64,000 bases of DNA from the NCBI RefSeq assembly GCF_015709455.1, contig NZ_JADNQW010000003.1:62001-126000 (forward strand), in the 5' to 3' direction. Below the pieces are notes generated by a model. The model had not been told where the DNA came from, ran no database searches, and was given only the letters and a program-made list of their open reading frames with translations. This document shows, piece after piece, positions 1 to 64,000 of the stretch (position 1 is its first letter; each line of letters opens with the position of its first letter). This stretch comes from Methylosinus sp. H3A (lineage in GTDB: Bacteria > Pseudomonadota > Alphaproteobacteria > Rhizobiales > Beijerinckiaceae). The position numbers and the translations under genes were made by a program.

Positions 1-841
1 AGTCATAGCGGTGGGCGCCGATCTTCTCGAAGGCTTGGAGCTTCGCTTTCAGCTCAGGCGCGGCGTATTTGCGAAGATGCGCCAGCACTCCCTGATCATT
101 GCCGCCGAAATCCGCTTTGAACCACTCATATATCGAGGACACGACGAGCTTGCCTTGTGTGATCGTGACTGCGCGCGTATGATTCACGTAGGCTCTCGCA
201 GAGGCGTCGAGTTGCGCGTCGAGCATGACCCCGACAAAGGCCCGCGACTGCAAATTGGGGCAACCTACGGATGCGCAATTCACGGAATAATGTACGCGCG
301 GATCTTTGAAAAGCGCTCGTAACACGCCGTGCTCGATATCGTCGAGGCTGAACTCGACGCCATTCAGCGTCACCACTTTGGCTCTCCACGGGCCGCTCGA
401 GAAGGTTGAAAGCAATCCGGCGCCGAGCGAAACATCTTTGATGGACCTTACAGGATAGTGGTCGATCACGATGTCGATCGTCTTCGCGTTATAAAGATTG
501 GCGAGGAAGGCGAATTGCTCGGCTCTATTCAAGCGCTCCGGATCGACGGCTTCGAGCTGGGCGATATATTGTTTCAGCGCGCCGTGGCCGCCCTCCTTGA
601 AGGCAGCGTAGTCCACCCGATTGAGGCCGTCCGGGCCGGGTTTGACGTAAGTCGACAGCAAGCGATCCCAAATCGAATGATCGACGCTCAGCTTCGATCC
701 AGATGCGGCGCTACGAAAAAGGTCCGCCGGCTCCGCGGCGCTCGCCTCTGTGCAGAACGCGAGCAGAAGAAGACAGATCGCTCGGGTGACGACTTGAAGA
801 TAAGCGCGGTGATCGGCCGCGTGACCAACGAAGCGACGCAT
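1..841 (-). CDS. DUF547 domain protein, 3' end beyond the left edge
   Basis: About 280 codons are visible and the frame is still open at the window edge, so the C-terminus is missing. The N-terminus has basic residues followed by a hydrophobic run (AICLLLLAFC) and an AEASAAEP-like exit, which suggests a Sec signal and an extracytoplasmic protein. The mature part reads like DUF547: ANLYNAKTIDIV near residue 110, FSLDDIEHGVLR near 160, then HYSVNCASVGCPNL with paired Cys residues near 180. The ATG follows a purine-rich AAAGAGAG stretch. DUF547 proteins are widespread and their biochemical role is not settled, so no reaction is assigned. It reads away from the mobile debris to its right and may be the last ordinary gene before the accessory region. 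Confidence 0.8.
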   Translation of the reverse strand, partial: MRRFVGHAADHRAYLQVVTRAICLLLLAFCTEASAAEPADLFRSAASGSKLSVDHSIWDRLLSTYVKPGPDGLNRVDYAAFKEGGHGALKQYIAQLEAVDPERLNRAEQFAFLANLYNAKTIDIVIDHYPVRSIKDVSLGAGLLSTFSSGPWRAKVVTLNGVEFSLDDIEHGVLRALFKDPRVHYSVNCASVGCPNLQSRAFVGVMLDAQLDASARAYVNHTRAVTITQGKLVVSSIYEWFKADFGGNDQGVLAHLRKYAAPELKAKLQAFEKIGAHRYD

Positions 842-1055
842 TTTTCGAACTCTCTCTTTGGGCGGCGACGCTGGTATTCGAATTCCGGTCGAGAGGACCT
901 GTCCACGGCTGAAGCGGACATCGACAGGGACGCCCACGATCCACGTCGCCTAGTTCGCGGCAGCGGGGAAAAGGTTACAGCTCGCCCAATGATCGATCCA
1001 TGTCAGCCCTCGCCTCCGGTGGTGTTTCGAAACCGGGTGGCTGCGTGCAGAATCC

Positions 1056-1460
1056 TTACGCGGGAACGTCGAGCGCCGCATTGAATTTCGAAGACAGACT
1101 TTGAAAGGCGATGAGGCCGGTCAATTCAATGATGACGTCGTCGCGCTCCGTCAATTTGGCGCGCAGGCTGTCGCTCACCCCGGGCTCGGTGAATGTCATC
1201 GCTCCGGCATATTCGAGAGCGAGTTGTTCGTCTGGAGAAAATAGAGGGCTATTTCGCCAGTCCGAGAGCGCGTCGACCTTGTCGATCTTGTCATCATCAA
1301 GCTCCTCGACGCTGAGGCCGGCCGCCTGCATGAGTATCTGAGCCAGCGCCAATATAATCTTGTCGCGCTCGGCGGACGTCAGCCCGTCCAGCCTGACGTC
1401 GTCCAACAACAGTCTCAACTGCCGACTCGGCGTCACTGCCGGTGTTTTGGGAGCCTGCAT
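1056..1460 (-). pseudogene. Chimeric small ORF: transposon-accessory N-terminus joined to a carboxymuconolactone decarboxylase-like C-terminus
   Basis: The 134-residue frame starts at an ATG with a strong GGAGG seven bases upstream. Residues 10-55 (LRLLLDDVRLDGLTSAERDK, then LAQILMQAAG) resemble, from memory, a small protein encoded beside serine-recombinase modules. After the acidic DDDKIDK the text changes to DALSDWRNSPLF, LALEYAGAMT and ELTGLIAFQSLSSKFNAAL, which matches the C-terminal half of the AhpD/carboxymuconolactone decarboxylase family. The decarboxylase half lacks the usual upstream CxxC/His region, so enzyme activity is unlikely. The simplest reading is a fusion of two gene remnants at a rearrangement point. 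It lies downstream of the small gene split by the ISAs1 element and probably shared a transcript with it. Confidence 0.55.
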
Positions 1461-1725
1461 TCCGTTCCTCCGGAATGATGGCGTCATCACTCCGGCAGTT
1501 TGCGGGTTTGACCGCACCCAATAATAGCCGCTTCAGCTCGACAAGCGCGACCAAATCGACGCGCGGCGCGCCAACAGTCATCCCGGCGCAGATCGCGGGA
1601 TCAAGCATCCACCCCGCTATCGAGACCACAGCGCCGGCTGGCCCCAACACTTTAAGAAACTGACCGGTTGTTCGCTGCTCCACACGGCGGACAGCGACCT
1701 TGGCGCCGAAATACGGGTGCCACCG
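1297..1725 (-). pseudogene. 3' part of a small recombinase-associated gene interrupted by an ISAs1 element
   Basis: The frame reads HPYFGAKVAVRRVEQ, then GQFLKVLGPAGAVVSIAGWM, DPAICAGMT and VDLVALVELKRLL. This is the pattern of a small conserved protein that I recall from the neighbourhood of serine-recombinase transposons. Its upstream portion lies across the insertion sequence: joining the two sides through one copy of the target duplication gives a continuous in-frame protein (VGQELEVHYRW followed by HPYFGA). The tail overlaps the next gene start, as expected of two tightly packed small genes. The family name is uncertain and the gene can no longer make a full product. Confidence 0.6.
1716..1725. 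repeat. Target-site duplication, left copy (GGTGCCACCG)
   Basis: This 10-base sequence directly abuts the left terminal inverted repeat of the ISAs1 element. It is repeated exactly at the right end (2982-2991), as expected of an ISAs1-type insertion. Confidence 0.93.
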
Positions 1726-2981
1726 CAGGGGAATCGGGTGAAGGATTTCAGGCGGCGACGAGACTCACGAAGAAGTCGTCGTCCCAAGCGGCGGTCATGC
1801 GCTTGAGGCGCTGGGAGTCTTTTCCCGGCGCCTTGCGGATGAGATTATTGGCCATATGCTCGAGCGTGGTGAAGTTGGCTGGGGCGTTTTCCGTTCGCAC
1901 GCGGCATTCGTCGTCGCGGAAGACCATGTCCATGACCCAGTGCAGGCTGTTCTCGATCGCCCGATGATCGCGGATCATCGGGCCGACCAGATCGGCGGCG
2001 AGCGTCAGCGACGTGATGTAGAATCGTGTTTCCTTCGTGCTCTCGCCATTGATCTCGCGCCGGCTCTAGACCATGACGACGCCCTCGAGCCCCGGCCAGT
2101 CGTGTCTCTCTTTCAACCAGTCGATCTTGTGGAACGCCGTATAACGCCGCGTTTCGATGCGGCCGTGCCTCGCCGTCGAGCGTCTCCTGGCGGCTGACCG
2201 TCGAATCCACGAAACCATTGGCTTTCTGCTCGGCGGCGAACAGCTTCACGTCTTCGTGGAGCGTTCCCTGATTGCCTCTGTGCGCGATGATGTAATCGGC
2301 CTTCTTGTCCTTGATCTTCTTGGAGATGGCGCGCTGACAGCCCATGGCGTCGATGGTGACGACGGCGCCTTCTATGGCCATCATGTCCAAGAGCGCGGGA
2401 ATGGCGACGATCTCGTTGGATTTTTCCGCTACGGCGATCTGCCCCATGACGAGCCGCTGCCGGGCGGCGAAAGCCGAGACGATGTGGATCGGCTCCTTCG
2501 CGCCCTTCTTCTGATAGGAGCGGCGCGAGGTTTTGCCGTCGGTGGCGACGACCTCGGCTGGCGTCTTAGTCAAAGCCGAGACCCAGGCGACGAAGCAGCG
2601 CTGGAACGCCTGCGCGTCGAGCGTGGTGAAAATGTCGCCGAGATGGTCGTGCGCCAGCGTGCCGTTTTCGAATGGCCGGAAGCGACGCAACAGGTCGAGC
2701 TTTTTCTCGCCGAACCGCGCGATGTCGGTGAAGGCCTCCGCCCCGGCCAGCACGGCGAGCAGGCACAAGAGCAAGATCTCGTCGAGCGGATAGACGACCT
2801 TCCCGGCCTGCCGGCGATCCGGCATATCTTTGAAATAGACTAGAAAAGCCGTCGTCTCGGCCAGAGCCTCGAAGTCGTGTCCGCTCGCGTCCATCGCAAT
2901 CCCCCAAAGATCGAATCAGAGGATTCCGACAGATTCAGCTCAGACGCGTCTTGTCACCTACTTCTTCACCCGATCGCCCTG
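1726..2981 (-). mobile_element. ISAs1-family insertion sequence (1256 bp) with inverted repeats and 10-bp target duplication
   Basis: The ends match as inverted repeats, CAGGGnnATCGGGTGAAG at the left and its reverse complement at the right (2964-2981). CAGGG at the tip is typical of ISAs1 elements. Identical 10-bp direct repeats flank both ends. The single transposase gene runs on the minus strand and is broken. The insertion splits a small gene whose reading frame is restored if the element and one target copy are removed. The intact ends and duplication suggest a fairly recent insertion, although the transposase has already decayed. Confidence 0.9.
1748..2894 (-). pseudogene. ISAs1-family (YhhI/YbfD-like) transposase with a frameshift and an amber codon
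   Basis: The N-terminal two thirds reads well: LVYFKDMPDRRQAGKV, ATDGKTSRRSY, HIVSAFAARQRLVMGQ and TIDAMGCQ, which are DDE transposase landmarks of the ISAs1 group. At about 2172 one extra G shifts the frame after TLDGE; the expected continuation (HGRIETRRYTAFHKIDWL) is in another frame. That second frame then meets TAG at 2068-2066 before resuming as SRREINGES, and later IENSLHWVMDMVFRDD, down to a stop at 1748. With both lesions the enzyme is almost certainly inactive unless supplied in trans. The start ATG lies 87 bp inside the right end of the element. Confidence 0.9.
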
Positions 2982-2991
2982 GGTGCCACCG
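2982..2991. repeat. Target-site duplication, right copy (GGTGCCACCG)
   Basis: This is an exact copy of the 10 bases at 1716-1725 and directly abuts the right inverted repeat of the ISAs1 element. Confidence 0.93.
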
Positions 2992-3057
2992 GTAGTGGAC
3001 TTCCAATTCCTGCCCGACATAGGCACAATGAACGGGGAATCCCGGGGGGTGTTTGTC
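2982..3057 (-). pseudogene. 5' part of the gene split by the ISAs1 element
   Basis: Read on the minus strand this gives GFPVHCAYVGQELEVHYRW, which continues in frame across the element into HPYFGAKVAV on the other side. The frame is closed upstream by TGA at 3060-3058 and has no clear ATG. The original start was therefore probably lost where the istB remnant begins. No function is assigned. Confidence 0.5.
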
Positions 3058-3077
3058 TCAACTTCGTTGGCACGGAG

Positions 3078-3308
3078 GGCTCGACGATCGACACCTCCAA
3101 TCTGCCCTTCGACGAGTGGACGAGCATATTCAGCAATCAGCGTGTGACCGGCGCGCTGCTCGATCGCCTCACCCATCATGTCCACATCCTCGAAATAAAT
3201 GGGGAGAGCTATCGGCTCCGACAATCGAAGGCGCGACGACGCGTGACCCCCACGCCGATCGACGAGGCGAGCGTCGACGCCGACACCGGCGAAATCCTCT
3301 CTTCGTAG
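3078..3308 (+). pseudogene. IS21-family istB remnant (C-terminal fragment)
   Basis: The frame reads GSTIDTSNLPFDEW, then RVTGALLDRLTHHVHILEIN and GESYRLRQSKARRR, which is the C-terminal end of the IstB ATPase that assists the IS21 transposase. The Walker A and B regions and the whole istA gene are missing. Similarity starts abruptly at about 3078, next to the truncated gene on the other strand, so the fragment marks an old recombination or deletion endpoint. It has no start codon of its own and is not expected to be functional. Confidence 0.8.
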
Positions 3309-3327
3309 GCCCACGAGAAATTTTCGC

Positions 3328-3373
3328 CGCCGACATGCAAAAGGGCCCGATCGGGCCCTTTTGCATGTCGGCG
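3328..3373. repeat. 46-bp perfect palindrome, possible bidirectional terminator
   Basis: Each 23-base arm is exactly complementary to the other with no spacer, centred between 3350 and 3351 (AAAAGGGCCCGA/TCGGGCCCTTTT at the core). It lies between the istB remnant on the plus strand and the porin gene that converges from the minus strand. Such a hairpin could end transcription from both sides, or be a relic of a mobile-element end. Confidence 0.7.
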
Positions 3374-3568
3374 ATCCCGCCTCACTGGCTTGAATTTGCG
3401 CCGCCCCGCCGGCCGGAAATCTCTCCGCCGTTGACAGGCGCGCCGCGCTATCGCGGGCGAGCCCAAACAAAAAGAGCTCTTCATGCACAAAATCAAATTC
3501 CGGATGAGCGTCGACGCAACCATCGAATGGATAGATGTATCCCGTTCGCGGAGACCACCCGGTGAAAG

Positions 3569-4303
3569 CTATTTCACGAGCGACGTCCCCGTCCCGCCCG
3601 TCGTGAAGCGATAATTGAGACCACCCCGGACGATGTGGCCCGCGCTGCTCACATTGGCGGAAGCGACGCCGAAATTCGTCGAATAGCCCACGCCGCTATC
3701 GGCAAGCCATGCATAGAGATATTCCACCTTCACAGAAATGCGGTCGGACCAAGCGTATTCGACACCTCCGCCGGCCGTCCATCCCGGACGAACGGTCGTG
3801 CCCGTGCTTCCCCGACCGAATGTGAGAGGCAGGCTGGCTGTGAAGGATCGGGGCGCGAAATCAGTTCCATACGCGAGGCCAGCCGTTCCGTAGACGAGCC
3901 AACGGGGCGTGAAGGCGTACCCCGCTCGCGCGCGGAACGTGCCGAGGATGCCCGCGTCGGTGGCGCCCGGATACGTCCTGGACACGGCCTCCGATTGAAT
4001 TGGCCCGCGATAGCCGAAGTCGGCTTCGACGCCTAGAACGACGGTCGGTGTCCATTGCAAGTTGTAACCGATGGCGCCGCCGCCGACCAAGGCGGCGCCG
4101 CGCTGGGGCGCCTGTCGTAAGAAGGTGAAAGACCCGTCGCCGAGCAGAGCGCCCGCGTAGACGCCGACGTAACCTCCCTGCCAGCTGAACGCCGCGGGAG
4201 GAGGAGCGATCGGCGGCCCCTTCGCGGACGGCAGGTCCGCCGCGACTGCGGCGCTCGACACCAATGCGCCGGACAGATAGACCGAAGCGCGTATGATTTT
4301 CAT
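3569..4303 (-). CDS. Omp25/RopB-type outer-membrane beta-barrel porin-like protein
   Basis: The 244-residue product has a classic signal peptide with cleavage expected near AVAADLPS (about residue 22). The mature N-terminus is short and proline-rich, followed by SWQGGYVGVYAGALLG, the opening beta-strand of the Omp25/OmpA-like barrel family. Later strands alternate hydrophobic and polar residues (NLQWTPTVVLGVEADFGY, VKVEYLYAWL). The protein ends in GLNYRF plus a short extension rather than exactly at the terminal aromatic. These proteins are abundant eight-stranded barrels in alphaproteobacterial outer membranes, with structural or adhesive rather than specific transport roles. The gene stands alone on the minus strand downstream of the first TonB receptor. 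Confidence 0.88.
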   Translation of the reverse strand: MKIIRASVYLSGALVSSAAVAADLPSAKGPPIAPPPAAFSWQGGYVGVYAGALLGDGSFTFLRQAPQRGAALVGGGAIGYNLQWTPTVVLGVEADFGYRGPIQSEAVSRTYPGATDAGILGTFRARAGYAFTPRWLVYGTAGLAYGTDFAPRSFTASLPLTFGRGSTGTTVRPGWTAGGGVEYAWSDRISVKVEYLYAWLADSGVGYSTNFGVASANVSSAGHIVRGGLNYRFTTGGTGTSLVK

Positions 4304-4388
4304 CTGATTTTACTCTCCTCGATGCTAGATGCGTATCGATTTCGATCGTTGGAAGGCGATTCGGTTTCGCGCTTCGGTCGAACAAAAG

Positions 4389-6857
4389 TCAGTATAGCTT
4401 GACCCTCAAAGTGCCGCCGAACCAACGCGGATCCCCATAGGTTTGAGTGTTCGGACCGCCGCCTGCGCTGATCGATTGGTTGGTCAGCCAGCGTTCATCG
4501 AGGATGTTCTTGGCCCAGAAAAACAGATTGTAGTCGTCGTCGTCGGTCTTGATGCCGAAGCCGACGTTGACGAGCGTGTAGGGGCGTTGCTCGAGCTTGT
4601 AGATCGACCACGGATTCGAGAATACCGTCGTGTCTTTCCAGGAGGCGTTCAGATAGGTGTAGGCGGAAACCGATCGGCCGAATCCGAAGTCATGGAATAT
4701 CGCTCCCAGCGGATGTTCGTAATTGACGCCGACGTTGAAGGAGAGCGGCGAGATGCCGGTCGCCTTGGTTCCAGTCAGATTCACGGACCCCGGCGATCCC
4801 GCGAAACCCCAATCGGCGGATTTTGGCCCTTTTTCGAAGTCGACGTAGCGCACTTCGGTCAAGGCTCCGGAGAAAGTCAGCCACAACCGGTCGATCGGAC
4901 TCCAGCGGCCGTCGAATTCCACGCCGCGGAAGCGGACATGTCCGATATTGCCGAGAAAGGTATTGGAGATCGGCACGCCTGTGACATCCGTGAAGTCCGT
5001 GTTCACGAGAGGCGTTTGGAAGTTGTATGTGTCCTGCCAATAGAGATTGGCGTTCACGATGAGTTTGCCGTCGAGCCAATTGGTCTTGGCGCCGAGTTCG
5101 TAATCCCATGTCACTTCCGGCTTAATGATAACGGGCTGGAACTCCTTGAAGTTCCGAGCGCTGTCGAGAATCGGGATGGCGTTGGTGTTCACGGCCCCCG
5201 ACTTCTCGCCACGGGCAACGGAGCCGTAGACCAGGACGTTCTCATTATATCGATACGACGGATTGATCAGGCCCGAGAGCGAGTTGTTGAATTTTCTCAC
5301 GCCGCCGGTGTCGAAGCCTGTAACGCCGCCTCTCGATTGCGCCACCGCGTTGAAGGTCTGTTGAAGCGAGAATGCAGAGTTGAAGCCGCTGATCCAGCCG
5401 AAATCCGAGCCGTTCTTGATTTCGTAAGTGTCTCGCAGCCCCGCGGTCAACGCCCATTGCTGGTCGATATGCCAGGTCGCTTGTCCAAAGAGCGCGAAGC
5501 TCGTCGTTTTGGCCTTGCCGTCCTGATGCACGGTGACGCCGTTCAATAAGGCGCTGTTCGTGTTGATGTTGTTGGAGAACCATTGCGACGCGTCGCTGCC
5601 ATAGTCGTCGTGGCGGTAGGACCAGATGTGCTCGCGCAGGCCATAGAAGCCGATCTGCCATTCCAGCTCCTGCTCCTTGGGAGAGGCGAGGCGAATCTCC
5701 TGAGAAAATTGCGCGACATAAGTGTCGAACGCCACCGATTGAATTTCGAGCTCATTGCCGAAATTCGGGCCGAGCGAATTGCGCGGATGCAAGACGAAGT
5801 CGCGCCAGGCGGTGATTGCCGTGAGCGTATTCTCGCCGATCTGATAGTTGATTTCGTTCGAGAGTCCATGCGTGCGCTGGTCCAGATGCCCGAGACGCGT
5901 CAAATAGGGATTGTAAGGATCGAGACTGAGGATCGGCTTGCCGAGGCGGCTCGCGACGTTTTGCGAAAAACGTCGCGCGGTCGTCCCATTGGCGAAGAAA
6001 GGGATCGAATCTCCCCACAACGCATTATAGTTGTTGTATTCATCCGAACGTAGACGCTCGAAAATGAGACGGTCGGTAAAATTGTCACCTACATATAACA
6101 ACTGGCCGCGCACGCCCCAGCGATCATTGTTCAGCAGTCCGGCGCCCGTCACCTTATCGTGAATGAATCCATCGCTCTTATCCAGGAAGAACGTGGCGCG
6201 ATATGCGAGCTGGTCGTCGATGATTGGGCCCGTGACATTCAGCTTTTCCGTCACGCGATTGCGATTTCCGTAGGACGTCTCGAGTGTCGCCGAACGCGCG
6301 AAAGCGGGCAATTGCGTGTGGATGACCACGGCACCGGCGGTCGTATTCTTTCCGAGAAGAGTGCCTTGCGGCCCGCGGGCGATTTCCAGGGATTGGAGAT
6401 CGACGTAGTCGGCCCATTGGAAGCCCGTGTGCGTGTAGAACACATTGTCGACGATGAATCCAACGGCGCTCTCTGCACCGTCGGCGCTGTTGAAGGCGCC
6501 CGAGGTGCCGCGGATATTGACGCCCGATCCGCGGGGGTTGCCGACGAAAAAGTTGAAATTGGGAACCTTCTGCGCGAATTCCTGCAAGCGCTCGATATGC
6601 TCGCGATCGGCTGTCTTTCCTCCGACCACCGCGACCGGCTGCGGCACGTCTTGCGCCTTTTCTTCGCGAAGGCGCGAGGTGACGGTGACATCATCGACCT
6701 TCGTCGACGCCGCTGCGGCTTGTGCTTCCTGCGGAGGAGCCGATTGAGCAAGCGCTGCGGGCGCGATGGAGACGCCGCTCGCGAGGGCCACACCGGCGAG
6801 CGCCGTATTCGCGAATAGGTGGCCGCGAAACGCTTTGGCCAGGCTGCTCATCGCCAA
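4389..6857 (-). CDS. TonB-dependent outer-membrane receptor, intact copy of three
   Basis: The 822-residue product starts with a signal peptide (cleavage expected near residue 37, PAALAQ). It continues with a TonB-box-like VDDVTVTS segment, then a plug domain with VNIRGTSG and the hallmark ARGPQGTLLGKNTTAGAVV near residue 160. The remaining 600 residues form the 22-strand barrel and end in LRVKLY with a C-terminal aromatic. Such receptors import scarce ligands such as siderophores, metal chelates or cobalamin using TonB energy. No plug or barrel feature reveals the ligand here, and no siderophore genes or FecI/FecR pair is adjacent. Two degenerate relatives lie to the right, pointing to local duplication. 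The nearest downstream gene is the Omp25-type porin. Confidence 0.93.
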   Translation of the reverse strand: MAMSSLAKAFRGHLFANTALAGVALASGVSIAPAALAQSAPPQEAQAAAASTKVDDVTVTSRLREEKAQDVPQPVAVVGGKTADREHIERLQEFAQKVPNFNFFVGNPRGSGVNIRGTSGAFNSADGAESAVGFIVDNVFYTHTGFQWADYVDLQSLEIARGPQGTLLGKNTTAGAVVIHTQLPAFARSATLETSYGNRNRVTEKLNVTGPIIDDQLAYRATFFLDKSDGFIHDKVTGAGLLNNDRWGVRGQLLYVGDNFTDRLIFERLRSDEYNNYNALWGDSIPFFANGTTARRFSQNVASRLGKPILSLDPYNPYLTRLGHLDQRTHGLSNEINYQIGENTLTAITAWRDFVLHPRNSLGPNFGNELEIQSVAFDTYVAQFSQEIRLASPKEQELEWQIGFYGLREHIWSYRHDDYGSDASQWFSNNINTNSALLNGVTVHQDGKAKTTSFALFGQATWHIDQQWALTAGLRDTYEIKNGSDFGWISGFNSAFSLQQTFNAVAQSRGGVTGFDTGGVRKFNNSLSGLINPSYRYNENVLVYGSVARGEKSGAVNTNAIPILDSARNFKEFQPVIIKPEVTWDYELGAKTNWLDGKLIVNANLYWQDTYNFQTPLVNTDFTDVTGVPISNTFLGNIGHVRFRGVEFDGRWSPIDRLWLTFSGALTEVRYVDFEKGPKSADWGFAGSPGSVNLTGTKATGISPLSFNVGVNYEHPLGAIFHDFGFGRSVSAYTYLNASWKDTTVFSNPWSIYKLEQRPYTLVNVGFGIKTDDDDYNLFFWAKNILDERWLTNQSISAGGGPNTQTYGDPRWFGGTLRVKLY

Positions 6858-7057
6858 ACTCCTCTATTTGCTATTCGAGGCCGCTCTAGCCACCCCATTA
6901 AGACTATTAAGTAGATCGGGTTTATACGTAATATGTCAAGCTACGTTCGAGTTGCAATTGTGGCTTCACCTGCGCTTAGGATATTTTCGCGAATGCTGTT
7001 GCAAAAATGCCACACATTTGTAATTCGCAAAAAATGTCCGTGCCTTGGAGGGGACGA

Positions 7058-7667
7058 CATGCCTGCCGGGCATCCCATCGGCTGGGACAGAACGATCAAA
7101 GCGGCGATCATCGAGAACAAACTTCCGGAACCCGGTGCTGGCTTATATCGCCGAACGGCAAGGGGACTTGGACATGCCCGGGGCCGTGATTTTCGAGAGT
7201 GGCGAATTGCTCGAGGAGTTCGATGAATAGCGACGGAGCCCAGCGACGGCACGATCATGACGGAAATCGGTGGGCGGCTCATGCACACCAAACAGGCGCA
7301 AGCCGCGCTCGACAAAGGGTTGGCGGGGCAGGCGGAGAATGCCGAGAACGTCATGCGGCGGATCTGACAGGCCGTCCAGATCCTGAAACAACTCCGGCTG
7401 GCGGCGGAGCAGATCGGGGCGCGGGCCGAACAGGCCGGAGAGAGGCCGTGGGGAGCAGGCGCGGGAGAGATTTTCGGAGGCGGCAGGATCTTCCAACCGA
7501 GCGGTCGGCGCCCTGGCTTTTCGCGGCGGCGGGCCGAACCGCTGAAGCTCGCCCTACAAAATCCTTATGACCTTTTTCAAGAGCAATCTGCGTGCGCTAT
7601 CCACCCCCTCTCCTATGAGGCGAGGGCGAGCATGTTCGGCGAGGCAGAGGTCAGGACGCCGGCGTGA
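7058..7667 (+). other. Degenerate coding remnant of unknown origin
   Basis: No intact gene is visible. One frame can be read from an ATG at 7257 for 137 codons but is broken by TGA at 7365-7367. Before the stop it gives MTEIGGRLMHTKQAQAALDK and AENAENVMRRI, and after it QAVQILKQLRLAAEQIG and AEPLKLALQNPYDLFQEQ. Just upstream, in another frame, LAYIAERQGDLDMPGAVIF looks protein-like. The helical, Ala/Gln-rich text suggests a decayed plasmid or phage gene with a nonsense codon and a frameshift. I do not recognise the family. Confidence 0.35.
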
Positions 7668-7838
7668 TTTCGACGGTTGAGCCGTTTCTCATTCGCGGGC
7701 TGGATACCGCATACGGAGCTTTCGTCGTAGGGGAGCCTCGGTCTGACCCGCGGAGATCGGTCGTGCCGCTCCTAATTTTGGCGGAGGATCCCTTGACGGG
7801 CGCCGACGCCCTGGCCGCTGCCTCGATGTCGTCGCGCG

Positions 7839-8453
7839 TTACGCGCCGATGGTCTTCGGTTTGACCTGTCGCGCGATCGCCCACATGAAGCCGACGAGCT
7901 CGCGCGCGACGGCGGTGATCACGATCGGCGCCTTCTTGCCGCGCGCCAGCATACGAGGATATCGCCAGCACAAGCGGACCTGTGCCTTCCATGCGATTCC
8001 ACGGATCGACACCGCGATCGATTGGTGTCGCAGCATCATCGCTTGACCGACCTTCGCCGGCAGGCGATAGGCCCAAGAGGATTCGACGATCAGTCGCCGC
8101 GCGACGACGCTGCCGGCTTTTGTGATGCCGGTCAATTTCCGCTTGCTTCCACTCGAATGCTCGCCCGGAATGAGACCGATGAAGGCCATGAACTGGCGGG
8201 GATTGTCGAAACGCCGCATGTCGCCGATCTCGGCCACCACGCCGGCTGCGACCACCAGCGCGACGCCGCGCAGCGCCTGGAGAGCCGCGATGCGCCCGCG
8301 ATAGCCGTCGGTCGTCTGGTGAGCGTCGTGGCCCTCCGGCTCGCGCTCGCGGTAGTGGCCCACGTCCTCGGCGAGCTGCGGCAATATGTCTTTCAAGGCG
8401 ACAAGGTAGACGGGTCCCTGGGCACGGGTCTCTAAGCGATCTCGCGTTGACAT
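7839..8453 (-). pseudogene. IS110-family transposase, C-terminal fragment
   Basis: About 200 codons encode the C-terminal transposase_20 part: FDNPRQFMAFIGLIPGEHSS, GSKRKLTGITKAG and RRLIVESSWAYRLPA, followed by a helical tail. The N-terminal DEDD catalytic (RuvC-like) domain is missing, so the enzyme cannot work. The first 15-20 residues from the nominal ATG at 8453 belong to the overlapping ISAs1 fragment. The junction between the two insertion-sequence remnants lies near 8432. Confidence 0.85.
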
Positions 8454-8745
8454 TCCATAGCGTCGATGGTGACGAGCGCGGCTGAAAACTCAGCGCGTTC
8501 GAGCAGTATCGGAATGGCAATGATGTCACAGCTCTTCTTGTCAGCGGCTCCCTGGCCCAGCATGAGGCGCTGGCGCGCGCAGCCGGGGCGGAGACCAGAA
8601 GAAGCGGCGAGCCGTCCTTGCCGTGCGTTCGGCGCGAAGTCTTGGCGTAGATCACCTCTATGTCGGGCTCGCGCCGCGCCGGCTCTCGACCCAATAAGTG
8701 AGGCATTCGGCTAAGGGCGAGGCGAGCAGCGCGTTCGTCAGATCA
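8434..8745 (-). pseudogene. Second ISAs1-type transposase remnant (internal fragment, several frameshifts)
   Basis: Reading across frames gives LAECLTYWVES, then VIYAKTSRRTHGKDGSPLLL, then RQRLMLGQGAADKKSCDIIA and ALVTIDAMECQREIA. Each block aligns with the central part of the ISAs1 transposase found at 1748-2894 (TSRRSYQKKG, RQRLVMGQ, VTIDAMGCQRAI). At least two frameshifts and a missing start and end make it a relic. It abuts the IS110 fragment, so one element probably inserted into or recombined with the other. The boundaries are approximate. Confidence 0.7.
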
Positions 8746-8864
8746 TTGAGGTCTTCTTGGACATCACAGACCTCAATGATCCCAGTCCTCCCAGAATGAC
8801 ATCAATTCCCGCGCCGAAACTCCCCTCCCGTTCACGCGATTGAACTGCCTGCCTCGACCTTGGC

Positions 8865-8893
8865 TTGACAAATGCCCATTACATCCTACTAAA
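8865..8893 (+). promoter_or_regulatory. Putative sigma70-type promoter of the second TonB receptor
   Basis: A perfect TTGACA (8865-8870) is followed after 17 bases by ACTAAA, a weak -10 candidate, about 35 bp before the receptor ATG. The -35 match is good but the -10 is poor, so this is tentative. Confidence 0.35.
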
Positions 8894-8927
8894 TCGATCG
8901 GAATACAATACAAAAGGTCATCCATCC

Positions 8928-11456
8928 ATGTTCCGCACAGTGTCCGGCGTCGCGACCAAATCGCGGTCTTATTTCATGTCCAGCGCGTCGAGTCTCGCAT
9001 ATATGGCCGCGGCCGCTATCGCATTGTCGACGAATGTGGGCGAGTCTCGCGCCCAGGACGCGCCGGCCTCGAGCGCGGTGACCGTCCAGGTCGGCGACGT
9101 CGTCGTCCGCGGCGAGGACGATGATCGGGGCGAAAACTCGCGCCCCGTCCTAGACGCGCAAAAAAAGCCGCGCTCTATCGTCGTCATCGACGAGAAGTCC
9201 ATAGAGCGCGAGAACATCAACCGCGCCGACGAATTGCAGCAGAAGATCCCGAATTATCGCGCCAACAACGGAGGCACCCAGCAGTCGGCGCGCCAAACCA
9301 TACGATGGCTCGGCGTCGCTGGCGGAGGCGTCGGCTCGGAATCGCCGACCGGCTATGTCGTCGACAATGTGTTCTGGCGGTACTGGGGCTTCCAGTGGAT
9401 GGATTTGTTCGACGCGAGGTCCTTCGAGGTCGCCTATGGACCTCAGGGGACGGCGGGCGGAAAGAACGCATCTGTTGGCAGCCTGATCATCAATAACAGG
9501 CTGCCGTCCTTCACGCCGCAAGCGACGATCGAGACCAATTTCGCCAATTACAGCCGCGTCATCGAGAAGGTCTCGATCACCGGTCCGATCCTTGACGACA
9601 CGCTCGCCTATCGCGTGAGCTTCTTCATGGACAAGGGCGACGGCTGGATCCGCGATCAGGTGAGCGGCGCCGGCTACAAGAACACCGACCGTTGGGGCGT
9701 TCGCGGGCAGCTTCTCTATGTCGGCGACGACATCACCGACCGGCTCATCTTCAATTTCAACACCTCTCACGAATATAACGGCTACAACAGCGCGCCCTAC
9801 GCCGACACCTCCCTCTTCTATGCCAATGGCACGCGTCCGAGCGCGACCTGGGTTCAGAACGTCTGGAAACGGCTCGGCAAGCCGATCCTGTCCTTGGATC
9901 CCTAAAAGCCGTCCATCGCCCGCATGGGCGTCGATCCGGTGAGAACCATCACCGTTTCGAACGAGCTCAACGTGGCAGTCGGCGAAAATATCTTTACGTC
10001 CATTTCGGCCTATGGGTTCAATCGAAACCAGCAGCGTTATTTCGAAGAGACGCAACTAATCGAGAACTGGCGCGACGGCATGGATACTTATGTCGGACAG
10101 GCGTCGCAGGAGTTCCGCCTGACCTCGCCCAAGGAGCAAGAGCTCGAATGGACGACCGGCCTCTATTTTATCAACGACGACGCCTCCAATCAGATGCACC
10201 ACGTCGCGTTCGGCTCCGACGCGGCGAAATGGCTGAACATGCCGGGGGCGCTACCGGGCGTGCAGGATTGGTGGTACACCAAGGCGCGAGAAATTCAATT
10301 CGCCGCCTTCGGGCAGGCGACTTGGCATTACGACGAGCAGTTGGCGCTCACCCTGGGCCTGCGCAACAGCTATGAAATTCGCCAGGGCTCGGTGAGCCAT
10401 CTCAACCGGTATTATCCCGGCGTGTCGATCGTCGATCAGGACCAGGCGATCATCGCGGCGGGCGGCTACGGCCTTTCCGACAGCGGCGGCAGCACGAAGC
10501 GCTTCAACCATGTGACGGCGACCATCAATCCGCAATACCGATGGAACGACAACCTCCTTCTCTATGCCATCGTCGGCCGCGCCGAAAAAGCGGGCGCGGT
10601 CAATACGAGCGCCAATCCGACCTATGCGACCGACCCTGCGACAGGGCTGAAAGTGTTCAGCGCCTGGCAGCCGCAATTCACCAGGCCCGAGGTGTCCTGG
10701 GACTATGAGCTCGGATTCAAGACGAACTGGCTCGACAACAAGCTCCAGTTCAACGCGAATTTCTATTGGAACGACTTCTACGACTTCCAAACCAACACGG
10801 TCGACACCTCGCGCGTCGACGCCCTCGGCTCGCCGATCGCCGTGTCGTCGCTCGGCAACGCTGATCATGCCCGAATGCGCGGAATTGAGCTCGACGGCCG
10901 CTGGAGCCCTATTGAAAGGCTGTGGATCAACTTTAACGCGGCCTTTTCCGACTCGCGCTGGGTTTCCTATCCGGACGCCGCCCCGCCGACCGATTGGCAA
11001 TGGACCTCCGGAACCCCGAAGGCGCCCAAAACCTTGTCGCTGTCCAATAAGCGCTGGACGGGCGTTCCGATGTGGACATTCAACATCGGCGCGAACTACG
11101 AGCATCCGCTCGGGGCCATTTTCGCAGGTCTCGGCGGCTTCGGCAGCCTCGACGACTGGACCTCGAAGCCGCTCACGGCATTCGGCTATTTCAACGTCAA
11201 CTGGCAGGCCAAGACGCAACTGACCAATCCCTGGTCCATTCAGCAATATTGGCAGGGGAGCTACGCGATCGTGAATGTCGGTGCCGGCATCCGCACGGAT
11301 GACGACAAATACAGCCTCACCTTCTGGGCCAAGAACATCGGCGACGAGAGGCCTTTCAGCACCTGGGATCTCGGAACCGGCGGCAACCCGGCGAGGGTCG
11401 GCCTCACTCGCTGGCCGGCGACCTTCGGCGGGGCGTTCCGCGTGAAGCTATACTGA
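8928..11456 (+). pseudogene. TonB-dependent receptor, second copy, with one in-frame TAA
   Basis: The gene is full length (842 codons) except for TAA at 9903-9905, where the intact relative at 4389-6857 has Tyr in SLDPYNPYL; here the text reads SLDP-stop-KPSIARMGVD. The frame is unchanged on both sides, so a single base change explains the break. Residues 1-45 form a signal peptide (RAQDAP). The plug carries YGPQGTAGGKNASVG, a variant of the usual RGPQGT box with Tyr in place of Arg. The barrel ends in FRVKLY. An AAAGG lies ten bases before the ATG. As read it gives a truncated plug plus part of the barrel, so it is probably inactive. A sequencing error is the alternative. Confidence 0.88.
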
Positions 11457-11595
11457 TCAGGGCTCGTCGCCGATGGTTTCGATCATCAGCGGACGCGTCC
11501 CGGAAAACCCCGAACTGCTCGGCGACAAAATATGGGCACAAAGCTTACGCTGAACTTTTCAACGGAACTTCGCAGCGCATCTGCGGCGACTCCGC

Positions 11596-12540
11596 TCAGA
11601 AGAATTTCACGCGCAGCGTCCCGCCGATGGCGCGGACCGTGTCCGGCAAGCCGATCGTCGTCGGGCCGGTGGCCGTGCCGGGGCTGAAGGACGTCGCCGG
11701 CCGGACGTCGGCGATGTTCTTGGCCCAGACGTTCAGGCTGTAGCGATCGTCGTCGGTACGGATGCCGAAGCCGAGATTGGTCAATGCGTAGGCGTCCTGC
11801 CAATAATGGATGACCGCCGTCGGATCGGTCAGTTCCTGCTTGTCCTGCCAGGCGACGTTCGCGTAGACGAATCCGGTGACGGGACGATTCGCCCAATCGC
11901 CGAGGCCGTCGAATATCGCGCCAAGCGGACGCTCATAGTCGAAGCCAATATTGAAGGCGAAGGTCGGCACCGTGTTGAATCGCGAGTGCGATCTCGAGAC
12001 CTGGAGCGGGGCCTTCACGGTTCCTCCGCTCCAGGTCCAAGCGGCGTCGAGCGGCGCTTCGTCGAAGTCGATCCAGCGCGGATCGGTGATCGCGCCGGCG
12101 AAATTCAACCAGAAGCCCTCGAAGGCGTTCCAACGGCCGTCGAACTCGAACCCGCGCAGACGAGCATGCTTGGCGGTGCCGAGATATGTCTGGCGCGTCG
12201 GCACGCCAGCGGCGTCGACGACCGACGTGTCCACGAAATTGGTCTGGAAGTTGTAGAGGTCGTTCCAGTAGAGATTCGCGTTGAGGATTAGGGTCTCGTC
12301 GAACCAGTTCGTCTTGATTCCGATCTCGTAGTCCCAGGAGGTCTCGGGCTTGGTGATCACCGGCTGGAATTTCTGGAACGCGTTGCCGACGAAAATGGCC
12401 CGCGCGCCGGTGTTGACCGCGCCCGCCTTCTCGCCGCGCCCGACGAGACCGTAGACGGTCACATTCTAATTCACCTTGTATTGCGGATTGAAAATGCCGG
12501 TGAGCACCTTGAGCGTCACCTTGCCGGCCTCTAATCGAGG
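11596..12540 (-). pseudogene. TonB-dependent receptor, third copy, C-terminal remnant with an amber codon
   Basis: The remnant encodes the last 310 or so residues of a receptor close to the other two: GIFNPQYKVN, a TAG at 12468-12466, then GRGEKAGAVNTGA, SWDYEIGIKTNW and NANLYWNDLYNFQT, ending in LRVKFF. The signal peptide, plug and first half of the barrel are missing. Upstream the sequence passes directly into a RecD2-like fragment near 12.54 kb, so the 5' end was lost in a rearrangement. It converges with the second receptor, separated by only 139 bp that hold no gene. Confidence 0.88.
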
Positions 12541-12908
12541 CTGGAGGAATTTATCAGGGGCAGGCCAACAATTCTCGCGGCGAGCTTGGGGCCGATGCCG
12601 CGGACCATGCCGGAGCCCAGATATTTTTCGATGCCTTCCGCCGTCGTCGGAGGCGTGGTCTTCAGAAAATCCGCTTTGAATTGAAGACCATGAGTGCGAT
12701 CGGTGATCCAAACGCCGACAGTGTGAATATATTCGCCGGCGGAGATCGAAGCGGCGTGGCCGACGACCGGCACGAGGTCGCGCTTGCCGCGCGCTTTGAC
12801 CTTCAGGACGGCGAACCCATTCTCCTCATTGTGGAACGTCACGCGTTCGACCGAGCCGACGAGCGTTTCCCGCGAAGCGGCGGCGTCCGAGGGCCGTTCA
12901 GGCTTCAA
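12541..12908 (-). pseudogene. RecD2-like ATP-dependent DNA helicase, N-terminal fragment
   Basis: From a probable TTG start that overlaps the end of the WGR gene, the frame reads GSVERVTFHNEENGFAVLKV, ITDRTHGLQFKADFLK, GIEKYLGSGMVRGIGPKLA and then diverges. This is the N-terminal OB-like and helix-hairpin-helix start of RecD2-type helicases, which unwind DNA 5' to 3'. All helicase motifs (Walker A, Walker B and beyond) are missing because the gene is cut at the junction with the TonB remnant. The start codon choice is uncertain, as no strong ribosome site is visible. Confidence 0.8.
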
Positions 12909-13254
12909 GGCGAGGCCCTGCCGCTTCGAATATCTTCGGGGCGCTCGATATTTTGAGCGTCGCCAGAAGAGGCAGCGCCGCCGGCGACGCGTCGATGACG
13001 CGATATTCGACCCCGCAGCGGCGAATGGCGCCTTTCCGGCGGCGCAGGCCGTCGCGCACATAAGCGCACGCCTCGTCCTCCGACGCGAATTCTCGCGCGA
13101 ATGTCCGCCCCCGGCAGCCGATCCGGCCGAAAGATACGCGCACCATCCATTTTCCGAACAGATCGCGCCCCGCCTCGACGCGCCAGGCCCGGTGGCGGTT
13201 CGCCTCCGCATTGCGGCCCTGCAACAGAATCGCGATCTCGTCCATCGCCGCCAT
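12898..13254 (-). CDS. WGR-domain protein
   Basis: The 118-residue product is essentially one WGR domain: HRAWRVEAGRDLFGKWMV, then RIGCRGRTFAREFASEDEA and a basic C-terminus with CGVEYRVID. WGR domains occur in PARPs and in small plasmid proteins and are thought to bind nucleic acid, but the role of stand-alone versions is not known. The ATG at 13254 has GGAGG five bases upstream; a later Met three codons on is also possible. It directly precedes and overlaps the truncated RecD2 gene. This is a common plasmid pairing, so it probably once served DNA processing together with that helicase. Confidence 0.8.
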   Translation of the reverse strand: MAAMDEIAILLQGRNAEANRHRAWRVEAGRDLFGKWMVRVSFGRIGCRGRTFAREFASEDEACAYVRDGLRRRKGAIRRCGVEYRVIDASPAALPLLATLKISSAPKIFEAAGPRLEA

Positions 13255-13361
13255 GCCGGCCCTCCACGCCCGCCCGCTTCGCATTCGCACACAAGTGAAT
13301 CACGAATGGGAATCTGGAGCAAAGGGAGAGGAAGCATGGCTACCGCTAGCGCCGGCCGCGC

Positions 13362-13410
13362 CGACAAGGGTGCGTCGCTTTGCTCCCGCGCGTTCCGCGC
13401 GCCCTTGCAG
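13362..13410 (+). repeat. Leader hairpin motif, copy A (before the TOPRIM gene)
   Basis: CAAGGG at 13365-13370 pairs with CCCTTG at 13402-13407, and the interior carries the hairpin CGCGCG-ttc-CGCGCG. It lies about 100 bp before the start codon at 13507. Six further copies occur before other plus-strand genes in this window. Confidence 0.75.
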
Positions 13411-13506
13411 CCCGGCCGTCTCGCGGTCGGCCAACGGCGTTTTGGGAAAGGAGAAGGGGAAATCGACCTCTCCGCTCCGCCCGACCCGAGAAAGGGACGG
13501 AACGCC

Positions 13507-14448
13507 ATGAGCCATGACCCGGAAATCGAACAGCTGCGGGCCGAGACCAATTGCGCCGCGCTGCTGGAGCGCTCGACGCCGCCGTGGCGGCTCGATCGCC
13601 GAGAGAGCACGAAGCATTGCCTCAAATATCGGCGTGGGCGGGGAGAAATCCTGATCGTCAATCACGAGGGCCGCGGCTGGTGGGATCCGCAGAGCGACGC
13701 GAAGGGCGACGTCTTCGATCTCGTGCAGCATCTCGAGCCCGGCCTGAATTTCGGCGAGGTCCGCAAGATGCTGCGCCGGTTCACCGGGATACAGCCGAGT
13801 TGTCCGGCCGCCGACATCCGAAGGGGACGCTCTCCCGATGTCCCGCTCCCGATCAGATGGGCGCGTCGCCCCCGGCTTCGGCGCGGCTCGCCGGTCTGGC
13901 GATACCTCACCGAAGAGCGTCGGCTTCCCCCGAGCGTCCTGGAGACGGCTTGCGCCGCCGACGTGGTGAGAGAAGGGCCATACGGAAGCGCCTGGTTCGC
14001 GCATCACGACGATCGACGGAATGTCACCCATATCGAAATCCGCGGACCAGACTTCAAAGGATCGGTGCGAGGCGGCGACAAGATCCTGTTCCGCTTGCCC
14101 GGCGGTTCAGGGCCGCCGACGCGCTTCGCCCTCGCCGAGGCGCCGATCGACGCGCTCAGCTTCGCCGCCTTGGAGAACATTCGCGCCGACACGCTGTATG
14201 CGGCGACCGGCGGCGGCATGGGTCCGAAAACGATCTCCGAGATCGAGGCGATCGTCGCGCGCCTCGCGCCCATCCCGGGCTCGCGCTTTTGCAGCGCGGC
14301 CGACGCCAATCCCGCCGGCGACCGCTACGCGGCCCGCCACCAGCTGATCGCCGCAGCCGCCGGCGTCGCCTTCGAGCGATTACGGCCTCCCGTCGAGGAC
14401 AGCGACTGGAACGACATGCTCGACCAACGAGAAAGGACGAAACCATGA
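13507..14448 (+). CDS. DUF3991/TOPRIM-domain protein (plasmid primase-like)
   Basis: The 313-residue protein has a DUF3991-type N-terminal part (CLKYRRGRGEILIVNHEGRG, WWDPQSDAKGDVFDLVQHL around residues 38-75) and a C-terminal TOPRIM fold. The TOPRIM acidic residues appear as LAEAPIDALS (Glu211) and AADANPAGD (Asp266, Asp272). Proteins of this type are common on alphaproteobacterial plasmids and are presumed to act in DNA replication or primer synthesis, but no zinc-binding primase motif is visible. GGGACGGA supports the ATG. The stop codon overlaps the next start as ATGA, so the phosphohydrolase gene is translationally coupled. A copy of the shared leader hairpin lies 100 bp upstream. Confidence 0.83.
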   Translation: MSHDPEIEQLRAETNCAALLERSTPPWRLDRRESTKHCLKYRRGRGEILIVNHEGRGWWDPQSDAKGDVFDLVQHLEPGLNFGEVRKMLRRFTGIQPSCPAADIRRGRSPDVPLPIRWARRPRLRRGSPVWRYLTEERRLPPSVLETACAADVVREGPYGSAWFAHHDDRRNVTHIEIRGPDFKGSVRGGDKILFRLPGGSGPPTRFALAEAPIDALSFAALENIRADTLYAATGGGMGPKTISEIEAIVARLAPIPGSRFCSAADANPAGDRYAARHQLIAAAAGVAFERLRPPVEDSDWNDMLDQRERTKP

Positions 14449-14882
14449 CATCACATCGCGCCTGGATGTTGCTCAAATCGGGCGGTCGGCTCGACCTGCT
14501 CGATCCGAAGCCGGACGCCTGGACCGACGAGGATCTCGCGATCGGCCTGTCGCGCGCCTATCGCTGGGGAGGACATTCGGCATGGGACCTGCCGCTCAGC
14601 GTCGCCCAGCATAGCCTCGCCGTTCTGGCTTTGCGCGAACGCAAAGGAAAGCTCACCCCCCGTGAGTCTCTGCGCGAGCTATTGCACGATGCGACCGAGT
14701 TATCCACCCTATCCGAACACATACTCATTTATTCGTTTTGGGCTTGTGCGGGCTTGCCGGCCTTCGCCTGCAATAGCGTTATCCACCCATTGCATTTGGA
14801 TACTGTGCCAGCGTGCTCAGGCGAACCTCAGAGCGGCGCGTGCACGCACGTGTCCCACCCGGCCGCCCCGGAGCCGTTCTGA
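14445..14882 (+). pseudogene. HD-superfamily phosphohydrolase, truncated by a mobile-element end
   Basis: The first 85 residues follow the plasmid-type HD/YfbR-like phosphohydrolases: HRAWMLLKSGGRLDLLDP, WTDEDLAIGLSRAYRWGG, SVAQHSLAVLAL (His56) and ELLHDATE (His81-Asp82). After DATE the sequence turns into unrelated text and stops at residue 145. The C-terminal helices and the final metal-binding Asp are therefore lost. The break at about 14699 coincides with the left end of a gamma-mobile-trio element. The ATG overlaps the TGA of the TOPRIM gene, so the two formed an operon. Confidence 0.82.
14699..14788 (+). repeat. Direct repeats GTTATCCACCC at a mobile-element end
   Basis: The 11-base sequence GTTATCCACCC occurs at 14699-14709 and again at 14778-14788. 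The first copy sits exactly where the HD gene loses its similarity. The pair probably represents recombinase-binding sites at the left end of the GmtY-type element. Confidence 0.6.
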
Positions 14883-15251
14883 TGCGTGGCGACCGTGCCC
14901 ACGTCATCGCCATTGTGGCCACCCGCGATGGTACATTGCCGCTGCTGTTCGTCGACGGCCCTGACGGCGGCGTGGTCATGCAGGAACAGGTGGCGCTGGT
15001 CCGCCACATCGCCGGCCAAGGCTACAGCCCATCGCAGCAGTTGAAACTCACAGAGAGCATCGGCCGCTTCTACGACTGGCTACTGATCGCCGAGCGCGGC
15101 ATTCCCGCAAACCCCGACGCCGTACCGGCGGCGTTGCGACGATTTCTGATTGCCCGATATCAGGGCACCATCCAGCCCGATGGCTCGGATCCTACGGGCT
15201 TATTTTGGCGGCCCGTAAAGGCGCAGACGGTCGACATGGACCGGCGGCATC
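14700..15251 (+). mobile_element. Left-end remnant of a gamma-mobile-trio (GMT) element
   Basis: The segment begins at the break in the HD gene, carries two GTTATCCACCC repeats, and then encodes the N-terminal third of a GmtY-type recombinase. GMT elements normally carry gmtY, gmtZ and gmtX followed by variable cargo such as toxins or defence genes. Here everything after the first part of gmtY is gone. The remnant therefore shows that such an element once inserted in this plasmid and was later deleted. The right limit is an estimate. Confidence 0.65.
14813..15251 (+). pseudogene. gmtY: GmtY-type tyrosine recombinase, N-terminal fragment
   Basis: From a GTG start the frame reads RPGAVLMRGDRAHVIAIVA, LPLLFVDGPDGGVVMQEQVA, RHIAGQGYSPSQQLKLTESI and GLFWRPVKAQTVDMD. 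I recognise this as the N-terminal SAM-like/core-binding part of the recombinase GmtY of gamma-mobile-trio elements. The catalytic domain with the Arg-His-Arg-Tyr residues is missing. After VDMDRR the reading frame continues into unrelated text up to 15505. The assignment to GmtY rests on remembered family sequence and should be tested by database search. Confidence 0.68.
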
Positions 15252-15505
15252 TGAACAAGCTGCCCGAGGCGACGCGCCGTCGTTGCCGACACATCCCGAC
15301 CGGCGAACGGCGCCTGGACACGCTCGTTCAGGTCGAAGCCGGCGACGGCTCGCAAACCGTCGAGGGCGTCGTCGTTGACGGCGAACGCAACGACACGGGC
15401 GCCGTCTACTTCGACGACTTTTTCACGGTTTTCACGACCATCGACGATTCCCGCGGAGAGCTTATCCGCTGCAACGGAGCCAATTGCCATGTCGAGATAC
15501 TCTGA
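15252..15505 (+). other. Possible C-terminal fragment of an unknown plasmid gene
   Basis: In the frame left open by the GmtY fragment the text reads RLDTLVQVEAGDGSQTVEG, then VVDGERNDTGAVYFDDFFTV and TIDDSRGE, ending 14 bp inside the helicase gene. The composition looks protein-like rather than random. This could be the 3' end of a gene whose 5' end was removed when the GMT element was deleted. I do not recognise the family. Confidence 0.3.
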
Positions 15506-17606
15506 CATCGACCCGCTCGCCGGCATGGAGGAGTGGGACCGTTTTGAGCCTTGCTTCTACGAGCCGCCGGCGGAGCATAGCCCATCCGCCGATGCTTTCG
15601 ACAGGATGGCGGCGTCGCTCACGCCCGCCCAAGCGCAGGCCGCCGTGCATTTCGGACCGATCCTCGTCCTCGCGGGAGCAGGAACCGGAAAAACCTCGAC
15701 GCTCACCGCCGCGGTCGTGCATCGCATCGCCGTCGACCGCATTCCGGCCTCGCGCATCCTCGCCGTCACCTTCACCAACAAGGCCGCCGCCGAAATGGCG
15801 TCGCGCATCCGCGCCGCGCTCGACGGCCACGCGGCTCCCTCCTGGCTCGGCACCTATCACGGGCTCGCCGCCCGTCAGCTCCGTGACGCGCCGGAGATCG
15901 CGGAACTTCGGCCGAATTTCGACATCGTCGACGCCGAGGACAGCCGCCGCTTCGTCAAGCGCGTCATGAAGGCGCAAGGCCTCGATGGCGAGGAGAGCGG
16001 CGACGCCAATGCACGCGATCCGTTGAAAATCATGTGCAACCGCATCGCGAAGTTCAAAGACAATCTGATCACGCCGGCCGGCGCCGCCGCCTGGGTCGAA
16101 GCCAAGATCACCAAAAGCGATCGTTCCCGCGAGCCGGTCGATCCCCATGCGCTGCGCACCGCCGCGCGCGTCTACGCCGATTATCAGCGCGCCCTGCGCG
16201 AGGCGAACGCGGCGGATTTCGGCGACTTGCTACTGTGGCCGACCCTCGCCATGCGCAAGGACGACGCCTACCGCGCGCGCTGGGCGTCGCGCTTCGATTG
16301 GCTCGCCGCGGACGAATATCAGGACGTCAATTTCGCTCAATACAGTTGGCTGAAGTCTTTTGCGGCGGAGCATGAACGCGTATTCTGCGTCGGCGACGAT
16401 GATCAGGCCATTTACGGCTGGCGAGGCTCTGACATCGAGTATATACGTCGCTTTCACAAAGACTACCAGAGCGCTGTGCAGGTTCGGCTCGAAGAAAATT
16501 TCCGCTCCACTTGGCACATACTCGCCGCCGCCAATGCGGTTATCGCTCGCGACATGAAACGTCTCGGCAAGACACTCTACACGCGAAAGGAGCAGGGCGA
16601 CAAGATCGAGCTCGTCGCCTACCGCGACGCCCAGGCCGAGGCCGCCGGCGTCGTCGAGGAAATGCTCGCCCGTCATGCCGAGGGAACGGGGTGGCAGGAG
16701 ATCGCCATTCTCTATCGCAGCTCCTTCCTGTCGCGCGGCTTCGAAGAGGCCTTGATGCGCGCCCGTATTCCGCATGTGATCGTCGGCGACGTCGGCTTCT
16801 ATCAGCGCGCCGAGGTCAAGGACGCGCTCGCGCTTCTGCGTCTCGCGGCGACGCCCGACGATCGTCAATCGGACGAGGCCTTCCGACGGGTCATCAATGA
16901 GCCCCGCCGCGGCTTCGGCGCCAAGGCCATGCAAGCGGTCGAGACGGAGGCCTCCTTCCGCAATGTCTCGCTGCTGCGCGCCCTGGACACCGCCGAGCTG
17001 CCGGCCAAATGCCGCTCCGCCGGATTGCTGTTCGCCGACCAGCTGCGCCGCATCGGCGAGGACCGCTCGCACACGCTCGCCGATCAGATCTCGCTGCTTC
17101 TCGACGCCAGCGGCTATCGCGCCATGCTGCGAGGCAGCAAGGCCGAGAGCTCGGAGGATCGCCTCCAAAACCTGCAGGAGCTGATCGCGCTCGCCGGCGA
17201 GTTCCACACGGCGCGTGAGCTCCTCGATCATGCGGCGCTCGCCACCAGCCGCCCCGGCGAAGACGAAACCGACCGCGTGCGCCTGATGACGCTGCACAAG
17301 GCGAAGGGCCTCGAGTTCCCGCATGTTTTTCTTCCTGCCTGGGAGGCGGGCGTATTTCCGTCGGATTACGGCGACGCCGATGAGGAGCGTCGGCTGGCCT
17401 ATGTCGCGCTGACGCGCGGAATGCGCCGCGTCAGCATTTCCTACTGCGCTTTCCGGCGCGGCTTCGGAGCGCCGTCGCTTTTCGTCGACGATATTCCCGA
17501 CGAGCACAGCGTCAGAGGACGCCTGCGCCATGCAGAGCGGCGCCGTGGGGCGTCACGCCAGCCCGTCGATTGGCGGAAGCTCCCGAGCCATTTGCGGCGG
17601 CCTTGA
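15489..17606 (+). CDS. UvrD/Rep-family superfamily 1 DNA helicase
   Basis: The 705-residue protein carries the SF1A motifs in order: Walker A GAGTGKTS (residues 63-70), the Ia-type VTFTNKAAAEM (about 93), Walker B WLAADEYQDV (271-280), motif III GDDDQAIYGWRG (302-313), LEENFRST (motif IV), LMTLHKAKGLEFPHVF (motif V) and AYVALTRGMRRV (motif VI). It should unwind DNA 3' to 5' in repair or replication-fork processing. The length and motif set are complete. The ATG at 15489 has GGAG seven bases upstream; an in-frame upstream extension is not supported. It stands between the GMT remnant and nrdJ. A second UvrD-type gene sits at the right edge of the window and is clearly different in sequence. Confidence 0.93.
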   Translation: MSRYSDIDPLAGMEEWDRFEPCFYEPPAEHSPSADAFDRMAASLTPAQAQAAVHFGPILVLAGAGTGKTSTLTAAVVHRIAVDRIPASRILAVTFTNKAAAEMASRIRAALDGHAAPSWLGTYHGLAARQLRDAPEIAELRPNFDIVDAEDSRRFVKRVMKAQGLDGEESGDANARDPLKIMCNRIAKFKDNLITPAGAAAWVEAKITKSDRSREPVDPHALRTAARVYADYQRALREANAADFGDLLLWPTLAMRKDDAYRARWASRFDWLAADEYQDVNFAQYSWLKSFAAEHERVFCVGDDDQAIYGWRGSDIEYIRRFHKDYQSAVQVRLEENFRSTWHILAAANAVIARDMKRLGKTLYTRKEQGDKIELVAYRDAQAEAAGVVEEMLARHAEGTGWQEIAILYRSSFLSRGFEEALMRARIPHVIVGDVGFYQRAEVKDALALLRLAATPDDRQSDEAFRRVINEPRRGFGAKAMQAVETEASFRNVSLLRALDTAELPAKCRSAGLLFADQLRRIGEDRSHTLADQISLLLDASGYRAMLRGSKAESSEDRLQNLQELIALAGEFHTARELLDHAALATSRPGEDETDRVRLMTLHKAKGLEFPHVFLPAWEAGVFPSDYGDADEERRLAYVALTRGMRRVSISYCAFRRGFGAPSLFVDDIPDEHSVRGRLRHAERRRGASRQPVDWRKLPSHLRRP

Positions 17607-17672
17607 GCAGAGGCCGCAAGAAGGAACGAGAACCCAAAATCATTGAAGACACAAATGCCGCCTGCGCGCCCG

Positions 17673-17745
17673 TCGCCGCAAGGGGTTGTCGCCGAGGCTC
17701 CCGCGCGTTCCGCGCGCCCTTGCCCCGACGGGCGTGAGGCGGCCT
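17673..17745 (+). repeat. Leader hairpin motif, copy B (before nrdJ)
   Basis: GCCGCAAGGGG near 17675-17685 is followed by the inner CGCGCG-ttc-CGCGCG hairpin and by CCCTTGCCCC (17717-17726). It lies about 50 bp before the start codon of nrdJ. Confidence 0.75.
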
Positions 17746-17791
17746 TCGGGGTTTTATCGGAGAAAACCATTCACTGCTCGAGGAGCAAATC

Positions 17792-20065
17792 ATGAATATG
17801 ATATCCGCAACCCCATCGCGCCGAACGGGCGCGACGCTGCCCGCGATCTCGCAACAGATTTGGGACGAAAAATACCGGCTGAAGACACCCGCCGGAGAGC
17901 CGATCGACCTGACCGTCGAAGACAGCTGGCGTCGCGTCGCGCGCGCGCTCGCGAGCGTCGAGAACGATCCCGCGCAATGGGAGGGAACCTTCGATTCGGC
18001 GTTGCAGGATTTCAAATTCTTGCCGGGCGGTCGCATCCTCGCCGGCGCCGGGGTCTCGCGCCGCGTCACCCTCTTCAACTGCCTCGTCATGGGAACGATC
18101 GAGGACGATCTCGACGCCATCTTCTCGCATCTTCGTGAGGCGGCGCTCACCATGCAGCACGGCGGCGGCATCGGCTATGATTTTTCGACGCTCCGCCCGA
18201 AGGGCGCGCTCGTCAAAGGGGTCGGCGCTGACGCCTCTGGTCCCTTGTCGTTCATGGATGTGTGGAATTCCATGTGCGGCACGATCATGTCGGCCGGCAC
18301 ACGGCGCGGCGCCATGATGGCGACGATGCGCTGCGATCATCCCGACATCGAGGCCTTCGTCGCCGCGAAGGCCGACAAGACCCGCCTGCGCAATTTCAAT
18401 CTCTCGGTCCTCGTCACCGACGCTTTCATGGCCGCGGTCGACGCCGACAAGGACTGGCCACTCGTGTTCGGCGGCGAGGTGTATCGCACGATCTGGGCTC
18501 GCGACCTTTGGGACCAGATCATGCGCGCCAATTACAATTATGCCGATCCTGGCGTCATTTTCATCGACCGGATCAACGCCCGCAACAATCTCTATTATTG
18601 CGAAACGATCGCGGCGACCAATCCTTGCGGCGAGCAACCGCTGCCGCCCTACGGCGCGTGCCTCCTCGGCTCGAACAATCTCACCAAGCTCGTGTGCGAC
18701 CCCTTCACGGAGCGCGCCCACCTCGACGAGGGCGGTCTCGCACAACTCGCCACCGTCGCCGTGCGTATGCTCGACAATACGATCGATGCGTCGGAATTCG
18801 CGCTCCCCGAACAGCGTGAGGAAGCGCTGGCCAAGCGGCGCATCGGTCTCGGCGTCACCGGCGTCGCAGACGCCCTGGCCATGTGCCGGCTGACCTATGG
18901 GACGCCGGAGGCCGCCGCGATGGCGGCCCGCTGGAATCGCTTGCTCAATCGACACGCCTATATCGCGTCGATCGGACTCGCCAAAGAGAAGGGCGCCTTT
19001 CCGCTCTTCGACCGCGACGCCTATTTGGCCGGCGAGACGGTTCGCAATCTGGACGGCGACATCAAAGCCGGAATCTTCGAGCATGGCATTCGCAACGCCT
19101 TGCTCACCTCGATCGCGCCGACGGGGACGATTTCGTTGTTCGCCGAAAATGTCTCATCAGGAATCGAACCGATCTTCGATCTCACCTATCTGCGCAAGAC
19201 CCGCCAACCCGACAATTCCTTCGTCGAGCAGGAGGTCGACGACTACGCCGTACGCCTCTACCGCGAAAAATTCGGCGTCGACGCGGAACTACCGGAATAT
19301 TTCGTCACCGCGCAGACCCTGACGCCCGCCGATCACATTCGTATGCAGGCCGCGGTTCAGGACCACGTCGACGCATCGATCTCTAAAACCGTGAATTGCC
19401 CAGCCGATATCTCGTTCGAGGACTTCAAGACGATCTACGTGGACGCCTATCGCTCCGGCTGCAAGGGCTGCACCACCTATCGACCGAACGAGATCACCGG
19501 CTCCATCCTGTCGACCACCACGCCGGCGGCTACCCTTCCCCCGACGCCGCCTCATCCGGCGATCGCGCCGCGAGAGGAAAAGCTCGCCGGCGCGACCTAC
19601 AAGCTGCGCTGGCCTGAGAGCGAGCACGCTCTCTATGTGACGATCAACGACGTCGAGGAGAATGGCGCGCGGCGTCCCTTTGAAATTTTCCTGAACTCCA
19701 AGGACATGCAGCATTACGCGTGGGTGGTTGCCCTGACGCGCATGATCAGCGCGGTGTTCCGTCGCGGCGGCGACGTTGCATTCGTCGCGGAAGAGTTGAA
19801 GGCCGTGTTCGATCCTCGCGGCGGACATTGGAGCGAAGGGCGCTATGTCCCCTCTCTTATCGCCGCCATCGGCTCGATTATCGAGCGACACATGATCGAC
19901 ACCGGCTTTCTCGCTCCGGCTGAAGTGATCGTGGCGCACGCTTCCGACGAACATCCGCCGGCGGGCGCCCTCGGCGCGCTCTGCCCGAAATGCAGCCAAC
20001 CGGGTCTCATCAAGAACGACGGCTGTCTGACCTGCCGGCACTGCGGCTGGTCGAAATGTTCGTGA
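17792..20065 (+). CDS. nrdJ: Adenosylcobalamin-dependent (class II) ribonucleoside-diphosphate reductase
   Basis: The 757-residue enzyme reduces ribonucleotides to deoxyribonucleotides using adenosylcobalamin as radical source and needs no oxygen or separate small subunit. The catalytic finger loop is seen as ATNPCGEQPLPPYGAC with Asn277, Cys279 and Glu281. The partner redox Cys is likely Cys97 in TLFNCLVMG. Landmarks MQHGGGIGYDFSTLRPKG and LLTSIAPTGTISLFA are intact. The C-terminus carries CPKC and CLTCRHCGWSKC, a Cys-rich tail of the NrdJ type used in re-reduction or zinc binding. GAGGAG precedes the ATG. It lies between a helicase and a methyltransferase, with its own copy of the shared leader hairpin. 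On a plasmid such a gene can serve as an extra dNTP supply. Confidence 0.95.
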   Translation: MNMISATPSRRTGATLPAISQQIWDEKYRLKTPAGEPIDLTVEDSWRRVARALASVENDPAQWEGTFDSALQDFKFLPGGRILAGAGVSRRVTLFNCLVMGTIEDDLDAIFSHLREAALTMQHGGGIGYDFSTLRPKGALVKGVGADASGPLSFMDVWNSMCGTIMSAGTRRGAMMATMRCDHPDIEAFVAAKADKTRLRNFNLSVLVTDAFMAAVDADKDWPLVFGGEVYRTIWARDLWDQIMRANYNYADPGVIFIDRINARNNLYYCETIAATNPCGEQPLPPYGACLLGSNNLTKLVCDPFTERAHLDEGGLAQLATVAVRMLDNTIDASEFALPEQREEALAKRRIGLGVTGVADALAMCRLTYGTPEAAAMAARWNRLLNRHAYIASIGLAKEKGAFPLFDRDAYLAGETVRNLDGDIKAGIFEHGIRNALLTSIAPTGTISLFAENVSSGIEPIFDLTYLRKTRQPDNSFVEQEVDDYAVRLYREKFGVDAELPEYFVTAQTLTPADHIRMQAAVQDHVDASISKTVNCPADISFEDFKTIYVDAYRSGCKGCTTYRPNEITGSILSTTTPAATLPPTPPHPAIAPREEKLAGATYKLRWPESEHALYVTINDVEENGARRPFEIFLNSKDMQHYAWVVALTRMISAVFRRGGDVAFVAEELKAVFDPRGGHWSEGRYVPSLIAAIGSIIERHMIDTGFLAPAEVIVAHASDEHPPAGALGALCPKCSQPGLIKNDGCLTCRHCGWSKCS

Positions 20066-20101
20066 AGGTCTCACCGCTGGCCTCGTATGAGGAGACGTTC
20101 T

Positions 20102-20806
20102 ATGAATGACTTGCCCCTACGGCCGTCCTCGATCCTAGTCGAGCGAGACGGCCTGATCACACCGGCGCGTCGCAAGTCCACCCGGGCGCGCCACGATCGG
20201 TCCGAGCCGGTCGAAATCGTTCCAGCCGTGCCCGATCGAGCGCTCAACGCCCATCTCTGGGTACGGCATCCGGACGATTGGTACGTCGAAGAGAGCTGGG
20301 TCGACCACCGGCTCTTCGAGGATGAGCATTTCGAAGGTTCGATCTACGATCCGGCCTGCGGGCTCGGACGCATCGTCGAGGCCGCAAGAGCCGCGGGCTA
20401 TAATGACGTCTGGGGCGACGACCTGGTTTCTCGATCCATGTTCTGTGATCGCGCCGTCGACTTCCTATCCGAAGAAGCTGGAAGGCCGGCGCCGGACAAC
20501 ATCTGTTGCAATCCGCCATTTCGAAAGTCGCGGGAGTTCGTCATTCGGGCGCGCGAGATCGCGAGACGCAAGGTCGCGATGATCCTGCCGGTCTCCTGGA
20601 TTTCCGGCGACCGCCGCTCCAGATGGCTGGAGAGAACATTTCCGCGGCGCGTGCTGATCATTACGCCGCGCCCTTCCATGCCGCCCGGTCCAGTCATTCT
20701 CGCGGGCCTGAAAGCGCGCGGAGGACGAACAGATTTCGCGTGGTATATTTGGGAGAGGAACTATGTCGGTCAACCATCCTTCGGATGGCTGAGGCGAAAG
20801 CGATGA
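20102..20806 (+). CDS. SAM-dependent methyltransferase-like protein (NPPF type)
   Basis: The 234-residue product has a Rossmann methyltransferase core: IYDPACGLGRIVEAARAAGY as SAM-binding motif I (about residues 81-100), an acidic WGDDLV strand, and the catalytic CNPPFRKS motif near residue 138. NPPF/NPPY is the signature of amino-methylating enzymes acting on DNA adenine or cytosine, or on other planar amino groups. The N-terminus (SILVERDGLITPARRK) is basic and may be flexible. No target-recognition domain is evident, so DNA specificity cannot be stated. GAGGAG supports the ATG. The stop overlaps the next start as ATGA, so the two genes are coupled. A stand-alone plasmid methylase of this kind may protect against host restriction. 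Confidence 0.75.
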   Translation: MNDLPLRPSSILVERDGLITPARRKSTRARHDRSEPVEIVPAVPDRALNAHLWVRHPDDWYVEESWVDHRLFEDEHFEGSIYDPACGLGRIVEAARAAGYNDVWGDDLVSRSMFCDRAVDFLSEEAGRPAPDNICCNPPFRKSREFVIRAREIARRKVAMILPVSWISGDRRSRWLERTFPRRVLIITPRPSMPPGPVILAGLKARGGRTDFAWYIWERNYVGQPSFGWLRRKR

Positions 20807-21042
20807 GCGAAACCGGTGGAAAGAAACGACACTCTCTCACCGCTCTTGTAGCGTCGATCCGCGTCGTCCAGCAGCTCCTACGGACAGCCGGTCCGAGAAA
20901 ATGCGGCAACGTGCGCCAATCCGAGTTCGACTCGTTGCTCGACCAGCTCGACGAACTGCGCGATCTGCTCCAATGGCTCGAACGTAACAAGACGGACTTT
21001 CTGGCCTGGCGTGAAGCGAGAAGAGACATCAAAAGCCAGTGA
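20803..21042 (+). CDS. Small helical protein of unknown function
   Basis: The 79-residue product is mostly alpha-helical by composition (SLTALVASIRVVQQLLRTA, FDSLLDQLDELRDLLQWLER) with an amphipathic Leu pattern that could form a short coiled coil. No catalytic or metal-binding motif is visible. The start is chosen because ATG overlaps the TGA of the methyltransferase gene and GAGGCG lies eight bases upstream; an earlier ATG at 20785 is also in frame. Its coupling to the methyltransferase suggests a partner or accessory role, but this is inference only. Confidence 0.6.
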   Translation: MSETGGKKRHSLTALVASIRVVQQLLRTAGPRKCGNVRQSEFDSLLDQLDELRDLLQWLERNKTDFLAWREARRDIKSQ

Positions 21043-21066
21043 AGAAGTGAGCTGCCCCTAGCGCGA

Positions 21067-21142
21067 ACGTCGCCGCAAGGGGCCGTCGCTACGCTCCCGC
21101 GCGTGCCGCGCGCCCTTGCCCCGCCGTCCGCGAAGGGGCGTT
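21067..21142 (+). repeat. Leader hairpin motif, copy C
   Basis: CGTCGCCGCAAGGGG, then the inner CGCGCG-tgc-CGCGCG hairpin, then CCCTTGCCCC are seen in order. Relative to copies A, B and D the loop is changed (tgc for ttc) while the stem is kept. It lies about 120 bp before the start at 21259. Confidence 0.75.
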
Positions 21143-21258
21143 TCTCCTCTCGTTTCGAACGAAAATATCACAAAAGAATGGGCTGGCGACGCGACGAAAG
21201 CAGACGTCGCCACCATTCGGCGAAACTCGTTCGGCGCTCTGCATAGAAGGAGATCACT

Positions 21259-21513
21259 ATGCTTTACGAAGCGACCATTCAGATTCTCGTCGATGTGAAC
21301 GACGAGGCGGAAGCCTGCGATTGTATCGCCGAAGCGATGCGCCCGCTCCTTCGCAAATTCTCGCCGCGCTCTGGAGTCGTCGATTGGCGCTACACCGCCG
21401 ATGGAGCGCCCACTCCCGATGATGGGCGAGGCTTCGAATACGCGCCCCAGCGCGTGGAGACGTCTGGCTTCACGACCTCGCAACCCGCCGGAGAATCGGA
21501 GATCGCAAAATGA
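21259..21513 (+). CDS. Small plasmid protein of unknown function
   Basis: The 84-residue product begins MLYEATIQILVDVNDEAEAC and contains VVDWRYTADG. A beta-strand followed by a helix with one Cys pair (ACDCIAEAM) is likely, but no known motif is recognised. AGAAGGAG lies seven bases before the ATG. Its stop overlaps the ATG of the next gene by four bases, so the two are co-translated. A copy of the shared leader hairpin precedes it. Confidence 0.6.
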   Translation: MLYEATIQILVDVNDEAEACDCIAEAMRPLLRKFSPRSGVVDWRYTADGAPTPDDGRGFEYAPQRVETSGFTTSQPAGESEIAK

Positions 21514-22433
21514 GGACTCGCTTCGTTCTGCAAGACGGCTCCGTGGCGATCTTCGAATGCGTTGCGCGTGATGGGAGAGCACGGGTGATCGTCGATAATG
21601 GTCGCCTCGATCGCGTCGCTCATTACGCGCCCGGAATTCCCGATGTAGAGGCGATCGCCGCCGTCGACGCGTTTCGCGCGCGCGAATACGCAGAATTCCT
21701 GCAATGGGCGGCGCGCAAGGAGATCGAGGTCGACGTCTCGCAATACCCGCCGCCACGATCGATCGCTTCACAACGCGGAACGATCGACCTCGCATCGCGC
21801 TTCATGGACCCGGTTTTCCGCCGGATCGCTTTCGCGTTTTCCATTTCCAAAGGAGGTCATCATGGGTTGGCTCTATATGCGATCGCTGGAAGGCCACGAC
21901 GGGCCCGGCGCTTATCTCGACGCGCAATTCACCTTCGAGAGGAAGGAGGTCGTCTCCAAGGTGCTGAAATCGGCGTTCGTGTCGCCGCGCGTCTATTACG
22001 CCGCAGTCGAGTGCGTCACCAAGGCCACTGGAGAGCGCGTCGTTTGGGCCTTGGTCTGCCTCGTCGACTACAACCCCAGAGATCGAGAAGGATTCATCTT
22101 CGGATACAAAGACATAGGCGAATCTGCCGGTCCCTGCGAAACCGAATGTCCAGAGGCTATTCTCGATCTCTTGACCGAGACGGACTACGAATATGCGCTC
22201 GAGTGGCGGAAGCGCTGCCGAGATCACGCCGCAGCGCGACGCGCCAGAGCTGTAAAGCCGCGTCCCCGTCCCGGACAGACGATCGTTTTCGACGAGCCGG
22301 TGCGCTTCGCGGACGGCCGCGACTTCACCACCATGCGGGTCGTCTCCAATCGTCCCGGCCGTCGTCCCGCCATCCTCTACCAGGATCCCGCGTCCGCGGC
22401 ATACTATCACATCCGCAACATCAAAGATCATAA
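21510..22433 (+). CDS. Unknown protein; natural stop apparently lost, reads on over the next gene
   Basis: The first 105-115 residues look like a real protein (RFVLQDGSVAIFECVARDG, YAEFLQWAARKEIEVDVSQY) and the start overlaps the previous stop. Beyond about 21850 the frame turns into an Arg-rich string typical of a shadow of the well-supported gene in the other frame. That gene has its own AAGGAGG and starts at 21862. The most likely reading is that the original stop codon near 21850 was lost by a small indel, leaving a 307-codon frame that overlaps the next gene by more than 500 bp. Only the N-terminal part should be trusted. Confidence 0.45.
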   Translation: MRTRFVLQDGSVAIFECVARDGRARVIVDNGRLDRVAHYAPGIPDVEAIAAVDAFRAREYAEFLQWAARKEIEVDVSQYPPPRSIASQRGTIDLASRFMDPVFRRIAFAFSISKGGHHGLALYAIAGRPRRARRLSRRAIHLREEGGRLQGAEIGVRVAARLLRRSRVRHQGHWRARRLGLGLPRRLQPQRSRRIHLRIQRHRRICRSLRNRMSRGYSRSLDRDGLRICARVAEALPRSRRSATRQSCKAASPSRTDDRFRRAGALRGRPRLHHHAGRLQSSRPSSRHPLPGSRVRGILSHPQHQRS

Positions 22434-22485
22434 CTACCGCCTCGTCGCGCCCGAGCAGACGCGAGAGCAGCTCGAGATTTTTTAA
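21862..22485 (+). CDS. DUF6927-type conserved plasmid protein
   Basis: The 207-residue protein begins MGWLYMRSLEGHDGPGAYLD and continues with AQFTFERKEVVSKVLKSAF, CLVDYNPRDREGFIFGYKD and GPCETECPEAILDLLTETD. I recognise the MGWLYM opening and the GPCExxCP motif as those of a conserved family common on proteobacterial plasmids (DUF6927 as I recall it). The C-terminal third has FDEPVRFADGRDFTTMRVV, which may form a small beta domain. The biochemical role is unknown. AAGGAGG seven bases before the ATG makes the start secure. It follows the unknown gene above in one operon. Confidence 0.75.
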   Translation: MGWLYMRSLEGHDGPGAYLDAQFTFERKEVVSKVLKSAFVSPRVYYAAVECVTKATGERVVWALVCLVDYNPRDREGFIFGYKDIGESAGPCETECPEAILDLLTETDYEYALEWRKRCRDHAAARRARAVKPRPRPGQTIVFDEPVRFADGRDFTTMRVVSNRPGRRPAILYQDPASAAYYHIRNIKDHNYRLVAPEQTREQLEIF

Positions 22486-22650
22486 ACAGACGAGCGAGAG
22501 GCGGCGCTATCGCGCGCGCCCTGCCACGTCGGACGGCCGCCGCGCCCCGACTGCCCACGGCCAGCCCAAAATTCCAACGGTCCGTCGACGTCCTGTCGAG
22601 GCGCATTGGCCTGGGCAAATTCCAAGACAGCCAAATAATGGAGTCCTTTC

Positions 22651-22878
22651 ATGCCGATCCGCTACTCGACGTCAGGAAAAATAATCGCCCATCGCTTCAC
22701 GCTCGGAGAGATCGAGGAGGCGTCGGAGCTGATGCAGGGATTTTGTCTCGCCTGCGGCGCCCTGAGAGATTGCTGCGAGCCGGACGCCCGCCGCTACGAA
22801 TGCGAAGAATGCGGAAATCATCTCGTCTACGGCGCTGACGAAATACTCGTCATGGACCTTGTTCGCTCCGATCCGTGA
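22651..22878 (+). CDS. Small zinc-ribbon-like protein
   Basis: The 75-residue product contains GFCLACGALRDCCEP and, 15 residues later, RYECEECGNHLVYG. Two CxxC pairs at this spacing are expected to bind one zinc ion. The rest is short and the partner is unknown. GGAG precedes the ATG by about eight bases. The 165 bp before it are GC-rich, with a weak resemblance to the shared leader hairpin but no clear pairing. Confidence 0.6.
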   Translation: MPIRYSTSGKIIAHRFTLGEIEEASELMQGFCLACGALRDCCEPDARRYECEECGNHLVYGADEILVMDLVRSDP

Positions 22879-22966
22879 CCGGTCGCGCAGTCGCCACGCA
22901 ATGTCCCGCCGTGCGCCACTCGATCCACTTCGAATGGCGCACATTGCGAGCCAGGCCCGTCGTCCC

Positions 22967-23452
22967 TCACACTTTTTTCTTGGTCGCCCGTCCGCGCTTG
23001 GCGGGTCCGCTGGCGGTCGCCTTCGGGCTCGACGCTGCGCTTTTGCGCTTTTGCCCGAGCCCGATGGACTTCGCCATTTCCGATCGTTGCGCAGCATAAT
23101 TGGGCGCCACCATCGGATAGTCTGCCGGCAGGCCCCATTTCGCCCGATACTCTTCTGGACTCATACCGAGCAGCCTTAAATGGCGTCGAAGCGATCGGAA
23201 GCTCTTCCCGTCTTCGAGACATATGATGAAATCCGGCGTGATCGACTTGCGGACCGAAACCGCCGGCTCCCGTTTCACCAGCGGCGGCGTTGTATCGATT
23301 GGCGCTTTGCCGAGAGTTTCCAGCGCCCCACGTACTGCTTGGATGAGCGAAGGCAGGTCTCCGATCGGCAGGGAATTATTGGCGACGAAGGCCGCGACGA
23401 CCTCGGCCGCGAGCGTGGTCGAACGAGAAGGTTCTGCCTCTGAAGCCGTCAT
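22967..23452 (-). CDS. MucR/Ros-family zinc-finger transcriptional regulator
   Basis: The 161-residue protein has the family core: DFIICLEDGKSFRSLRRHL, then GMSPEEYRAKWGLPADYPMV and APNYAAQRSEMAKSIGLG, followed by a long basic tail (KRKSAAS, KRGRATKKK). The finger has the MucR-type Cys-x2-Asp plus His arrangement. The N-terminal AAEVVAAFVANN and LIQAVRGAL helices provide oligomerisation. MucR proteins bind AT-rich promoter DNA in alphaproteobacteria and act as global, H-NS-like regulators, often of acquired genes. Here it lies divergent to ardC with 350 bp between them, so it could regulate that promoter and its own. The shorter than usual HL-RLLG spacer inside the finger is worth noting. Confidence 0.9.
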   Translation of the reverse strand: MTASEAEPSRSTTLAAEVVAAFVANNSLPIGDLPSLIQAVRGALETLGKAPIDTTPPLVKREPAVSVRKSITPDFIICLEDGKSFRSLRRHLRLLGMSPEEYRAKWGLPADYPMVAPNYAAQRSEMAKSIGLGQKRKSAASSPKATASGPAKRGRATKKKV

Positions 23453-23805
23453 TCGAATTTTCCTCGAAGTTCATGACGAATAAGATTTCGTAACTATTGG
23501 CTGCTCCTCGATACCAGCGCAAGCGCTTTCAGCGACTTTTCCCTGGAGAGGGATCGAATGGACTGCTCGTCGCCACGCCGAGCGTCTTCGGCCTCGTGAT
23601 GATCGGCGCATCCAGAAATCACCGACAGCCGAAGCAAAAGAAGATGGAAAAGCGCGAAGCGCCGTTCCCGCATGCGCGTCCACCGCCGCAAGGGTGAAGG
23701 CGCGCGCGCCCGCTCTCGCCGCGAGCGGCGAGTCCGCCCTTGCCCCGGCGGCCGTGATGCGGGGCGTGGGATTTCGTTCCGAAACCTGAAACGGAGACGA
23801 ATCCC
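23453..23805 (+). other. Intergenic region between mucR-like gene and ardC
   Basis: No gene is supported here. The left 200 bp should hold the divergent promoters; the stretch around 23480-23500 (AATAAGATTTCGTAACTATT) is the most AT-rich part and a plausible MucR target. The right part holds copy E of the leader hairpin. Confidence 0.5.
23682..23770 (+). repeat. Leader hairpin motif, copy E (before ardC)
   Basis: CCGCCGCAAGGG begins the motif and CGCCCTTGCCCC ends it. The interior differs completely from copies A to D but still forms a hairpin (CGCTC-tcgcc-GCGAGCG). It lies about 40 bp before the ardC start codon. Confidence 0.68.
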
Positions 23806-24534
23806 ATGAACAACAACATGAAGAGCAATGGACGCGCGTCCGCGCGTCGCGATCATTACCAAGACGTCACGGACCGCATCGTCGCTGCTCTCGAAGCGGG
23901 CACGGCTCCCTGGCGCAGGCCCTGGGATCCCGAAAAATCGGGCGGCCCGCTCTCGCCGATCAACGCCGTCACGGGGCGCCGCTATCACGGGATCAACGTT
24001 CTTCTGCTCGGCATGTCGCAATTTTCATTCGCGAGCGGCGATCCCCGCTATTGCAGCTACAAGCAAGCGAAGGCCAGGGGCTGGCAGGTGCGCGCTGGCG
24101 AAAAGGGCACGACCGTCTTCTTCTATAAGCAGCTTCGCGTCGAGGATCGCGACGCTCCCGCCGATGGCGAGGAGCACACGCGCAATATCCCTCTGCTTCG
24201 CGCCTACACGGTTTTCAACGGCTCGCAGATCGACGGTATCCCCGAATTCGTGGTCCCGACGATCGAGGAAGCGCCGTGGCGCCGGTTCGACGCGGCGGAC
24301 ATCATCCTGCGCAATAGCGGCGCCGTCGTTCGCATTGGCGGCGACCAAGCGTTCTATAGTCCGTCGACCGACCACATTCAGCTACCGCCGGAACGCGCAT
24401 TCCGATCTCCAGAGGCATACGCAGCTGTGCAAATGCACGAGCTTTGCCACTATTCTGGCGCGCCGAGTCGGCTGAACCGTGATCTCACAGGACGCTTCGG
24501 TTCGGCGAAATACGCTTTCGAAGAACTTGTCGCG
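23806..24534 (+). pseudogene. ardC: ardC antirestriction gene, 5' part, split by the three-recombinase element
   Basis: The 243 codons before the insertion encode the ArdC N-terminal ssDNA-binding domain (DRIVAALEAGTAPWRRPWD, YHGINVLLLG, YKQAKARGWQVRAGEKGT) and the start of the metalloprotease-like domain with MHELCHYSGA, the HExxH-type site, near residue 210. It stops being ArdC after YAFEELVA. ArdC protects incoming plasmid DNA from type I restriction. The rest of the gene is at 30248-30496. Joining the two parts through one GTCGCG copy restores a frame of 325 residues, the usual ArdC length. CGGAGA supports the ATG. As it stands the gene would give a 244-residue truncated protein that keeps the HELCH site. 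Confidence 0.92.
24529..24534. repeat. GTCGCG direct repeat, left flank of the three-recombinase element
   Basis: These six bases are repeated exactly at 30242-30247 and directly abut the left terminal inverted repeat. They are either a target duplication or the recombination core. Confidence 0.8.
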
Positions 24535-24737
24535 TTATCTTGACAGTCTGCACCGACTCAATTGCCCTCAGTAGGGTCGTCGAGGCAGTCCATAGGAGGT
24601 GCCCGCAGAGCCGGCGCCGGGCGATTATCGTAAGGACATATCGTTCGGGCTGTTGGACCGTTGGGAGCGCCTGTGGGCTTCGCCTAGTCAACCCCGTGTC
24701 ATCGCAATCACCAAGGGCGTCGGGAGGGCTGGTTGTT

Positions 24738-26147
24738 GTGGATAATGGGAAAATTGGTGCGAGGAGCATCACGCTTCAAGAACAGCGTGCAATCGGCGGT
24801 CTCGATCATCAGGTGCCGATGATCCTTCTCGATGGAAGGACATACGATGACAACTTGGATCGCTTTCTTCTCGATCTGCCACTGAATGGCGTGAGATCTC
24901 GGCACTCTCTACGTGCCTACGGCTACGACCTCATGATCTGGGTTCGCTTTCTCGAGCAAGCTTGCGGCAAGAGCGTCTGGGAGGCCGTACATAGTGACAT
25001 CGCTGCATTTCATCGAGCGCGCCGTCGCGGGGACGCTGGGGCTCGCATTTCCGCGGCATCATGGAATCGATCCGTCGCCGCGCTCGACAAGCTTTATCGT
25101 TGGGCCGTAGTCGAAGGGATCGTCGCATCCAGCCCATTCATGCATAGAGATGAGTGGCGTCGAGGTCAGGGCCCTCGACGAGTCCGCGTTATCGCGCGGA
25201 ATGAAGCTTACGAGCGCGCCGCGAAGCGGATGGATGTGCGCTTCATTTCACTCGAGGACTACCGCGTTTTCCGGGACGTTGGTCTGCGTGGTCTGACGGC
25301 CGCGGGCGCGGAACGTCCCGGCGCACGGGACCGCAATAGCACGCGTAACGCGCTTTTCGCCGAACTCTTGCTAACCACGGGAATGCGACTTGAGGAAGCA
25401 TCGTTTCTTCTCGCCGCCGAGATTTCAGACTCAGCGCAAGCCACGCGCGGCGGCCAGGGCTGGTTCGAACTGCCGCCTGCGCTCACCAAGGGTGATCGCG
25501 GTCGACGTATATTGATGCCGGGACGTGTGCTTCATGAAATCTCTGCCTATATCGACATCGAGCGAGCGCACGCCATCAGCAAGTTCCGATCCAGGCAAGG
25601 GTGGGAGACGATCGAACGGCCGATCTTCGTTCACCGGCGAGCGTCGGGTGCAGCCTCCATTCCGATCCGGAACGGCGGCGCGATTCCGATAGAAGCGTTG
25701 ACACCGGACGAGCGTGGTCGGCTAGTTATCTGTGACGATGAAGGCGTGCCGCTGGAGCCGGCCGTACTCTGGTTGACCGAGGTCGGACAGCCGGTCCAAC
25801 CGAATACATGGGAAGCAACTTTCACTCGCGCGTGTCGGCGTTGCTCGGCGGCCGGTTTTCCGATGCAGGTCAGTCCTCATCGGCTCCGTCACGCGTTTGC
25901 CGTCCACATGCTCGCGATGCTGATTCAAAACCGCTTGCGTGATGCGTCGGTCGCAGCCGGAGACGCCGGGACGGAGGCCTATCATCGGATGCTCGGGGAT
26001 CCCTTGCAACAGGTCCAACGTCTTCTCGGTCATGCCAGCCTGACGACAACTTATATCTACCTCGATCACGTCGCCGGCCACGCCGACACAGTCGATGCCG
26101 CGATGGAGGAGCTTTTGGCTCTGGTTCCAAAGGTTGGTAATTCATGA
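24738..26147 (+). CDS. Tyrosine recombinase 1 of the trio, complete catalytic set
   Basis: The protein of about 469 residues has an N-terminal core-binding domain (NGVRSRHSLRAYGYDLMIWV, AALDKLYRWAV) and a C-terminal catalytic domain. The catalytic residues are visible: Arg in LLTTGMRLEEASF, His and Arg in SPHRLRHAFAVHML, His in LLGHASLTTT and the nucleophile Tyr in TYIYLDH. It should cut and rejoin DNA at the element ends through a 3'-phosphotyrosyl link. GTG at 24738 is preferred because GGGAGG lies ten bases upstream; a longer frame reaches back to the element border and is unlikely. Its stop overlaps the next ATG, so all three genes are translationally coupled. Confidence 0.9.
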   Translation: MDNGKIGARSITLQEQRAIGGLDHQVPMILLDGRTYDDNLDRFLLDLPLNGVRSRHSLRAYGYDLMIWVRFLEQACGKSVWEAVHSDIAAFHRARRRGDAGARISAASWNRSVAALDKLYRWAVVEGIVASSPFMHRDEWRRGQGPRRVRVIARNEAYERAAKRMDVRFISLEDYRVFRDVGLRGLTAAGAERPGARDRNSTRNALFAELLLTTGMRLEEASFLLAAEISDSAQATRGGQGWFELPPALTKGDRGRRILMPGRVLHEISAYIDIERAHAISKFRSRQGWETIERPIFVHRRASGAASIPIRNGGAIPIEALTPDERGRLVICDDEGVPLEPAVLWLTEVGQPVQPNTWEATFTRACRRCSAAGFPMQVSPHRLRHAFAVHMLAMLIQNRLRDASVAAGDAGTEAYHRMLGDPLQQVQRLLGHASLTTTYIYLDHVAGHADTVDAAMEELLALVPKVGNS

Positions 26148-27943
26148 CGGGACGTCCTCGCAAAGGTCGTCGGGTCGCGTTTCAGCGCGAAGACGGCCTC
26201 CCAGGTCCGCAGGATATCGATCCGATCTCCGGGCTGCGCTTCACAATCGGTGCCCAGCACGGCGGCGAGGCGTTGGTCGACTTCACTGGTTTGAGACCCC
26301 GACGGCTCGCGCTCGCTTTTGCACGCGCGCTTCGTCATCTGGCTGCTCCCGGTGGCCCGCTTGGCGTCCGCGCGACCGTGAAGGCTTATGCAGTCGCGCT
26401 ACCGAGGTTCTTCGACTATTTGCGGGAGTCGGGCGGTTCCGTCGATGGACCCGAAGATCTCCAAGGGCAGAACGTCGACGGCTTTGAGACATGGCTCGAA
26501 GTCCATGGCTATTCGCGCACGCATCTGTTCACCGTGCTAGTGAAGGTTGTTGCCGTGCTACGGCAGATCGCCATCGACTCACCGGAGGGCGTCTCGCCGG
26601 ACCTTCGCGACCGCCTCCGCTATGCCAGCGCTCGGCCTTTTCAGCGATCGAGGCCTCGAGATGCTTACAGCCCTTTTGTGGCGCGCCAACTGCGTGACGC
26701 TGCGCGGGGCGACGTTGCCGCCGTAATCCGTCGGATGCAACAGAACCGGTCGTCTGAATCCGACGCTGTTCTTCTACCGCTCGAGTCTGCCGCTCATGCG
26801 CTCATCGAGGAGCGAGGCCTCATCCGCAGCGACGACACGGTATTCGAACATCTCTACAGCGCTCGCCGCCGCTGCGGGCGATCGAATAAAGGTCTCGGCG
26901 ACGAGCTCAACGGCCGCCATCACCTCAGTCGTGACGACGTGATTCCATTTCTTGTGCTCCTAGCCTTGGAGACAGGGCTGGAGATCGAATGCTGCAAGGC
27001 GCTGAATGGCGATTGCCTTCAAAATGCATCGGGCGGCACGGTGGAAATCGCCTACTTTAAACGCCGCGCACGGGGCAGTGAGCACAAACGGCTCAGGGTT
27101 CGCGACGGAGCCTTGATGACTCCTGGAGGCCTGATCCGAAAATTGTTAGAGCTGACGGCGTCGGCGCGTCGCCACCATCCGAGCAACTGCATATGGGTGT
27201 ACCGCAGCGCCGGCGCGTTCACGGCTGGTATTCGGCATCCACGTATGCTTGTCGATGCTTGGACGCGGCGGCATGGCATTGTCGACGACGACGGGCGTCC
27301 GCTGCAGCTTCTCCTCTCCCGACTCCGCAAGACCCATAAGGCACTGTGGTATCTTAAGACCGAAGGCCACATGGCCCGCTTTGCGGTCGGTCACACCCCC
27401 GAGGTTGCCGCCAGACATTACGCCGATGTGCCGGCGCTCCGGCCGCTTCATCAAGCAACCGTTGCCGAGGCTTTGCAGGATGCCGTGTCGTCAGCTTTCG
27501 CGCCACTCGTCCTGACACCCGAACAGGAAGAGGTCTGGCGAGGACATCCGGCAACCATAGCGAACGTATCCTCCGGTAGCGATCCGGACGCGCCGCTCGT
27601 TGAAGAGCAGGACGTCTGGTTGGCTAGTTGTGGCGGGTTCTATGCCGGCGTTCATGGCGAAGCCGGCGCTCCCTGTCCAGTCCCATTTTGGGGGTGCCTG
27701 GAGTGCTCGTGCGCGGTGATCACCGCGCGAAAACTCCCTGCTATCCTTTCGTTTCTGGCTTTCATCGAAGATCGGCGCCAGGCGCTTCCCGCTGACGATT
27801 GGAGAACAAAGTTCGGACGTGCTCACGCGCGGATCGTCAATCAGATTCTTCCTTCGTTCAGCGATACGGTCATCGAAAATGCCCGCGAGTCGCAGGCTAC
27901 GGACGAGAGTCCGATCTATCTGCCGCCGGAGGCTCTCCAATGA
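26144..27943 (+). CDS. Tyrosine-recombinase-like protein 2 of the trio, partly non-canonical active site
   Basis: The 599-residue protein has an N-terminal helical part (VKAYAVALPRFFDYLRES) and a C-terminal recombinase-like domain. Box II appears as LSRLRKTHKALWYL with Arg but Ser where His is usual. FAVGHTPEVAARHYADV supplies the GH and Tyr pair. At box I the text is LALETGLEIECCKAL, where the normal TGLR Arg is not seen. If this alignment is right, the protein may be catalytically weak and act as a structural partner of recombinase 1. Near the C-terminus CGGFYAGVHGEAGAPC and FWGCLECSCA give a Cys cluster that may bind zinc. Starts and stops overlap both neighbours as ATGA. It was probably acquired as a unit with them. 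Confidence 0.8.
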   Translation: MTGRPRKGRRVAFQREDGLPGPQDIDPISGLRFTIGAQHGGEALVDFTGLRPRRLALAFARALRHLAAPGGPLGVRATVKAYAVALPRFFDYLRESGGSVDGPEDLQGQNVDGFETWLEVHGYSRTHLFTVLVKVVAVLRQIAIDSPEGVSPDLRDRLRYASARPFQRSRPRDAYSPFVARQLRDAARGDVAAVIRRMQQNRSSESDAVLLPLESAAHALIEERGLIRSDDTVFEHLYSARRRCGRSNKGLGDELNGRHHLSRDDVIPFLVLLALETGLEIECCKALNGDCLQNASGGTVEIAYFKRRARGSEHKRLRVRDGALMTPGGLIRKLLELTASARRHHPSNCIWVYRSAGAFTAGIRHPRMLVDAWTRRHGIVDDDGRPLQLLLSRLRKTHKALWYLKTEGHMARFAVGHTPEVAARHYADVPALRPLHQATVAEALQDAVSSAFAPLVLTPEQEEVWRGHPATIANVSSGSDPDAPLVEEQDVWLASCGGFYAGVHGEAGAPCPVPFWGCLECSCAVITARKLPAILSFLAFIEDRRQALPADDWRTKFGRAHARIVNQILPSFSDTVIENARESQATDESPIYLPPEALQ

Positions 27944-30102
27944 ACTCAGCGGTCTCGCCTTCGCGGCTGGCGACGTCTGTTCCAGATGATAGGCCCGTGC
28001 TGACAAGCTTGCCTCTTCGGCCCGGGTTCGTCCGGGAGCACCTCTCTCGCTATTGTGATGCGAGCTGGGATCTCAGTCCCGCTGTGTTCCGGGAGAATGC
28101 CCGACGATGCCATGTGACGGTACATTTCGACAGTGTATCGAATGCGGCGGTCGCACAAGCTCTTCGTGAGTATCTGTATGCGCGGTTGAACGTTGATTTG
28201 CCCGGCTATCGCCCACGTTTGCCTCCTGCCAGTGTCCGGCAAGGATTCAACCGGGCTCGCCGCTTCTTTGAGTTCGTCCATGCCGAGTTGGGCGTTTGCG
28301 ACGTCACTCGCGTTACCCAGGGTTGTCTCGACCGCTATGCGAAGTTACTCCTCGACGGTCATCGACGGCCCGTTGTCGCCGCTCAGCTTCTCGAAATAAT
28401 CTTCGATCTCTATGCGTACCGAGCTCATCTTCCGATCATTCGCCTCCGACTGGAGCCATGGCCCGGCCGGACACCGTCCCAGGTAGCCGGATATCGTTTT
28501 ACCCGCGGAGAGAACCGCACGCCTCGCATGCCTGAAGAGATAATCGCACCGTTGCTCAAGTGGTCGCTGAAGTACGTTTCCGTGTTTGCCTCCGATATTT
28601 TTGCGGCCCGCGTTGAACTCACCCAGCTCGAGCGACGGCAGTCTGGGTTGATTGCGGACGATTTGCGGCTCACGCTGGACGAACGTCGTTCACGTCGGCG
28701 TGCCCGACTCTCGGCCTATCTCGAGGAGCGCCGACTCCAAGGGCGCGGCGTGCCGATCTGGACGACCGCGCATAACGGGGTTTGGCGCACGGATGCCGTG
28801 AACGGCGAACTGACGCCCCCAATCAACTGGTTGTTACTCCATCAGCTGGCGGGCGTAGATGCATGTGCTGATCCGAAGGCGCACCTATCTCTCATGTCCG
28901 GCGCGCGCGACCTTGTCGCTGCCGCGATCAAAGCGACAGGTGTCGAGATCGGCGGCATGCACACTCCCATTTCCATTGACCCAGACACGGGTCGGTCATG
29001 GCGGCCGCGCTTCGATTCCAAGACGCTGGTTCACGAAGAACGCATGCTCCAGGCCGCTTGTTATGTCGTCTGTGCCTACCTCACTGGCATGCGCGACTGC
29101 GAAGTCCAAGCGATGCGATCCGGTTGCCTGTCGGTGAGCCGCAGCGCGGACGGTATTATCGACCGTCATCGCGTGCGGGCCGTCGTTTATAAAGGAAAGC
29201 AAACTCAGGGCGAACCTGCAGAGTGGGTGACAATTGCACCGGTCGCCGAAGCAATTCGTGTTCTCGAGCTGCTCTCGGCGGATGGGGCGGCGGTTCGAGG
29301 CTCGGATACCCTTTGGCCTGTGCTTGATCCCGTGCGCGCCCGTAAGGTTCACGTGTCCGCAGAGATTGTGCGTCAGCTCAATGACTACCGCAATCATCTG
29401 AACATTTTGTTCGGAACCGAAGACAGGCCCGTCGTCCCGCCTGGTTCTAGCGGCCGACCCTGGCGAATTACGACCCGTCAGTTTCGGCGTACGATTGCTT
29501 GGTATATCGCCAATCGGCCATTCGGCACGATCGCGGGGATGATCCAGTATAAGCACGCCTCGGTCGCCGCCTTCGAGGGGTATGCGGGTTCAAGCCGTTC
29601 CGGTTTCCGGGCCGAAGTCGAAGCAGAACGGAAGCTCGGGCAGCTCGACGACATTTTCAGATATTTTGATGAACGGCGGACAGGGGCACAGCTGTCTGGA
29701 CCGGCGTCGGCCCGGATCGGATTGGCTCTCGATACTGCCAATGCCGAAGTCGGACCGCTGCCCGCGATGATAGCCGATCGCAACCGGTTGCGTACATTGC
29801 TGGCAAGTCTAGCTCGCACACTTCACGTCGGCATTCTCGCAGATTGCTTCTTCGATCCGTCAACGGCGCTTTGCTTGAAGAACGCGACCGAGACTCCTCA
29901 ATCAGCTCCGCTCACTGCGCTCTGCCAGCCTACGCGCTGCTCAAACGCATGCATTACCAAAAACCACCGAGCCGCATGGGAAAGCGCAGCGAGTGACGCC
30001 AGGAATCTTCTTCGTGAGAAGCGGCTGTCGGACTTGCAGCGGATCGCGTTGCGTCAGGATCTTGACCGGATTCAGGCCGTTCTCGACGATTTGAACCCCT
30101 GA
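27940..30102 (+). CDS. Tyrosine-recombinase-like protein 3 of the trio
   Basis: The 720-residue protein carries box I as AYLTGMRDCEVQAMR and a box II-like TTRQFRRTIAWYIANRP with Arg but no His. The third block is MIQYKHASVAAFEGYAG, with His and a likely Tyr. A long N-terminal region (FNRARRFFEFVHAELGVCDV) resembles a core-binding domain. The C-terminal 120 residues include DCFFDPSTALC and LCQPTRCSNACI, a Cys-rich segment that may bind zinc. The ATG overlaps the stop of recombinase 2. Among integrase trios the third member is usually the most divergent. The protein ends 139 bp before the right inverted repeat, and that gap holds no gene. Confidence 0.8.
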   Translation: MNSAVSPSRLATSVPDDRPVLTSLPLRPGFVREHLSRYCDASWDLSPAVFRENARRCHVTVHFDSVSNAAVAQALREYLYARLNVDLPGYRPRLPPASVRQGFNRARRFFEFVHAELGVCDVTRVTQGCLDRYAKLLLDGHRRPVVAAQLLEIIFDLYAYRAHLPIIRLRLEPWPGRTPSQVAGYRFTRGENRTPRMPEEIIAPLLKWSLKYVSVFASDIFAARVELTQLERRQSGLIADDLRLTLDERRSRRRARLSAYLEERRLQGRGVPIWTTAHNGVWRTDAVNGELTPPINWLLLHQLAGVDACADPKAHLSLMSGARDLVAAAIKATGVEIGGMHTPISIDPDTGRSWRPRFDSKTLVHEERMLQAACYVVCAYLTGMRDCEVQAMRSGCLSVSRSADGIIDRHRVRAVVYKGKQTQGEPAEWVTIAPVAEAIRVLELLSADGAAVRGSDTLWPVLDPVRARKVHVSAEIVRQLNDYRNHLNILFGTEDRPVVPPGSSGRPWRITTRQFRRTIAWYIANRPFGTIAGMIQYKHASVAAFEGYAGSSRSGFRAEVEAERKLGQLDDIFRYFDERRTGAQLSGPASARIGLALDTANAEVGPLPAMIADRNRLRTLLASLARTLHVGILADCFFDPSTALCLKNATETPQSAPLTALCQPTRCSNACITKNHRAAWESAASDARNLLREKRLSDLQRIALRQDLDRIQAVLDDLNP

Positions 30103-30227
30103 CAACGATAGCCAGGTGTTCTTCCGCCGCCTGCAGCTTCGCAAAATTATCGTTCGAGACAATTCTCTCTTCAACGGCAATGACAAAATTTGACGAGATC
30201 GAGCCATTGCCGTCACGGGCGGAACTT

Positions 30228-30247
30228 GACTGTCAGGATAAGTCGCG
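30228..30247. repeat. Right inverted repeat of the three-recombinase element plus GTCGCG flank
   Basis: GACTGTCAGGATAA (30228-30241) is the inverted counterpart of the left end at 24535-24548 with one mismatch. It is followed directly by GTCGCG (30242-30247), the second copy of the flanking direct repeat. Confidence 0.85.
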
Positions 30248-30496
30248 GACATAGCGAGCTGTCTCGTCAACACCGAACTCGGATTGCCGACAGACATAGA
30301 GAACCACGCGAGCTATGTGGCATTTTGGCTCCAGCGACTCGAGACGGACAAGCGCGAGATATTTCGCGCGGCGGCGGCGGCGCAGAAGGCGGCCGACTAT
30401 TGTCTGGCCTTTCATCCCGATTTTGCCGAAAGCGAATTCGGCTCGGATGAAGAGGAGTCCGCCGGCGATAACTCCAGCCTTAATCGCGCGGCGTGA
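30248..30496 (+). pseudogene. ardC: ardC antirestriction gene, 3' part
   Basis: The frame reads DIASCLVNTELGLPTDIENH, then ASYVAFWLQRLETDKREIF and AAAAAQKAADYCLAF, which is the C-terminal helical end of ArdC proteins. It continues the frame broken at 24534 without gap or overlap once the element is removed. There is no start codon of its own at a plausible place apart from an internal ATG-less stretch. The last four bases overlap the region where the next gene starts, so the PAPS-reductase-like gene was coupled to ardC before the insertion. Confidence 0.9.
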
Positions 30497-31554
30497 TCGC
30501 CATGCCGCGCGTCGCTCCGAAATCCCAAGAGAGGAGAGCGCGCACGCTCGCTCTCCTCCGGAACCAATCCCTCGTTGCTCCTGATCTCAGGAGCTACGAT
30601 CACATTCTTGTCGCTTGCTCTGGCGGCAAAGATTCACTCGCTTGTCTCATCTATCTCATCGATGAGGGCGCCGATCCCACTCGGATCGAGCTGCATCATC
30701 ACGACGTCGACGGTCGCGGGCCGCCGACGTTCGATTGGCCGATCACTGCCGCCTATTGTCGTGCGATCGCCGAGTCCTTCGGCGTTCCGCTCTACCTCTC
30801 ATGGCGCGACGGCGGTCTGCGACGCGAGATGTTGCGTGAACACGAACCCACCGCCCGCGTGGCGTTCGAAACGCCCGAGGGAAGTATCGCGACATTTGGC
30901 GGCCGCGGCGGTCCTGGCACGCGTCTGCGCTTTCCCCAGGTAACGGCCGATTTGCGGCTTCGCTGGTGCAGTTCCGTCGCGAAGATCGACGTGATGCGAA
31001 GCATGGTCTGCAATTCGCCGCGCTTCCTCGGCAAGCGCACGCTCGTCGTCACTGGCGAGCGCGCCGAGGAGAGCCCGGCGAGGGCGCGCTATGCGACTTT
31101 CGAGCCGCATCGCACCGATACGCGTTGTGGAACTCGCCGGCGTCGTCACGTCGATCATTGGCGTCCGATTCACGGCTTGGAGGAAGGACAAGTCTGGGAT
31201 CTGCTCCGGGGTCACGGCGTCGTTCCGCATGTCGCCTATCAGCTCGGCTTCGGCCGCGTCTCCTGCATGCATTGCATCTTCGCCTCGCCCGACCAGCTGG
31301 CGACGGTCAGATGAATGGCGCCGGAACGCTTCGAGGTGATCGCCGAATATGAACGGCGCTTCGGCTGCACCGTCAAACGCGACGCTCCCATCCATGCCGT
31401 CGCCGATCGCGGCAGACCCTATCCGGCCGCGCTCGCTCGGCCAGACCTGGTCCAGCTCGCCCTCTCTGAGCATTGGGCTCCGGCGATACGCACATCTCCC
31501 GAGCGCTGGCGCCTGCCCGCCGGCGCCTTCGGCGACGCCGCCGGTCCCGGCTGA
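30493..31554 (+). pseudogene. PAPS-reductase/PP-loop family protein with an in-frame TGA
   Basis: The N-terminal part holds the PP-loop VACSGGKDSLACLIYL (near residue 40), LHHHDVDGRGPPTFDWP and, later, GERAEESPARARY and SCMHCIFASPDQLATVR, all typical of plasmid-borne phosphoadenosine-phosphosulfate-reductase-like proteins. These activate a substrate with ATP. The usual continuation (APERFEVIAEYERRFGCTVK through WRLPAGAFGD) follows in the same frame, but TGA at 31312-31314 interrupts it. The family does not have a Cys at that position, so selenocysteine is unlikely and a nonsense mutation is the simplest explanation. The first 273 residues contain the whole ATP site, so partial function cannot be excluded. 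The start may be the Met at 30502. Confidence 0.82.
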
Positions 31555-31619
31555 CGTCCGCAGTTCTCGACTTCCCATTTTTCACAATCCGTTTCTCGCC
31601 TTGCAGAGGAGACATCGAC

Positions 31620-32054
31620 ATGTCCCGCTCCTACACGCATTTTTCTTGCGCTCTACCACTCGGCCGTTCCGAATTCGTGCCACCGGCGATTGCTCTCTAT
31701 GAGCAATATGCCGAGGAGCTCGACGCCAGATATGAGCGCGTCTTCTTCACGGTGAGCGCCAGCGACGCCGACAGAGGATGTCTTCGCATCGTCTCCGGGG
31801 ATGACGGAGACCCCGAACAAGTGATCGCATTCGTTCAGCGCTGTGCGAGGACGTTCGGACTGACGGGCTTATGGGGCTTCCACTGGGCTCAGGGCTGCGC
31901 GTTCCCCTCATTCGACGCATTCGGCGGCGCGGCCTGCGTGCTCGATCTCGGCGCGCAGCGCGTCGTCGACAGGATCGATTGTCGGCGCTGGCTCTCGGAA
32001 CGTATCGCGCGTGACAAGACGCCGGCGGCTCCGCTCGTTCGGCCCCATTCGTGA
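31620..32054 (+). CDS. Conserved plasmid protein of unknown function
   Basis: The 144-residue product contains YTHFSCALPLGRSEFVPPAI, ERVFFTVSASDADRGCLRIV, VIAFVQRCARTFGLTGLWGF and CRRWLSERI. The mixed alpha/beta pattern suggests a compact globular domain. No catalytic motif is recognised. GAGGAGA nine bases upstream supports the ATG. It follows the broken PAPS-reductase-like gene after 65 bp and probably belongs to the same transcript. Confidence 0.65.
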   Translation: MSRSYTHFSCALPLGRSEFVPPAIALYEQYAEELDARYERVFFTVSASDADRGCLRIVSGDDGDPEQVIAFVQRCARTFGLTGLWGFHWAQGCAFPSFDAFGGAACVLDLGAQRVVDRIDCRRWLSERIARDKTPAAPLVRPHS

Positions 32055-32130
32055 TGCTGCGCAATTCGGAGGCGTGAAAAGGAGAAAACCAAAAAGAAGA
32101 ACATGAATGGAAGGCGTTACCGCGACCGAA

Positions 32131-32215
32131 CGGCCGCCGCAAAGGGTGGGTCGCTCCGGCCGCTTCGCTGGACCGGATCGATCCCGGCGCACGAGCGCCG
32201 CCTTTGCCCCAGCCG
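32131..32215 (+). repeat. Leader hairpin motif, copy F (compensatory stem change)
   Basis: Here the outer stem is CAAAGG...CCTTTG instead of CAAGGG...CCCTTG, so both sides changed together. The inner hairpin is GGCGC-acga-GCGCC. It lies about 55 bp before the start at 32271. The compensatory change supports a paired structure. Confidence 0.7.
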
Positions 32216-32270
32216 TTCGTCCTCGGTGCGTGATCGGGGTCTTCGAGAAGAAGATCGAGAGGAGACTCCG

Positions 32271-32597
32271 ATGCAACAGTTCAGCACGACTGGATCCGAA
32301 AATCGCGACGCCGCCACCGCGACGGCGTTCAGCCTCGACGCCTTCGACCACGAAGCGGCACGCCGCGACGGCTGGGTCATATCCGATTGCGGCAATTATC
32401 GCGACGACGCGCCGCACATCGAGCTGCAGAAGTTCGACGACCCGCAGCAAGGTCCACTGAAATTTTGTGACGACAGAGAGGCCTGGTCCCATGTCGTCGC
32501 GCGTGCGCGTGGGGGCTCCGTCCTCCACATGCGAGCGCTCGATCTCGTCGATCGCCGCGAGCGCTTCGCCATAGAAGCCGCCTTCGGAACCTGGTGA
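32271..32597 (+). CDS. Small plasmid protein of unknown function
   Basis: The 108-residue product includes SLDAFDHEAARRDGWVISDC, HIELQKFDDPQQGPLKF and AWSHVVARARGGSVLHMRAL. It is acidic with a likely alpha/beta fold. No motif is recognised. GAGGAGA precedes the ATG. It lies between copy F of the leader hairpin and a terminator-like hairpin, so it may be a single-gene unit. Confidence 0.6.
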   Translation: MQQFSTTGSENRDAATATAFSLDAFDHEAARRDGWVISDCGNYRDDAPHIELQKFDDPQQGPLKFCDDREAWSHVVARARGGSVLHMRALDLVDRRERFAIEAAFGTW

Positions 32598-32655
32598 GTC
32601 CGCCGACCGCCGCCTCCTGAACCTTCCCCTTCGCACATTCGTCCGACTGCCCATG

Positions 32656-32685
32656 CCCGGCCGCCCATCGCGCGCCGGGCTTTTT
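32656..32685 (+). terminator. Rho-independent terminator-like hairpin
   Basis: CCCGGC (32656-32661) pairs with GCCGGG (32674-32679) and is followed by a five-base T run. It lies between the small gene ending at 32597 and the methylase-helicase start at 32712. Confidence 0.55.
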
Positions 32686-32711
32686 CGTGCTCGCCGAAAG
32701 GATTTCTCGCC

Positions 32712-35700
32712 ATGGCCAAGGACAGCAATCAGCTGACGCTTTCTCTGTTCGATTCCACCAGCCTCTCCGGGGGATTGACGCTCGACGGCGGAAGTTTCGG
32801 CCCCTCGACCAATCTCCCCGAAGAAGACGAAACGCCGGCCGTCGCGGCGGCGCCTGCCATTCCCGCGCAGGACTTCGTGTTGCGCGGCGACCGCCAGCTC
32901 GCCCACGGCTGGAAGGCCCGCGCCGCCGACAATCTCGCCGCCATCCGACTCGCGTTCGAAATCGAGGCCGAGAAGCGTAATGCGACTTCGGAGGAGCAGG
33001 ACGTCCTGAGCCGCTTCGTCGGCTTCGGCGCGCGCGACCTCGCCGATATGATGTTCCGCCGCGCCGGCGAGAGCTTCGCCGAGGGCTGGGAGGATCTCGG
33101 CGAGGAGCTGGAGCGGCTCGTCCCGCGCGAAGAGCTGGCGAGCCTCGCCCGCGCCACGCAATATGCCCATTACACGCCGGAGTTCATCATCCGCGCCATC
33201 TGGGGCGCCGTCCAGCGCATGGGCTTTGCCGGCGGCGCGATCCTGGAGCCCGGATGCGGGACGGGGCTCTTCTTCTCCCTCATGCCGGAAGCGCTCGCCG
33301 GCAAATCGAGCCTCACCGGCGTCGAGATGGACGCCACCACCGCGCGCATCGCCGCTCAGCTGTTTCCGAACGCCTGGATGCGGCGCGAAGACTTCACCAA
33401 GGCGCGCCTCACCGAGAGCTTCGAGCTCGTCATCGGCAATCCGCCGTTCAGTGATCGGCGCGCGCGTCTCGACGGAGCCGAGCGCCTCGACCTTTCGCTG
33501 CATGATTATTTCATCGCACGGTCGATCGAGAGGTTGAAGCCGGGCGGTCTCGCCGCCTTCGTCACCAGCCGCTGGACCATGGACAAGGTCGACGCCAAGG
33601 CGCGCGCCCATATCGCCGCCATGGCCGATCTCGTCGGCGCGATCCGGCTCCCCGAGGGGGCCATGAACGCCGCCGCCGGAACCGATGTTGTCGTCGACAT
33701 TCTGTTCCTGCAGAGGCGCGCCGCTGACCAGGAGCCCGCCGGCGCGCTCTGGCAGGACCTCGCCGAAGCAGTCCCAGCCGAGGATGGCGAGGAGGCTCTC
33801 TCGATCAATCGGTATTTCATTGATCATCCCGAGATGGTCATGGGGCTCCACGCGCGAACCAGCAGCGCCTATGGCCCGACCTACACCTGCCTGCGAAAGG
33901 ACCGCGCCGCGCTCGACGACGAGATCGACGCCGCCGTTTCGCGCCTGCCGCGCGGAATCCATCAGCCGAGCGAGCGATCGGCGGCGTCAGCGGCGAGCCG
34001 CCCCGCCCTTCGCGTCGGGACGGCGGCCGAAGGCGCGACGATCAAGGAGGGCAGCTTCGTCATCATCGATGACGCGCTGATGCAGATCATCGACGGCGCG
34101 CCGCGCAAGATCGAGGTGCGCGGCGGCAAGGGAGGCGAAGGCATTCCCGCAAAGCACGCCCGCATCATTCGCACCCTCATCCCGATCCGGGACGCCATCC
34201 GCGAGGTCCTGCGCGCCCAAGAGGCCAACGAGCCCTGGGGGACCGCCCAGACACGGCTGCGCATCGCCTACAAAAGCTTCCTGCGCAATTTCGGACCGAT
34301 CAATCTCACCACCATCACCGAGACGACCGATCCGAAGACCGGCGAGGCGCGCGAGACGCAGCGCCGCCCCAATCTCCAGCCCTTCCTCGACGACCCCGAC
34401 GTCTGGCTCGTCGCCTCGATCGAGGACTATGACGTCGAGACCGGAACGGCGACAAAAGGGCCGATCTTCTCCGAACGCGTACTGCATCCGCCGGCGACGC
34501 CGACGATCGAGAGCGCGGCCGACGCCCTCGCCGTCACCCTCCACGAGCTCGGCCATGTGGACATCGACCGCATCGCCGACCTCCTCGGCCGCTCGCGCGA
34601 CGAAACGCTCGCCGAGCTCGGCGATCGCGTCTTTCTCGACCCGCAGACGACGATCGAAGGCTTCGAGAGCTGGCAGACCGCCGACGCCTATCTGTCCGGC
34701 CCGGTGCGCACCAAGCTCACCGCCGCGATCGCCGCGGCCGAGCGAGATGCGCGCTATCGGCGCAATGTCGAGGTGCTCGGCCCGGTCCAGCCCGAGGATT
34801 TGAAGCCGTCGGATATTTCCGCCCGGCTCGGCGCGCCCTGGATCCCGACCGCCGATGTCGCCGCCTTCGTCGCCGAGGTCATCGGCGTGAAGGCCTCGAT
34901 CCGCCACACCGTCGAGATCGCCTCCTGGACCGTCGAGCTCTCTGCCTTCGCCGGCCGCGCCGAGGCGACCTCCGAATGGGGCACGGCGCGCCGCAACGCC
35001 GGCCTGCTGCTCGGCGACGCGCTCAATTCCTCGATCCCGCAGATCTACGACGTCTGGAAGGAGGACGGCAGAGAGCGGCGAGAGCTGAACGCCGCCGAGA
35101 CCGAGGCGGCCAAGGAGAAGCTCGCCAAGATCAAGACGGCTTTCGAGCGTTGGGTGTGGACGAATGTCGAGCGGGCCGAGCGGCTCACCCGCATCTACAA
35201 TGACCAGTTCAACAATCTGGTCCCGCGGCATTTCGACGGAGCCCATCTCCAGCTTCCTGGCGCGAGCAGCGTCATCAAATTCTACGACCACCAGAAGCGC
35301 GCCATCTGGCGCATCGTCAGCGCGGGCAAGACCTATATCGCCCATTCGGTCGGCGCCGGAAAGACCTTCACCATCGCCGCCGCCATCATGGAGCAGAAGC
35401 GGCTCGGCCTCGTCGCCAAGGCGATGCTGGTCGTTCCCGGCCATTGCCTGGCGCAGGCGAGCCGCGAATTCCTCCTGCTCTATCCGAACGCCCGCATTCT
35501 GGTCGCCGACGAGACGAATTTCTCCAAGGACAAGCGCCAGCGTTTTCTCGCCCGCGCCGCCACGGCGCAGTGGGATTGCATCATCATCACCCACAGCGCC
35601 TTCAAATTCGTGCCGGCGTCCGCCGCCTTCGAGCAGGCGCTCGTTCAGACCCACCTCGCCAGCTATTCCGAATTGCTGGAGAAGATCGACGGCGACGACC

Positions 35701-37769
35701 GCATCTCGCGCAAGCGCATCGAGCGCATGAAGGAAGGGCTTCAAGCCAAGCTCGATGCCTTGCAGAGCCGCAAGGACGATCTCCTGACCATCGGCGAGAT
35801 GGGCGTCGACCAGATCATCGTCGACGAGGCGCAGGAGTTTCGCAAGCTCTCCTTCGCCACCAATATGACGAGCCTGAAGGGCGTCGATCCCGACGGCTCG
35901 CAGCGCGCCTGGGACCTCTTCGTCAAATCCCGCTTCGTCGACGAGAAGAACCCCGGCCGGGCGCTGCTCCTCGCCTCTGGCACGCCGATCACCAACACCC
36001 TCGGCGAGATGTTCACGCTGCAGCGCTTCATGCAGCCGGAGACGCTAGAAGAAAGGGGCATTCACGAGTTCGACGCCTGGGCCGCGACCTTTGGCGAGAC
36101 GCGCACAGAGCTCGAGCTGCAGCCGTCCGGCCTCTACAAGCCAGTCACGCGCTTTTCGGAATTCGTCAATGTTGCCGACCTCATGGCCATGTATCGCTCG
36201 ATCGCCGATGTCGTGCTCAAATCGGACCTGCGCCATTATCTCCGCCTGCCGAGCGTCAAGGGCGGCAAGCGCCAGATCGTCACGGCGGAGCCGACCGACG
36301 CCTTCAAGGCCTATCAGAAAATCCTCGCCCAGCGCATCGCCGTCATCGAGAAGCGCAAGGGCAAGCCCGAGAAGGGCGACGATATTCTCCTCTCCGTCAT
36401 CACCGACGGTCGCCACGCCGCCATCGATCTGCGCTTCGTCCTCCCCGGCCACGCCAATGAGGACGGCAACAAGCTCAACGCCCTGATCGACAACGTCTTT
36501 GCGATCTGGCGCGAGACCTCCGACCGCCGCTACACGCGGGCGGATGGCGTTCCCTACCTGTTGCCCGGCGCGGCGCAGATGATCTTCTCCGATCTCGGCA
36601 CGCTCAATGTCGAGGCGACGCGCGGCTTCTCGGCCTACCGCTGGATCAAGTCGCGCCTCGTCGCGCTCGGCGTTCCCGCCGAGCAGATCGCCTTCATGCA
36701 GGATTACAAGAAGTCGAGCGCCAAGCAGCGCCTCTTTCAAGACATCAACGCCGGCAAGACCCGCATCGTCATCGGATCGTCCGATACGATGGGGACCGGC
36801 GTCAACGCTCAGCGACGCCTGGTCGCCCTCCATCATCTCGACGTTCCCTGGCTCCCCTCGCATATCGAACAGCGCGAAGGCCGCATCGAGCGCCAGGGCA
36901 ACGAGAATGACGAGATCGAGCTCTACGCCTACGCCACCAAGGGCAGCGTCGACGCCACAGGCTGGCAATTGCTGGAGCGGAAGGCCCGCTTCATCGAAAT
37001 GGCCATGTCCGGCGACCGCAGCATCCGACGGCTGGAGGACGCCGGATCGCAGGTCAATCAATTCGCCATGGCGAAGGCCATTGCATCGGGCGACCCGAGG
37101 CTCATGCAGAAGGCCGGGCTCGAAGCCGAGATCGCTCGGCTGGAGCGTCTGCGCGACGCGCATTTCGACGATCAATACGCCGTCCGCCGCACGATCTCCT
37201 CGACCGAGGCCTCGCTCCGTCACGCCGAAAAGCGGATCGGCGAGATCGAGCAGGACATCGCCAGACGAACCCCGACCCGCGGCGACGCCTTCCGCATGGA
37301 GGTGAACGGAGAGCGATTCGTCGAACGCAAGGACGCCGGCGCCGCCCTCCTCAGAGGCATCCGCGCCAGGGAGTTCGAAGGCAAGGGCGGCGACTGGCGC
37401 GTGGCTAATATCGGCGGCTTCGATTTGTCCGTCACGGCAAGATCCGTCGAGCGCCAGAAGCTCGCTGAGGTCGAGCTGACGATGCAGCGCGCCGGCCGGC
37501 ATTTCGACATCGAATATTCGCACGATCTGACGCCGCTCGGCATCATCTCCCGCCTCGAATACGCGCTGAGCCGCTTCGAGGTGGAGCTGGCCGAGCAAAA
37601 GCGCGTCATGAGTGAGGCCGCCGAGCGCCTGCCCGCCTATCGCCGGCGTTTGGACGAGGCCTTCGCCTATGAAGACGAGCTCGACGCGAAGCGCGACGAG
37701 CTGGCCGCTCTCAATGCGTCTCTCGCCGCGAACGACGATGGCCGAGCCGAGGCCAGCTCCGCGGCCTGA
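32712..37769 (+). CDS. Giant fused adenine-methylase / SF2 helicase of plasmid type
   Basis: The 1685-residue protein has an N-terminal methyltransferase domain with the SAM motif ILEPGCGTGLFFSLM (about residue 177) and the catalytic VIGNPPFSD (about 240). A long middle part follows. The helicase has Walker A HSVGAGKTFTIA (about 880), Walker B IIVDEAQEF (about 1037) and C-terminal motifs SSDTMGTGVNAQ and HIEQREGRIERQGN (about 1385). The last 250 residues contain coiled-coil-like helices. Such fusions are conserved on conjugative plasmids and phages and are thought to modify or protect DNA on entry, as DarB does in phage P1. The N-terminus carries QLTLSLFD, which resembles a sliding-clamp binding peptide. 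The ATG has AAAGGA upstream. The gene appears intact. Confidence 0.92.
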   Translation: MAKDSNQLTLSLFDSTSLSGGLTLDGGSFGPSTNLPEEDETPAVAAAPAIPAQDFVLRGDRQLAHGWKARAADNLAAIRLAFEIEAEKRNATSEEQDVLSRFVGFGARDLADMMFRRAGESFAEGWEDLGEELERLVPREELASLARATQYAHYTPEFIIRAIWGAVQRMGFAGGAILEPGCGTGLFFSLMPEALAGKSSLTGVEMDATTARIAAQLFPNAWMRREDFTKARLTESFELVIGNPPFSDRRARLDGAERLDLSLHDYFIARSIERLKPGGLAAFVTSRWTMDKVDAKARAHIAAMADLVGAIRLPEGAMNAAAGTDVVVDILFLQRRAADQEPAGALWQDLAEAVPAEDGEEALSINRYFIDHPEMVMGLHARTSSAYGPTYTCLRKDRAALDDEIDAAVSRLPRGIHQPSERSAASAASRPALRVGTAAEGATIKEGSFVIIDDALMQIIDGAPRKIEVRGGKGGEGIPAKHARIIRTLIPIRDAIREVLRAQEANEPWGTAQTRLRIAYKSFLRNFGPINLTTITETTDPKTGEARETQRRPNLQPFLDDPDVWLVASIEDYDVETGTATKGPIFSERVLHPPATPTIESAADALAVTLHELGHVDIDRIADLLGRSRDETLAELGDRVFLDPQTTIEGFESWQTADAYLSGPVRTKLTAAIAAAERDARYRRNVEVLGPVQPEDLKPSDISARLGAPWIPTADVAAFVAEVIGVKASIRHTVEIASWTVELSAFAGRAEATSEWGTARRNAGLLLGDALNSSIPQIYDVWKEDGRERRELNAAETEAAKEKLAKIKTAFERWVWTNVERAERLTRIYNDQFNNLVPRHFDGAHLQLPGASSVIKFYDHQKRAIWRIVSAGKTYIAHSVGAGKTFTIAAAIMEQKRLGLVAKAMLVVPGHCLAQASREFLLLYPNARILVADETNFSKDKRQRFLARAATAQWDCIIITHSAFKFVPASAAFEQALVQTHLASYSELLEKIDGDDRISRKRIERMKEGLQAKLDALQSRKDDLLTIGEMGVDQIIVDEAQEFRKLSFATNMTSLKGVDPDGSQRAWDLFVKSRFVDEKNPGRALLLASGTPITNTLGEMFTLQRFMQPETLEERGIHEFDAWAATFGETRTELELQPSGLYKPVTRFSEFVNVADLMAMYRSIADVVLKSDLRHYLRLPSVKGGKRQIVTAEPTDAFKAYQKILAQRIAVIEKRKGKPEKGDDILLSVITDGRHAAIDLRFVLPGHANEDGNKLNALIDNVFAIWRETSDRRYTRADGVPYLLPGAAQMIFSDLGTLNVEATRGFSAYRWIKSRLVALGVPAEQIAFMQDYKKSSAKQRLFQDINAGKTRIVIGSSDTMGTGVNAQRRLVALHHLDVPWLPSHIEQREGRIERQGNENDEIELYAYATKGSVDATGWQLLERKARFIEMAMSGDRSIRRLEDAGSQVNQFAMAKAIASGDPRLMQKAGLEAEIARLERLRDAHFDDQYAVRRTISSTEASLRHAEKRIGEIEQDIARRTPTRGDAFRMEVNGERFVERKDAGAALLRGIRAREFEGKGGDWRVANIGGFDLSVTARSVERQKLAEVELTMQRAGRHFDIEYSHDLTPLGIISRLEYALSRFEVELAEQKRVMSEAAERLPAYRRRLDEAFAYEDELDAKRDELAALNASLAANDDGRAEASSAA

Positions 37770-37788
37770 CGCGCCACGCTGGCGCGTC
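37768..37788. terminator. Perfect hairpin directly after the methylase-helicase gene
   Basis: GACGCGCCA and TGGCGCGTC form a 9-bp stem with a 3-base loop, overlapping the stop codon. No T run follows, so it may act by Rho or stabilise the transcript end. Confidence 0.5.
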
Positions 37789-37923
37789 CATCAAATCCCG
37801 AAGGTCTGACGACCACGCGCGGGCTCGGACGGCATGGTCTTGGTCCGAACGCCTCGGCGCGGGCGATCCCCGAGAGTTTGCGTCGCCGATCGCCGCGCTC
37901 CCCTTCTCATCAGGAGACGATAC

Positions 37924-38478
37924 ATGCTCCCGACCGCAATCATTCGATCTCTCCGAACGCCACAATTGACGGCCCCGGACTTCACGCCGACCAAGTTCCA
38001 TACGACCGACGACAAGGCGTGGTTCGCCAACGCGCTGCTGAAATTTCTCGCGGACGACTGTCCACAAAGCGCCTTCACCGACCGGCTTTATGTGCGCCTC
38101 TCCAACAGCTTTGGGAACATTGCTCATCATGACCGGACCAGATTTTATGACAACTTTTTCGTGACTTCCGAGAGGAAGATAGGATTCCTCGAACAGACGC
38201 TGCGATGGCCCTGTTATGGCGCCGCGGAATTCACATTTTGCGACGTCGAGATACTCGTCCAATCACGCATAGCGGCGACAAATCTTCTCGCGATTGAACA
38301 ATCGAGGCGCGACGCCGAGATCGCGCGCCGTGAGCGCGAGCTGCTCGCGCGCTTGAAGGCCAAATACGAGTCGATTCCTCGCGCCGATCCGACGCCATCG
38401 CCGATCACGACATCGACGCTGGCTCCGTCGGCCGTTCCGACGCCGCGGCAAGGATCGCTCTTCGATCTTTCACAGTGA
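37924..38478 (+). CDS. Unknown plasmid protein with a clamp-binding-like C-terminus
   Basis: The 184-residue product contains PDFTPTKFHTTDDKAWFANAL, TDRLYVRLSNSFGNIAHHDR, a central beta-rich part and a charged helix (RRDAEIARRERELLARLKAK), then a Pro/Ser/Thr-rich linker. It ends in QGSLFDLSQ. The last nine residues resemble the QxxLF peptide by which proteins dock on the DNA polymerase beta clamp, although the second residue is Gly rather than Leu. AGGAGA seven bases upstream supports the ATG. It lies between the methylase-helicase and parB genes, and a DNA-related role fits, but function is unknown. Confidence 0.65.
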   Translation: MLPTAIIRSLRTPQLTAPDFTPTKFHTTDDKAWFANALLKFLADDCPQSAFTDRLYVRLSNSFGNIAHHDRTRFYDNFFVTSERKIGFLEQTLRWPCYGAAEFTFCDVEILVQSRIAATNLLAIEQSRRDAEIARRERELLARLKAKYESIPRADPTPSPITTSTLAPSAVPTPRQGSLFDLSQ

Positions 38479-38570
38479 GCTGAAGCTCTCCCGCGTCACG
38501 CGAAGAGGGCGAAGAAGCTCCGTCAAAACGAAACGAAGAACAAAGAAAAGGCGCTCTGCCCCATGCGCGG

Positions 38571-38646
38571 CCGTCGCCGCAAGAGTTCGTCGCTTCGCTC
38601 CCGCGCGTTCCGCGCGCCCTTGCCCCGCCGTCCGCGACCGGGGCGT
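38571..38646 (+). repeat. Leader hairpin motif, copy D (before parB)
   Basis: CGTCGCCGCAAGAG, the inner CGCGCG-ttc-CGCGCG hairpin and CCCTTGCCCC are present. One outer-stem pair is mismatched here (CAAGAG against CCCTTG). It lies about 60 bp before the start codon of the ParB gene. Confidence 0.75.
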
Positions 38647-38706
38647 TCGATCCTCGTCTTCGAGAAGAAGACCGGAAATTTGAAATTCAAAGAGGAGATC
38701 ATCATC

Positions 38707-40380
38707 ATGGAATTGCGTCACGTCGATCCTCGCAATCTCAAGCCCAATCCCAACAATCCGCGCCACACCGCGCCCGGCGAGCACGCCGATCGACAGCTCG
38801 TCGCCAACATCCAGAAGATCGGCATCACGCAGCCGCCCGTCGTGCGCGCGGATGGCGACGATCTTGTCATTGTAGCCGGTGATCGGCGCGTCCGCGCCGC
38901 GATCGCGGCAGAGCTCCCCGAGATCATCGTCCTCGTCCGCGGCGCCGACGACGGGGCCGACAATCTCCGCTCCCTCTCCGAAAACGTGGCCCGCGCTCAG
39001 ATGGGGCCGGTCGATCAATGGCGCGCCATCGAAGCGCTCATTTCCTACCACTGGACCGAAGACGCGATCGGCGATGCTCTCGCTCTGCCGGTCCGCACCA
39101 TCAAGAAATTGCGGCTCCTCGCCCACATTCATCCGGCGATCCTCGATCACATCGCCAAAGGCGACATGCCGCAGGAAAGTCAGCTCCGCATCATCGCCGC
39201 GGTTGGAGCCGACGAACAGGCCTCCGTATGGAAGAAGCACAAGCCCAAGAAGGGCCAGGACACGGTGACTTGGCTCGATGTCGCTCGCGCGCTCCAAAAG
39301 CGGCGCATCTACGCGAAGCACGCGAAGTTCGGGCCAGACGAGGAGCAGGCGTTCGGCATCGTCTGGGAGGACGACCTGTTCGAGCAGGACGGCCAGGACT
39401 CTCGCTACACCACTCAGGTCGAAGCCTACTTCGCGGCGCAGACCGCATGGCTCGAAGCCAATCTGCCGAAGAATGGCGTTCTCCTGCAAATCGACGAATA
39501 TGGCCAGGGGAAGCTCCCGCCGAAAGCCGAGCGGGTCTGGGGCCAATCGAGAAAGAGCGACACGGTCGGCTTCTACGTCGACCCCCGCGAAGGCTCTGTG
39601 AAAGAAATCGCCTACCGCCTGCCCAAGGCGGAAACGAAGACCGCGAAGAGCGGAGCGCGCGCCGGCGCGGTGGAGACGGCTTCCGAGCCGACCCGCACGC
39701 GTCCCGAGATCACGCAAAAAGGCCTCGCGATCATCGGCGATTTGCGCACGGACGCTCTCGCCCGAGCGCTCGCCGAGAATGAGATCGACGATTTCACGCT
39801 CCTCAGCCTGCTCGTCGTCGCCTTCTCGGCCGAGAATGTCGATGTGAAAGCGAGCGGCTACTCCGCACCCTTGCGTCGAGGCCTCACGCGTCGCCTCGCC
39901 GTCGAGGGCCGCATCACCCAAGAGGCCGCCCTCGTTCGGAAGGCCGCGCGCGACATGCTCGCCCATGTCCTCACCTGCCGTCCCGGCTATCATTCGAGCG
40001 GCGTCGCCGCGCGCCTTATCGGCGACGCGATCGGCGCGGACGCGCATCTGCCGAACATGGCGACGGAAGAATTCCTCTCGTCGCTTTCGAAAGCGGCGCT
40101 CGAAAAGGCCGCCGCGCTGCACTCGGTGCTGCCGCGTCCTCGCGCCAAGGAGACCCGCGCCGCCCTCATCGACCAGCTCGCGGGCGCCAGATTCGTGCTA
40201 CCGGCCGCGCGGTTCGCTCTGTCGGAAGAAGAGATCGCGAACCAACTCGCCCGAGCGGCCGAACGCGCCGAGGAGGACGAGGGCGAGGGCCAAAACGTCG
40301 ACGGCTCCGATACGGAGATCGGCGCCACCGACGAGGACGGCGACCCGGAAGAGGATCAGCAAGCCGAGGAATTCGCCTGA
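38707..40380 (+). CDS. parB: ParB/RepB/Spo0J-family partition-like protein
   Basis: The 557-residue protein starts with a ParB N-domain: PNPNNPRHTAPGE, LVANIQKIGITQPPVV, IVAGDRRVRAA (Arg-rich CTP/DNA-binding box, about residues 56-65) and LSENVARAQMGPVDQW. A helix-turn-helix region follows (WTEDAIGDALALPVRTIKK). The C-terminal half is long and ends in a strongly acidic tail (EEDEGEGQ, EDGDPEEDQQAEE). Proteins of this length are found on rhizobial plasmids and may act in segregation or as general DNA-binding regulators. No parA lies beside it; a ParA-like ATPase is 14 kb away. GAGGAG precedes the ATG, and a copy of the shared leader hairpin lies 60 bp upstream. Confidence 0.88.
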   Translation: MELRHVDPRNLKPNPNNPRHTAPGEHADRQLVANIQKIGITQPPVVRADGDDLVIVAGDRRVRAAIAAELPEIIVLVRGADDGADNLRSLSENVARAQMGPVDQWRAIEALISYHWTEDAIGDALALPVRTIKKLRLLAHIHPAILDHIAKGDMPQESQLRIIAAVGADEQASVWKKHKPKKGQDTVTWLDVARALQKRRIYAKHAKFGPDEEQAFGIVWEDDLFEQDGQDSRYTTQVEAYFAAQTAWLEANLPKNGVLLQIDEYGQGKLPPKAERVWGQSRKSDTVGFYVDPREGSVKEIAYRLPKAETKTAKSGARAGAVETASEPTRTRPEITQKGLAIIGDLRTDALARALAENEIDDFTLLSLLVVAFSAENVDVKASGYSAPLRRGLTRRLAVEGRITQEAALVRKAARDMLAHVLTCRPGYHSSGVAARLIGDAIGADAHLPNMATEEFLSSLSKAALEKAAALHSVLPRPRAKETRAALIDQLAGARFVLPAARFALSEEEIANQLARAAERAEEDEGEGQNVDGSDTEIGATDEDGDPEEDQQAEEFA

Positions 40381-40391
40381 TCAACGCATCG

Positions 40392-40418
40392 GCGCGGCCG
40401 GCTTACCGTCGGCCGCGC
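40392..40418 (+). terminator. Hairpin after the parB gene
   Basis: GCGCGGCCG and CGGCCGCGC form a 9-bp stem with a 9-base loop, followed by TCTTCT. It lies just downstream of the parB stop and before the next ribosome site. Confidence 0.5.
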
Positions 40419-40462
40419 TCTTCTGCACGCTGCCATGAACCCCGAGGACGGGAGGTTCGCTC

Positions 40463-40669
40463 ATGTACGCATTTCAATTCCAGGATGGAAGCTGGCGCAT
40501 CGACTTCATGACCAACAGTCGATCGCCCCGTCCTGCTCCCAGAACCGAGGCGTACGATCTCTATGAAGCGTCCTACCTCAGTCGCCGCGCCGCGAACGCC
40601 GCCATCGACAAAATCCGCGCGCTCGCTTCCGACAGATCTCCTCCCACATCAGAGGAAGTTTCGTCCTGA
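40463..40669 (+). CDS. Small protein of unknown function
   Basis: The 68-residue product begins MYAFQFQDGSWRIDFMT and ends in a helical, charged region (YLSRRAANAAIDKIRALASD). A short beta-hairpin followed by a helix is likely. No motif is recognised. GGGAGG nine bases before the ATG supports translation. It is the first of four small genes after parB. Confidence 0.55.
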   Translation: MYAFQFQDGSWRIDFMTNSRSPRPAPRTEAYDLYEASYLSRRAANAAIDKIRALASDRSPPTSEEVSS

Positions 40670-40711
40670 AGCGCCGCGCATTTGTGAATGTTCGAGCTAC
40701 GGAGCCTTCTA

Positions 40712-41032
40712 ATGCCGACCTACAGAATTCTACTTGTGGAAGAGCTGGTGGAGAGCGACTGCGCGGAATTCCGAGTCGCCGCCCCTACAACCCGTGACGC
40801 CGCCAATGTTCTCGTCGACGCCCATGCCCGTGCGCGGGAGAAATCGTCGAACTGGGTCTCTCTGCCCGACGGCCAGAGCGCCCGAATCGAGCCCGACAAT
40901 ATCGTTCGGACGCGCGTCTATTGCGTGTTGCTCGACGACAACGGCGACGAGGTCGAGGAGATCGACCTCGAGACTCCCGCCTCGCGAGCACAGCCGCCTT
41001 CAGAGGTGGATTTCGAAGACGGTGGCGCCTGA
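40712..41032 (+). CDS. Small acidic protein of unknown function
   Basis: The 106-residue product reads YRILLVEELVESDCAEFRVA, ANVLVDAHARAREKS and VYCVLLDDNGDEVEEIDLE. A beta-alpha-beta pattern with an acidic C-terminus is apparent, but no family is recognised. CGGAG precedes the chosen ATG; an in-frame ATG 24 bp earlier is possible but has no ribosome site. Confidence 0.55.
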   Translation: MPTYRILLVEELVESDCAEFRVAAPTTRDAANVLVDAHARAREKSSNWVSLPDGQSARIEPDNIVRTRVYCVLLDDNGDEVEEIDLETPASRAQPPSEVDFEDGGA

Positions 41033-41170
41033 TGCGGCAGTGTCATGCGCGACGCGCACTGCCCGACGACGCGAACTCGAGGGCCAGTGCCGCGGTCTTT
41101 TCCCTCTCACCGCGACGACGTGAACGTCGCCGTCCCATCTTTTCGGAGGCCGATTCCCGGAGGCATGAAC

Positions 41171-41419
41171 ATGGCCAGGACGCAGGTCGACGTCAGCACG
41201 GTAATTTTCGGCAGCGCCACCAGCATCGCGCATCTGGCCCAATTCGCATTCGACCGCGAAGACAGCCGAGACATGACCGTCGAATACGCCATGAGGCTGA
41301 TCCAGAAAGATTGGCCCTTCGAAATCGATCACTCGAAAACAGAAATCGAATGCGGCGTCGGTATTCGTGTCGCCTTCAAAGACGGTTCCGTTCTTCATGT
41401 CGGCGCTTGGGCGGACTGA
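41171..41419 (+). CDS. Small protein of unknown function
   Basis: The 82-residue product contains QVDVSTVIFGSATSIAHLAQ, FDREDSRDMTVEYAMRLIQK and IECGVGIRVAFKDGSVLHVG. The order beta-helix-beta suggests a compact domain. The start is placed at the ATG seven bases after GGAGG; longer upstream frames have no ribosome site. It belongs to the run of small plasmid genes after parB. Confidence 0.55.
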   Translation: MARTQVDVSTVIFGSATSIAHLAQFAFDREDSRDMTVEYAMRLIQKDWPFEIDHSKTEIECGVGIRVAFKDGSVLHVGAWAD

Positions 41420-41462
41420 CATGAAGCCTTCCCACGGGATGCCCTAACTAGGGAGCTGCGCT

Positions 41463-41870
41463 ATGATACGGCAATATTATGCTCAACGCCGCCAGGGTGG
41501 CGACAATCCGAAGGGCGTCGGCGTCATCGCCGTCGGATCCATCTACTATCTGCAGAACGACGGCTATTGGCGTGATCGAGTTTGTGGGGCGCCTATTCGC
41601 CGCAATCCCTGCATTGTCCTCGCGTTTTTGAATGGCGTCGTCGCCGCTTCCCGTCGCAGCGCCGCCGCAGGCAAATGGGAGGACGTCTATGTGAGCGGAC
41701 GTTCCGATCTCGCCCTCGTGCGCTCCCTTCGCGATGGGCGCATCCGCAAGATCGCCGTCCGCACATTGATCCTCCACGACGATCTCGGCATGTGCAAAGA
41801 CGCGGCGGAATATCCGACTCTTCCGCGGCTCGCCGGTCGCAAGTTGCCGCTTCGATCTGTCGCAGCATAA
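41463..41870 (+). CDS. Unknown protein, possibly beta-rich
   Basis: The 135-residue product includes GVGVIAVGSIYYLQNDGYWR, NPCIVLAFLNGVVAASRRS and SGRSDLALVRSLRDGRIRKI. Alternating hydrophobic residues suggest beta strands. Three Cys residues are not arranged in a recognised motif. GGGAGC lies before the ATG. The neighbouring genes give no hint of function. Confidence 0.5.
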   Translation: MIRQYYAQRRQGGDNPKGVGVIAVGSIYYLQNDGYWRDRVCGAPIRRNPCIVLAFLNGVVAASRRSAAAGKWEDVYVSGRSDLALVRSLRDGRIRKIAVRTLILHDDLGMCKDAAEYPTLPRLAGRKLPLRSVAA

Positions 41871-41992
41871 CGAGGCCGTCGCAGAGCGCTCTGGCTCTCG
41901 ACGCACATGTGAAGCAGAGGGCGCCGAAATGTGTCGACAATGGATTCCCTCGCAGCTTTTGCTGTTTGCGAGCGCCAAATCGTCCCCTGAGT

Positions 41993-42340
41993 TCATTCGT
42001 CGGTCTGAAAAGGCGAGCGTGGCGCCATCCGCTCTCGTCGCGACAGATTCGAGGTGAAAGTTCGCGAATCCGAAATCTCGCTTCGCTCGCTCGCGGTTCT
42101 TTCGAATAGACGGGCCAAGTCATCGCTGACGCCCGAGACGGGATGAATGAAGGACGCATCGACCATGCGCCCTCGGATCGCTGTCGGACCGTCCAGCACC
42201 AACACGACAATGCTTGCGACGGCCGCGCCCAGCGCGCCAGCCCCGACTGCTATCGACAGAGCGCCTGCGAGGAAGGCCGCGACGGATTTCGAAATCCAGC
42301 TTCCACTGGGATAAATATCTGACGACGATTCCTTATTCAT
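41993..42340 (-). CDS. Small membrane protein of unknown function
   Basis: The 115-residue product has a short polar N-terminus, then one long hydrophobic segment (VAAFLAGALSIAVGAGALGAA and on to VLVLDGP, residues 20-50) that could cross the membrane once or twice. A polar C-terminal region with many Arg and Ser residues follows. GGAGG nine bases before the ATG supports this start over an earlier in-frame one. It lies downstream of the amidase-like operon on the same strand, separated by about 140 bp. Confidence 0.5.
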   Translation of the reverse strand: MNKESSSDIYPSGSWISKSVAAFLAGALSIAVGAGALGAAVASIVVLVLDGPTAIRGRMVDASFIHPVSGVSDDLARLFERTASERSEISDSRTFTSNLSRRERMAPRSPFQTDE

Positions 42341-42481
42341 GATGTCCTCCGGACCTGCATACGGCGACACCACTATCGACCGCATCGCAACCGTGAGCTC
42401 GCTGTGCGCGGATATAAATGGAGGATCGAATGCCTGAGTCGCACCCGATCCTCATTCACAGTTCGATGTTGGCGCTCGCCG

Positions 42482-42802
42482 CTATTTGCACACCACGCGC
42501 CCAGGAGTGTACACGCATCGATCAATCGGACTTTTGAAGACAAAAGTTTCGCGCGTTCCATCCTTATATCGGCACACGAGTTTTAGCGGTTGATGCGCCT
42601 TTTTGAGATTGTGCCATCCTTGCTCCTTCAGAGAGCCGTCAGGCGTCAGCGATTCTGTGTCCGGCGTGAGTGTCCCCGGCGGGTCCGCTAGTCCCGAAAT
42701 GATCGTGATCCCCGATAGGTTATTCTTGCAAGGTTCGACGGCGAAGGCCGCCGAAGGAACCATCAGCATCAGTATGGTGAGCGCCTTAGTGCGATACGAC
42801 AT
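42482..42802 (-). CDS. Small periplasmic protein, possible inhibitor/immunity partner
   Basis: The 106-residue product has a clear signal peptide with cleavage expected after AAFA (residue 21). The mature part has four Cys residues and a C-terminal half GWHNLKKAHQPLKLVCRYKD, then DRCVYTPGRVVCK. This resembles the STY0301-type small secreted family related to lysozyme inhibitors, but the match is by eye. The ATG lies inside the last codons of the amidase-like gene (17-bp overlap), with GGAG about nine bases upstream, so the two are translationally coupled. The coupling and the shared periplasmic destination suggest that it neutralises or assists the amidase-like protein. Confidence 0.6.
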   Translation of the reverse strand: MSYRTKALTILMLMVPSAAFAVEPCKNNLSGITIISGLADPPGTLTPDTESLTPDGSLKEQGWHNLKKAHQPLKLVCRYKDGTRETFVFKSPIDRCVYTPGRVVCK

Positions 42803-43469
42803 AAAATTTATCTCCCGCTTCATATTGATTGTTCCCTGTCCAATATATCGTCCTGTAATGGGCCGGCTGATTCAACCATTGGTCCATTACCTGTATGCCC
42901 TGATCGTTCTGACCGAGGTAAATCGCCGTGTGGCTCTGGCCCGGCGTGTTCGTGTATGTCCCGTCATCGCCAAAAGTCGCGATCACAGTTCCCGTTGCAA
43001 TGTCGCTAGCGCCCTCAACACGTTCGCCCGGAACCCAGGTCGACGTCAGGCCGACGTCGGATGTCGCCTGCGCCAGCGCGACGCATTGCCCACTTCCGAC
43101 GCTCTGGCCATTGTATTGACTGTAGTCGGTTGCGATCGTGCCCGCGCCAATTCCGCCGTCGCCATTGTAGCCGCCGCCTCCGCCATTTCCTCCTCCTCCG
43201 TTCCCGCCACCCGTATCCGTTCCACCGGTCGGATAGCTGAAATTCGGCGCGCCTTTCTCGCGGTACGTCGGAATCACCGTGGCGGGCAATCCGCGTTCGA
43301 CGACAGGGGTCGGGTCGGCTATCCCCGGCGTCGGCCCCCACAACGCGCACCCCGCGCCCGCGGCGAGAGCCACCGCAATCAATCGACATGAGACGACGAG
43401 CTGTCCTCGTCCTCCGCCATGCCCTCCGCCGCCGGCGTCCGGAGGGGACATATTCATTTTGCGCAACAT
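42786..43469 (-). CDS. Membrane-anchored or secreted BPSL0067-type Cys-His amidase-like protein
   Basis: The 227-residue protein starts with a Gly/His-rich segment and a hydrophobic stretch (VVSCRLIAVALAAGAGCALW, residues 25-44) that can act as an uncleaved anchor or signal. A Gly/Asn-rich linker (residues 82-108) leads to the catalytic domain. There GSGQCVALAQ (Cys129) and TPGQSHTAIYLGQ (His180) match the papain-like NlpC/P60/CHAP group, most closely the BPSL0067 family. Such enzymes cut peptide bonds in peptidoglycan. AAAGGAGG before the ATG is an excellent ribosome site. The small periplasmic gene overlapping its end suggests a toxin-immunity or enzyme-inhibitor pair. Whether it acts on the host's own wall during transfer or on rivals is not known. 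Confidence 0.72.
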   Translation of the reverse strand: MLRKMNMSPPDAGGGGHGGGRGQLVVSCRLIAVALAAGAGCALWGPTPGIADPTPVVERGLPATVIPTYREKGAPNFSYPTGGTDTGGGNGGGGNGGGGGYNGDGGIGAGTIATDYSQYNGQSVGSGQCVALAQATSDVGLTSTWVPGERVEGASDIATGTVIATFGDDGTYTNTPGQSHTAIYLGQNDQGIQVMDQWLNQPAHYRTIYWTGNNQYEAGDKFYVVSH

Positions 43470-44006
43470 GAGACCTCCTTTTTCAGAAGGCTCTCAACAT
43501 TGCTCCCATCGGCGCGAATGTGAAATTCCTGTCAACCGCGAAATCATCATCGCGGATCTTTTGGCCATGTCGTCGCCGCGCCTTTGGCTAATCCCTCATC
43601 GCGACGGGCGTCCGGCCGCGGAGACCGGCCGCTGCTCATGCGGGCGCGCGCAGCGTCACCGTCGCTTCCGGCGCTGTGCGATGCGAGGCGAGCGAGGAAC
43701 TTCGAAGAAGGAAGAATGAAGAATCGAAGTCGAGCGAGAAACCGCAAATCCCGATTGCACGCCGGCGTTCTACAGCCGCCTGCGAGTCCTTCGGCTCCAG
43801 GCGCCGCAGAATTTTCCCCTGTCCGCTGCCGCCCGCTCTACGGCGGGCTCCCGAGCGCGGACATTCCTCGCGCATCAAAATTCACCGGCGCCAGGAGCTC
43901 AGCGCTATCGCTCGACCTCCGGCCTTTCGGCCGGAGGCTCCAGATCGCCTTTCCGGCTGTTCGTGAACGCCGTGCAACGGGCTGCGGCCCCGCTCGGAGA
44001 AAAGAC
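43470..44006. other. 537-bp divergent intergenic region before ssb
   Basis: No gene is supported. The left end holds the promoter of the amidase-like gene. The plus-strand frame that extends ssb upstream is Arg/Ser-rich and has no ribosome site, so it is rejected. A hairpin GCCCGC-tctacg-GCGGGC lies near 43830 and a longer one at 43916-43937. Confidence 0.5.
43916..43937 (+). promoter_or_regulatory. Hairpin in the ssb leader
   Basis: CCTCCGGCC and GGCCGGAGG form a perfect 9-bp stem with a TTTC loop, about 70 bp before the ssb start. It may affect transcript stability or translation. No T run follows. Confidence 0.5.
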
Positions 44007-44429
44007 ATGAAAAACATAGCAGAGTTTCAGCTCATCGGACGCGTCGGCGCGGTCAAGAAGGTCGGCTCCACCACGCACGTCACCAGCGCGTCGAACTACT
44101 CCTACAAAGACGAGGGCGGAGAGTGGCGGGACGACCCGCACTGGAACGAGGTCGTCGTCTTCTCTACCGTAACCACACGTTACATCGAAAAATATATTGG
44201 CAAGGGCGATCTCGTTCACGCGCGCGGCCGCGTCCGGCAGAACAACTATGAGCGCGATGATGGCGAGCGTGTCTTCACCGTTGATCTCATCTGCAACGAT
44301 TTCTCGCGCCTCGCGCAGGCCGCCGACAATCGCGACGGCGAGCACCGCGACGCCGATGCGCGGGACGACTCCTACGGGCGCCGGCAAAGGAGCGCATCTC
44401 CTGGCCCGGATGACGCCATTCCCTACTGA
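44007..44429 (+). CDS. ssb: Single-stranded DNA-binding protein
   Basis: The 140-residue protein is an SSB-type OB fold: IAEFQLIGRVGAVKKVG, WNEVVVFSTVTTRYIEKYIG, GDLVHARGRVRQNNYE and VFTVDLICNDFSRL. The C-terminus is short and acidic and ends in GPDDAIPY, a variant of the DDDIPF tip through which SSB recruits partner proteins. The loop after strand 1 is reduced compared with chromosomal SSBs, as in plasmid-encoded forms. GGAGA precedes the ATG. It likely coats single-stranded plasmid DNA during conjugative entry and replication. A strong hairpin terminator follows. Confidence 0.92.
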   Translation: MKNIAEFQLIGRVGAVKKVGSTTHVTSASNYSYKDEGGEWRDDPHWNEVVVFSTVTTRYIEKYIGKGDLVHARGRVRQNNYERDDGERVFTVDLICNDFSRLAQAADNRDGEHRDADARDDSYGRRQRSASPGPDDAIPY

Positions 44430-44440
44430 TCGATTGGCCG

Positions 44441-44467
44441 GAGGGGAGGCCCTCGACGCCTCCCCTC
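44441..44467. terminator. Bidirectional terminator-like hairpin between ssb and the convergent gene
   Basis: GAGGGGAGGC and GCCTCCCCTC form a perfect 10-bp stem with a 7-base loop in the gap between two converging genes. Confidence 0.65.
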
Positions 44468-44502
44468 GTCCCTATTTCGGAGCGCGGTAAACCGGGAAGG
44501 CA

Positions 44503-45084
44503 TCAGCCGCCGGACGTCCTCGCCGCGAGTTCGTCGGCGCACAACGCATGCGCTTCCGCGTGCAAGTCGAACCGCGCCCAGGTCTCGCCGCGCTTCGCGA
44601 TCTCGATCGCGCGCGACGCGCCCGCAGCGCGCTGACACGCCACATGCGCGTCGACCAGCAGGCGCGCGGCGTAGAAGGTCCGCGCCGACGCCTGCTCGCT
44701 GAGCGGGGTCAGCCAATAGCCACCTTCCGACTGCGCCTCGACCACCTGGCGTTGCGCCTTCACCGCCGCCAGTGACGCGTCATGCGCATCACGGCACAGC
44801 GACACCGCGCGTTCGACGATCGGCTGCAGCAGCCGGTCCAGCTCCGCCTGTCGCTGCGTGCTCGACAGGCGAGCCCCCTTCTGCGCGATGTCATCCGCCA
44901 TGTCCTGGTCGGCCGCGTCGCGAATGCCATCGATGTCGTCGTCGAATCCGAACGACTCGATCACCAAGGAGACTTCTCGCGAATCCGGCGCGATATCGCG
45001 CACGAGCTCCATCGACGGCTTTGCGCGCCGCTCGATCGGAAAGCGCACGACGTTCGTCATGCCGGGCGTCAATTCGATGCGCAT
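44503..45084 (-). CDS. Unknown helical plasmid protein
   Basis: The 193-residue product has a short basic N-terminus (TNVVRFPIERRAKPS), an acidic stretch (FGFDDDIDGIRDAADQDMAD) and long helices (QAELDRLLQPIVERAVSLCR, SLAAVKAQRQVVEAQ, ARTFYAARLLVDAHVACQRA). Coiled-coil or helical-bundle structure is likely. No catalytic motif is seen. GGAGAG five bases before the ATG supports this start; a GTG two codons earlier is possible. It converges with ssb and lies beside the gene split by the IS701-type element. Confidence 0.55.
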   Translation of the reverse strand: MRIELTPGMTNVVRFPIERRAKPSMELVRDIAPDSREVSLVIESFGFDDDIDGIRDAADQDMADDIAQKGARLSSTQRQAELDRLLQPIVERAVSLCRDAHDASLAAVKAQRQVVEAQSEGGYWLTPLSEQASARTFYAARLLVDAHVACQRAAGASRAIEIAKRGETWARFDLHAEAHALCADELAARTSGG

Positions 45085-45169
45085 GGCCACTCTCCTGTTG
45101 CGGATCGTCTCATCAAACCAGACGCGGCGTCGGAATACAACGGCAACACATTGATAATAAGATGAAAAG

Positions 45170-45410
45170 TCACGTCGATGCGACTTTTATTCCCTTCGTC
45201 GCCGCGCTCGCACTCTCGCTCGTCGTGGACGCGCTCGGATCGCAGCGGAAATACCGCCCGCCGATCGCCCCTTCGAAAGCGGCGCCGTCGCGCGACCGCC
45301 GCAACTCGAATTTCATGACCGTGCCCGGAACGGCAACCATCATGATCTGCGTGTTCGATTCCACCACCTCGACCTCCAACGGCTCCCGAGGGCGATCGAT
45401 ATCAGTCAGC
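45170..45410 (-). pseudogene. 3' part of an 85-residue plasmid gene split by an IS701-type element
   Basis: The frame reads LTDIDRPREPLEVEVVESNT, then MMVAVPGTVMKFELRRSRDG and FEGAIGGRYFRCDPS. The first codons (MSARI) lie at 46883-46899 on the other side of the insertion. Joining both sides through one TTAA gives an exact 86-codon frame with a GGAG ribosome site. The beta-rich text suggests a small DNA- or protein-binding module. The function is unknown. Confidence 0.7.
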
Positions 45411-45414
45411 TTAA
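45411..45414. repeat. TTAA target duplication, left copy
   Basis: TTAA directly precedes the left inverted repeat of the IS701-type element and is repeated at 46883-46886. A 4-bp duplication is usual for this family. Confidence 0.85.
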
Positions 45415-46882
45415 CATTACAGTTGCATATTACAATGACTTCTGACTCACTGGGCCACCATGATTCGGCCTGGGGATCATGGGATGGCGGGAGCTTCGAT
45501 CGAGACGACGCTGGAGTTGTGGGCGTCGTCGCTGCGTGATGTGAAACGTCGGATGCATCCGTTGTTCACGCAAGACCGCGTGGCGCGATCGGCAGAAGCT
45601 TTCCTCGACGGCCTGCTCGGCGAAGAACGACGCAAGACGGGCTGGATGCGGGCGGAGGCCGCCGGTGATCCGGGGCCGTGGCGACAGCAGGCCGTTCTGG
45701 GCCGGGGACGTTGGGACGCCGATGCGTTGCGCGACATCGTGCGCGACTATGCGCTGGAGACGTTGGCCGACGACGATGCGGTCTTTGTCGTCGATGAGAC
45801 GGGCTTTCTGAAGCAGGGCAAGGCATCCTGCGGCGTCGCGCGGCAATACACGGGCTCGGCGGGAAAGATCACGAATTGCCAGATCGGCGTTTTCGCTTGC
45901 TATGTGTCGCATCGCGGCCATGCCTTCATCGACCGCGAGCTCTATCTGCCGAAGAGCTGGACGGGCGACAAAGAACGTATGACGAAGGCGCATGTCCCGC
46001 AGGAATTGATCGACAGCGCCAATGGCGGCTTCGCCACCAAGCCAGCGTTGGCGCTCGCCATGATCGAGCGCGCGATCGCCGCGAATGTTCCGTTCTCCTT
46101 CGTCGCCGCCGACACGGTCTACGGAGTCGGCGACATCGAGATGGCGTTGCGGCGCGCCGGCAAAGGCTATGTGCTGGGCGTCAAATCCAACGACACGTTC
46201 TACTCCTGGGGCAAGCCGAGCGCCGTCGCGGGCACGGCGAAAGAGATTGCCGACCGCTTGCCGCTGTCCGCTTGGAAGCGTCTTTCGGCCGGCTCTGGAA
46301 CGAAAGGCGAGCGGCTGCATGATTGGGTCTACCTCGAGCTCGCCGATCTCTCCGGCGGCGATTACAATGAGGCGCAGGGCGGCCAGGTCTGGACGCGCGG
46401 ATTGCTGATCCGCCGCAAGATCGCCGATGGCGATCTCGCCTTCTTCACGACATGGGCGCCGAGCGGAACGACGATCGAAGCGCTGGCGAAAATCGAAGGG
46501 CATCGGTGGGCGATCGAGGATAGTTTCGAAACCGCCAAGAACGAGCTGGGCCTCGATCACAACGAAACGCGCTCATGGCATGGATGGCGACGTCATGTCT
46601 CGCTCGTCATGCTGGCTTTCGCCATGATGGCGACGATACGTGTTCACGCCAATGGACCGGCGACGCCGTCCCCCAAAAAGATCCGGCGTGCAATGACGAC
46701 AAAAACTGCGCGGCCTCGATCGACGGCGAACTGATCCGCTGGTCGATGCAGGAAATCCGACGCATCGCCACGCGTCTCGCACGAAAACGCATTCGTCCCG
46801 AGTTCGTCATCGCATGGTCGTTATGGCGACGAGCGCACCAAGCCGAAGCAAGGCGAGCCCATCTCAAAAAGCAACTGTAATG
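45415..46882 (+). mobile_element. IS701-family insertion sequence (1468 bp)
   Basis: The ends are CATTACAGTTGC at the left and its exact reverse complement at the right (46871-46882), flanked by TTAA on both sides. The single transposase gene fills the element. It interrupts an 85-residue plasmid gene whose frame is restored on removal. Intact ends suggest a recent insertion, although the transposase frame is broken near its 3' end. Confidence 0.92.
45484..46880 (+). pseudogene. IS701-family DDE transposase with a frameshift at a C5A5 run
   Basis: The N-terminal 400 residues are well preserved: VFVVDETGFLKQGKASCGVA, RQYTGSAGKITNCQIGVF, VAADTVYGVGDIEMALRRAG and EGHRWAIEDSFETAKNELGL give the DDE landmarks. 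After NGPATPSPKK the frame changes. The expected end (DPACNDDKNC, GELIRWSMQEIRRIATRL, then WSLWRRAHQAEARRAHLKKQ) is in the next frame and runs to 46880. One missing base in CCCCCAAAAAG at about 46671-46681 accounts for this. Either the gene is a recent pseudogene or a -1 slip on the A run joins the two frames. The start is placed at MAGASIET; a Met eight codons earlier is also in frame. Confidence 0.88.
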
Positions 46883-46899
46883 TTAATTCGGGCGCTCAT
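46883..46899 (-). pseudogene. 5' tip of the 85-residue gene split by the IS701-type element, with TTAA target copy
   Basis: ATG at 46899-46897 opens MSARI and joins the frame at 45410 through one TTAA copy (46883-46886 being the right duplicate). GGAG lies about 11 bases upstream of the ATG. Only five codons remain here. Confidence 0.7.
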
Positions 46900-46977
46900 G
46901 AATAATTCGCTCCAATTGCTTATTGTTGGTCTGAAATTCGCTTTCGTTCGAAACATGTGCGGCGGCGGGCCTTGGCG

Positions 46978-48282
46978 TCAACCGCTCACGGCCGTCATTT
47001 CTTCCGGGCTCAAGCCGGTCGCACCGCCGTCGATTTCGAGCACGCGCGCCCCATCGACCAACGCCAGCTTCGACCGCGCTGCGCGCGTCGCCCGCAACAT
47101 CCATTCCTTCTGGCGTGCGCTCAAGCCTTGGGCGTCATTCACGACCAGCACGTCCGTCGCCGCCAGCCGATCCTGCTTCTTCTTCCATCGGCCCAGCAGC
47201 CCGTGGACCCCGACGCTCTTGATGCCCGACTTCTTCTCGAACGCCTTCGCCGTCTCATATGTCAAGCCTACTCCGCGGAGCCGCAGTCCCGCTCGCTCCC
47301 ATTGCGAGATTGCCTCCGCCAACGTCCTGCCCGTCTCCGTCGTGTCGACGCCGCCCGAAGCCGCGGCGGCGACTCTGCTTTCGTCGGATGCGCATTGCAC
47401 TGTCGCGGCGAGGCTGCGCGTGCTGAAACTTTCGCCGTCCGCGAGCCGGACCAGCCCGATCGAACATTCCACGCGCGCCAGCGCCGTGTCGAACTGCTCT
47501 TTTCCGGCTGTGTTTCTGCTCACGAACGCGATCATTTCGCCGTACGTGAATGTCGCGCCCGCGCGCGTCAATGCACGCAGCGCCAGGTCGGGTTCACCGA
47601 GCAGTCGCTCGCCGTTGCGCCACGCGATTTCATAGTTCTCCGCCAGGCGCTCGCTTTCGGCGTCGTCGAAAAGTGGTTCGAGCTCTCGGCCGCGCGCCGC
47701 GTCCGCGCCCGCCCGGATCAACCGATCCCGGCCCGCGGCGAGAAGATATTTGTTCGAGAGCATCGCCCAGCGCTCGCGCCATTGCATGAGGAGCTTCGGC
47801 CCATGCCAATCGTCCAGCTTCTTCCCGAAACCATCCGACCCGATCTCGCGCATCGACAACAGGGCATGAAGATACACGCGCGTATGTCCATCGGCGCCTA
47901 CCGCCCGATGCAGGTTCACGTCCACCACCCGTCCGCGCTCGACGAAGAGCGGCGTCACGAATTCCCTGCAGAGCCCCACCTCGTCGCCAGCAGGAAGAGC
48001 TTCGGGCAGCGCCGCCTCGATTTCTAGCGCGAGCTGCGCATTGCTGCGCGTCTCGACTGCTTCGACTTCGTTCCAGAGGATCTCTCGCTCAGCCCACCGA
48101 GCATCTGCGCCGAGAGGCAGCAAGATCTCCGAATGAATGAGGTCGCTCCCGGCGGAAAAGTCCACCTCGCGAAGTGTCTTCGCGTCCTTCAGCCTCGATC
48201 GCGAGCAATACGCCGCCGCCGAAATCACACTGCGCCCTTCGGACCGCCGAACCGAGCCGACGTTAAGAAAATGTATCGCCAT
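46978..48282 (-). CDS. MobA/MobL (TraA-like) relaxase with a decayed helicase segment
   Basis: The 434-residue protein opens like a MobQ-type relaxase: AIHFLNVGSVRRSEGRSVIS, AAAYCSRSRL (nucleophile Tyr region), LWNEVEAVETRSNAQLALEI. The metal-binding block reads DGHTRVYLHALLSMREI, where the usual HxH is reduced to one His. The second half resembles the RecD-like part of TraA, but the P-loop is only a relic (GGVDTTETGRT, Arg for Lys) and the Walker B reads VVNDAQGL instead of VVDEA. The protein ends soon after. It may still nick an oriT poorly, act as a DNA-binding accessory, or be a decaying gene. GAGGA lies eight bases before the ATG. Confidence 0.75.
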   Translation of the reverse strand: MAIHFLNVGSVRRSEGRSVISAAAYCSRSRLKDAKTLREVDFSAGSDLIHSEILLPLGADARWAEREILWNEVEAVETRSNAQLALEIEAALPEALPAGDEVGLCREFVTPLFVERGRVVDVNLHRAVGADGHTRVYLHALLSMREIGSDGFGKKLDDWHGPKLLMQWRERWAMLSNKYLLAAGRDRLIRAGADAARGRELEPLFDDAESERLAENYEIAWRNGERLLGEPDLALRALTRAGATFTYGEMIAFVSRNTAGKEQFDTALARVECSIGLVRLADGESFSTRSLAATVQCASDESRVAAAASGGVDTTETGRTLAEAISQWERAGLRLRGVGLTYETAKAFEKKSGIKSVGVHGLLGRWKKKQDRLAATDVLVVNDAQGLSARQKEWMLRATRAARSKLALVDGARVLEIDGGATGLSPEEMTAVSG

Positions 48283-48527
48283 TTCGAATTCCTCGTCGCG
48301 CGTCGCTCCAGCCCGTGCCGGAAATTCCGACGCGCGTCCGAGAGGCTCCGCGAAATCGGCGCGAATCTCGACGCGAGAAAATCGAAATTCGAACTCGGCC
48401 GATTGGCGCGGCCGACCGCGACTCCTGCTGCGGCCGGTCGTCCGCGCGCTACGCCGCGAACAATCGCCGAGCACAAAATGCCGTAATCGCCTGAAGAAGA
48501 AAGGTGAAAACTCGATTGCCACCATCG

Positions 48528-48602
48528 GGGCGCGGCCGCAAGGGCAAGTCGAGGCGCGCAAAGCGCGCCCCTTGCCCCCGCGCCCCGACGGCGGCTCAGC
48601 GG
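48528..48602 (+). repeat. Leader hairpin motif, copy G
   Basis: GCGGCCGCAAGGGCAAG opens the motif and CCCCTTGCCCC closes it. The inner hairpin is GGCGCGC-aaa-GCGCGCC, different in sequence from the other copies but fully paired. It lies about 85 bp before the start at 48687. Confidence 0.7.
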
Positions 48603-48686
48603 GAAAGTGTTCGAGGAATAGTCCCGAACGAAACAGGAGACGCTTCGATCTTCGACAAGCTCTCTCCTCAACCGCGGGAGCCCATC

Positions 48687-49061
48687 ATGACCGTCAGCTT
48701 CTATCCCTACGTCTTCGACGCCGTTGCCGAACGGTACGTCCTCGCCGGAGCCGAGAACGGGACTTTCGAACTTTCCAACGCGAACGCTTTCGATCTTCTC
48801 TCCATCTTAGGATTCGAAGACCTGTGGTCCGCGCCCCCACAACCCATTGCCGCTTTCCTCGGCCGTCTCACCGCTGCTTTACGGAAATCCACCGGACGCC
48901 CTTCCGCGGAAATTCCCGTGACGGTCGACGAAATGCCCGGCCAGCTCATAGTTATCGATTGCGGTCGCTCTGAGGGCTACCTCAATCGACGGCTCCATGA
49001 GCTTGCCATCCTCGTCCAACAAAGCAAGGAAGCCGGAGCGACCCATGTCGGCTGGGGATGA
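48687..49061 (+). CDS. Unknown plasmid protein
   Basis: The 124-residue product reads TVSFYPYVFDAVAERYVLAG, NAFDLLSILGFEDLW and LIVIDCGRSEGYLNRRLHEL. A mixed alpha/beta fold is likely. No motif is recognised. GGGAG eight bases before the ATG supports translation, and a copy of the shared leader hairpin lies upstream. It is divergent to the relaxase with 400 bp between them, a gap in which an oriT could lie, although I see no nic site I can name. Confidence 0.55.
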   Translation: MTVSFYPYVFDAVAERYVLAGAENGTFELSNANAFDLLSILGFEDLWSAPPQPIAAFLGRLTAALRKSTGRPSAEIPVTVDEMPGQLIVIDCGRSEGYLNRRLHELAILVQQSKEAGATHVGWG

Positions 49062-49146
49062 CCCCCCGAAATCCCGGGCAAATACGCCGCGTCCTCGTCT
49101 CGCCGCCCCCTTCTTCTATCTCTCCGTCCATGATAGGATTTACACC

Positions 49147-49599
49147 ATGAGCGCTGCAGCAATTCTCAAACTCCAGGCCTCTGGCTTCTCCGTCGAGCAA
49201 GTCTCGGCGCTCGCCGAATTGGTTGACACTCAGGCCGCGACCAAAGCCGATGTCGAGGCCGCCAGCCATAAGTTCGATCAGAAAATCGAGGCTACCGGAC
49301 ATAAGCTCGACCAGAAAATCGACGGCGTCGAGCACCGCCTCGAGCTCAAGATCGGCGAATTGAAGTCCGACCTCGAAGCCACAGAGCGTCGCCTCGATCA
49401 GAAAATCGACGGCGTGGAGCATCGCCTCGAGCTGAAAATCGAAGGCCTCGATCGGAAAATCACCGAGACAAACGCCAACACCCTCAAATGGGTCATCGGC
49501 GCAATCGGATTTCAGACCCTCGTCTTGGTCGGAACCATCGTCGGAGCCGTGGCCGCCCTCACGAGATTCATTCCGGCCGCTCCGATTCTCCACCAATAG
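49147..49599 (+). CDS. Coiled-coil membrane protein with internal 29-residue repeats (CCDC90/DUF1640-like)
   Basis: The 150-residue product begins SAAAILKLQASGFSVEQVSAL and then carries a long coiled coil with repeated KLDQKIDGVEHRLELKI and RLDQKIDGVEHRLELKI segments 29 residues apart. It ends with one membrane helix (IGAIGFQTLVLVGTIVGAVAAL, residues 120-141). The layout of coiled coil plus C-terminal anchor resembles the DUF1640/CCDC90 family, which also carries the FSxxQ..AL opening. The coil would face the cytoplasm. The cellular role is unknown. The ribosome site is weak (AGGA nine bases upstream). Confidence 0.72.
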   Translation: MSAAAILKLQASGFSVEQVSALAELVDTQAATKADVEAASHKFDQKIEATGHKLDQKIDGVEHRLELKIGELKSDLEATERRLDQKIDGVEHRLELKIEGLDRKITETNANTLKWVIGAIGFQTLVLVGTIVGAVAALTRFIPAAPILHQ

Positions 49600-50788
49600 G
49601 CGAATTCCGATAAATCGGAACCGCGCTCTACTCGCGCCGCGCGCGGCGCTCACCGAGCCGTCGCAAGCGACGTCTCGGCCGTTCCGGTCACGATCGCTTT
49701 CTCGCGAACCGATCCGACGCGCGAACAATCCCTGCATTCCAAAGGCCTGACGACGGCTGTTTCTCCCCAGCGCGCTCCCGCGCGCGGACGAGTTTCCGCA
49801 CATGCGTCCGCATGCGGTTTTCAGAACGAAGATTCGCTTCCCTCACTATGAAGAGGCGGGCGTGCGGAGAGGCGGGTGCCTTTCAATCCCGCCGCTCGGG
49901 CCGGGCGCCCCATCGGAAGCGCGTCGGATTTGCGCTCGCCGCGATCTCGCGGCGCCGTGGGCCTTCAAAATCCCGCCGATGCGATCGGCGAGACGGCTCC
50001 ACGGTCGGCGGCAGGCGTAGCCCTGCATGGCTCGGCGCGAAGGCGAGCGCTGGCCAAGGGTCTCTCGCACGGCGGGCGCGACCTCGTCGCTGTCGATGGC
50101 GAGCGCGCTGTCGGGGTGGAAGCCTCGTCGCTGTCTCCGAGAAAGCGGGTTCCCGGCAGTGCGCGCCTCGGTCCGTCCGATGCGCTGATGTGCTGGGTCG
50201 GCGGAGTCGTCGAGCGCTGTGGGCGGTCCGGTCGCGGCGCGCGTCATGGGCCGCGGGTGGTCGGCGGGGAATCGAGGCCGAGGCCGCGGCAATCGACGGT
50301 TCGTCGCGCGCGTCGGCAGTCGTCGGCGCGCTCCGGTCGATCGAAGGTTCGGCGGGATGCGGCTCGCAGTCGCGGCGTTCGGGAGATCACGCTCGGTCTC
50401 GACGATCGCATGATTTCTCTGGGGGCGTTTCGCTCGGCAGGCCCGATACGTCGGTTTGCCCCCTCGGTTTTGTTGCGTCCCTAAGCCTGGCCGACCGGCC
50501 CCGCAACGGCGGCCCCCGACTTTTTTCCGCCGATGCCGGGGCAGTTCATTTTTTGACCGGCGCAAGCGCCGGATCTCTTTTCCTTGCCCCGGACATCTTT
50601 GCATCGCGAAGCAAAAAAGTCGGCGTCTCGCCGTCCTCCGCTTTGCTACGGCCCGCGCCGCCGCCCGATGGGCGCCGGACGCGGGTGCAGGCCCGCTCTC
50701 TTGGCCAGGCTTTCAGGGACCGCACCGAGGGGAACAAACCGGCATCGGGCCGGCGAAACCCCCGGCCCAGAAAATCAGGATCACGATC
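49600..50788. other. 1.2-kb region without a supported gene
   Basis: The only long frames here are Arg- and Ser-rich and lack ribosome sites, as expected of shadows in GC-rich non-coding DNA. The right end holds a nested inverted repeat (50517-50622). A region of this size in a compact plasmid could hold an origin of replication or transfer, but I see no iterons or AT-rich stretch that would prove it. Confidence 0.45.
50517..50622 (+). promoter_or_regulatory. Three nested inverted repeats before the next gene
   Basis: The outer pair is CGACTTTTTT (50517-50526) with AAAAAAGTCG (50613-50622). The middle pair is CCGGGGCA (50536-50543) with TGCCCCGG (50585-50592). The inner hairpin is CCGGCGC-aa-GCGCCGG (50557-50572), followed by ATCTCTTTT. 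The block lies 165 bp before the start at 50789. It could be an attenuator-like leader, a terminator, or a cruciform. Confidence 0.6.
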
Positions 50789-51367
50789 ATGACCAAGCGT
50801 CCCCAAACGTCCGCTGCGAAACGCAATAAGCCCGCTCGTCCCCCGATCTCCCTCGAGAGCGCGCGCCTCCTCTGCCCCAACGACGCGATCGCGACAAACG
50901 TCGCCGCGGCCTTCGCCCTCTCCGTGCCCGACTTTTCCGGGATCCGCGAAGCCCACGACACGCTGCTCCGCAAGACCTGGACCGCCTTCGACGAAGCGCT
51001 CAACGAGACCGCCACCAAGATGCACTTTCAGCGCCTCGTCGGAACCTACGTCGCTTCCGCCCAGGGAGCCGGACGCTTCTACTCCGAAAAGGTGACGGAG
51101 GCCCGAACCCTCACCGCCAAGCTCGCCAACGAAGCCCGCGACGAGGATCGCGACGCACCTGCCGGCTTCGAGTCCAAGGCCCAGCGCGCTCGCCAGTTCG
51201 CCGCCGATCTCGCCATCCAGGCCTACGCCCTCCTCGCCGCCGCCGAGGGAGCCGTCGAGGCCTATCTCCAAATCACCGGCGAAGATTGGAAGCCCTACGT
51301 CGCCCACAGCGAGACCGAAAGCGTCGAGCGTAAGTCCGCCGCCGCCGAATTGGGAGCCTTCGGCTGA
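50789..51367 (+). CDS. Unknown helical plasmid protein with VERKS-type C-terminal tail
   Basis: The 192-residue product has a basic N-terminus (TKRPQTSAAKRNKPARPP) and then long helices (MHFQRLVGTYVASAQGAG, QRARQFAADLAIQAYALLA). It ends in ETESVERKSAAAELGAFG. The next gene product ends in a very similar tail (EPVERKSPDAEIAAFDA), although the rest differs, so the tail may be a shared docking peptide. AGGATCA supports the ATG. Function is unknown. Confidence 0.6.
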   Translation: MTKRPQTSAAKRNKPARPPISLESARLLCPNDAIATNVAAAFALSVPDFSGIREAHDTLLRKTWTAFDEALNETATKMHFQRLVGTYVASAQGAGRFYSEKVTEARTLTAKLANEARDEDRDAPAGFESKAQRARQFAADLAIQAYALLAAAEGAVEAYLQITGEDWKPYVAHSETESVERKSAAAELGAFG

Positions 51368-51375
51368 GCCCGAGC

Positions 51376-51399
51376 GGCGGGGATCGAAAGGTCCCCGCC
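51376..51399 (+). terminator. Hairpin between two small plasmid genes
   Basis: GGCGGGGA and TCCCCGCC form a perfect 8-bp stem with an 8-base loop, followed by a pyrimidine-rich tract (TCCCTCTCTC). It may attenuate transcription between the two genes with VERKS tails. Confidence 0.5.
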
Positions 51400-51430
51400 T
51401 CCCTCTCTCGTGATCTCGATGGAGAACGAC

Positions 51431-51880
51431 ATGTTCGACTTCACCAAGCTCCGCCGCCCGAACGCAGCCGAGCAGCGCGAGCAGGAACAGCGCCGCCGCG
51501 CCGACGCCATCGCCGCCGACCACACCCGTCGCCTCCTGCGTTCCCGCGACGCCCTCCGCGTCACCCTCACCGATCACCCCGAGGCCCGCTTCACCATCGC
51601 CGGCGACCGTGCCGTCCATTTCTATGGCGACCAGCCGAACGGCCGCGAGGCCCGCGCCGTCTGGTATGCCCCCGATCACATGAGCCGCGACGAATTCGAC
51701 GCGATCGTCGCCGGATATGCGATCGGCGCAACGCTCGACCTGCGCGGCTATTGGAAGCCCTTCAATGGCAATTCGGGAACGAGCTTCACCTTTGTCGCCC
51801 AGTTCGTGAAAGCCGCCGATGGCGCCGAGCCCGTGGAGCGAAAATCGCCCGACGCCGAAATCGCCGCCTTCGACGCTTGA
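51431..51880 (+). CDS. Unknown plasmid protein with VERKS-type C-terminal tail
   Basis: The 149-residue product contains FDFTKLRRPNAAEQREQEQ, a beta-rich core (ALRVTLTDHPEARFTIAGD, AVWYAPDHMSRDEFDAIVAG, LRGYWKPFNGNSGTSFTFVA) and the tail EPVERKSPDAEIAAFDA. The tail matches that of the preceding gene product. GGAG six bases before the ATG supports the start. A hairpin with one wobble pair follows at 51890-51913. Function is unknown. Confidence 0.6.
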   Translation: MFDFTKLRRPNAAEQREQEQRRRADAIAADHTRRLLRSRDALRVTLTDHPEARFTIAGDRAVHFYGDQPNGREARAVWYAPDHMSRDEFDAIVAGYAIGATLDLRGYWKPFNGNSGTSFTFVAQFVKAADGAEPVERKSPDAEIAAFDA

Positions 51881-51889
51881 CGTAAAATG

Positions 51890-51913
51890 TGCGGGAGCCG
51901 CAAGGCTTCCGCA
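51890..51913 (+). terminator. Hairpin after the second VERKS-tail gene
   Basis: TGCGGGAGCC pairs with GGCTTCCGCA (one G-T wobble) around a GCAA loop and is followed by TTTCAA. It is terminator-like but weak. Confidence 0.45.
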
Positions 51914-51950
51914 TTTCAATGACGTATCCACCCGACGAGGAGAGCGACCC

Positions 51951-52172
51951 ATGCAGCTCACCGCTCGCGTCGCCACCACGAAAGTAATCGCTATGCCTCT
52001 CTCCCGCCGGCCCATCGCCCGCCCGATCAACCAGGCCGCCCGCGCCCTGCGCCGACGCGCCGCCAACGCCGGCGCCGAGATCGCTCTCGACGCCCGCCCC
52101 AAAATCGTCGCGCCGAAAAAAGGCAAGGGCTCCTATCGCCGCGTCAGACAGAAGCCTCCCGACCCCGAATGA
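51951..52172 (+). CDS. Small very basic protein
   Basis: The 73-residue product is rich in Arg, Lys and Ala (PLSRRPIARPINQAARALRR, VAPKKGKGSYRRVRQKP). Such composition suggests nucleic-acid binding, but no fold is recognised. GAGGAG before the ATG is a good ribosome site. Its stop overlaps the next ATG by four bases, so the DUF4326 gene is co-translated. Confidence 0.55.
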   Translation: MQLTARVATTKVIAMPLSRRPIARPINQAARALRRRAANAGAEIALDARPKIVAPKKGKGSYRRVRQKPPDPE

Positions 52173-52666
52173 CCGAGCGCCCGCAGCGCTTCGGATTCGC
52201 TACTCTGACAGGAGACGCGCGAATGAACGCCCGCGATTCCCGACGAGCCTTCCCCGATCGAGACGCCTCCCCCGCGGCCGCCGCACCCGACCAAAACCGG
52301 GCCCCTTCGGGGAGCGTCCGCCTCGGCAACAAGCGCAAGGGCGCCGCCGCGAAGCCGCGCCCCGGCGAAACCGTCGTCGATATCGACAGATGCAATCCGA
52401 TCCTCGGCAATCCCTTCATTCTCCAAAATCACCGCGACGACGCCCGCCGCGCCGAAGTCATCAAGCTCTACAAGAAGAAATACGACGCCGACATCGCGCG
52501 CGGCGGGCCGATGTCCGCCGCGACCGAAAAGCTCGCCGAGCGCGTGCGCGCCGGCGAGCGCCTCATCCTCATGTGCTGGTGTCACGGCGCCCCGCTCGAC
52601 AAGCCGTGCCATGGCGATCTCATCAAGGCGCAAATCGAGAGAATTCTCACCTTCACATGTGTTTGA
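52169..52666 (+). CDS. DUF4326-domain protein
   Basis: The 165-residue protein has an Ala/Pro-rich, basic N-terminal third and then the DUF4326 core: SVRLGNKRKG, ETVVDIDRCNPILGNPF, VIKLYKKKYDADI, GPMSAATEKLAERV and the Cys-rich LILMCWCHGAPLDKPCHGD. The conserved Cys and His residues suggest metal binding or a small catalytic site, but the family has no proven function. It is often found on plasmids and phages. The ATG overlaps the previous stop (ATGA); a later Met (MNARD) is an alternative. Confidence 0.82.
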   Translation: MTERPQRFGFATLTGDARMNARDSRRAFPDRDASPAAAAPDQNRAPSGSVRLGNKRKGAAAKPRPGETVVDIDRCNPILGNPFILQNHRDDARRAEVIKLYKKKYDADIARGGPMSAATEKLAERVRAGERLILMCWCHGAPLDKPCHGDLIKAQIERILTFTCV

Positions 52667-52704
52667 ACCGCGCCGGCGAAGCGCCGGGCACGGAAAAAAG
52701 GAGA

Positions 52705-52733
52705 GGGGCAGACACGCGCCGCGCATCTGCCCC
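52705..52733. terminator. Hairpin between convergent genes
   Basis: GGGGCAGA (52705-52712) pairs with TCTGCCCC (52726-52733). It lies in the 96-bp gap between the DUF4326 gene and the minus-strand membrane protein gene. Confidence 0.55.
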
Positions 52734-52762
52734 GCATCCGTGTCAGACCCGCCGGCTCGGCC

Positions 52763-53452
52763 TCAGCCCGAAAACGGCCACCATGTCAGCCACCGACGCT
52801 TCAGCTCGTCCGGCAAATCTCGCCACTCCCGCGGAGCCAGCGTCTCCAGCTTGCACACCCAGTCACCCGTCGGCTGACCCTGTATCGCCACCCGCATCGG
52901 CGTCTTCGCGCAACGCGCCAGTGATTGCAGCGCCGGCTCGTCCTGCAAGACGCGAATCTGATAGCCGGACCAGAAGCTCACACTCAGCAGCGCCAGCGCC
53001 GCCGCGCTCATCTTCATCGCGAAAATGCGCGTCCGGCGACGGTGGATATTGTTCTCCGCCAGCACCAGCCATTGCTGCGACTCGCTCGTCAGATTCTTCA
53101 CCAAGTCCTTGCAGACGTTGCTGACGATCGTCTCCTGCACCACTTCCGCCTGCCGGATCGCCAGAGCCGCCATCCGGTTCGCCTCTCGAAGCCGCGCGAT
53201 CTCCGCATCCGTCGCGCTCTGCGCGCCACGAACAATTTCCCGCATTTCGGCCACCGATCCCGCAACGAGCGACCCGAGCGCCCGCAGCGCCGCCATGAAC
53301 ACCGCGATGAACCGGCCCTCTGGATGGTTCGTCCGAACGCCCCAGCCGTGAGCCGCCTGCTCGACCTCGCGGATCGCGCCTTCGAGCGGCTCCGTAATCG
53401 TCGCCGCCTCGGACGCCTGAGCGCCTCCCGACCGATTGCTGTGATCCAACAT
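52763..53452 (-). CDS. Membrane-anchored helical protein of a ParA-like operon
   Basis: The 229-residue product has long helices in its first half (LEGAIREVEQAAHGW, RFIAVFMAALRALGSLVAGS, IRQAEVVQETIVSNVCKDLV), then one membrane segment (MSAAALALLSVSFWSGYQI) and a C-terminal, likely periplasmic part with two Cys residues. The predicted topology is like that of small conjugation-associated inner-membrane proteins. AAGGAGG nine bases before the ATG makes the start secure. It directly follows the ParA-like gene (stop and start two bases apart), so the two probably act together, perhaps in positioning or transfer. Confidence 0.65.
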   Translation of the reverse strand: MLDHSNRSGGAQASEAATITEPLEGAIREVEQAAHGWGVRTNHPEGRFIAVFMAALRALGSLVAGSVAEMREIVRGAQSATDAEIARLREANRMAALAIRQAEVVQETIVSNVCKDLVKNLTSESQQWLVLAENNIHRRRTRIFAMKMSAAALALLSVSFWSGYQIRVLQDEPALQSLARCAKTPMRVAIQGQPTGDWVCKLETLAPREWRDLPDELKRRWLTWWPFSG

Positions 53453-53454
53453 GA

Positions 53455-54288
53455 TCAAGCCTCCTTCGCCGCGGGCGTCCATGCGAGCGGAATCCCGCTC
53501 AACGCCTCGGCAAGCTCCTCCTCCAAGAAAATCTCCGTCCGAGCACGATCGAACAGCGACAGCAGCTCCTCGTCGCCCTCGAACCTCCCATCCGCAGCGT
53601 CGCGGAACGAGATCCCCAGATCCATGATCTCCGACATGCACGGAAGCGCTGGCATGGTGATCACCACCGCGCCCTTCGAAACCGCGTCCCGAACGACGCT
53701 ATCCGTCATGATCTCCGCAAACGACTGAGCGATCGACTGACCCGACTGAACGAGCCCCGCGTTCAAAACGATGAGCGTCGCCTCGGGCATGAACACATCG
53801 GCCGCCGCCATATGTCGCAGATAATCGAGATCGGCCTTCTCCGGCCCGACGACATGAACCGCCACCGGCCGAATGCCCATGCGTTTCAGCAATCGAACGA
53901 GACGCGTCTCCTGCGCCAGCTTCAGCACGGTCGAATCCCCGCCGGGAAAGTCGATCAAGGCGTGAAATCGCCCCCGACTCTGATCCTGAATCCGATCCTC
54001 CAGCCAGCGCTTTCGGTCCTCGAAGGTGCTCCCCGGGCGCGGTTCGAGCGCGTCCATATGAAAACGCGACAGGCTGTGCGTCTCGTTTTGCTGGTCCGCA
54101 TTCCAGACCTGCAACTGCCCGCCCGCCGACCGATAGTATTGAATGAGCGTCGTCGCCGTCGCCGTCTTCCCGACTCGACCCCGGCCCAGCATCATGATCA
54201 GCACGGGAAGCGCGGCCGCCTCGCCCGCCTTCGACGCGCCAGTGACCGCGGCTCCCGTGTCTTCGATTTGGTTTTCGACCTTTGCCAT
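53455..54288 (-). CDS. ParA/MinD-like P-loop ATPase
   Basis: The 277-residue protein has the P-loop VLIMMLGRGRVGKTATATTL (about residues 29-48), QVWNADQQNETHSLSRF, a Walker B-like FHALIDFPGGDSTVLK and VHVVGPEKADLDYLRHM. The signature deviates from the standard ParA KGGVGKTT, with Arg in place of Gly and no signature Lys at the expected place. It is nearer to TraL-type plasmid transfer ATPases than to classical partition ParA. It may position DNA or the transfer apparatus. GGAGG supports the ATG. It is the middle gene of a minus-strand operon with the helical protein upstream and the membrane protein downstream. Confidence 0.75.
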   Translation of the reverse strand: MAKVENQIEDTGAAVTGASKAGEAAALPVLIMMLGRGRVGKTATATTLIQYYRSAGGQLQVWNADQQNETHSLSRFHMDALEPRPGSTFEDRKRWLEDRIQDQSRGRFHALIDFPGGDSTVLKLAQETRLVRLLKRMGIRPVAVHVVGPEKADLDYLRHMAAADVFMPEATLIVLNAGLVQSGQSIAQSFAEIMTDSVVRDAVSKGAVVITMPALPCMSEIMDLGISFRDAADGRFEGDEELLSLFDRARTEIFLEEELAEALSGIPLAWTPAAKEA

Positions 54289-54392
54289 GGTGATAGCCTC
54301 CGCTTCTCGACCGCCGCCGTCTTGGCCGCGCCGACGCCGCAAACGTCGGCCGACCCTGCGCGAATATGAACTCGGATTTTTTTGTCCCTTCG

Positions 54393-55082
54393 TCATGGCT
54401 GCCTCGCCGTTTCGAACTCGACCAGAAGCACCTCGTCCTCGAGGACGAGCAGTCCCTGCGCTAAGCCCGTCCACTTGTCCGCCCGGCGCGCCTGCATCCC
54501 GCTCCACGCCATTGTCAGTTCGATCGCGCGCGGCGTCAGACGCCCGTCCTTCCCGATCTCGCTCATGCGTGTGCGAATGTCCGCCTCGGCCGCGACACGT
54601 TGCTGCACCGCCCGCTGGGGCTCGATCGGATGTCGCACCAGCCCCTCGCGAACCCCAGGCGCCCCCGCTTTCGGCAGGGCGAGCACGCGGCCGCCCCCGG
54701 CGCTGCTCGCGACCGCGCTCGCCGCGCCATTCGTCGCGACCATTGGCCGCAAGTCCGCTGGTTGTCGTGACGGGTAGCTCTTTCGCACCTCGGCGGCCGC
54801 TACCCGCGCCGCCTCGCTCGCTCTCGTCGCTTCGTCGCGCCGCTGCTTTTCACGCCGCGCCCGGAACCAGGTTTTTCGGGCGTTCGCCTCCGACACCGGC
54901 TTGCCCGTCGTGTCGCCCATTCCCATCGCCGCGAATTCCGCGCACAAACCCCGCCAGTCCATTCGCGTTCCGCTCGACGCCTCAGCGATCCGATCGTGGT
55001 TTTCGAGCATCCACCAGAACAGCGCTGATCGATTCGCCGGCCGGGCGATCAGCCCGAGAACCCGTTCCGTCTTCTTCTGCAT
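54393..55082 (-). CDS. Unknown plasmid transfer-region-like protein
   Basis: The 229-residue product starts TERVLGLIARPANRSALFWW, MLENHDRIAEAS and MDWRGLCAEFAAMG, then has a basic helix (EANARKTWFRARREKQRRDE), an Ala-rich linker and a C-terminal helical part. The N-terminal half resembles a DNA-binding helical domain (GKPVSEANARKTWFRARR could be a recognition helix). I recall such proteins from the neighbourhood of plasmid mobilisation genes, but the family is not certain. It is the first gene of the ParA-like operon. No clear ribosome site is seen. Confidence 0.55.
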   Translation of the reverse strand: MQKKTERVLGLIARPANRSALFWWMLENHDRIAEASSGTRMDWRGLCAEFAAMGMGDTTGKPVSEANARKTWFRARREKQRRDEATRASEAARVAAAEVRKSYPSRQPADLRPMVATNGAASAVASSAGGGRVLALPKAGAPGVREGLVRHPIEPQRAVQQRVAAEADIRTRMSEIGKDGRLTPRAIELTMAWSGMQARRADKWTGLAQGLLVLEDEVLLVEFETARQP

Positions 55083-55589
55083 CGCGCACTGACCCCCGCG
55101 GCTTGCAAATTCGCTCTTGACGGGTCACCGTGAGTCGCGTCTGCGCGAATGAGAAGCAGCGCGTCCCGCGCTCCGGCCGCCATCGCGGCCCGCTTCTTGC
55201 TGACGCCCCCGCCGAGCGGGACGCTTCCGAGACGCCTTCGAGACAGACCCGGGACAGCAACGGGACGGTAAAAACAACCATTATGGACCATTGCACCGTT
55301 GGTGCCGGACGCCCCTCCGGGGCGCTCAGAACCGAACCGGCGAACATCACACGCAAGGCGCGCTGACGCGCAGAAAAATACGCAGAAGTTGAATTTGAAG
55401 GGGCCGCCGGCGTGGAATTCGGCGCGCGCGGCGCGGTCCGATAATTTTTTTGGCGCGAATTTCCGGCCGCCGCGGCGCTTCATATTCGCGCACACCACTC
55501 GCAAGCTGATTCTCGCGGCGCCTGGGCGCAGCCCCGGGCGCAGAGCGGCTGTTCGGAAAACAGCCGTGATTTCAAATGCGAGGTGGAAA
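55083..55589. other. 507-bp region between the ParA-like operon and the Rha-type gene
   Basis: No gene is supported. The region is GC-rich at the left and holds an AT-richer patch (GATAATTTTTTTGGCGCG) near 55440-55460. This patch is a plausible promoter or regulator site, since it lies between divergently oriented genes. A hairpin precedes the Rha-type gene. Confidence 0.45.
55546..55566 (+). promoter_or_regulatory. Hairpin 24 bp before the Rha-type gene
   Basis: CGGCTGTT and AACAGCCG form a perfect 8-bp stem with a 5-base loop. It lies just upstream of the ribosome site and could serve as an operator or translational control element. Confidence 0.5.
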
Positions 55590-56558
55590 ATGTCAAATCA
55601 TCAAAACCACGATGCCGGCGGTCCGGTGGAAAACCTGCCCGTCGAAAGTCTCGTCTCCATCGCGGATGGCGCCGTGCTCGCGGACAGTCGCCAAGTCGCC
55701 GATGTGTTCGGCAAACGACACGATAATGTCCTGCGCGACATCGATGGGCTGCTCCAGTCCTCAAAATTGAGGGATGTGCAGAAACAATGGTTTATGGAGA
55801 CGTCGCTCCCTCACCCGACAGTGCCGGGTCACTCCATTCGCTCGTTCGCCATGACCCGCGACGGTTTTACGCTTCTCGCTTTCGGCTTCACGGGCGACGA
55901 AGCGTTGGGGTGGAAAATAAAATATATCGACGCCTTCAACGCTATGGAGACCGAGCTCGGCCTCCAGCGCGCCGTCGGCTCCGAGGAGCCCGTACCCGCG
56001 TCGGCGGAATTCCTCGAGCATTGCCGCCGGCGATTCAAGGATATCTTCTCCGGCGACTTCATCAGCCCGGACTACCTGCTCAAGATCCTGTTCGTCGGAA
56101 ATATCCCCTACACCGGCGACAGGCGCTTCCCGCTGCTCGCGAAAGAATCCTGCGAGGCGCTCGGGATCGGCAATAAGGACGCCGCCCTCGGGCGTCTTCC
56201 TCCGCTGGCCAAAGGGTTCGTCACCGTCGATTTCGGCGGTGGGCCGACCGAGCGCGAAGCAATCACGGAAGCGGCTCTCTATGCGCTCGCGTTCGATCGT
56301 CGCCAGCTCAACACTGCGTGGCCCGCCGGTCCCGGCGGTCTTTTTCCCTACGACATCGCAGCGAAGAGCGATGCAGTCGCCCTCTCCTATCAGATCAAGA
56401 CGCTCGAGAGCTACTTCCGGTCCTTCCGAGAGTCGGTCTCGCCGGGAACGGGTCTCGAGGAAATACCGGCGTTCCATAATTTCGAACGGGTGATCTCGAG
56501 CGCCGCCCAAGCCGCGGACCAGCAGCTCACGGTCGGCTTGCCGCGGCGAGGACATTGA
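55590..56558 (+). CDS. Rha-family phage/plasmid regulatory protein
   Basis: The 322-residue protein has an N-terminal Rha domain: VLADSRQVADVFGKRHDNVL, RDIDGL, HSIRSFAMTRDGFTLLAFGF and TGDEALGWKIKYIDAFNAME (residues 30-125). The C-terminal 190 residues include FLEHCRRRFKDIFSGDF and YSLLA-type helices and do not match a known enzyme. Rha proteins come from temperate phages, where they interfere with growth in hosts lacking IHF; plasmid versions are thought to regulate transcription. GAGGTGG precedes the ATG. It stands alone, so its presence may reflect past contact with a prophage. Confidence 0.82.
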   Translation: MSNHQNHDAGGPVENLPVESLVSIADGAVLADSRQVADVFGKRHDNVLRDIDGLLQSSKLRDVQKQWFMETSLPHPTVPGHSIRSFAMTRDGFTLLAFGFTGDEALGWKIKYIDAFNAMETELGLQRAVGSEEPVPASAEFLEHCRRRFKDIFSGDFISPDYLLKILFVGNIPYTGDRRFPLLAKESCEALGIGNKDAALGRLPPLAKGFVTVDFGGGPTEREAITEAALYALAFDRRQLNTAWPAGPGGLFPYDIAAKSDAVALSYQIKTLESYFRSFRESVSPGTGLEEIPAFHNFERVISSAAQAADQQLTVGLPRRGH

Positions 56559-56755
56559 TCTTTCGAAAAAAGATCACGTCACCGAACCAGAAGGGCGAGT
56601 GGTTCTCTGCAGCTTTCCAGCTTCTCGGCGCGCGGGTCATCCTGCCCGTCGAGGAGACATCCGCGCTCCAAAATTGCTGATGCGCGCTCGACCCTGGCGG
56701 CTGCGTCGACTTATTTCGACGCAGCCGTCGCGGCGAGGCGGCTGTAGAGATTCCA

Positions 56756-59700
56756 TCAGCAAAAATCCCGGCTTTTCACTCGTATCGAGCCCCGGCTGCG
56801 GAGCTGGTCGCCCCGGCCATGCGGGAAAGGAAACGTCTCGTCCCGGCGGCCCACGCTGGCGAGGTCGGCCGAGAGGTCCGCGATGCGCTGCGCGACCAGA
56901 TGAACGACGTCGCCCTCGCGCTGCACGCGGCCGTACGCCGCCATCATGCCGGCCGACAGGATGGCGCGCCGGTTCGCCTCGAGCACCTTCGCCCAGATCA
57001 CGAGATTGGCGATGCCGGTCTCGTCCTCCAAGGTGACGAACATGACCCCTTTGGCGCTGCCTGGACGCTGGCGGACGAGGACGATGCCGGCGGCTTCCAG
57101 CCAGCGGCCGTCGCGCGCCGCCATGGCCTCGGCGCAGGTGACGATGCCGCGGCGCCGGAGATCCTCGCGGAGGAAGCTGAGCGGGTGCGCCCTCAATGTC
57201 AGTCCGACATGGCCATAGTCCTCGACGACCTCGCGGCCCGCCGTCATCGGTCGCAATGTCACGACCGGCTCGCTCACCTCGGGCACGAATTCCGCCTCCC
57301 GCGCGGAGGCGGCGGCGAAGAGCGGCAGCGGCTCGTCCCGCAGCGCCTTGATCGCCCATAGCGCCTCGCGGCGGGCGAGCCCCAGGGCCGGACGGAAGGC
57401 GTCGGCTTCGGCGAGATGGACCAGAGCGGCGGAAGGGACGCCGGCGCGCCGCCAGAGATCGTCGACCGAGGCGAAGGGCCGGTCGGCGCGTGCGGCGACG
57501 ATGGCGCCGCCATGGGCGTTGGCGAGACCCCTGACCATGCGCAGGCCGAGGCGCACCGCGAAGCGGCTGTCGTCCTCGGTCGGCTCCAGCGCGCAATCCC
57601 AGCGCGAGGCGTTGACGCAGACCGGCCGCACATCGACTCCATGCGCGACCGCGTCCCTGACGATCTGGGCCGGCGCATAAAAGCCCATGGGCTGAGCGTT
57701 CAGCAACGCCGCGCAGAACACATCGGGATGCCAGCATTTCAGCCAGGCGCTGGCATAGGCGATGAGCGCAAAAGAGGCCGCGTGCGATTCCGGAAACCCG
57801 TAAGAGCCGAAGCCTTCGAGCTGACGGAAGGTTTGCTCGGCGAAGTCGCGCTCATAGCCGCGGTCGACCATTCCTTCGATCAGCTTCTGCTTGAATCCGG
57901 AGACGCCGCCGGTGAATTTGAAAGTGGCCATGGATTTGCGCAACATGTCGGCTTCGCCGGGCGTGAAGCCGGCGCACTCGATCGCCACGCGCATGGCCTG
58001 TTCCTGAAAGAGCGGGACGCCCAAGGTCTTGCCGAGCACTTTTTCGAGCTCCGGCTTCGGGAAGACGACGGGCTCCAGCCCTTCCCGGCGGCGCAGATAG
58101 GGGTGGACCATGTCGCCTTGGATCGGTCCCGGCCGGACGATCGCGACCTGCACGACGAGATCGTAGAAGGTCCGCGGCTTCAGCCGCGGCAACATCGACA
58201 TCTGCGCGCGGGACTCGATCTGAAAGGTTCCGAGCGTGTCGGCGCGCCGGATCATCGCATATGTGCGCGGGTCCTCGGCCGGGATGGCGGCGAGATCGAG
58301 ATGGATTCCCTTGTGATCGGCAAGCATGTCGAGGCCGCGCTTCATGCAGCTCAGCATCCCCAGCGCTAGCACGTCGACCTTCATGAACTTCAAGGCGTCG
58401 ATGTCGTCCTTGTCCCATTCGATCACTTGCCGCGCGTCCATCGCGGCCGGCTCGATCGGGACCAGCTCATCGAGCCTGTCCTGGGTGAGCACGAATCCGC
58501 CGGGATGCTGCGACAGATGCCGGGGCGTCCCCATGAGCTGACGCGCGAGGTCGAGCGCCAGGCGCAAACGCCGGTCGCCGAGGGCGCCGACGTTTACGTC
58601 CTCGGCGCCCTCCGATTGTTCCCAGACACGGCTCGACAGCGTTTCGACGATATCCTGGGTGAGGCCGAGCGCCTTGCCGACGTCGCGCATCGCGCCCTTG
58701 GCGCGATAGCGGATGACGGTCGAGCAAAGCGCCGCATGGTCGCGGCCATAAGTGTCGAACACCCACTGCATGACGATCTCGCGCCGTTCGTGCTCGAAAT
58801 CGACATCGATGTCCGGCGGCTCGCGGCGCTCCTCGCTGACGAACCTCTCGAACAGGAGGTCGTTGCGGCCGGGATCGATCGAGGTGACGCCGAGCACATA
58901 GCAGACGGCGGAATTGGCGGCCGATCCACGACCCTGGCAGAGGATATCCCGGGAGCGGGCGAAGCGGACGATGCTGTTCACAGTGAGGAAATACGGCGCG
59001 TATCGAAGCTTCTCGATCAGGCCCAGCTCGTGCCGCAGGGACGCCTGGACGCTCTCAGGCACGCCTTCGGGATAGCGCGTTTCCGCGCCTTCCCAAACGA
59101 GCTTCTCCAGCGTCTCCTGCGGGGTGAGCGTCGGATCGTCGCGCTCCTCCGGATATTGGTAGGAAAGCTCCCCGAGGTCGAAGCGGCAACGCGCCGCGAT
59201 CTCGATCGTGCGCGCGACCGCCTCGGGATTGCGCGGGAACAGCCGGCGCATTTCCTCGGGCGGCTTCATGTAGCGGTCGCCGTGCTCGCGCCGATCGCCC
59301 AGCTCGTCGATGGTGACGCCGTGGCGAATGCAGGTCACAACGTCCTGCAGCATGCGCCGGTCGGGCGCGTGATAGAGCACGTCATTGGTGACGACGCTCG
59401 GCACGCGCATCCGCGTGGCCATGGTCGACAGCTCGTGGATCCGAAGCTGGTCATTGGGGCGTCGACGAAGCGTCAGTGCGAGATAGGCGCGGTCGCCGAA
59501 GGCGTCGCGCAGCCGGCGCAATCGCAGGCCGCAGGTCTCATCGGCCTCGTCTGGAACGAGGACGCTGATAAGGCCATCGCCGTAGGCGACGAGATCGGCC
59601 CATTCGAGGATGCATTTCGCCTTGCCGCCGCGCTTCTTGCCGAGCGACAGCAGCCGGCAAAGGCGGCCATAGGCGGCGCGGTCGGTCGGATAGACCAGCA

Positions 59701-59935
59701 CCGACATGCCGTCGATGAGATCGAGGCGACAGCCCACGATCAGGCGCACGCCGGTCGTCTTGGCGGCCTCGAATGCGCGCACGACGCCGGCCAGCGAGTT
59801 GCGGTCGACCACGGCGACCGCTTCGACGCCCTGAAGCGCCGCCTGGGCGAAAATCTCATCGCAGGATGACGCGCCGCGCAGAAACGAAAAATGCGATGTG
59901 ACCTGCAGCTCGGCGTAGCGGATTCGGCCGCTCAT
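56756..59935 (-). CDS. dnaE2: Error-prone DNA polymerase DnaE2/ImuC
   Basis: The 1059-residue protein is a C-family polymerase: PHP domain at the N-terminus ([20 protein letters not shown]), the catalytic-domain segment [20 protein letters not shown] near residue 380 with its acidic pair, [39 protein letters not shown] and [18 protein letters not shown]. The C-terminal OB domain is present ([20 protein letters not shown]). In alphaproteobacteria DnaE2 works with ImuA and ImuB to copy past damaged bases, and so causes SOS mutagenesis. Its ATG overlaps the imuB stop (ATGA), so the cassette is one transcript. The LexA box before imuA should control all three. Length and motifs are complete. Confidence 0.96.
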
Positions 59936-61455
59936 CCGAACACTCCGTGCAGGAACCAGCGCTGCGAGCCGCTGTTGGGATCCTCGCCATCTCCGGAGCG
60001 GAAGATCCAATAGCGTTCGCCAGCGTCGTCCTCGACGCGGAAATAGTCACGCACGGCGGTCAGCTCGGCATCGCGCCGCCACCACTCGCCGCGGATGCGC
60101 TCGGGGCCGTCGGCCCGGCGGACGCGCCGCCTCACGCCACGCCAGGTGAAGGCGATCGGCGGGTGATCCGGCAGCGCGGCCATCGTCTCGATCGGCTCGG
60201 GCGATGGCAACAGCCGCGATGGCCGCGGCCAGCGTCCTTGCCATGTCTCGCCGGTGTCCGGCGCCATGGGCGGAATTCGGCGCACCGAGCGTTCGGGCGT
60301 CTCGGTGGCGACCGGCGCAGCTCGGTAGAGGCGCTGCTCACCGACGCGGTTGACGAGGGTATCGACGAGATCGGACACGTCCGGCGCTCCGTCATCGACC
60401 ATCGCGGTCAGGGTCTGCTTTTCCGCGAGGGGCTCGGCCAGTGTCGCGGCGAGGCTGAGGGTTTCGATGCCGAAGCCGGGCTCGATCGTGTCGATCTTGT
60501 CGGTCAGCAGCCGCGTGAGGCGCTTCACGTCGCGCACCGGGATGGCGACCCCGATACGGACCGCCTGCACGCGATCGTCGACCCGGTGACAAATGAGGTC
60601 GAGGCGCTTGGCGCCCAGCCCCTTGGCCTCCAGTCCGGCGCAGAGCTGGACGACCAGCTCGCCGATATGGCGGGCGATGGTCTCGGCCGCGCCGATGGGC
60701 TCCGCGAAATTGCGCTTCACCTCGATCAGCTCGTCGGGTCGGATCGGCTCGATCGGCTCGCTGAGAATCCCGAGGGTCTGGTCTAGGCGGCGGCCGAGCT
60801 GCGGACCGAAGCGCAGCGTGAGCGGCGCGCGCGGCTGCGCGAGGAGATCGCCGATCCGCTCGAAGCCGAGAACATGGAGCGCCGCAACCATGTCGGCAGG
60901 CAGGCGAAGCGCGGCGAGCGGGAGGCCCGTCAGCACGGAACCCACATGGCCGCGCGGCGCGATCAGCACAGGCCGCGCGGCGTAGCGAGCCAAGGCGTGC
61001 GCCGCGCCCCAGCTGTCGGCGATCGCCGCACGCGCACGCACGCCGGACGAGGAGAGCCTGTCGATCAGGCCGGCGAGCATGGCTTCTTCGCCGCCGTGGA
61101 GATGATCGGCTCCGGTGGAGTCGATCACCAAGCCGTCCGGGGGATCGGCGGCGACGATCGGCGCGTAGCGTCGGAGCGCCCATAGCGCGAGACGGTCGAG
61201 GCCCTGGGCGTCGGCCGCGGCGTCGTGATCTCGAACGACGAGACCCTGCACGAGAATCCGCGCCTTGGCGGCTGGCATTCCGACGCGCGCGCCCGCAGCC
61301 ATGGCCGCCGCGTCCGCGGCCCGCACCACCTGTCTCCTCCCGTCGTGACCGATCAGGACGAGCGGCGTCTCAGCCGGCGGCGCCGCGTCGCCAGCCTGCC
61401 GTCGAAGCCGGTCCGTGGGCCAGCTCGGCAGGAACAGCGAGACGACCCGAACCAT
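59932..61455 (-). CDS. imuB: Y-family-like polymerase ImuB
   Basis: The 507-residue protein begins [18 protein letters not shown], followed by [20 protein letters not shown] and [18 protein letters not shown], the ImuB version of the Y-family palm. The catalytic acidic pair is not in the canonical place, in line with ImuB acting as a non-catalytic hub that links DnaE2, ImuA and the clamp. Finger and little-finger parts follow ([34 protein letters not shown]). A long C-terminal region ([32 protein letters not shown]) is typical. The start at MVRVV fits the family; a Met 11 codons earlier is in frame. imuB overlaps the end of imuA by 86 bp and dnaE2 by four. Confidence 0.94.
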
Positions 61456-62122
61456 CACACGCCTCCACTTCGAAATCCGCGCTTTCACCGGCGCGGACGC
61501 GGATCAGCTCCAGGAGCCAGCGGTGGCGGCCGACGCCGGGAACCGGCAGAGCGGCCGAGGGCGTGACCGAGACGCGCCATCTGGTCGCCGCGGCAGTCGG
61601 CTGACCGAAGTCGACCGCTTCGGATTGCCGGCGCCAGCGCCGCAACGCGAGTCCGATCGAGCCGCTTCCCTCGGCGCAGAGCTGGAGACGCCGGGACGCG
61701 GTCATGTCGAGACGCGCGACTTCTCCGACGACCGCGCCGAGACCGCCGTGCCGCAAGCCTTCCTCGACACATGCGAGCACTGTCTTGTCATTGCCGGCCT
61801 CGACATAGATCACGCGATCGGGCGCCAAGCCCGCTTGCGCGAGGGCCGGGGCGAAAAGGTCGGATCGCGTTATGACCCAGAGAACCTTGCCTTTCGTGCG
61901 GGTCGCGATCCCGGCGGCGAACAGCGCCGCGGCCGCGCCGTCCACTGCGCCATTGCCGCCGCCAGCGATCTCATGGAGCGCGCCGAGGGGGAGACCACCG
62001 CCCGGAAGGCGCGCGTCGATGTCGGCGATTCCGAACGGAAGGACCGATTTGACGCGCCGCGCCCGGCCTTCGATCTTCTCGATCTGCGCGCGCAACGACT
62101 CTATGGCGGGCTCGTGCCGCAA
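61370..62122 (-). CDS. imuA: SOS mutagenesis protein ImuA
   Basis: The 250-residue protein reads SLRAQIEKIEG, VLPFGIADIDARLPGGGLPL, GALHEIAGGG and GKVLWVITRSDLFAPALAQAG, a RecA/SulA-like fold with a degenerate P-loop, as in other ImuA proteins. It helps regulate the DnaE2-ImuB mutasome through contacts with RecA and ImuB. The start is TTG with AGAAGG just upstream, about 38 bp from a perfect LexA box. A neighbouring ATG in another frame is not used. The C-terminal end ([19 protein letters not shown]) overlaps imuB. Confidence 0.93.
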   Translation of the reverse strand: MRHEPAIESLRAQIEKIEGRARRVKSVLPFGIADIDARLPGGGLPLGALHEIAGGGNGAVDGAAAALFAAGIATRTKGKVLWVITRSDLFAPALAQAGLAPDRVIYVEAGNDKTVLACVEEGLRHGGLGAVVGEVARLDMTASRRLQLCAEGSGSIGLALRRWRRQSEAVDFGQPTAAATRWRVSVTPSAALPVPGVGRHRWLLELIRVRAGESADFEVEACDGSGRLAVPAELAHGPASTAGWRRGAAG

Positions 62123-62159
62123 TCGCCTTCTCGACCTCTGGGTGTGGGTTCAACGTCAT

Positions 62160-62174
62160 GTTCTCTAAATGTTC
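62160..62174. promoter_or_regulatory. LexA box (SOS operator) of the imuA-imuB-dnaE2 cassette
   Basis: GTTCTCTAAATGTTC is a perfect alphaproteobacterial SOS box (GTTC-N7-GTTC). It lies 38 bp before the imuA start codon, where it would block the promoter until LexA is cleaved. Confidence 0.92.
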
Positions 62175-62309
62175 TCCCCTTCGAGGTCGGGAGTCAAGAG
62201 GACGGGGTTGCGGATATTTCTCTGCGAGGAAGGCCGCGCGAACGCTTCGTGGCGCCTCGAGCAATTTCGAGGGGCCGCAGCTTCGATTTTCGTGATACGC
62301 CGCCATTGC

Positions 62310-62324
62310 GAACAAAACAAGAAT
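62310..62324 (+). promoter_or_regulatory. Near-consensus LexA box before the UvrD-type helicase
   Basis: GAACAAAACAAGAAT matches GAAC-N7-GAAC in all but the last base, 42 bp before the helicase ATG. With one mismatch it may be a weaker LexA site or a chance match. Confidence 0.5.
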
Positions 62325-62366
62325 CATGGTTCAGTCCGCTGGCCCGCTCACCCTGCCGATTCGCCC

Positions 62367-64000
62367 ATGACCGCCGTCGCCTATCTCGAAAAGCTCAACG
62401 CCGAACAGCGCCGCGCCGTCGAGCACGGCCTTGCTGACGGCTCGTCGGCCTCCGCCGGCGGCCCGCTGCTCATCATCGCGGGCGCAGGCTCCGGAAAGAC
62501 GAACACGCTCGCCCATCGGGTCGCGCATCTCATCGTCCGGGGAGCCGATCCGCAGCGCATGTTGCTGATGACCTTCTCCCGCCGCGCCGCCGCCGAGATG
62601 ACGCGGCGGGTCGAACGCATTTGCGCCGAGGCGCTGGGCGCCACAGGCGGCGGCGATGTCCTCGTCTGGGCCGGCACGTTTCACGCGATCGGCGCGAGGC
62701 TGCTGCGCGAATATGCCGGCGCCATCGGGCTCGATCCCGCCTTCACCATTCATGATCGCGAAGATTCCGCCGATCTGATGAATCTCCTCCGCCACGAGCT
62801 CGGATTCTCGAAGACCGAGAGCCGCTTCCCTGCCAAAGGCACATGCCTTTCGATCTACTCCCGCGCCGTGAACGCCGAAATCCCGCTCGAGCAGGCGCTG
62901 CTCGGCGCCTTCCCTTGGTGCGCCCGCTGGCATGACGAGCTGCGCCGCATATTCGCCGCCTATGTCGAGGCGAAGCAGGCGCAGAATGTGCTCGATTACG
63001 ATGATCTCCTGCTCTATTGGGCGCAGATGATGCAGGACGAAGCCCTCGCAGACGAGATCGGCGGCCGCTTCGATCACATTCTCGTCGACGAATATCAGGA
63101 CACCAATCGCCTCCAGGCCTCCATCCTGCTCGCCTTGAAGCCCAAGGGCCAGGGGCTCACCGTCGTCGGCGACGATGCGCAATCCATCTACTCCTTCCGC
63201 GCCGCCACTGTGCGCAACATTCTGGAATTTCCGAAGAGCTTCACGCCGCGGGCGGAAATCGTCACGCTCGACCGCAATTATCGCTCGACCGAGCCGATTC
63301 TCGCCGCGGCCAACGCGGTCATCTCGCTCGCCGCCGAGCGCTACGCCAAGAACCTCTGGACCGAGCGCCGTTCCTCGGAGCGGCCGCAGCTCGTCGCCGT
63401 GCGCGACGAGAGCGATCAGGCGCGTTTCATCGCCGAGCGTGTGCTCGAGGCGCGCGAAGCCGGCATGACGCTGAAGCAGCAGGCGACTCTGTTCCGCGCC
63501 TCGCATCACAGCGCAATGTTGGAGCTGGAGCTCGCGCGCCGCAACATTCCCTTCGTGAAGTTCGGCGGGCTGAAGTTCCTCGACAGCTCCCATGTGAAGG
63601 ATGTTCTCGCTTTGCTGCGCTTCGCGCAGAATCCGCGCGATCGCGTCGCCGGCTTTCGCATTCTGCAAATCCTGCCCGGCGTCGGCCCCTCCTCCGCGCA
63701 GAAAATTCTCGATTTCCTCATCGAGCGCCCGGACCCGCTCGCCTGCCTCGCCGAGGCGCCGTCGCCGCCGCGCGCCGGCGAGGAGTGGCGCGGCCTCGTC
63801 GCGACGCTGCAAATTCTGCATGCGAGAGAGCGCTGGCCGGCGGAAATGGAAGCGGCGCGCCGCTGGTACGAGCCGCATCTCGAGCGGCTGCACGAGGACG
63901 CGCCGAGCCGCCTCGCCGATCTCGTCCAGCTCGAGCAGATCGCAGCTTGCTATCCCTCGCGCGAGCGCTTCCTCACCGAGCTGACGCTCGACCCTCCGGA
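62367..64000 (+). CDS. UvrD/Rep-type DNA helicase, 3' end beyond the right edge
   Basis: About 544 codons are visible and the frame is open at the edge. SF1A motifs seen are LNAEQRRAVEHG (Q motif), Walker A IIAGAGSGKTNTL (39-45), MTFSRRAAAEMTRRV (Ia), Walker B ILVDEYQDTNRLQ (about 241) and VVGDDAQSIYSFRAATV (III), LDRNYRSTEPIL (IV). The rest of the helicase (motifs V and VI) is off the window. The sequence differs clearly from the other UvrD-type gene at 15489-17606. It is divergent to the imu cassette. A near-consensus LexA box 42 bp upstream suggests SOS induction together with it. The likely role is DNA repair. Confidence 0.93.
   Translation, partial: MTAVAYLEKLNAEQRRAVEHGLADGSSASAGGPLLIIAGAGSGKTNTLAHRVAHLIVRGADPQRMLLMTFSRRAAAEMTRRVERICAEALGATGGGDVLVWAGTFHAIGARLLREYAGAIGLDPAFTIHDREDSADLMNLLRHELGFSKTESRFPAKGTCLSIYSRAVNAEIPLEQALLGAFPWCARWHDELRRIFAAYVEAKQAQNVLDYDDLLLYWAQMMQDEALADEIGGRFDHILVDEYQDTNRLQASILLALKPKGQGLTVVGDDAQSIYSFRAATVRNILEFPKSFTPRAEIVTLDRNYRSTEPILAAANAVISLAAERYAKNLWTERRSSERPQLVAVRDESDQARFIAERVLEAREAGMTLKQQATLFRASHHSAMLELELARRNIPFVKFGGLKFLDSSHVKDVLALLRFAQNPRDRVAGFRILQILPGVGPSSAQKILDFLIERPDPLACLAEAPSPPRAGEEWRGLVATLQILHARERWPAEMEAARRWYEPHLERLHEDAPSRLADLVQLEQIAACYPSRERFLTELTLDPP

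Follow-up and report, generated by a model that had tools for sequence, protein, structure and literature searches.

In the 64,000-nucleotide stretch of Methylosinus sp. H3A analysed here (the window), an element of 5,707 bp at positions 24535-30241 interrupts an ardC gene. The features of the locus are as follows.

23806-24534, + strand: 5' part of ardC, encoding the N-terminal domain and HExxH and reaching EELVA; its frame closes with LS-stop within the element (stop at 24541-24543)
24529-24534, + strand: left six bases GTCGCG, the Val-Ala codons of EELVA; read, by analogy with relatives, as the target's own
24535-24548, + strand: left terminal inverted repeat, TTATCTTGACAGTC
24549-24737, + strand: leader ahead of gene A, a long covarying hairpin in relatives and imperfect in the window
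24738-26147, + strand: gene A, tyrosine recombinase, 469 residues from a likely GTG start; the frame is open from 24540
26144-27943, + strand: gene B, 599 residues, recombinase-like fold, Glu in place of the box I Arg
27940-30102, + strand: gene C, 720 residues, recombinase-like fold, box II His replaced
30228-30241, + strand: right terminal inverted repeat, GACTGTCAGGATAA
30242-30247, + strand: right six bases GTCGCG; read, again by analogy with relatives, as brought by the element
30248-30496, + strand: 3' part of ardC

The ends of the element form a 14-bp inverted repeat with one mismatch, and the six bases GTCGCG stand on both flanks. On a rough estimate, ends paired like this would arise by chance at a given position with a probability of about 1.6e-7, to be multiplied by 2.4e-4 for the six-base repeat. 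The matched ends, GTCGCG flanks and precise bounds proposed in a first-pass annotation of this DNA are thus borne out, the interval 24529-30247 given there being the element plus its six-base flanks. When position 24534 is joined to 30248, the frame is open through an ArdC of 325 residues, as had also been proposed, and the target protein is recognisable as ArdC by its ArdcN and zincin domains. An uninterrupted ArdC, at 80-93% protein identity, is present in five of nine same-genus genomes, which provides the empty gene that was to be sought in related strains; the remaining four comprise two with distant homologues alone (42-44%) and two with none. The joined DNA aligns without gaps to the uninterrupted gene of congeners, over 949 bp at 93.2% (L096), over 931 bp at 92.5% (L097) and, in three further congeners, at 79-81%. 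Uninterrupted homologues that fail to match the joined sequence, which the first-pass annotation had named as evidence against its reading, were not seen in these five congeners. The reversible switching of ardC suggested in that annotation is hypothetical: no excision was seen here, and among known elements SEs (strand-biased circularizing integrative elements) are described as leaving no empty site (PMC10214605), and for GInts a restored site is reported in some strains and its absence in others (PMC5385486).

In the window's genome the element is single-copy and the single ArdcN match is the interrupted gene. Since the window's copy carries no spare ArdC of the kind described below, its genome keeps only a truncated ArdC. 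It is uncertain that truncation abolishes ArdC function, since the truncated product retains the N-terminal domain and since conjugation into P. putida is reported to be still normal with the E229A mutant of R388 ArdC (PMC7213743). The Leu-Ser-stop that closes the broken ardC comes from the left end itself (24535-24543); exactly this ending is seen in 24 of 59 left fragments, and the rest, bar one, stop within 12 residues.

Genes A, B and C

The three genes overlap via ATGA at both A/B and B/C, as the first-pass annotation had it. With the boxes assigned by motif, the catalytic set of A is complete (TGMR, HRLRH, LGH and Tyr), Glu occupies the expected place of the box I Arg in all 28 aligned B proteins, and all 25 aligned C proteins keep GMR and have TTRQFRR at the expected box II His, so that the claim of a complete set in the first recombinase only is upheld. 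Invariant in B are the Tyr and C496, C511, C518 and C521; invariant in C are the Arg of box I, the His of box III, the Tyr and C636, C645, C662, C667 and C671. The Cys clusters noticed earlier in the second and third proteins thus comprise four invariant residues in B and five in C, and they may bind zinc. That two non-canonical partners steer one active recombinase, as the first-pass annotation suggested, is a hypothesis; C may cleave too, given that its box I Arg, box III His and Tyr are all retained.

Pfam and NCBIfam scans gave no family for B or C, and a PDB sequence search with A, and with profiles of B and C, gave no match. The predicted models of B and C both have a tyrosine recombinase fold, tyrosine recombinases filling the top VIA-align rows, while Foldseek returned nothing for either model at an E-value of 0.001 or better. 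Mean pLDDT is 70.5 for the C model and 75.5 for the B model; it is poor near the expected Tyr in both, and the stretches modelled with low confidence are residues 525-675 in C and, approximately, 408-432 and 486-515 in B.

Relatives and the ardC target site

Scanning one genome per species (84,980 species) with a profile of the C protein, we obtained 163 relatives and examined the best 80. A B match lies beside C in 80 of these 80 and an A match in 73 (some contigs end early). The proposed search for other trios of the same order yielded, in the best 80 of 163, 80 related trios. Within the same best 80 of 163, the left end was found in 63 cases and at least 36 bases of flank were readable in 48, and all 48 of these left junctions keep the frame and end at [E/D]E[L/I/C][V/I/L]A; right ends were likewise found in 63, and all of the 47 readable right junctions continue with xA and then E, D, G or S. 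All readable junctions in this set lie at the same codons, just past the metal-binding Glu of an ArdC-type metallopeptidase. The Pfam family MPTase-PolyVal (zincin domain) was found in all 44 left fragments scanned; in the other four of the 48 the open frame was too short for a scan. For R388 ArdC the metal ligands are described as H201, H205 and E229, with a motif (E,H)xx(A,F,T,S,G) on a 'glutamate helix' (PMC7213743); since in our alignment E229 starts E-L-I-A, the six bases are the codons of the last two residues of this motif. ArdC aids plasmid entry into restricting hosts, and the branch lands in the metal-binding motif of this protein.

At the DNA level the target reads GARGAR, followed by a triplet (CTN in most cases), six bases (usually GTCGCC or a near variant) and GAR. 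Exceptions among the plasmid records are two copies in Sinorhizobium terangae and one in Agrobacterium (flanks of L011, L012 and L132), which lie in a short frame reading IEELRA. Since the DNA of these sites outside ardC is nearly the same as that of the ardC target site, it seems to be DNA rather than a gene that the element recognises. The ardC-site branch is spread over many alphaproteobacterial genera and has a member at the ardC site of plasmid pNL1 of N. aromaticivorans. Its prevalence is low, however: a class-wide survey of 385 genomes yielded, besides the window's own genome, two borderline partial matches (E-values 6e-4 and 9e-4), and among the genomes of 120 relatives only the own genome and G024 were positive. 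In sphingomonad plasmids a reverse-transcriptase gene, of group II intron type by our reading, lies just 5' of the ardC left fragment (L007:2070-4121 and L095:2162-4063), so the same ardC may have been struck twice.

The polarity of the six-base repeats cannot be read in the window, whose two sixes are equal, but it can be read in relatives, where the sixes are equal in seven of the 37 loci having both junctions readable. In comparisons of pairs that took in the plasmid loci and the window, loci with left flanks at least 85% identical agree in the left six in 12 of 17 pairs and differ there by a single base in the remaining five, whereas loci with right flanks at least 85% identical have the same right six in 3 of 15 (Fisher p 0.006, for pairs that are not independent). 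In two of the right-flank pairs the sixes are three bases apart at flank identities of 99 and 100%. Judged from these flanks, relatives show the left six to be the target's own and the right six to be brought by the element, which is the left-native, right-carried-in polarity published for SEs (PMC10214605) and termed 'att-brought-in' for Tn554 and Tn552-II (PMC12486829). One observation does not fit a simple carried-in model. The right six encode C, R or T, rather than V, I or L, in 8 of 47 cases and the left six in 0 of 48 (p 0.003), and if right sixes came from earlier left sixes, both sets should look alike.

Copies within one strain match across the element and differ outside it, which shows recent movement. 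In Marinibacterium, 6,531 bp are 100% identical on two plasmids, and a third copy is 100% identical over the 5,469 bp compared. The copies of Sphingobium CFD-2 are 100% identical over 6,893 bp, with 99% of the left flank shared and the right flank not shared; those of S. terangae and Primorskyibacter are 99.97-99.99% identical, the right flanks in Primorskyibacter being 78% alike; and the copies of S. lactosutens, like those of Sphingobium DEHP117, are 100% identical over 5,491 bp (the comparisons over 5,469-5,491 bp concern copies without a right end found). In Marinibacterium, CFD-2 and Primorskyibacter an ArdC gene begins 108-187 bases beyond the C match, a gap too short for a gene the size of ginD, the fourth gene of GInts, so that a fourth gene is either unneeded there or supplied in trans.

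The spare ArdC

A complete ArdC gene is present between C and the right end in 63 of the 72 elements with a right end found; no spare ArdC was found in the other nine (the window, L011, L012, L016, L017, L020, L023, L031 and L089). In 61 of the 63 the insertion codons of this cargo ArdC are unlike the target (EEATAE, EECCVE, EEICAE, EEACAE, EELTAE and others), those of L013 and L014 matching it, and the two Glu are retained in all 63, the search pattern having required two acidic residues there. Among ArdC genes outside elements, 23 of 25 read EEL(V/I)A and two EE(I/L)TA; these 25 were kept after six of 31 rows had been moved or dropped, and they are a narrow sample, mostly from relatives of this genome and chosen by likeness to the window's ArdC.

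In a tree computed with the site masked, all 23 distinct cargo ArdCs fall in one clade (98/98; 97% of 200 bootstrap trees). This clade takes in even the ArdC of L094, with a C protein at just 44% identity, which suggests that the cargo ArdC is an ancient component that the element has inherited. Counting the 61 altered sites of 63 as many independent events was rejected on account of this single clade, and the corresponding Fisher value of 9.7e-17 overstates the case. Cargo sites may occasionally be entered, since certain right sixes (TGCGCC, ACCGCC) are the same as cargo-type sites.

The spare gene could quite plausibly, if somewhat short of probably, be ordinary anti-restriction cargo that aids entry of the element or its plasmid and is unrelated to rescue, its altered codons marking a separate subfamily. 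The single clade means that the altered codons may have one origin, yet they still vary inside the clade and equal the target in just the two cases named. Nine of the 72 elements manage without a spare and two of the 25 outside ArdCs deviate at the site too (EEITAE and EELTAE), as ordinary cargo would allow, and R388 ArdC is reported to be needed in the recipient (PMC7213743); against this, cargo and target belong to the same family, and both Glu, in positions where the pattern demanded acidic residues, are kept throughout.

Tentatively, and with rather more doubt than confidence, one may also consider a natural insert-and-rescue element that would spread by inserting at codons of a catalytic motif common to most plasmid ArdC proteins, and whose own ArdC lineage, changed at precisely those codons, would replace the broken gene and would be poorly re-entered. 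In most members examined the spare ArdC is altered at the spacer, and it may both take over from the interrupted target and be protected against renewed insertion. The copy in the window is a minimal form that lacks this spare gene. If true, insert-and-rescue would work in the manner of a recoded-rescue gene drive that arose in bacteria and operates on plasmids. The altered spare ArdC raises a testable question, namely whether carried copies of the target bring about both rescue of the host gene and immunity to re-insertion.

Relation to known elements

In profile comparisons, C matches gene 3 of a quartet on a P. aeruginosa plasmid (L134) at an E-value of 1.8e-15 and B matches gene 2 of that quartet at 5.5e-17, both over most of their length, and C has no match to gene 2. 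We take this quartet as GInt-type from its gene order, and homologues in ginABC order are thereby recognised through B and C. GInts are also alike in having three recombinase-like genes as an operon with short overlaps and in entering site-specifically, with six-nucleotide staggered cuts (PMC5385486). Unlike GInts, however, the window's copy has no fourth gene corresponding to ginD, with 139 bases from C to the right end, and none of their 2.5-70 kb of cargo DNA; it has clear 14-bp inverted ends, and its target is ardC instead of ssb or an ABC transporter gene. GinD is described as essential in GInts (PMC5385486), and this need counts against a reading of the Tn554/SE/GInt kind, as the window and the moved copies lack such a gene. 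GInt homologues in Alphaproteobacteria are listed in that paper, and according to PMC10214605 no ginC-ginD blocks were found in this class.

SEs are described as having a small recombinase, a partner whose catalytic set is incomplete and a large recombinase, inverted ends of 13-19 bp and the same polarity of the left and right six (PMC10214605). They differ in having srap, which the window's copy, being without a fourth gene, does not have, and in being reported in that source only from Gammaproteobacteria. Against a V. anguillarum quartet that we take as SE-type, C aligned over 218 columns (E-value 3.5e-10) and B over 74 columns at 17% probability. Tn554 and Tn552-II are likewise site-specific and bring in attachment bases (PMC12486829, PMC3414803), but their descriptions set them apart, with tnpABC rather than an A/B/C trio and with another target. 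Tn552-II, which entered a plasmid gene, carries a 'target-gene-like' gene, tgl, for which its authors suggest possible target rescue; its site is 7 bp, and its tgl keeps the att copy, whereas the cargo ArdC is mostly altered at the site (PMC12486829). An element of pNL1 was given as Tn554-like in 2012, with a short and a long recombinase and TnpC (PMC3414803, Table 2). The plasmid is that of our branch member, with which the listed element may or may not coincide, and the table entry names no ardC target.

As published, GInts, SEs, Tn554-like pairs, RITs (recombinase-in-trio elements) and Tn552-II thus cover each idea in part: the trio or quartet, the carried-in bases and the possible rescue copy. 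No description of an ardC-targeting trio was found in the literature searched, most subscription papers lying outside its coverage. As far as that literature goes, what is new is an alphaproteobacterial branch that targets the ArdC metal-binding motif, with a spare ArdC whose version of the site is in most cases changed. The suggestion that this is a separate group of mobile element consequently stands for the ardC-targeting branch and not for its kind, which is known and has parallels in GInts, SEs and Tn554.

Sequence comparison among relatives establishes fixed ends, a fixed DNA target at the ArdC motif, the six-base polarity and recent movement in relatives without room for a fourth gene. 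We consider it very probable that the element belongs, in an ardC-targeting branch, to the site-specific transposable elements of the Tn554/SE/GInt kind. A, B and C would together form a recombination complex, and strand exchange at the six-base spacer would join the ends into a circle, the junction of which would consist of a 14-bp arm, a 6-bp spacer and a 14-bp arm, the spacer being the six bases that flank the donor copy on its left. This circle would then enter the spacer of a new ardC and deposit its own six bases at the right. The six-base polarity and such a dif-like circle junction would tie Tn554, SEs and GInts to one scheme, and the shared ArdC landing site would let one element ride unrelated plasmids, in some copies with metal-resistance cargo.

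It is unlikely that a larger integrative element decayed to leave the window's copy as a dead remnant: although this copy has neither cargo nor a fourth gene and its leader hairpin is degenerate compared with relatives, it has three open frames, two intact ends and equal sixes, and proteins 96-97% identical to C and B are found elsewhere. It is most improbable that the element is a RIT, for although RITs also have three overlapping recombinase genes, their published description sets them apart, with about 3,500 bp against 5,707 bp here (a difference from RITs in length had been claimed from the start) and no convincing direct repeats against sharp ends (PMC3414803), and with a possible catalytic motif in all three RIT families against a B that lacks the box I Arg in 28 of 28 proteins. 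In two plasmid stretches inspected for a RIT, the gene tables contained no trio.

In the distant relatives L094 and L127-L131 a small fourth gene follows C, and four such proteins have only weak HTH or DUF6262 likeness, under the Pfam cut-offs. L094 also sits in ardC. Candidate ends with 2-5 mismatches lie at sites other than this one in L126, L127 and L128, the sixes being equal in the latter two; for L129-L131 no convincing end pair was found. Mercury-resistance genes were seen between C and the candidate right end in Aminobacter L127 and beside the quartet in Mycolicibacterium L129. The cargo between C and the right end in L016, L048, L059 and L081 includes genes for cation efflux, MerB, a mercuric-reductase-like protein, a chromate transporter and parts of efflux pumps.

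Three leader-holding loci had no match in Rfam, and the window's leader (24549-24737) forms an imperfect hairpin only. In 17 aligned relatives a long hairpin before gene A is kept (e.g. L037:5706-5801), with changes on both sides in 8 of 23 pairs; this hairpin could act as an RNA switch or, as single-stranded DNA in folded form, serve in recombination.
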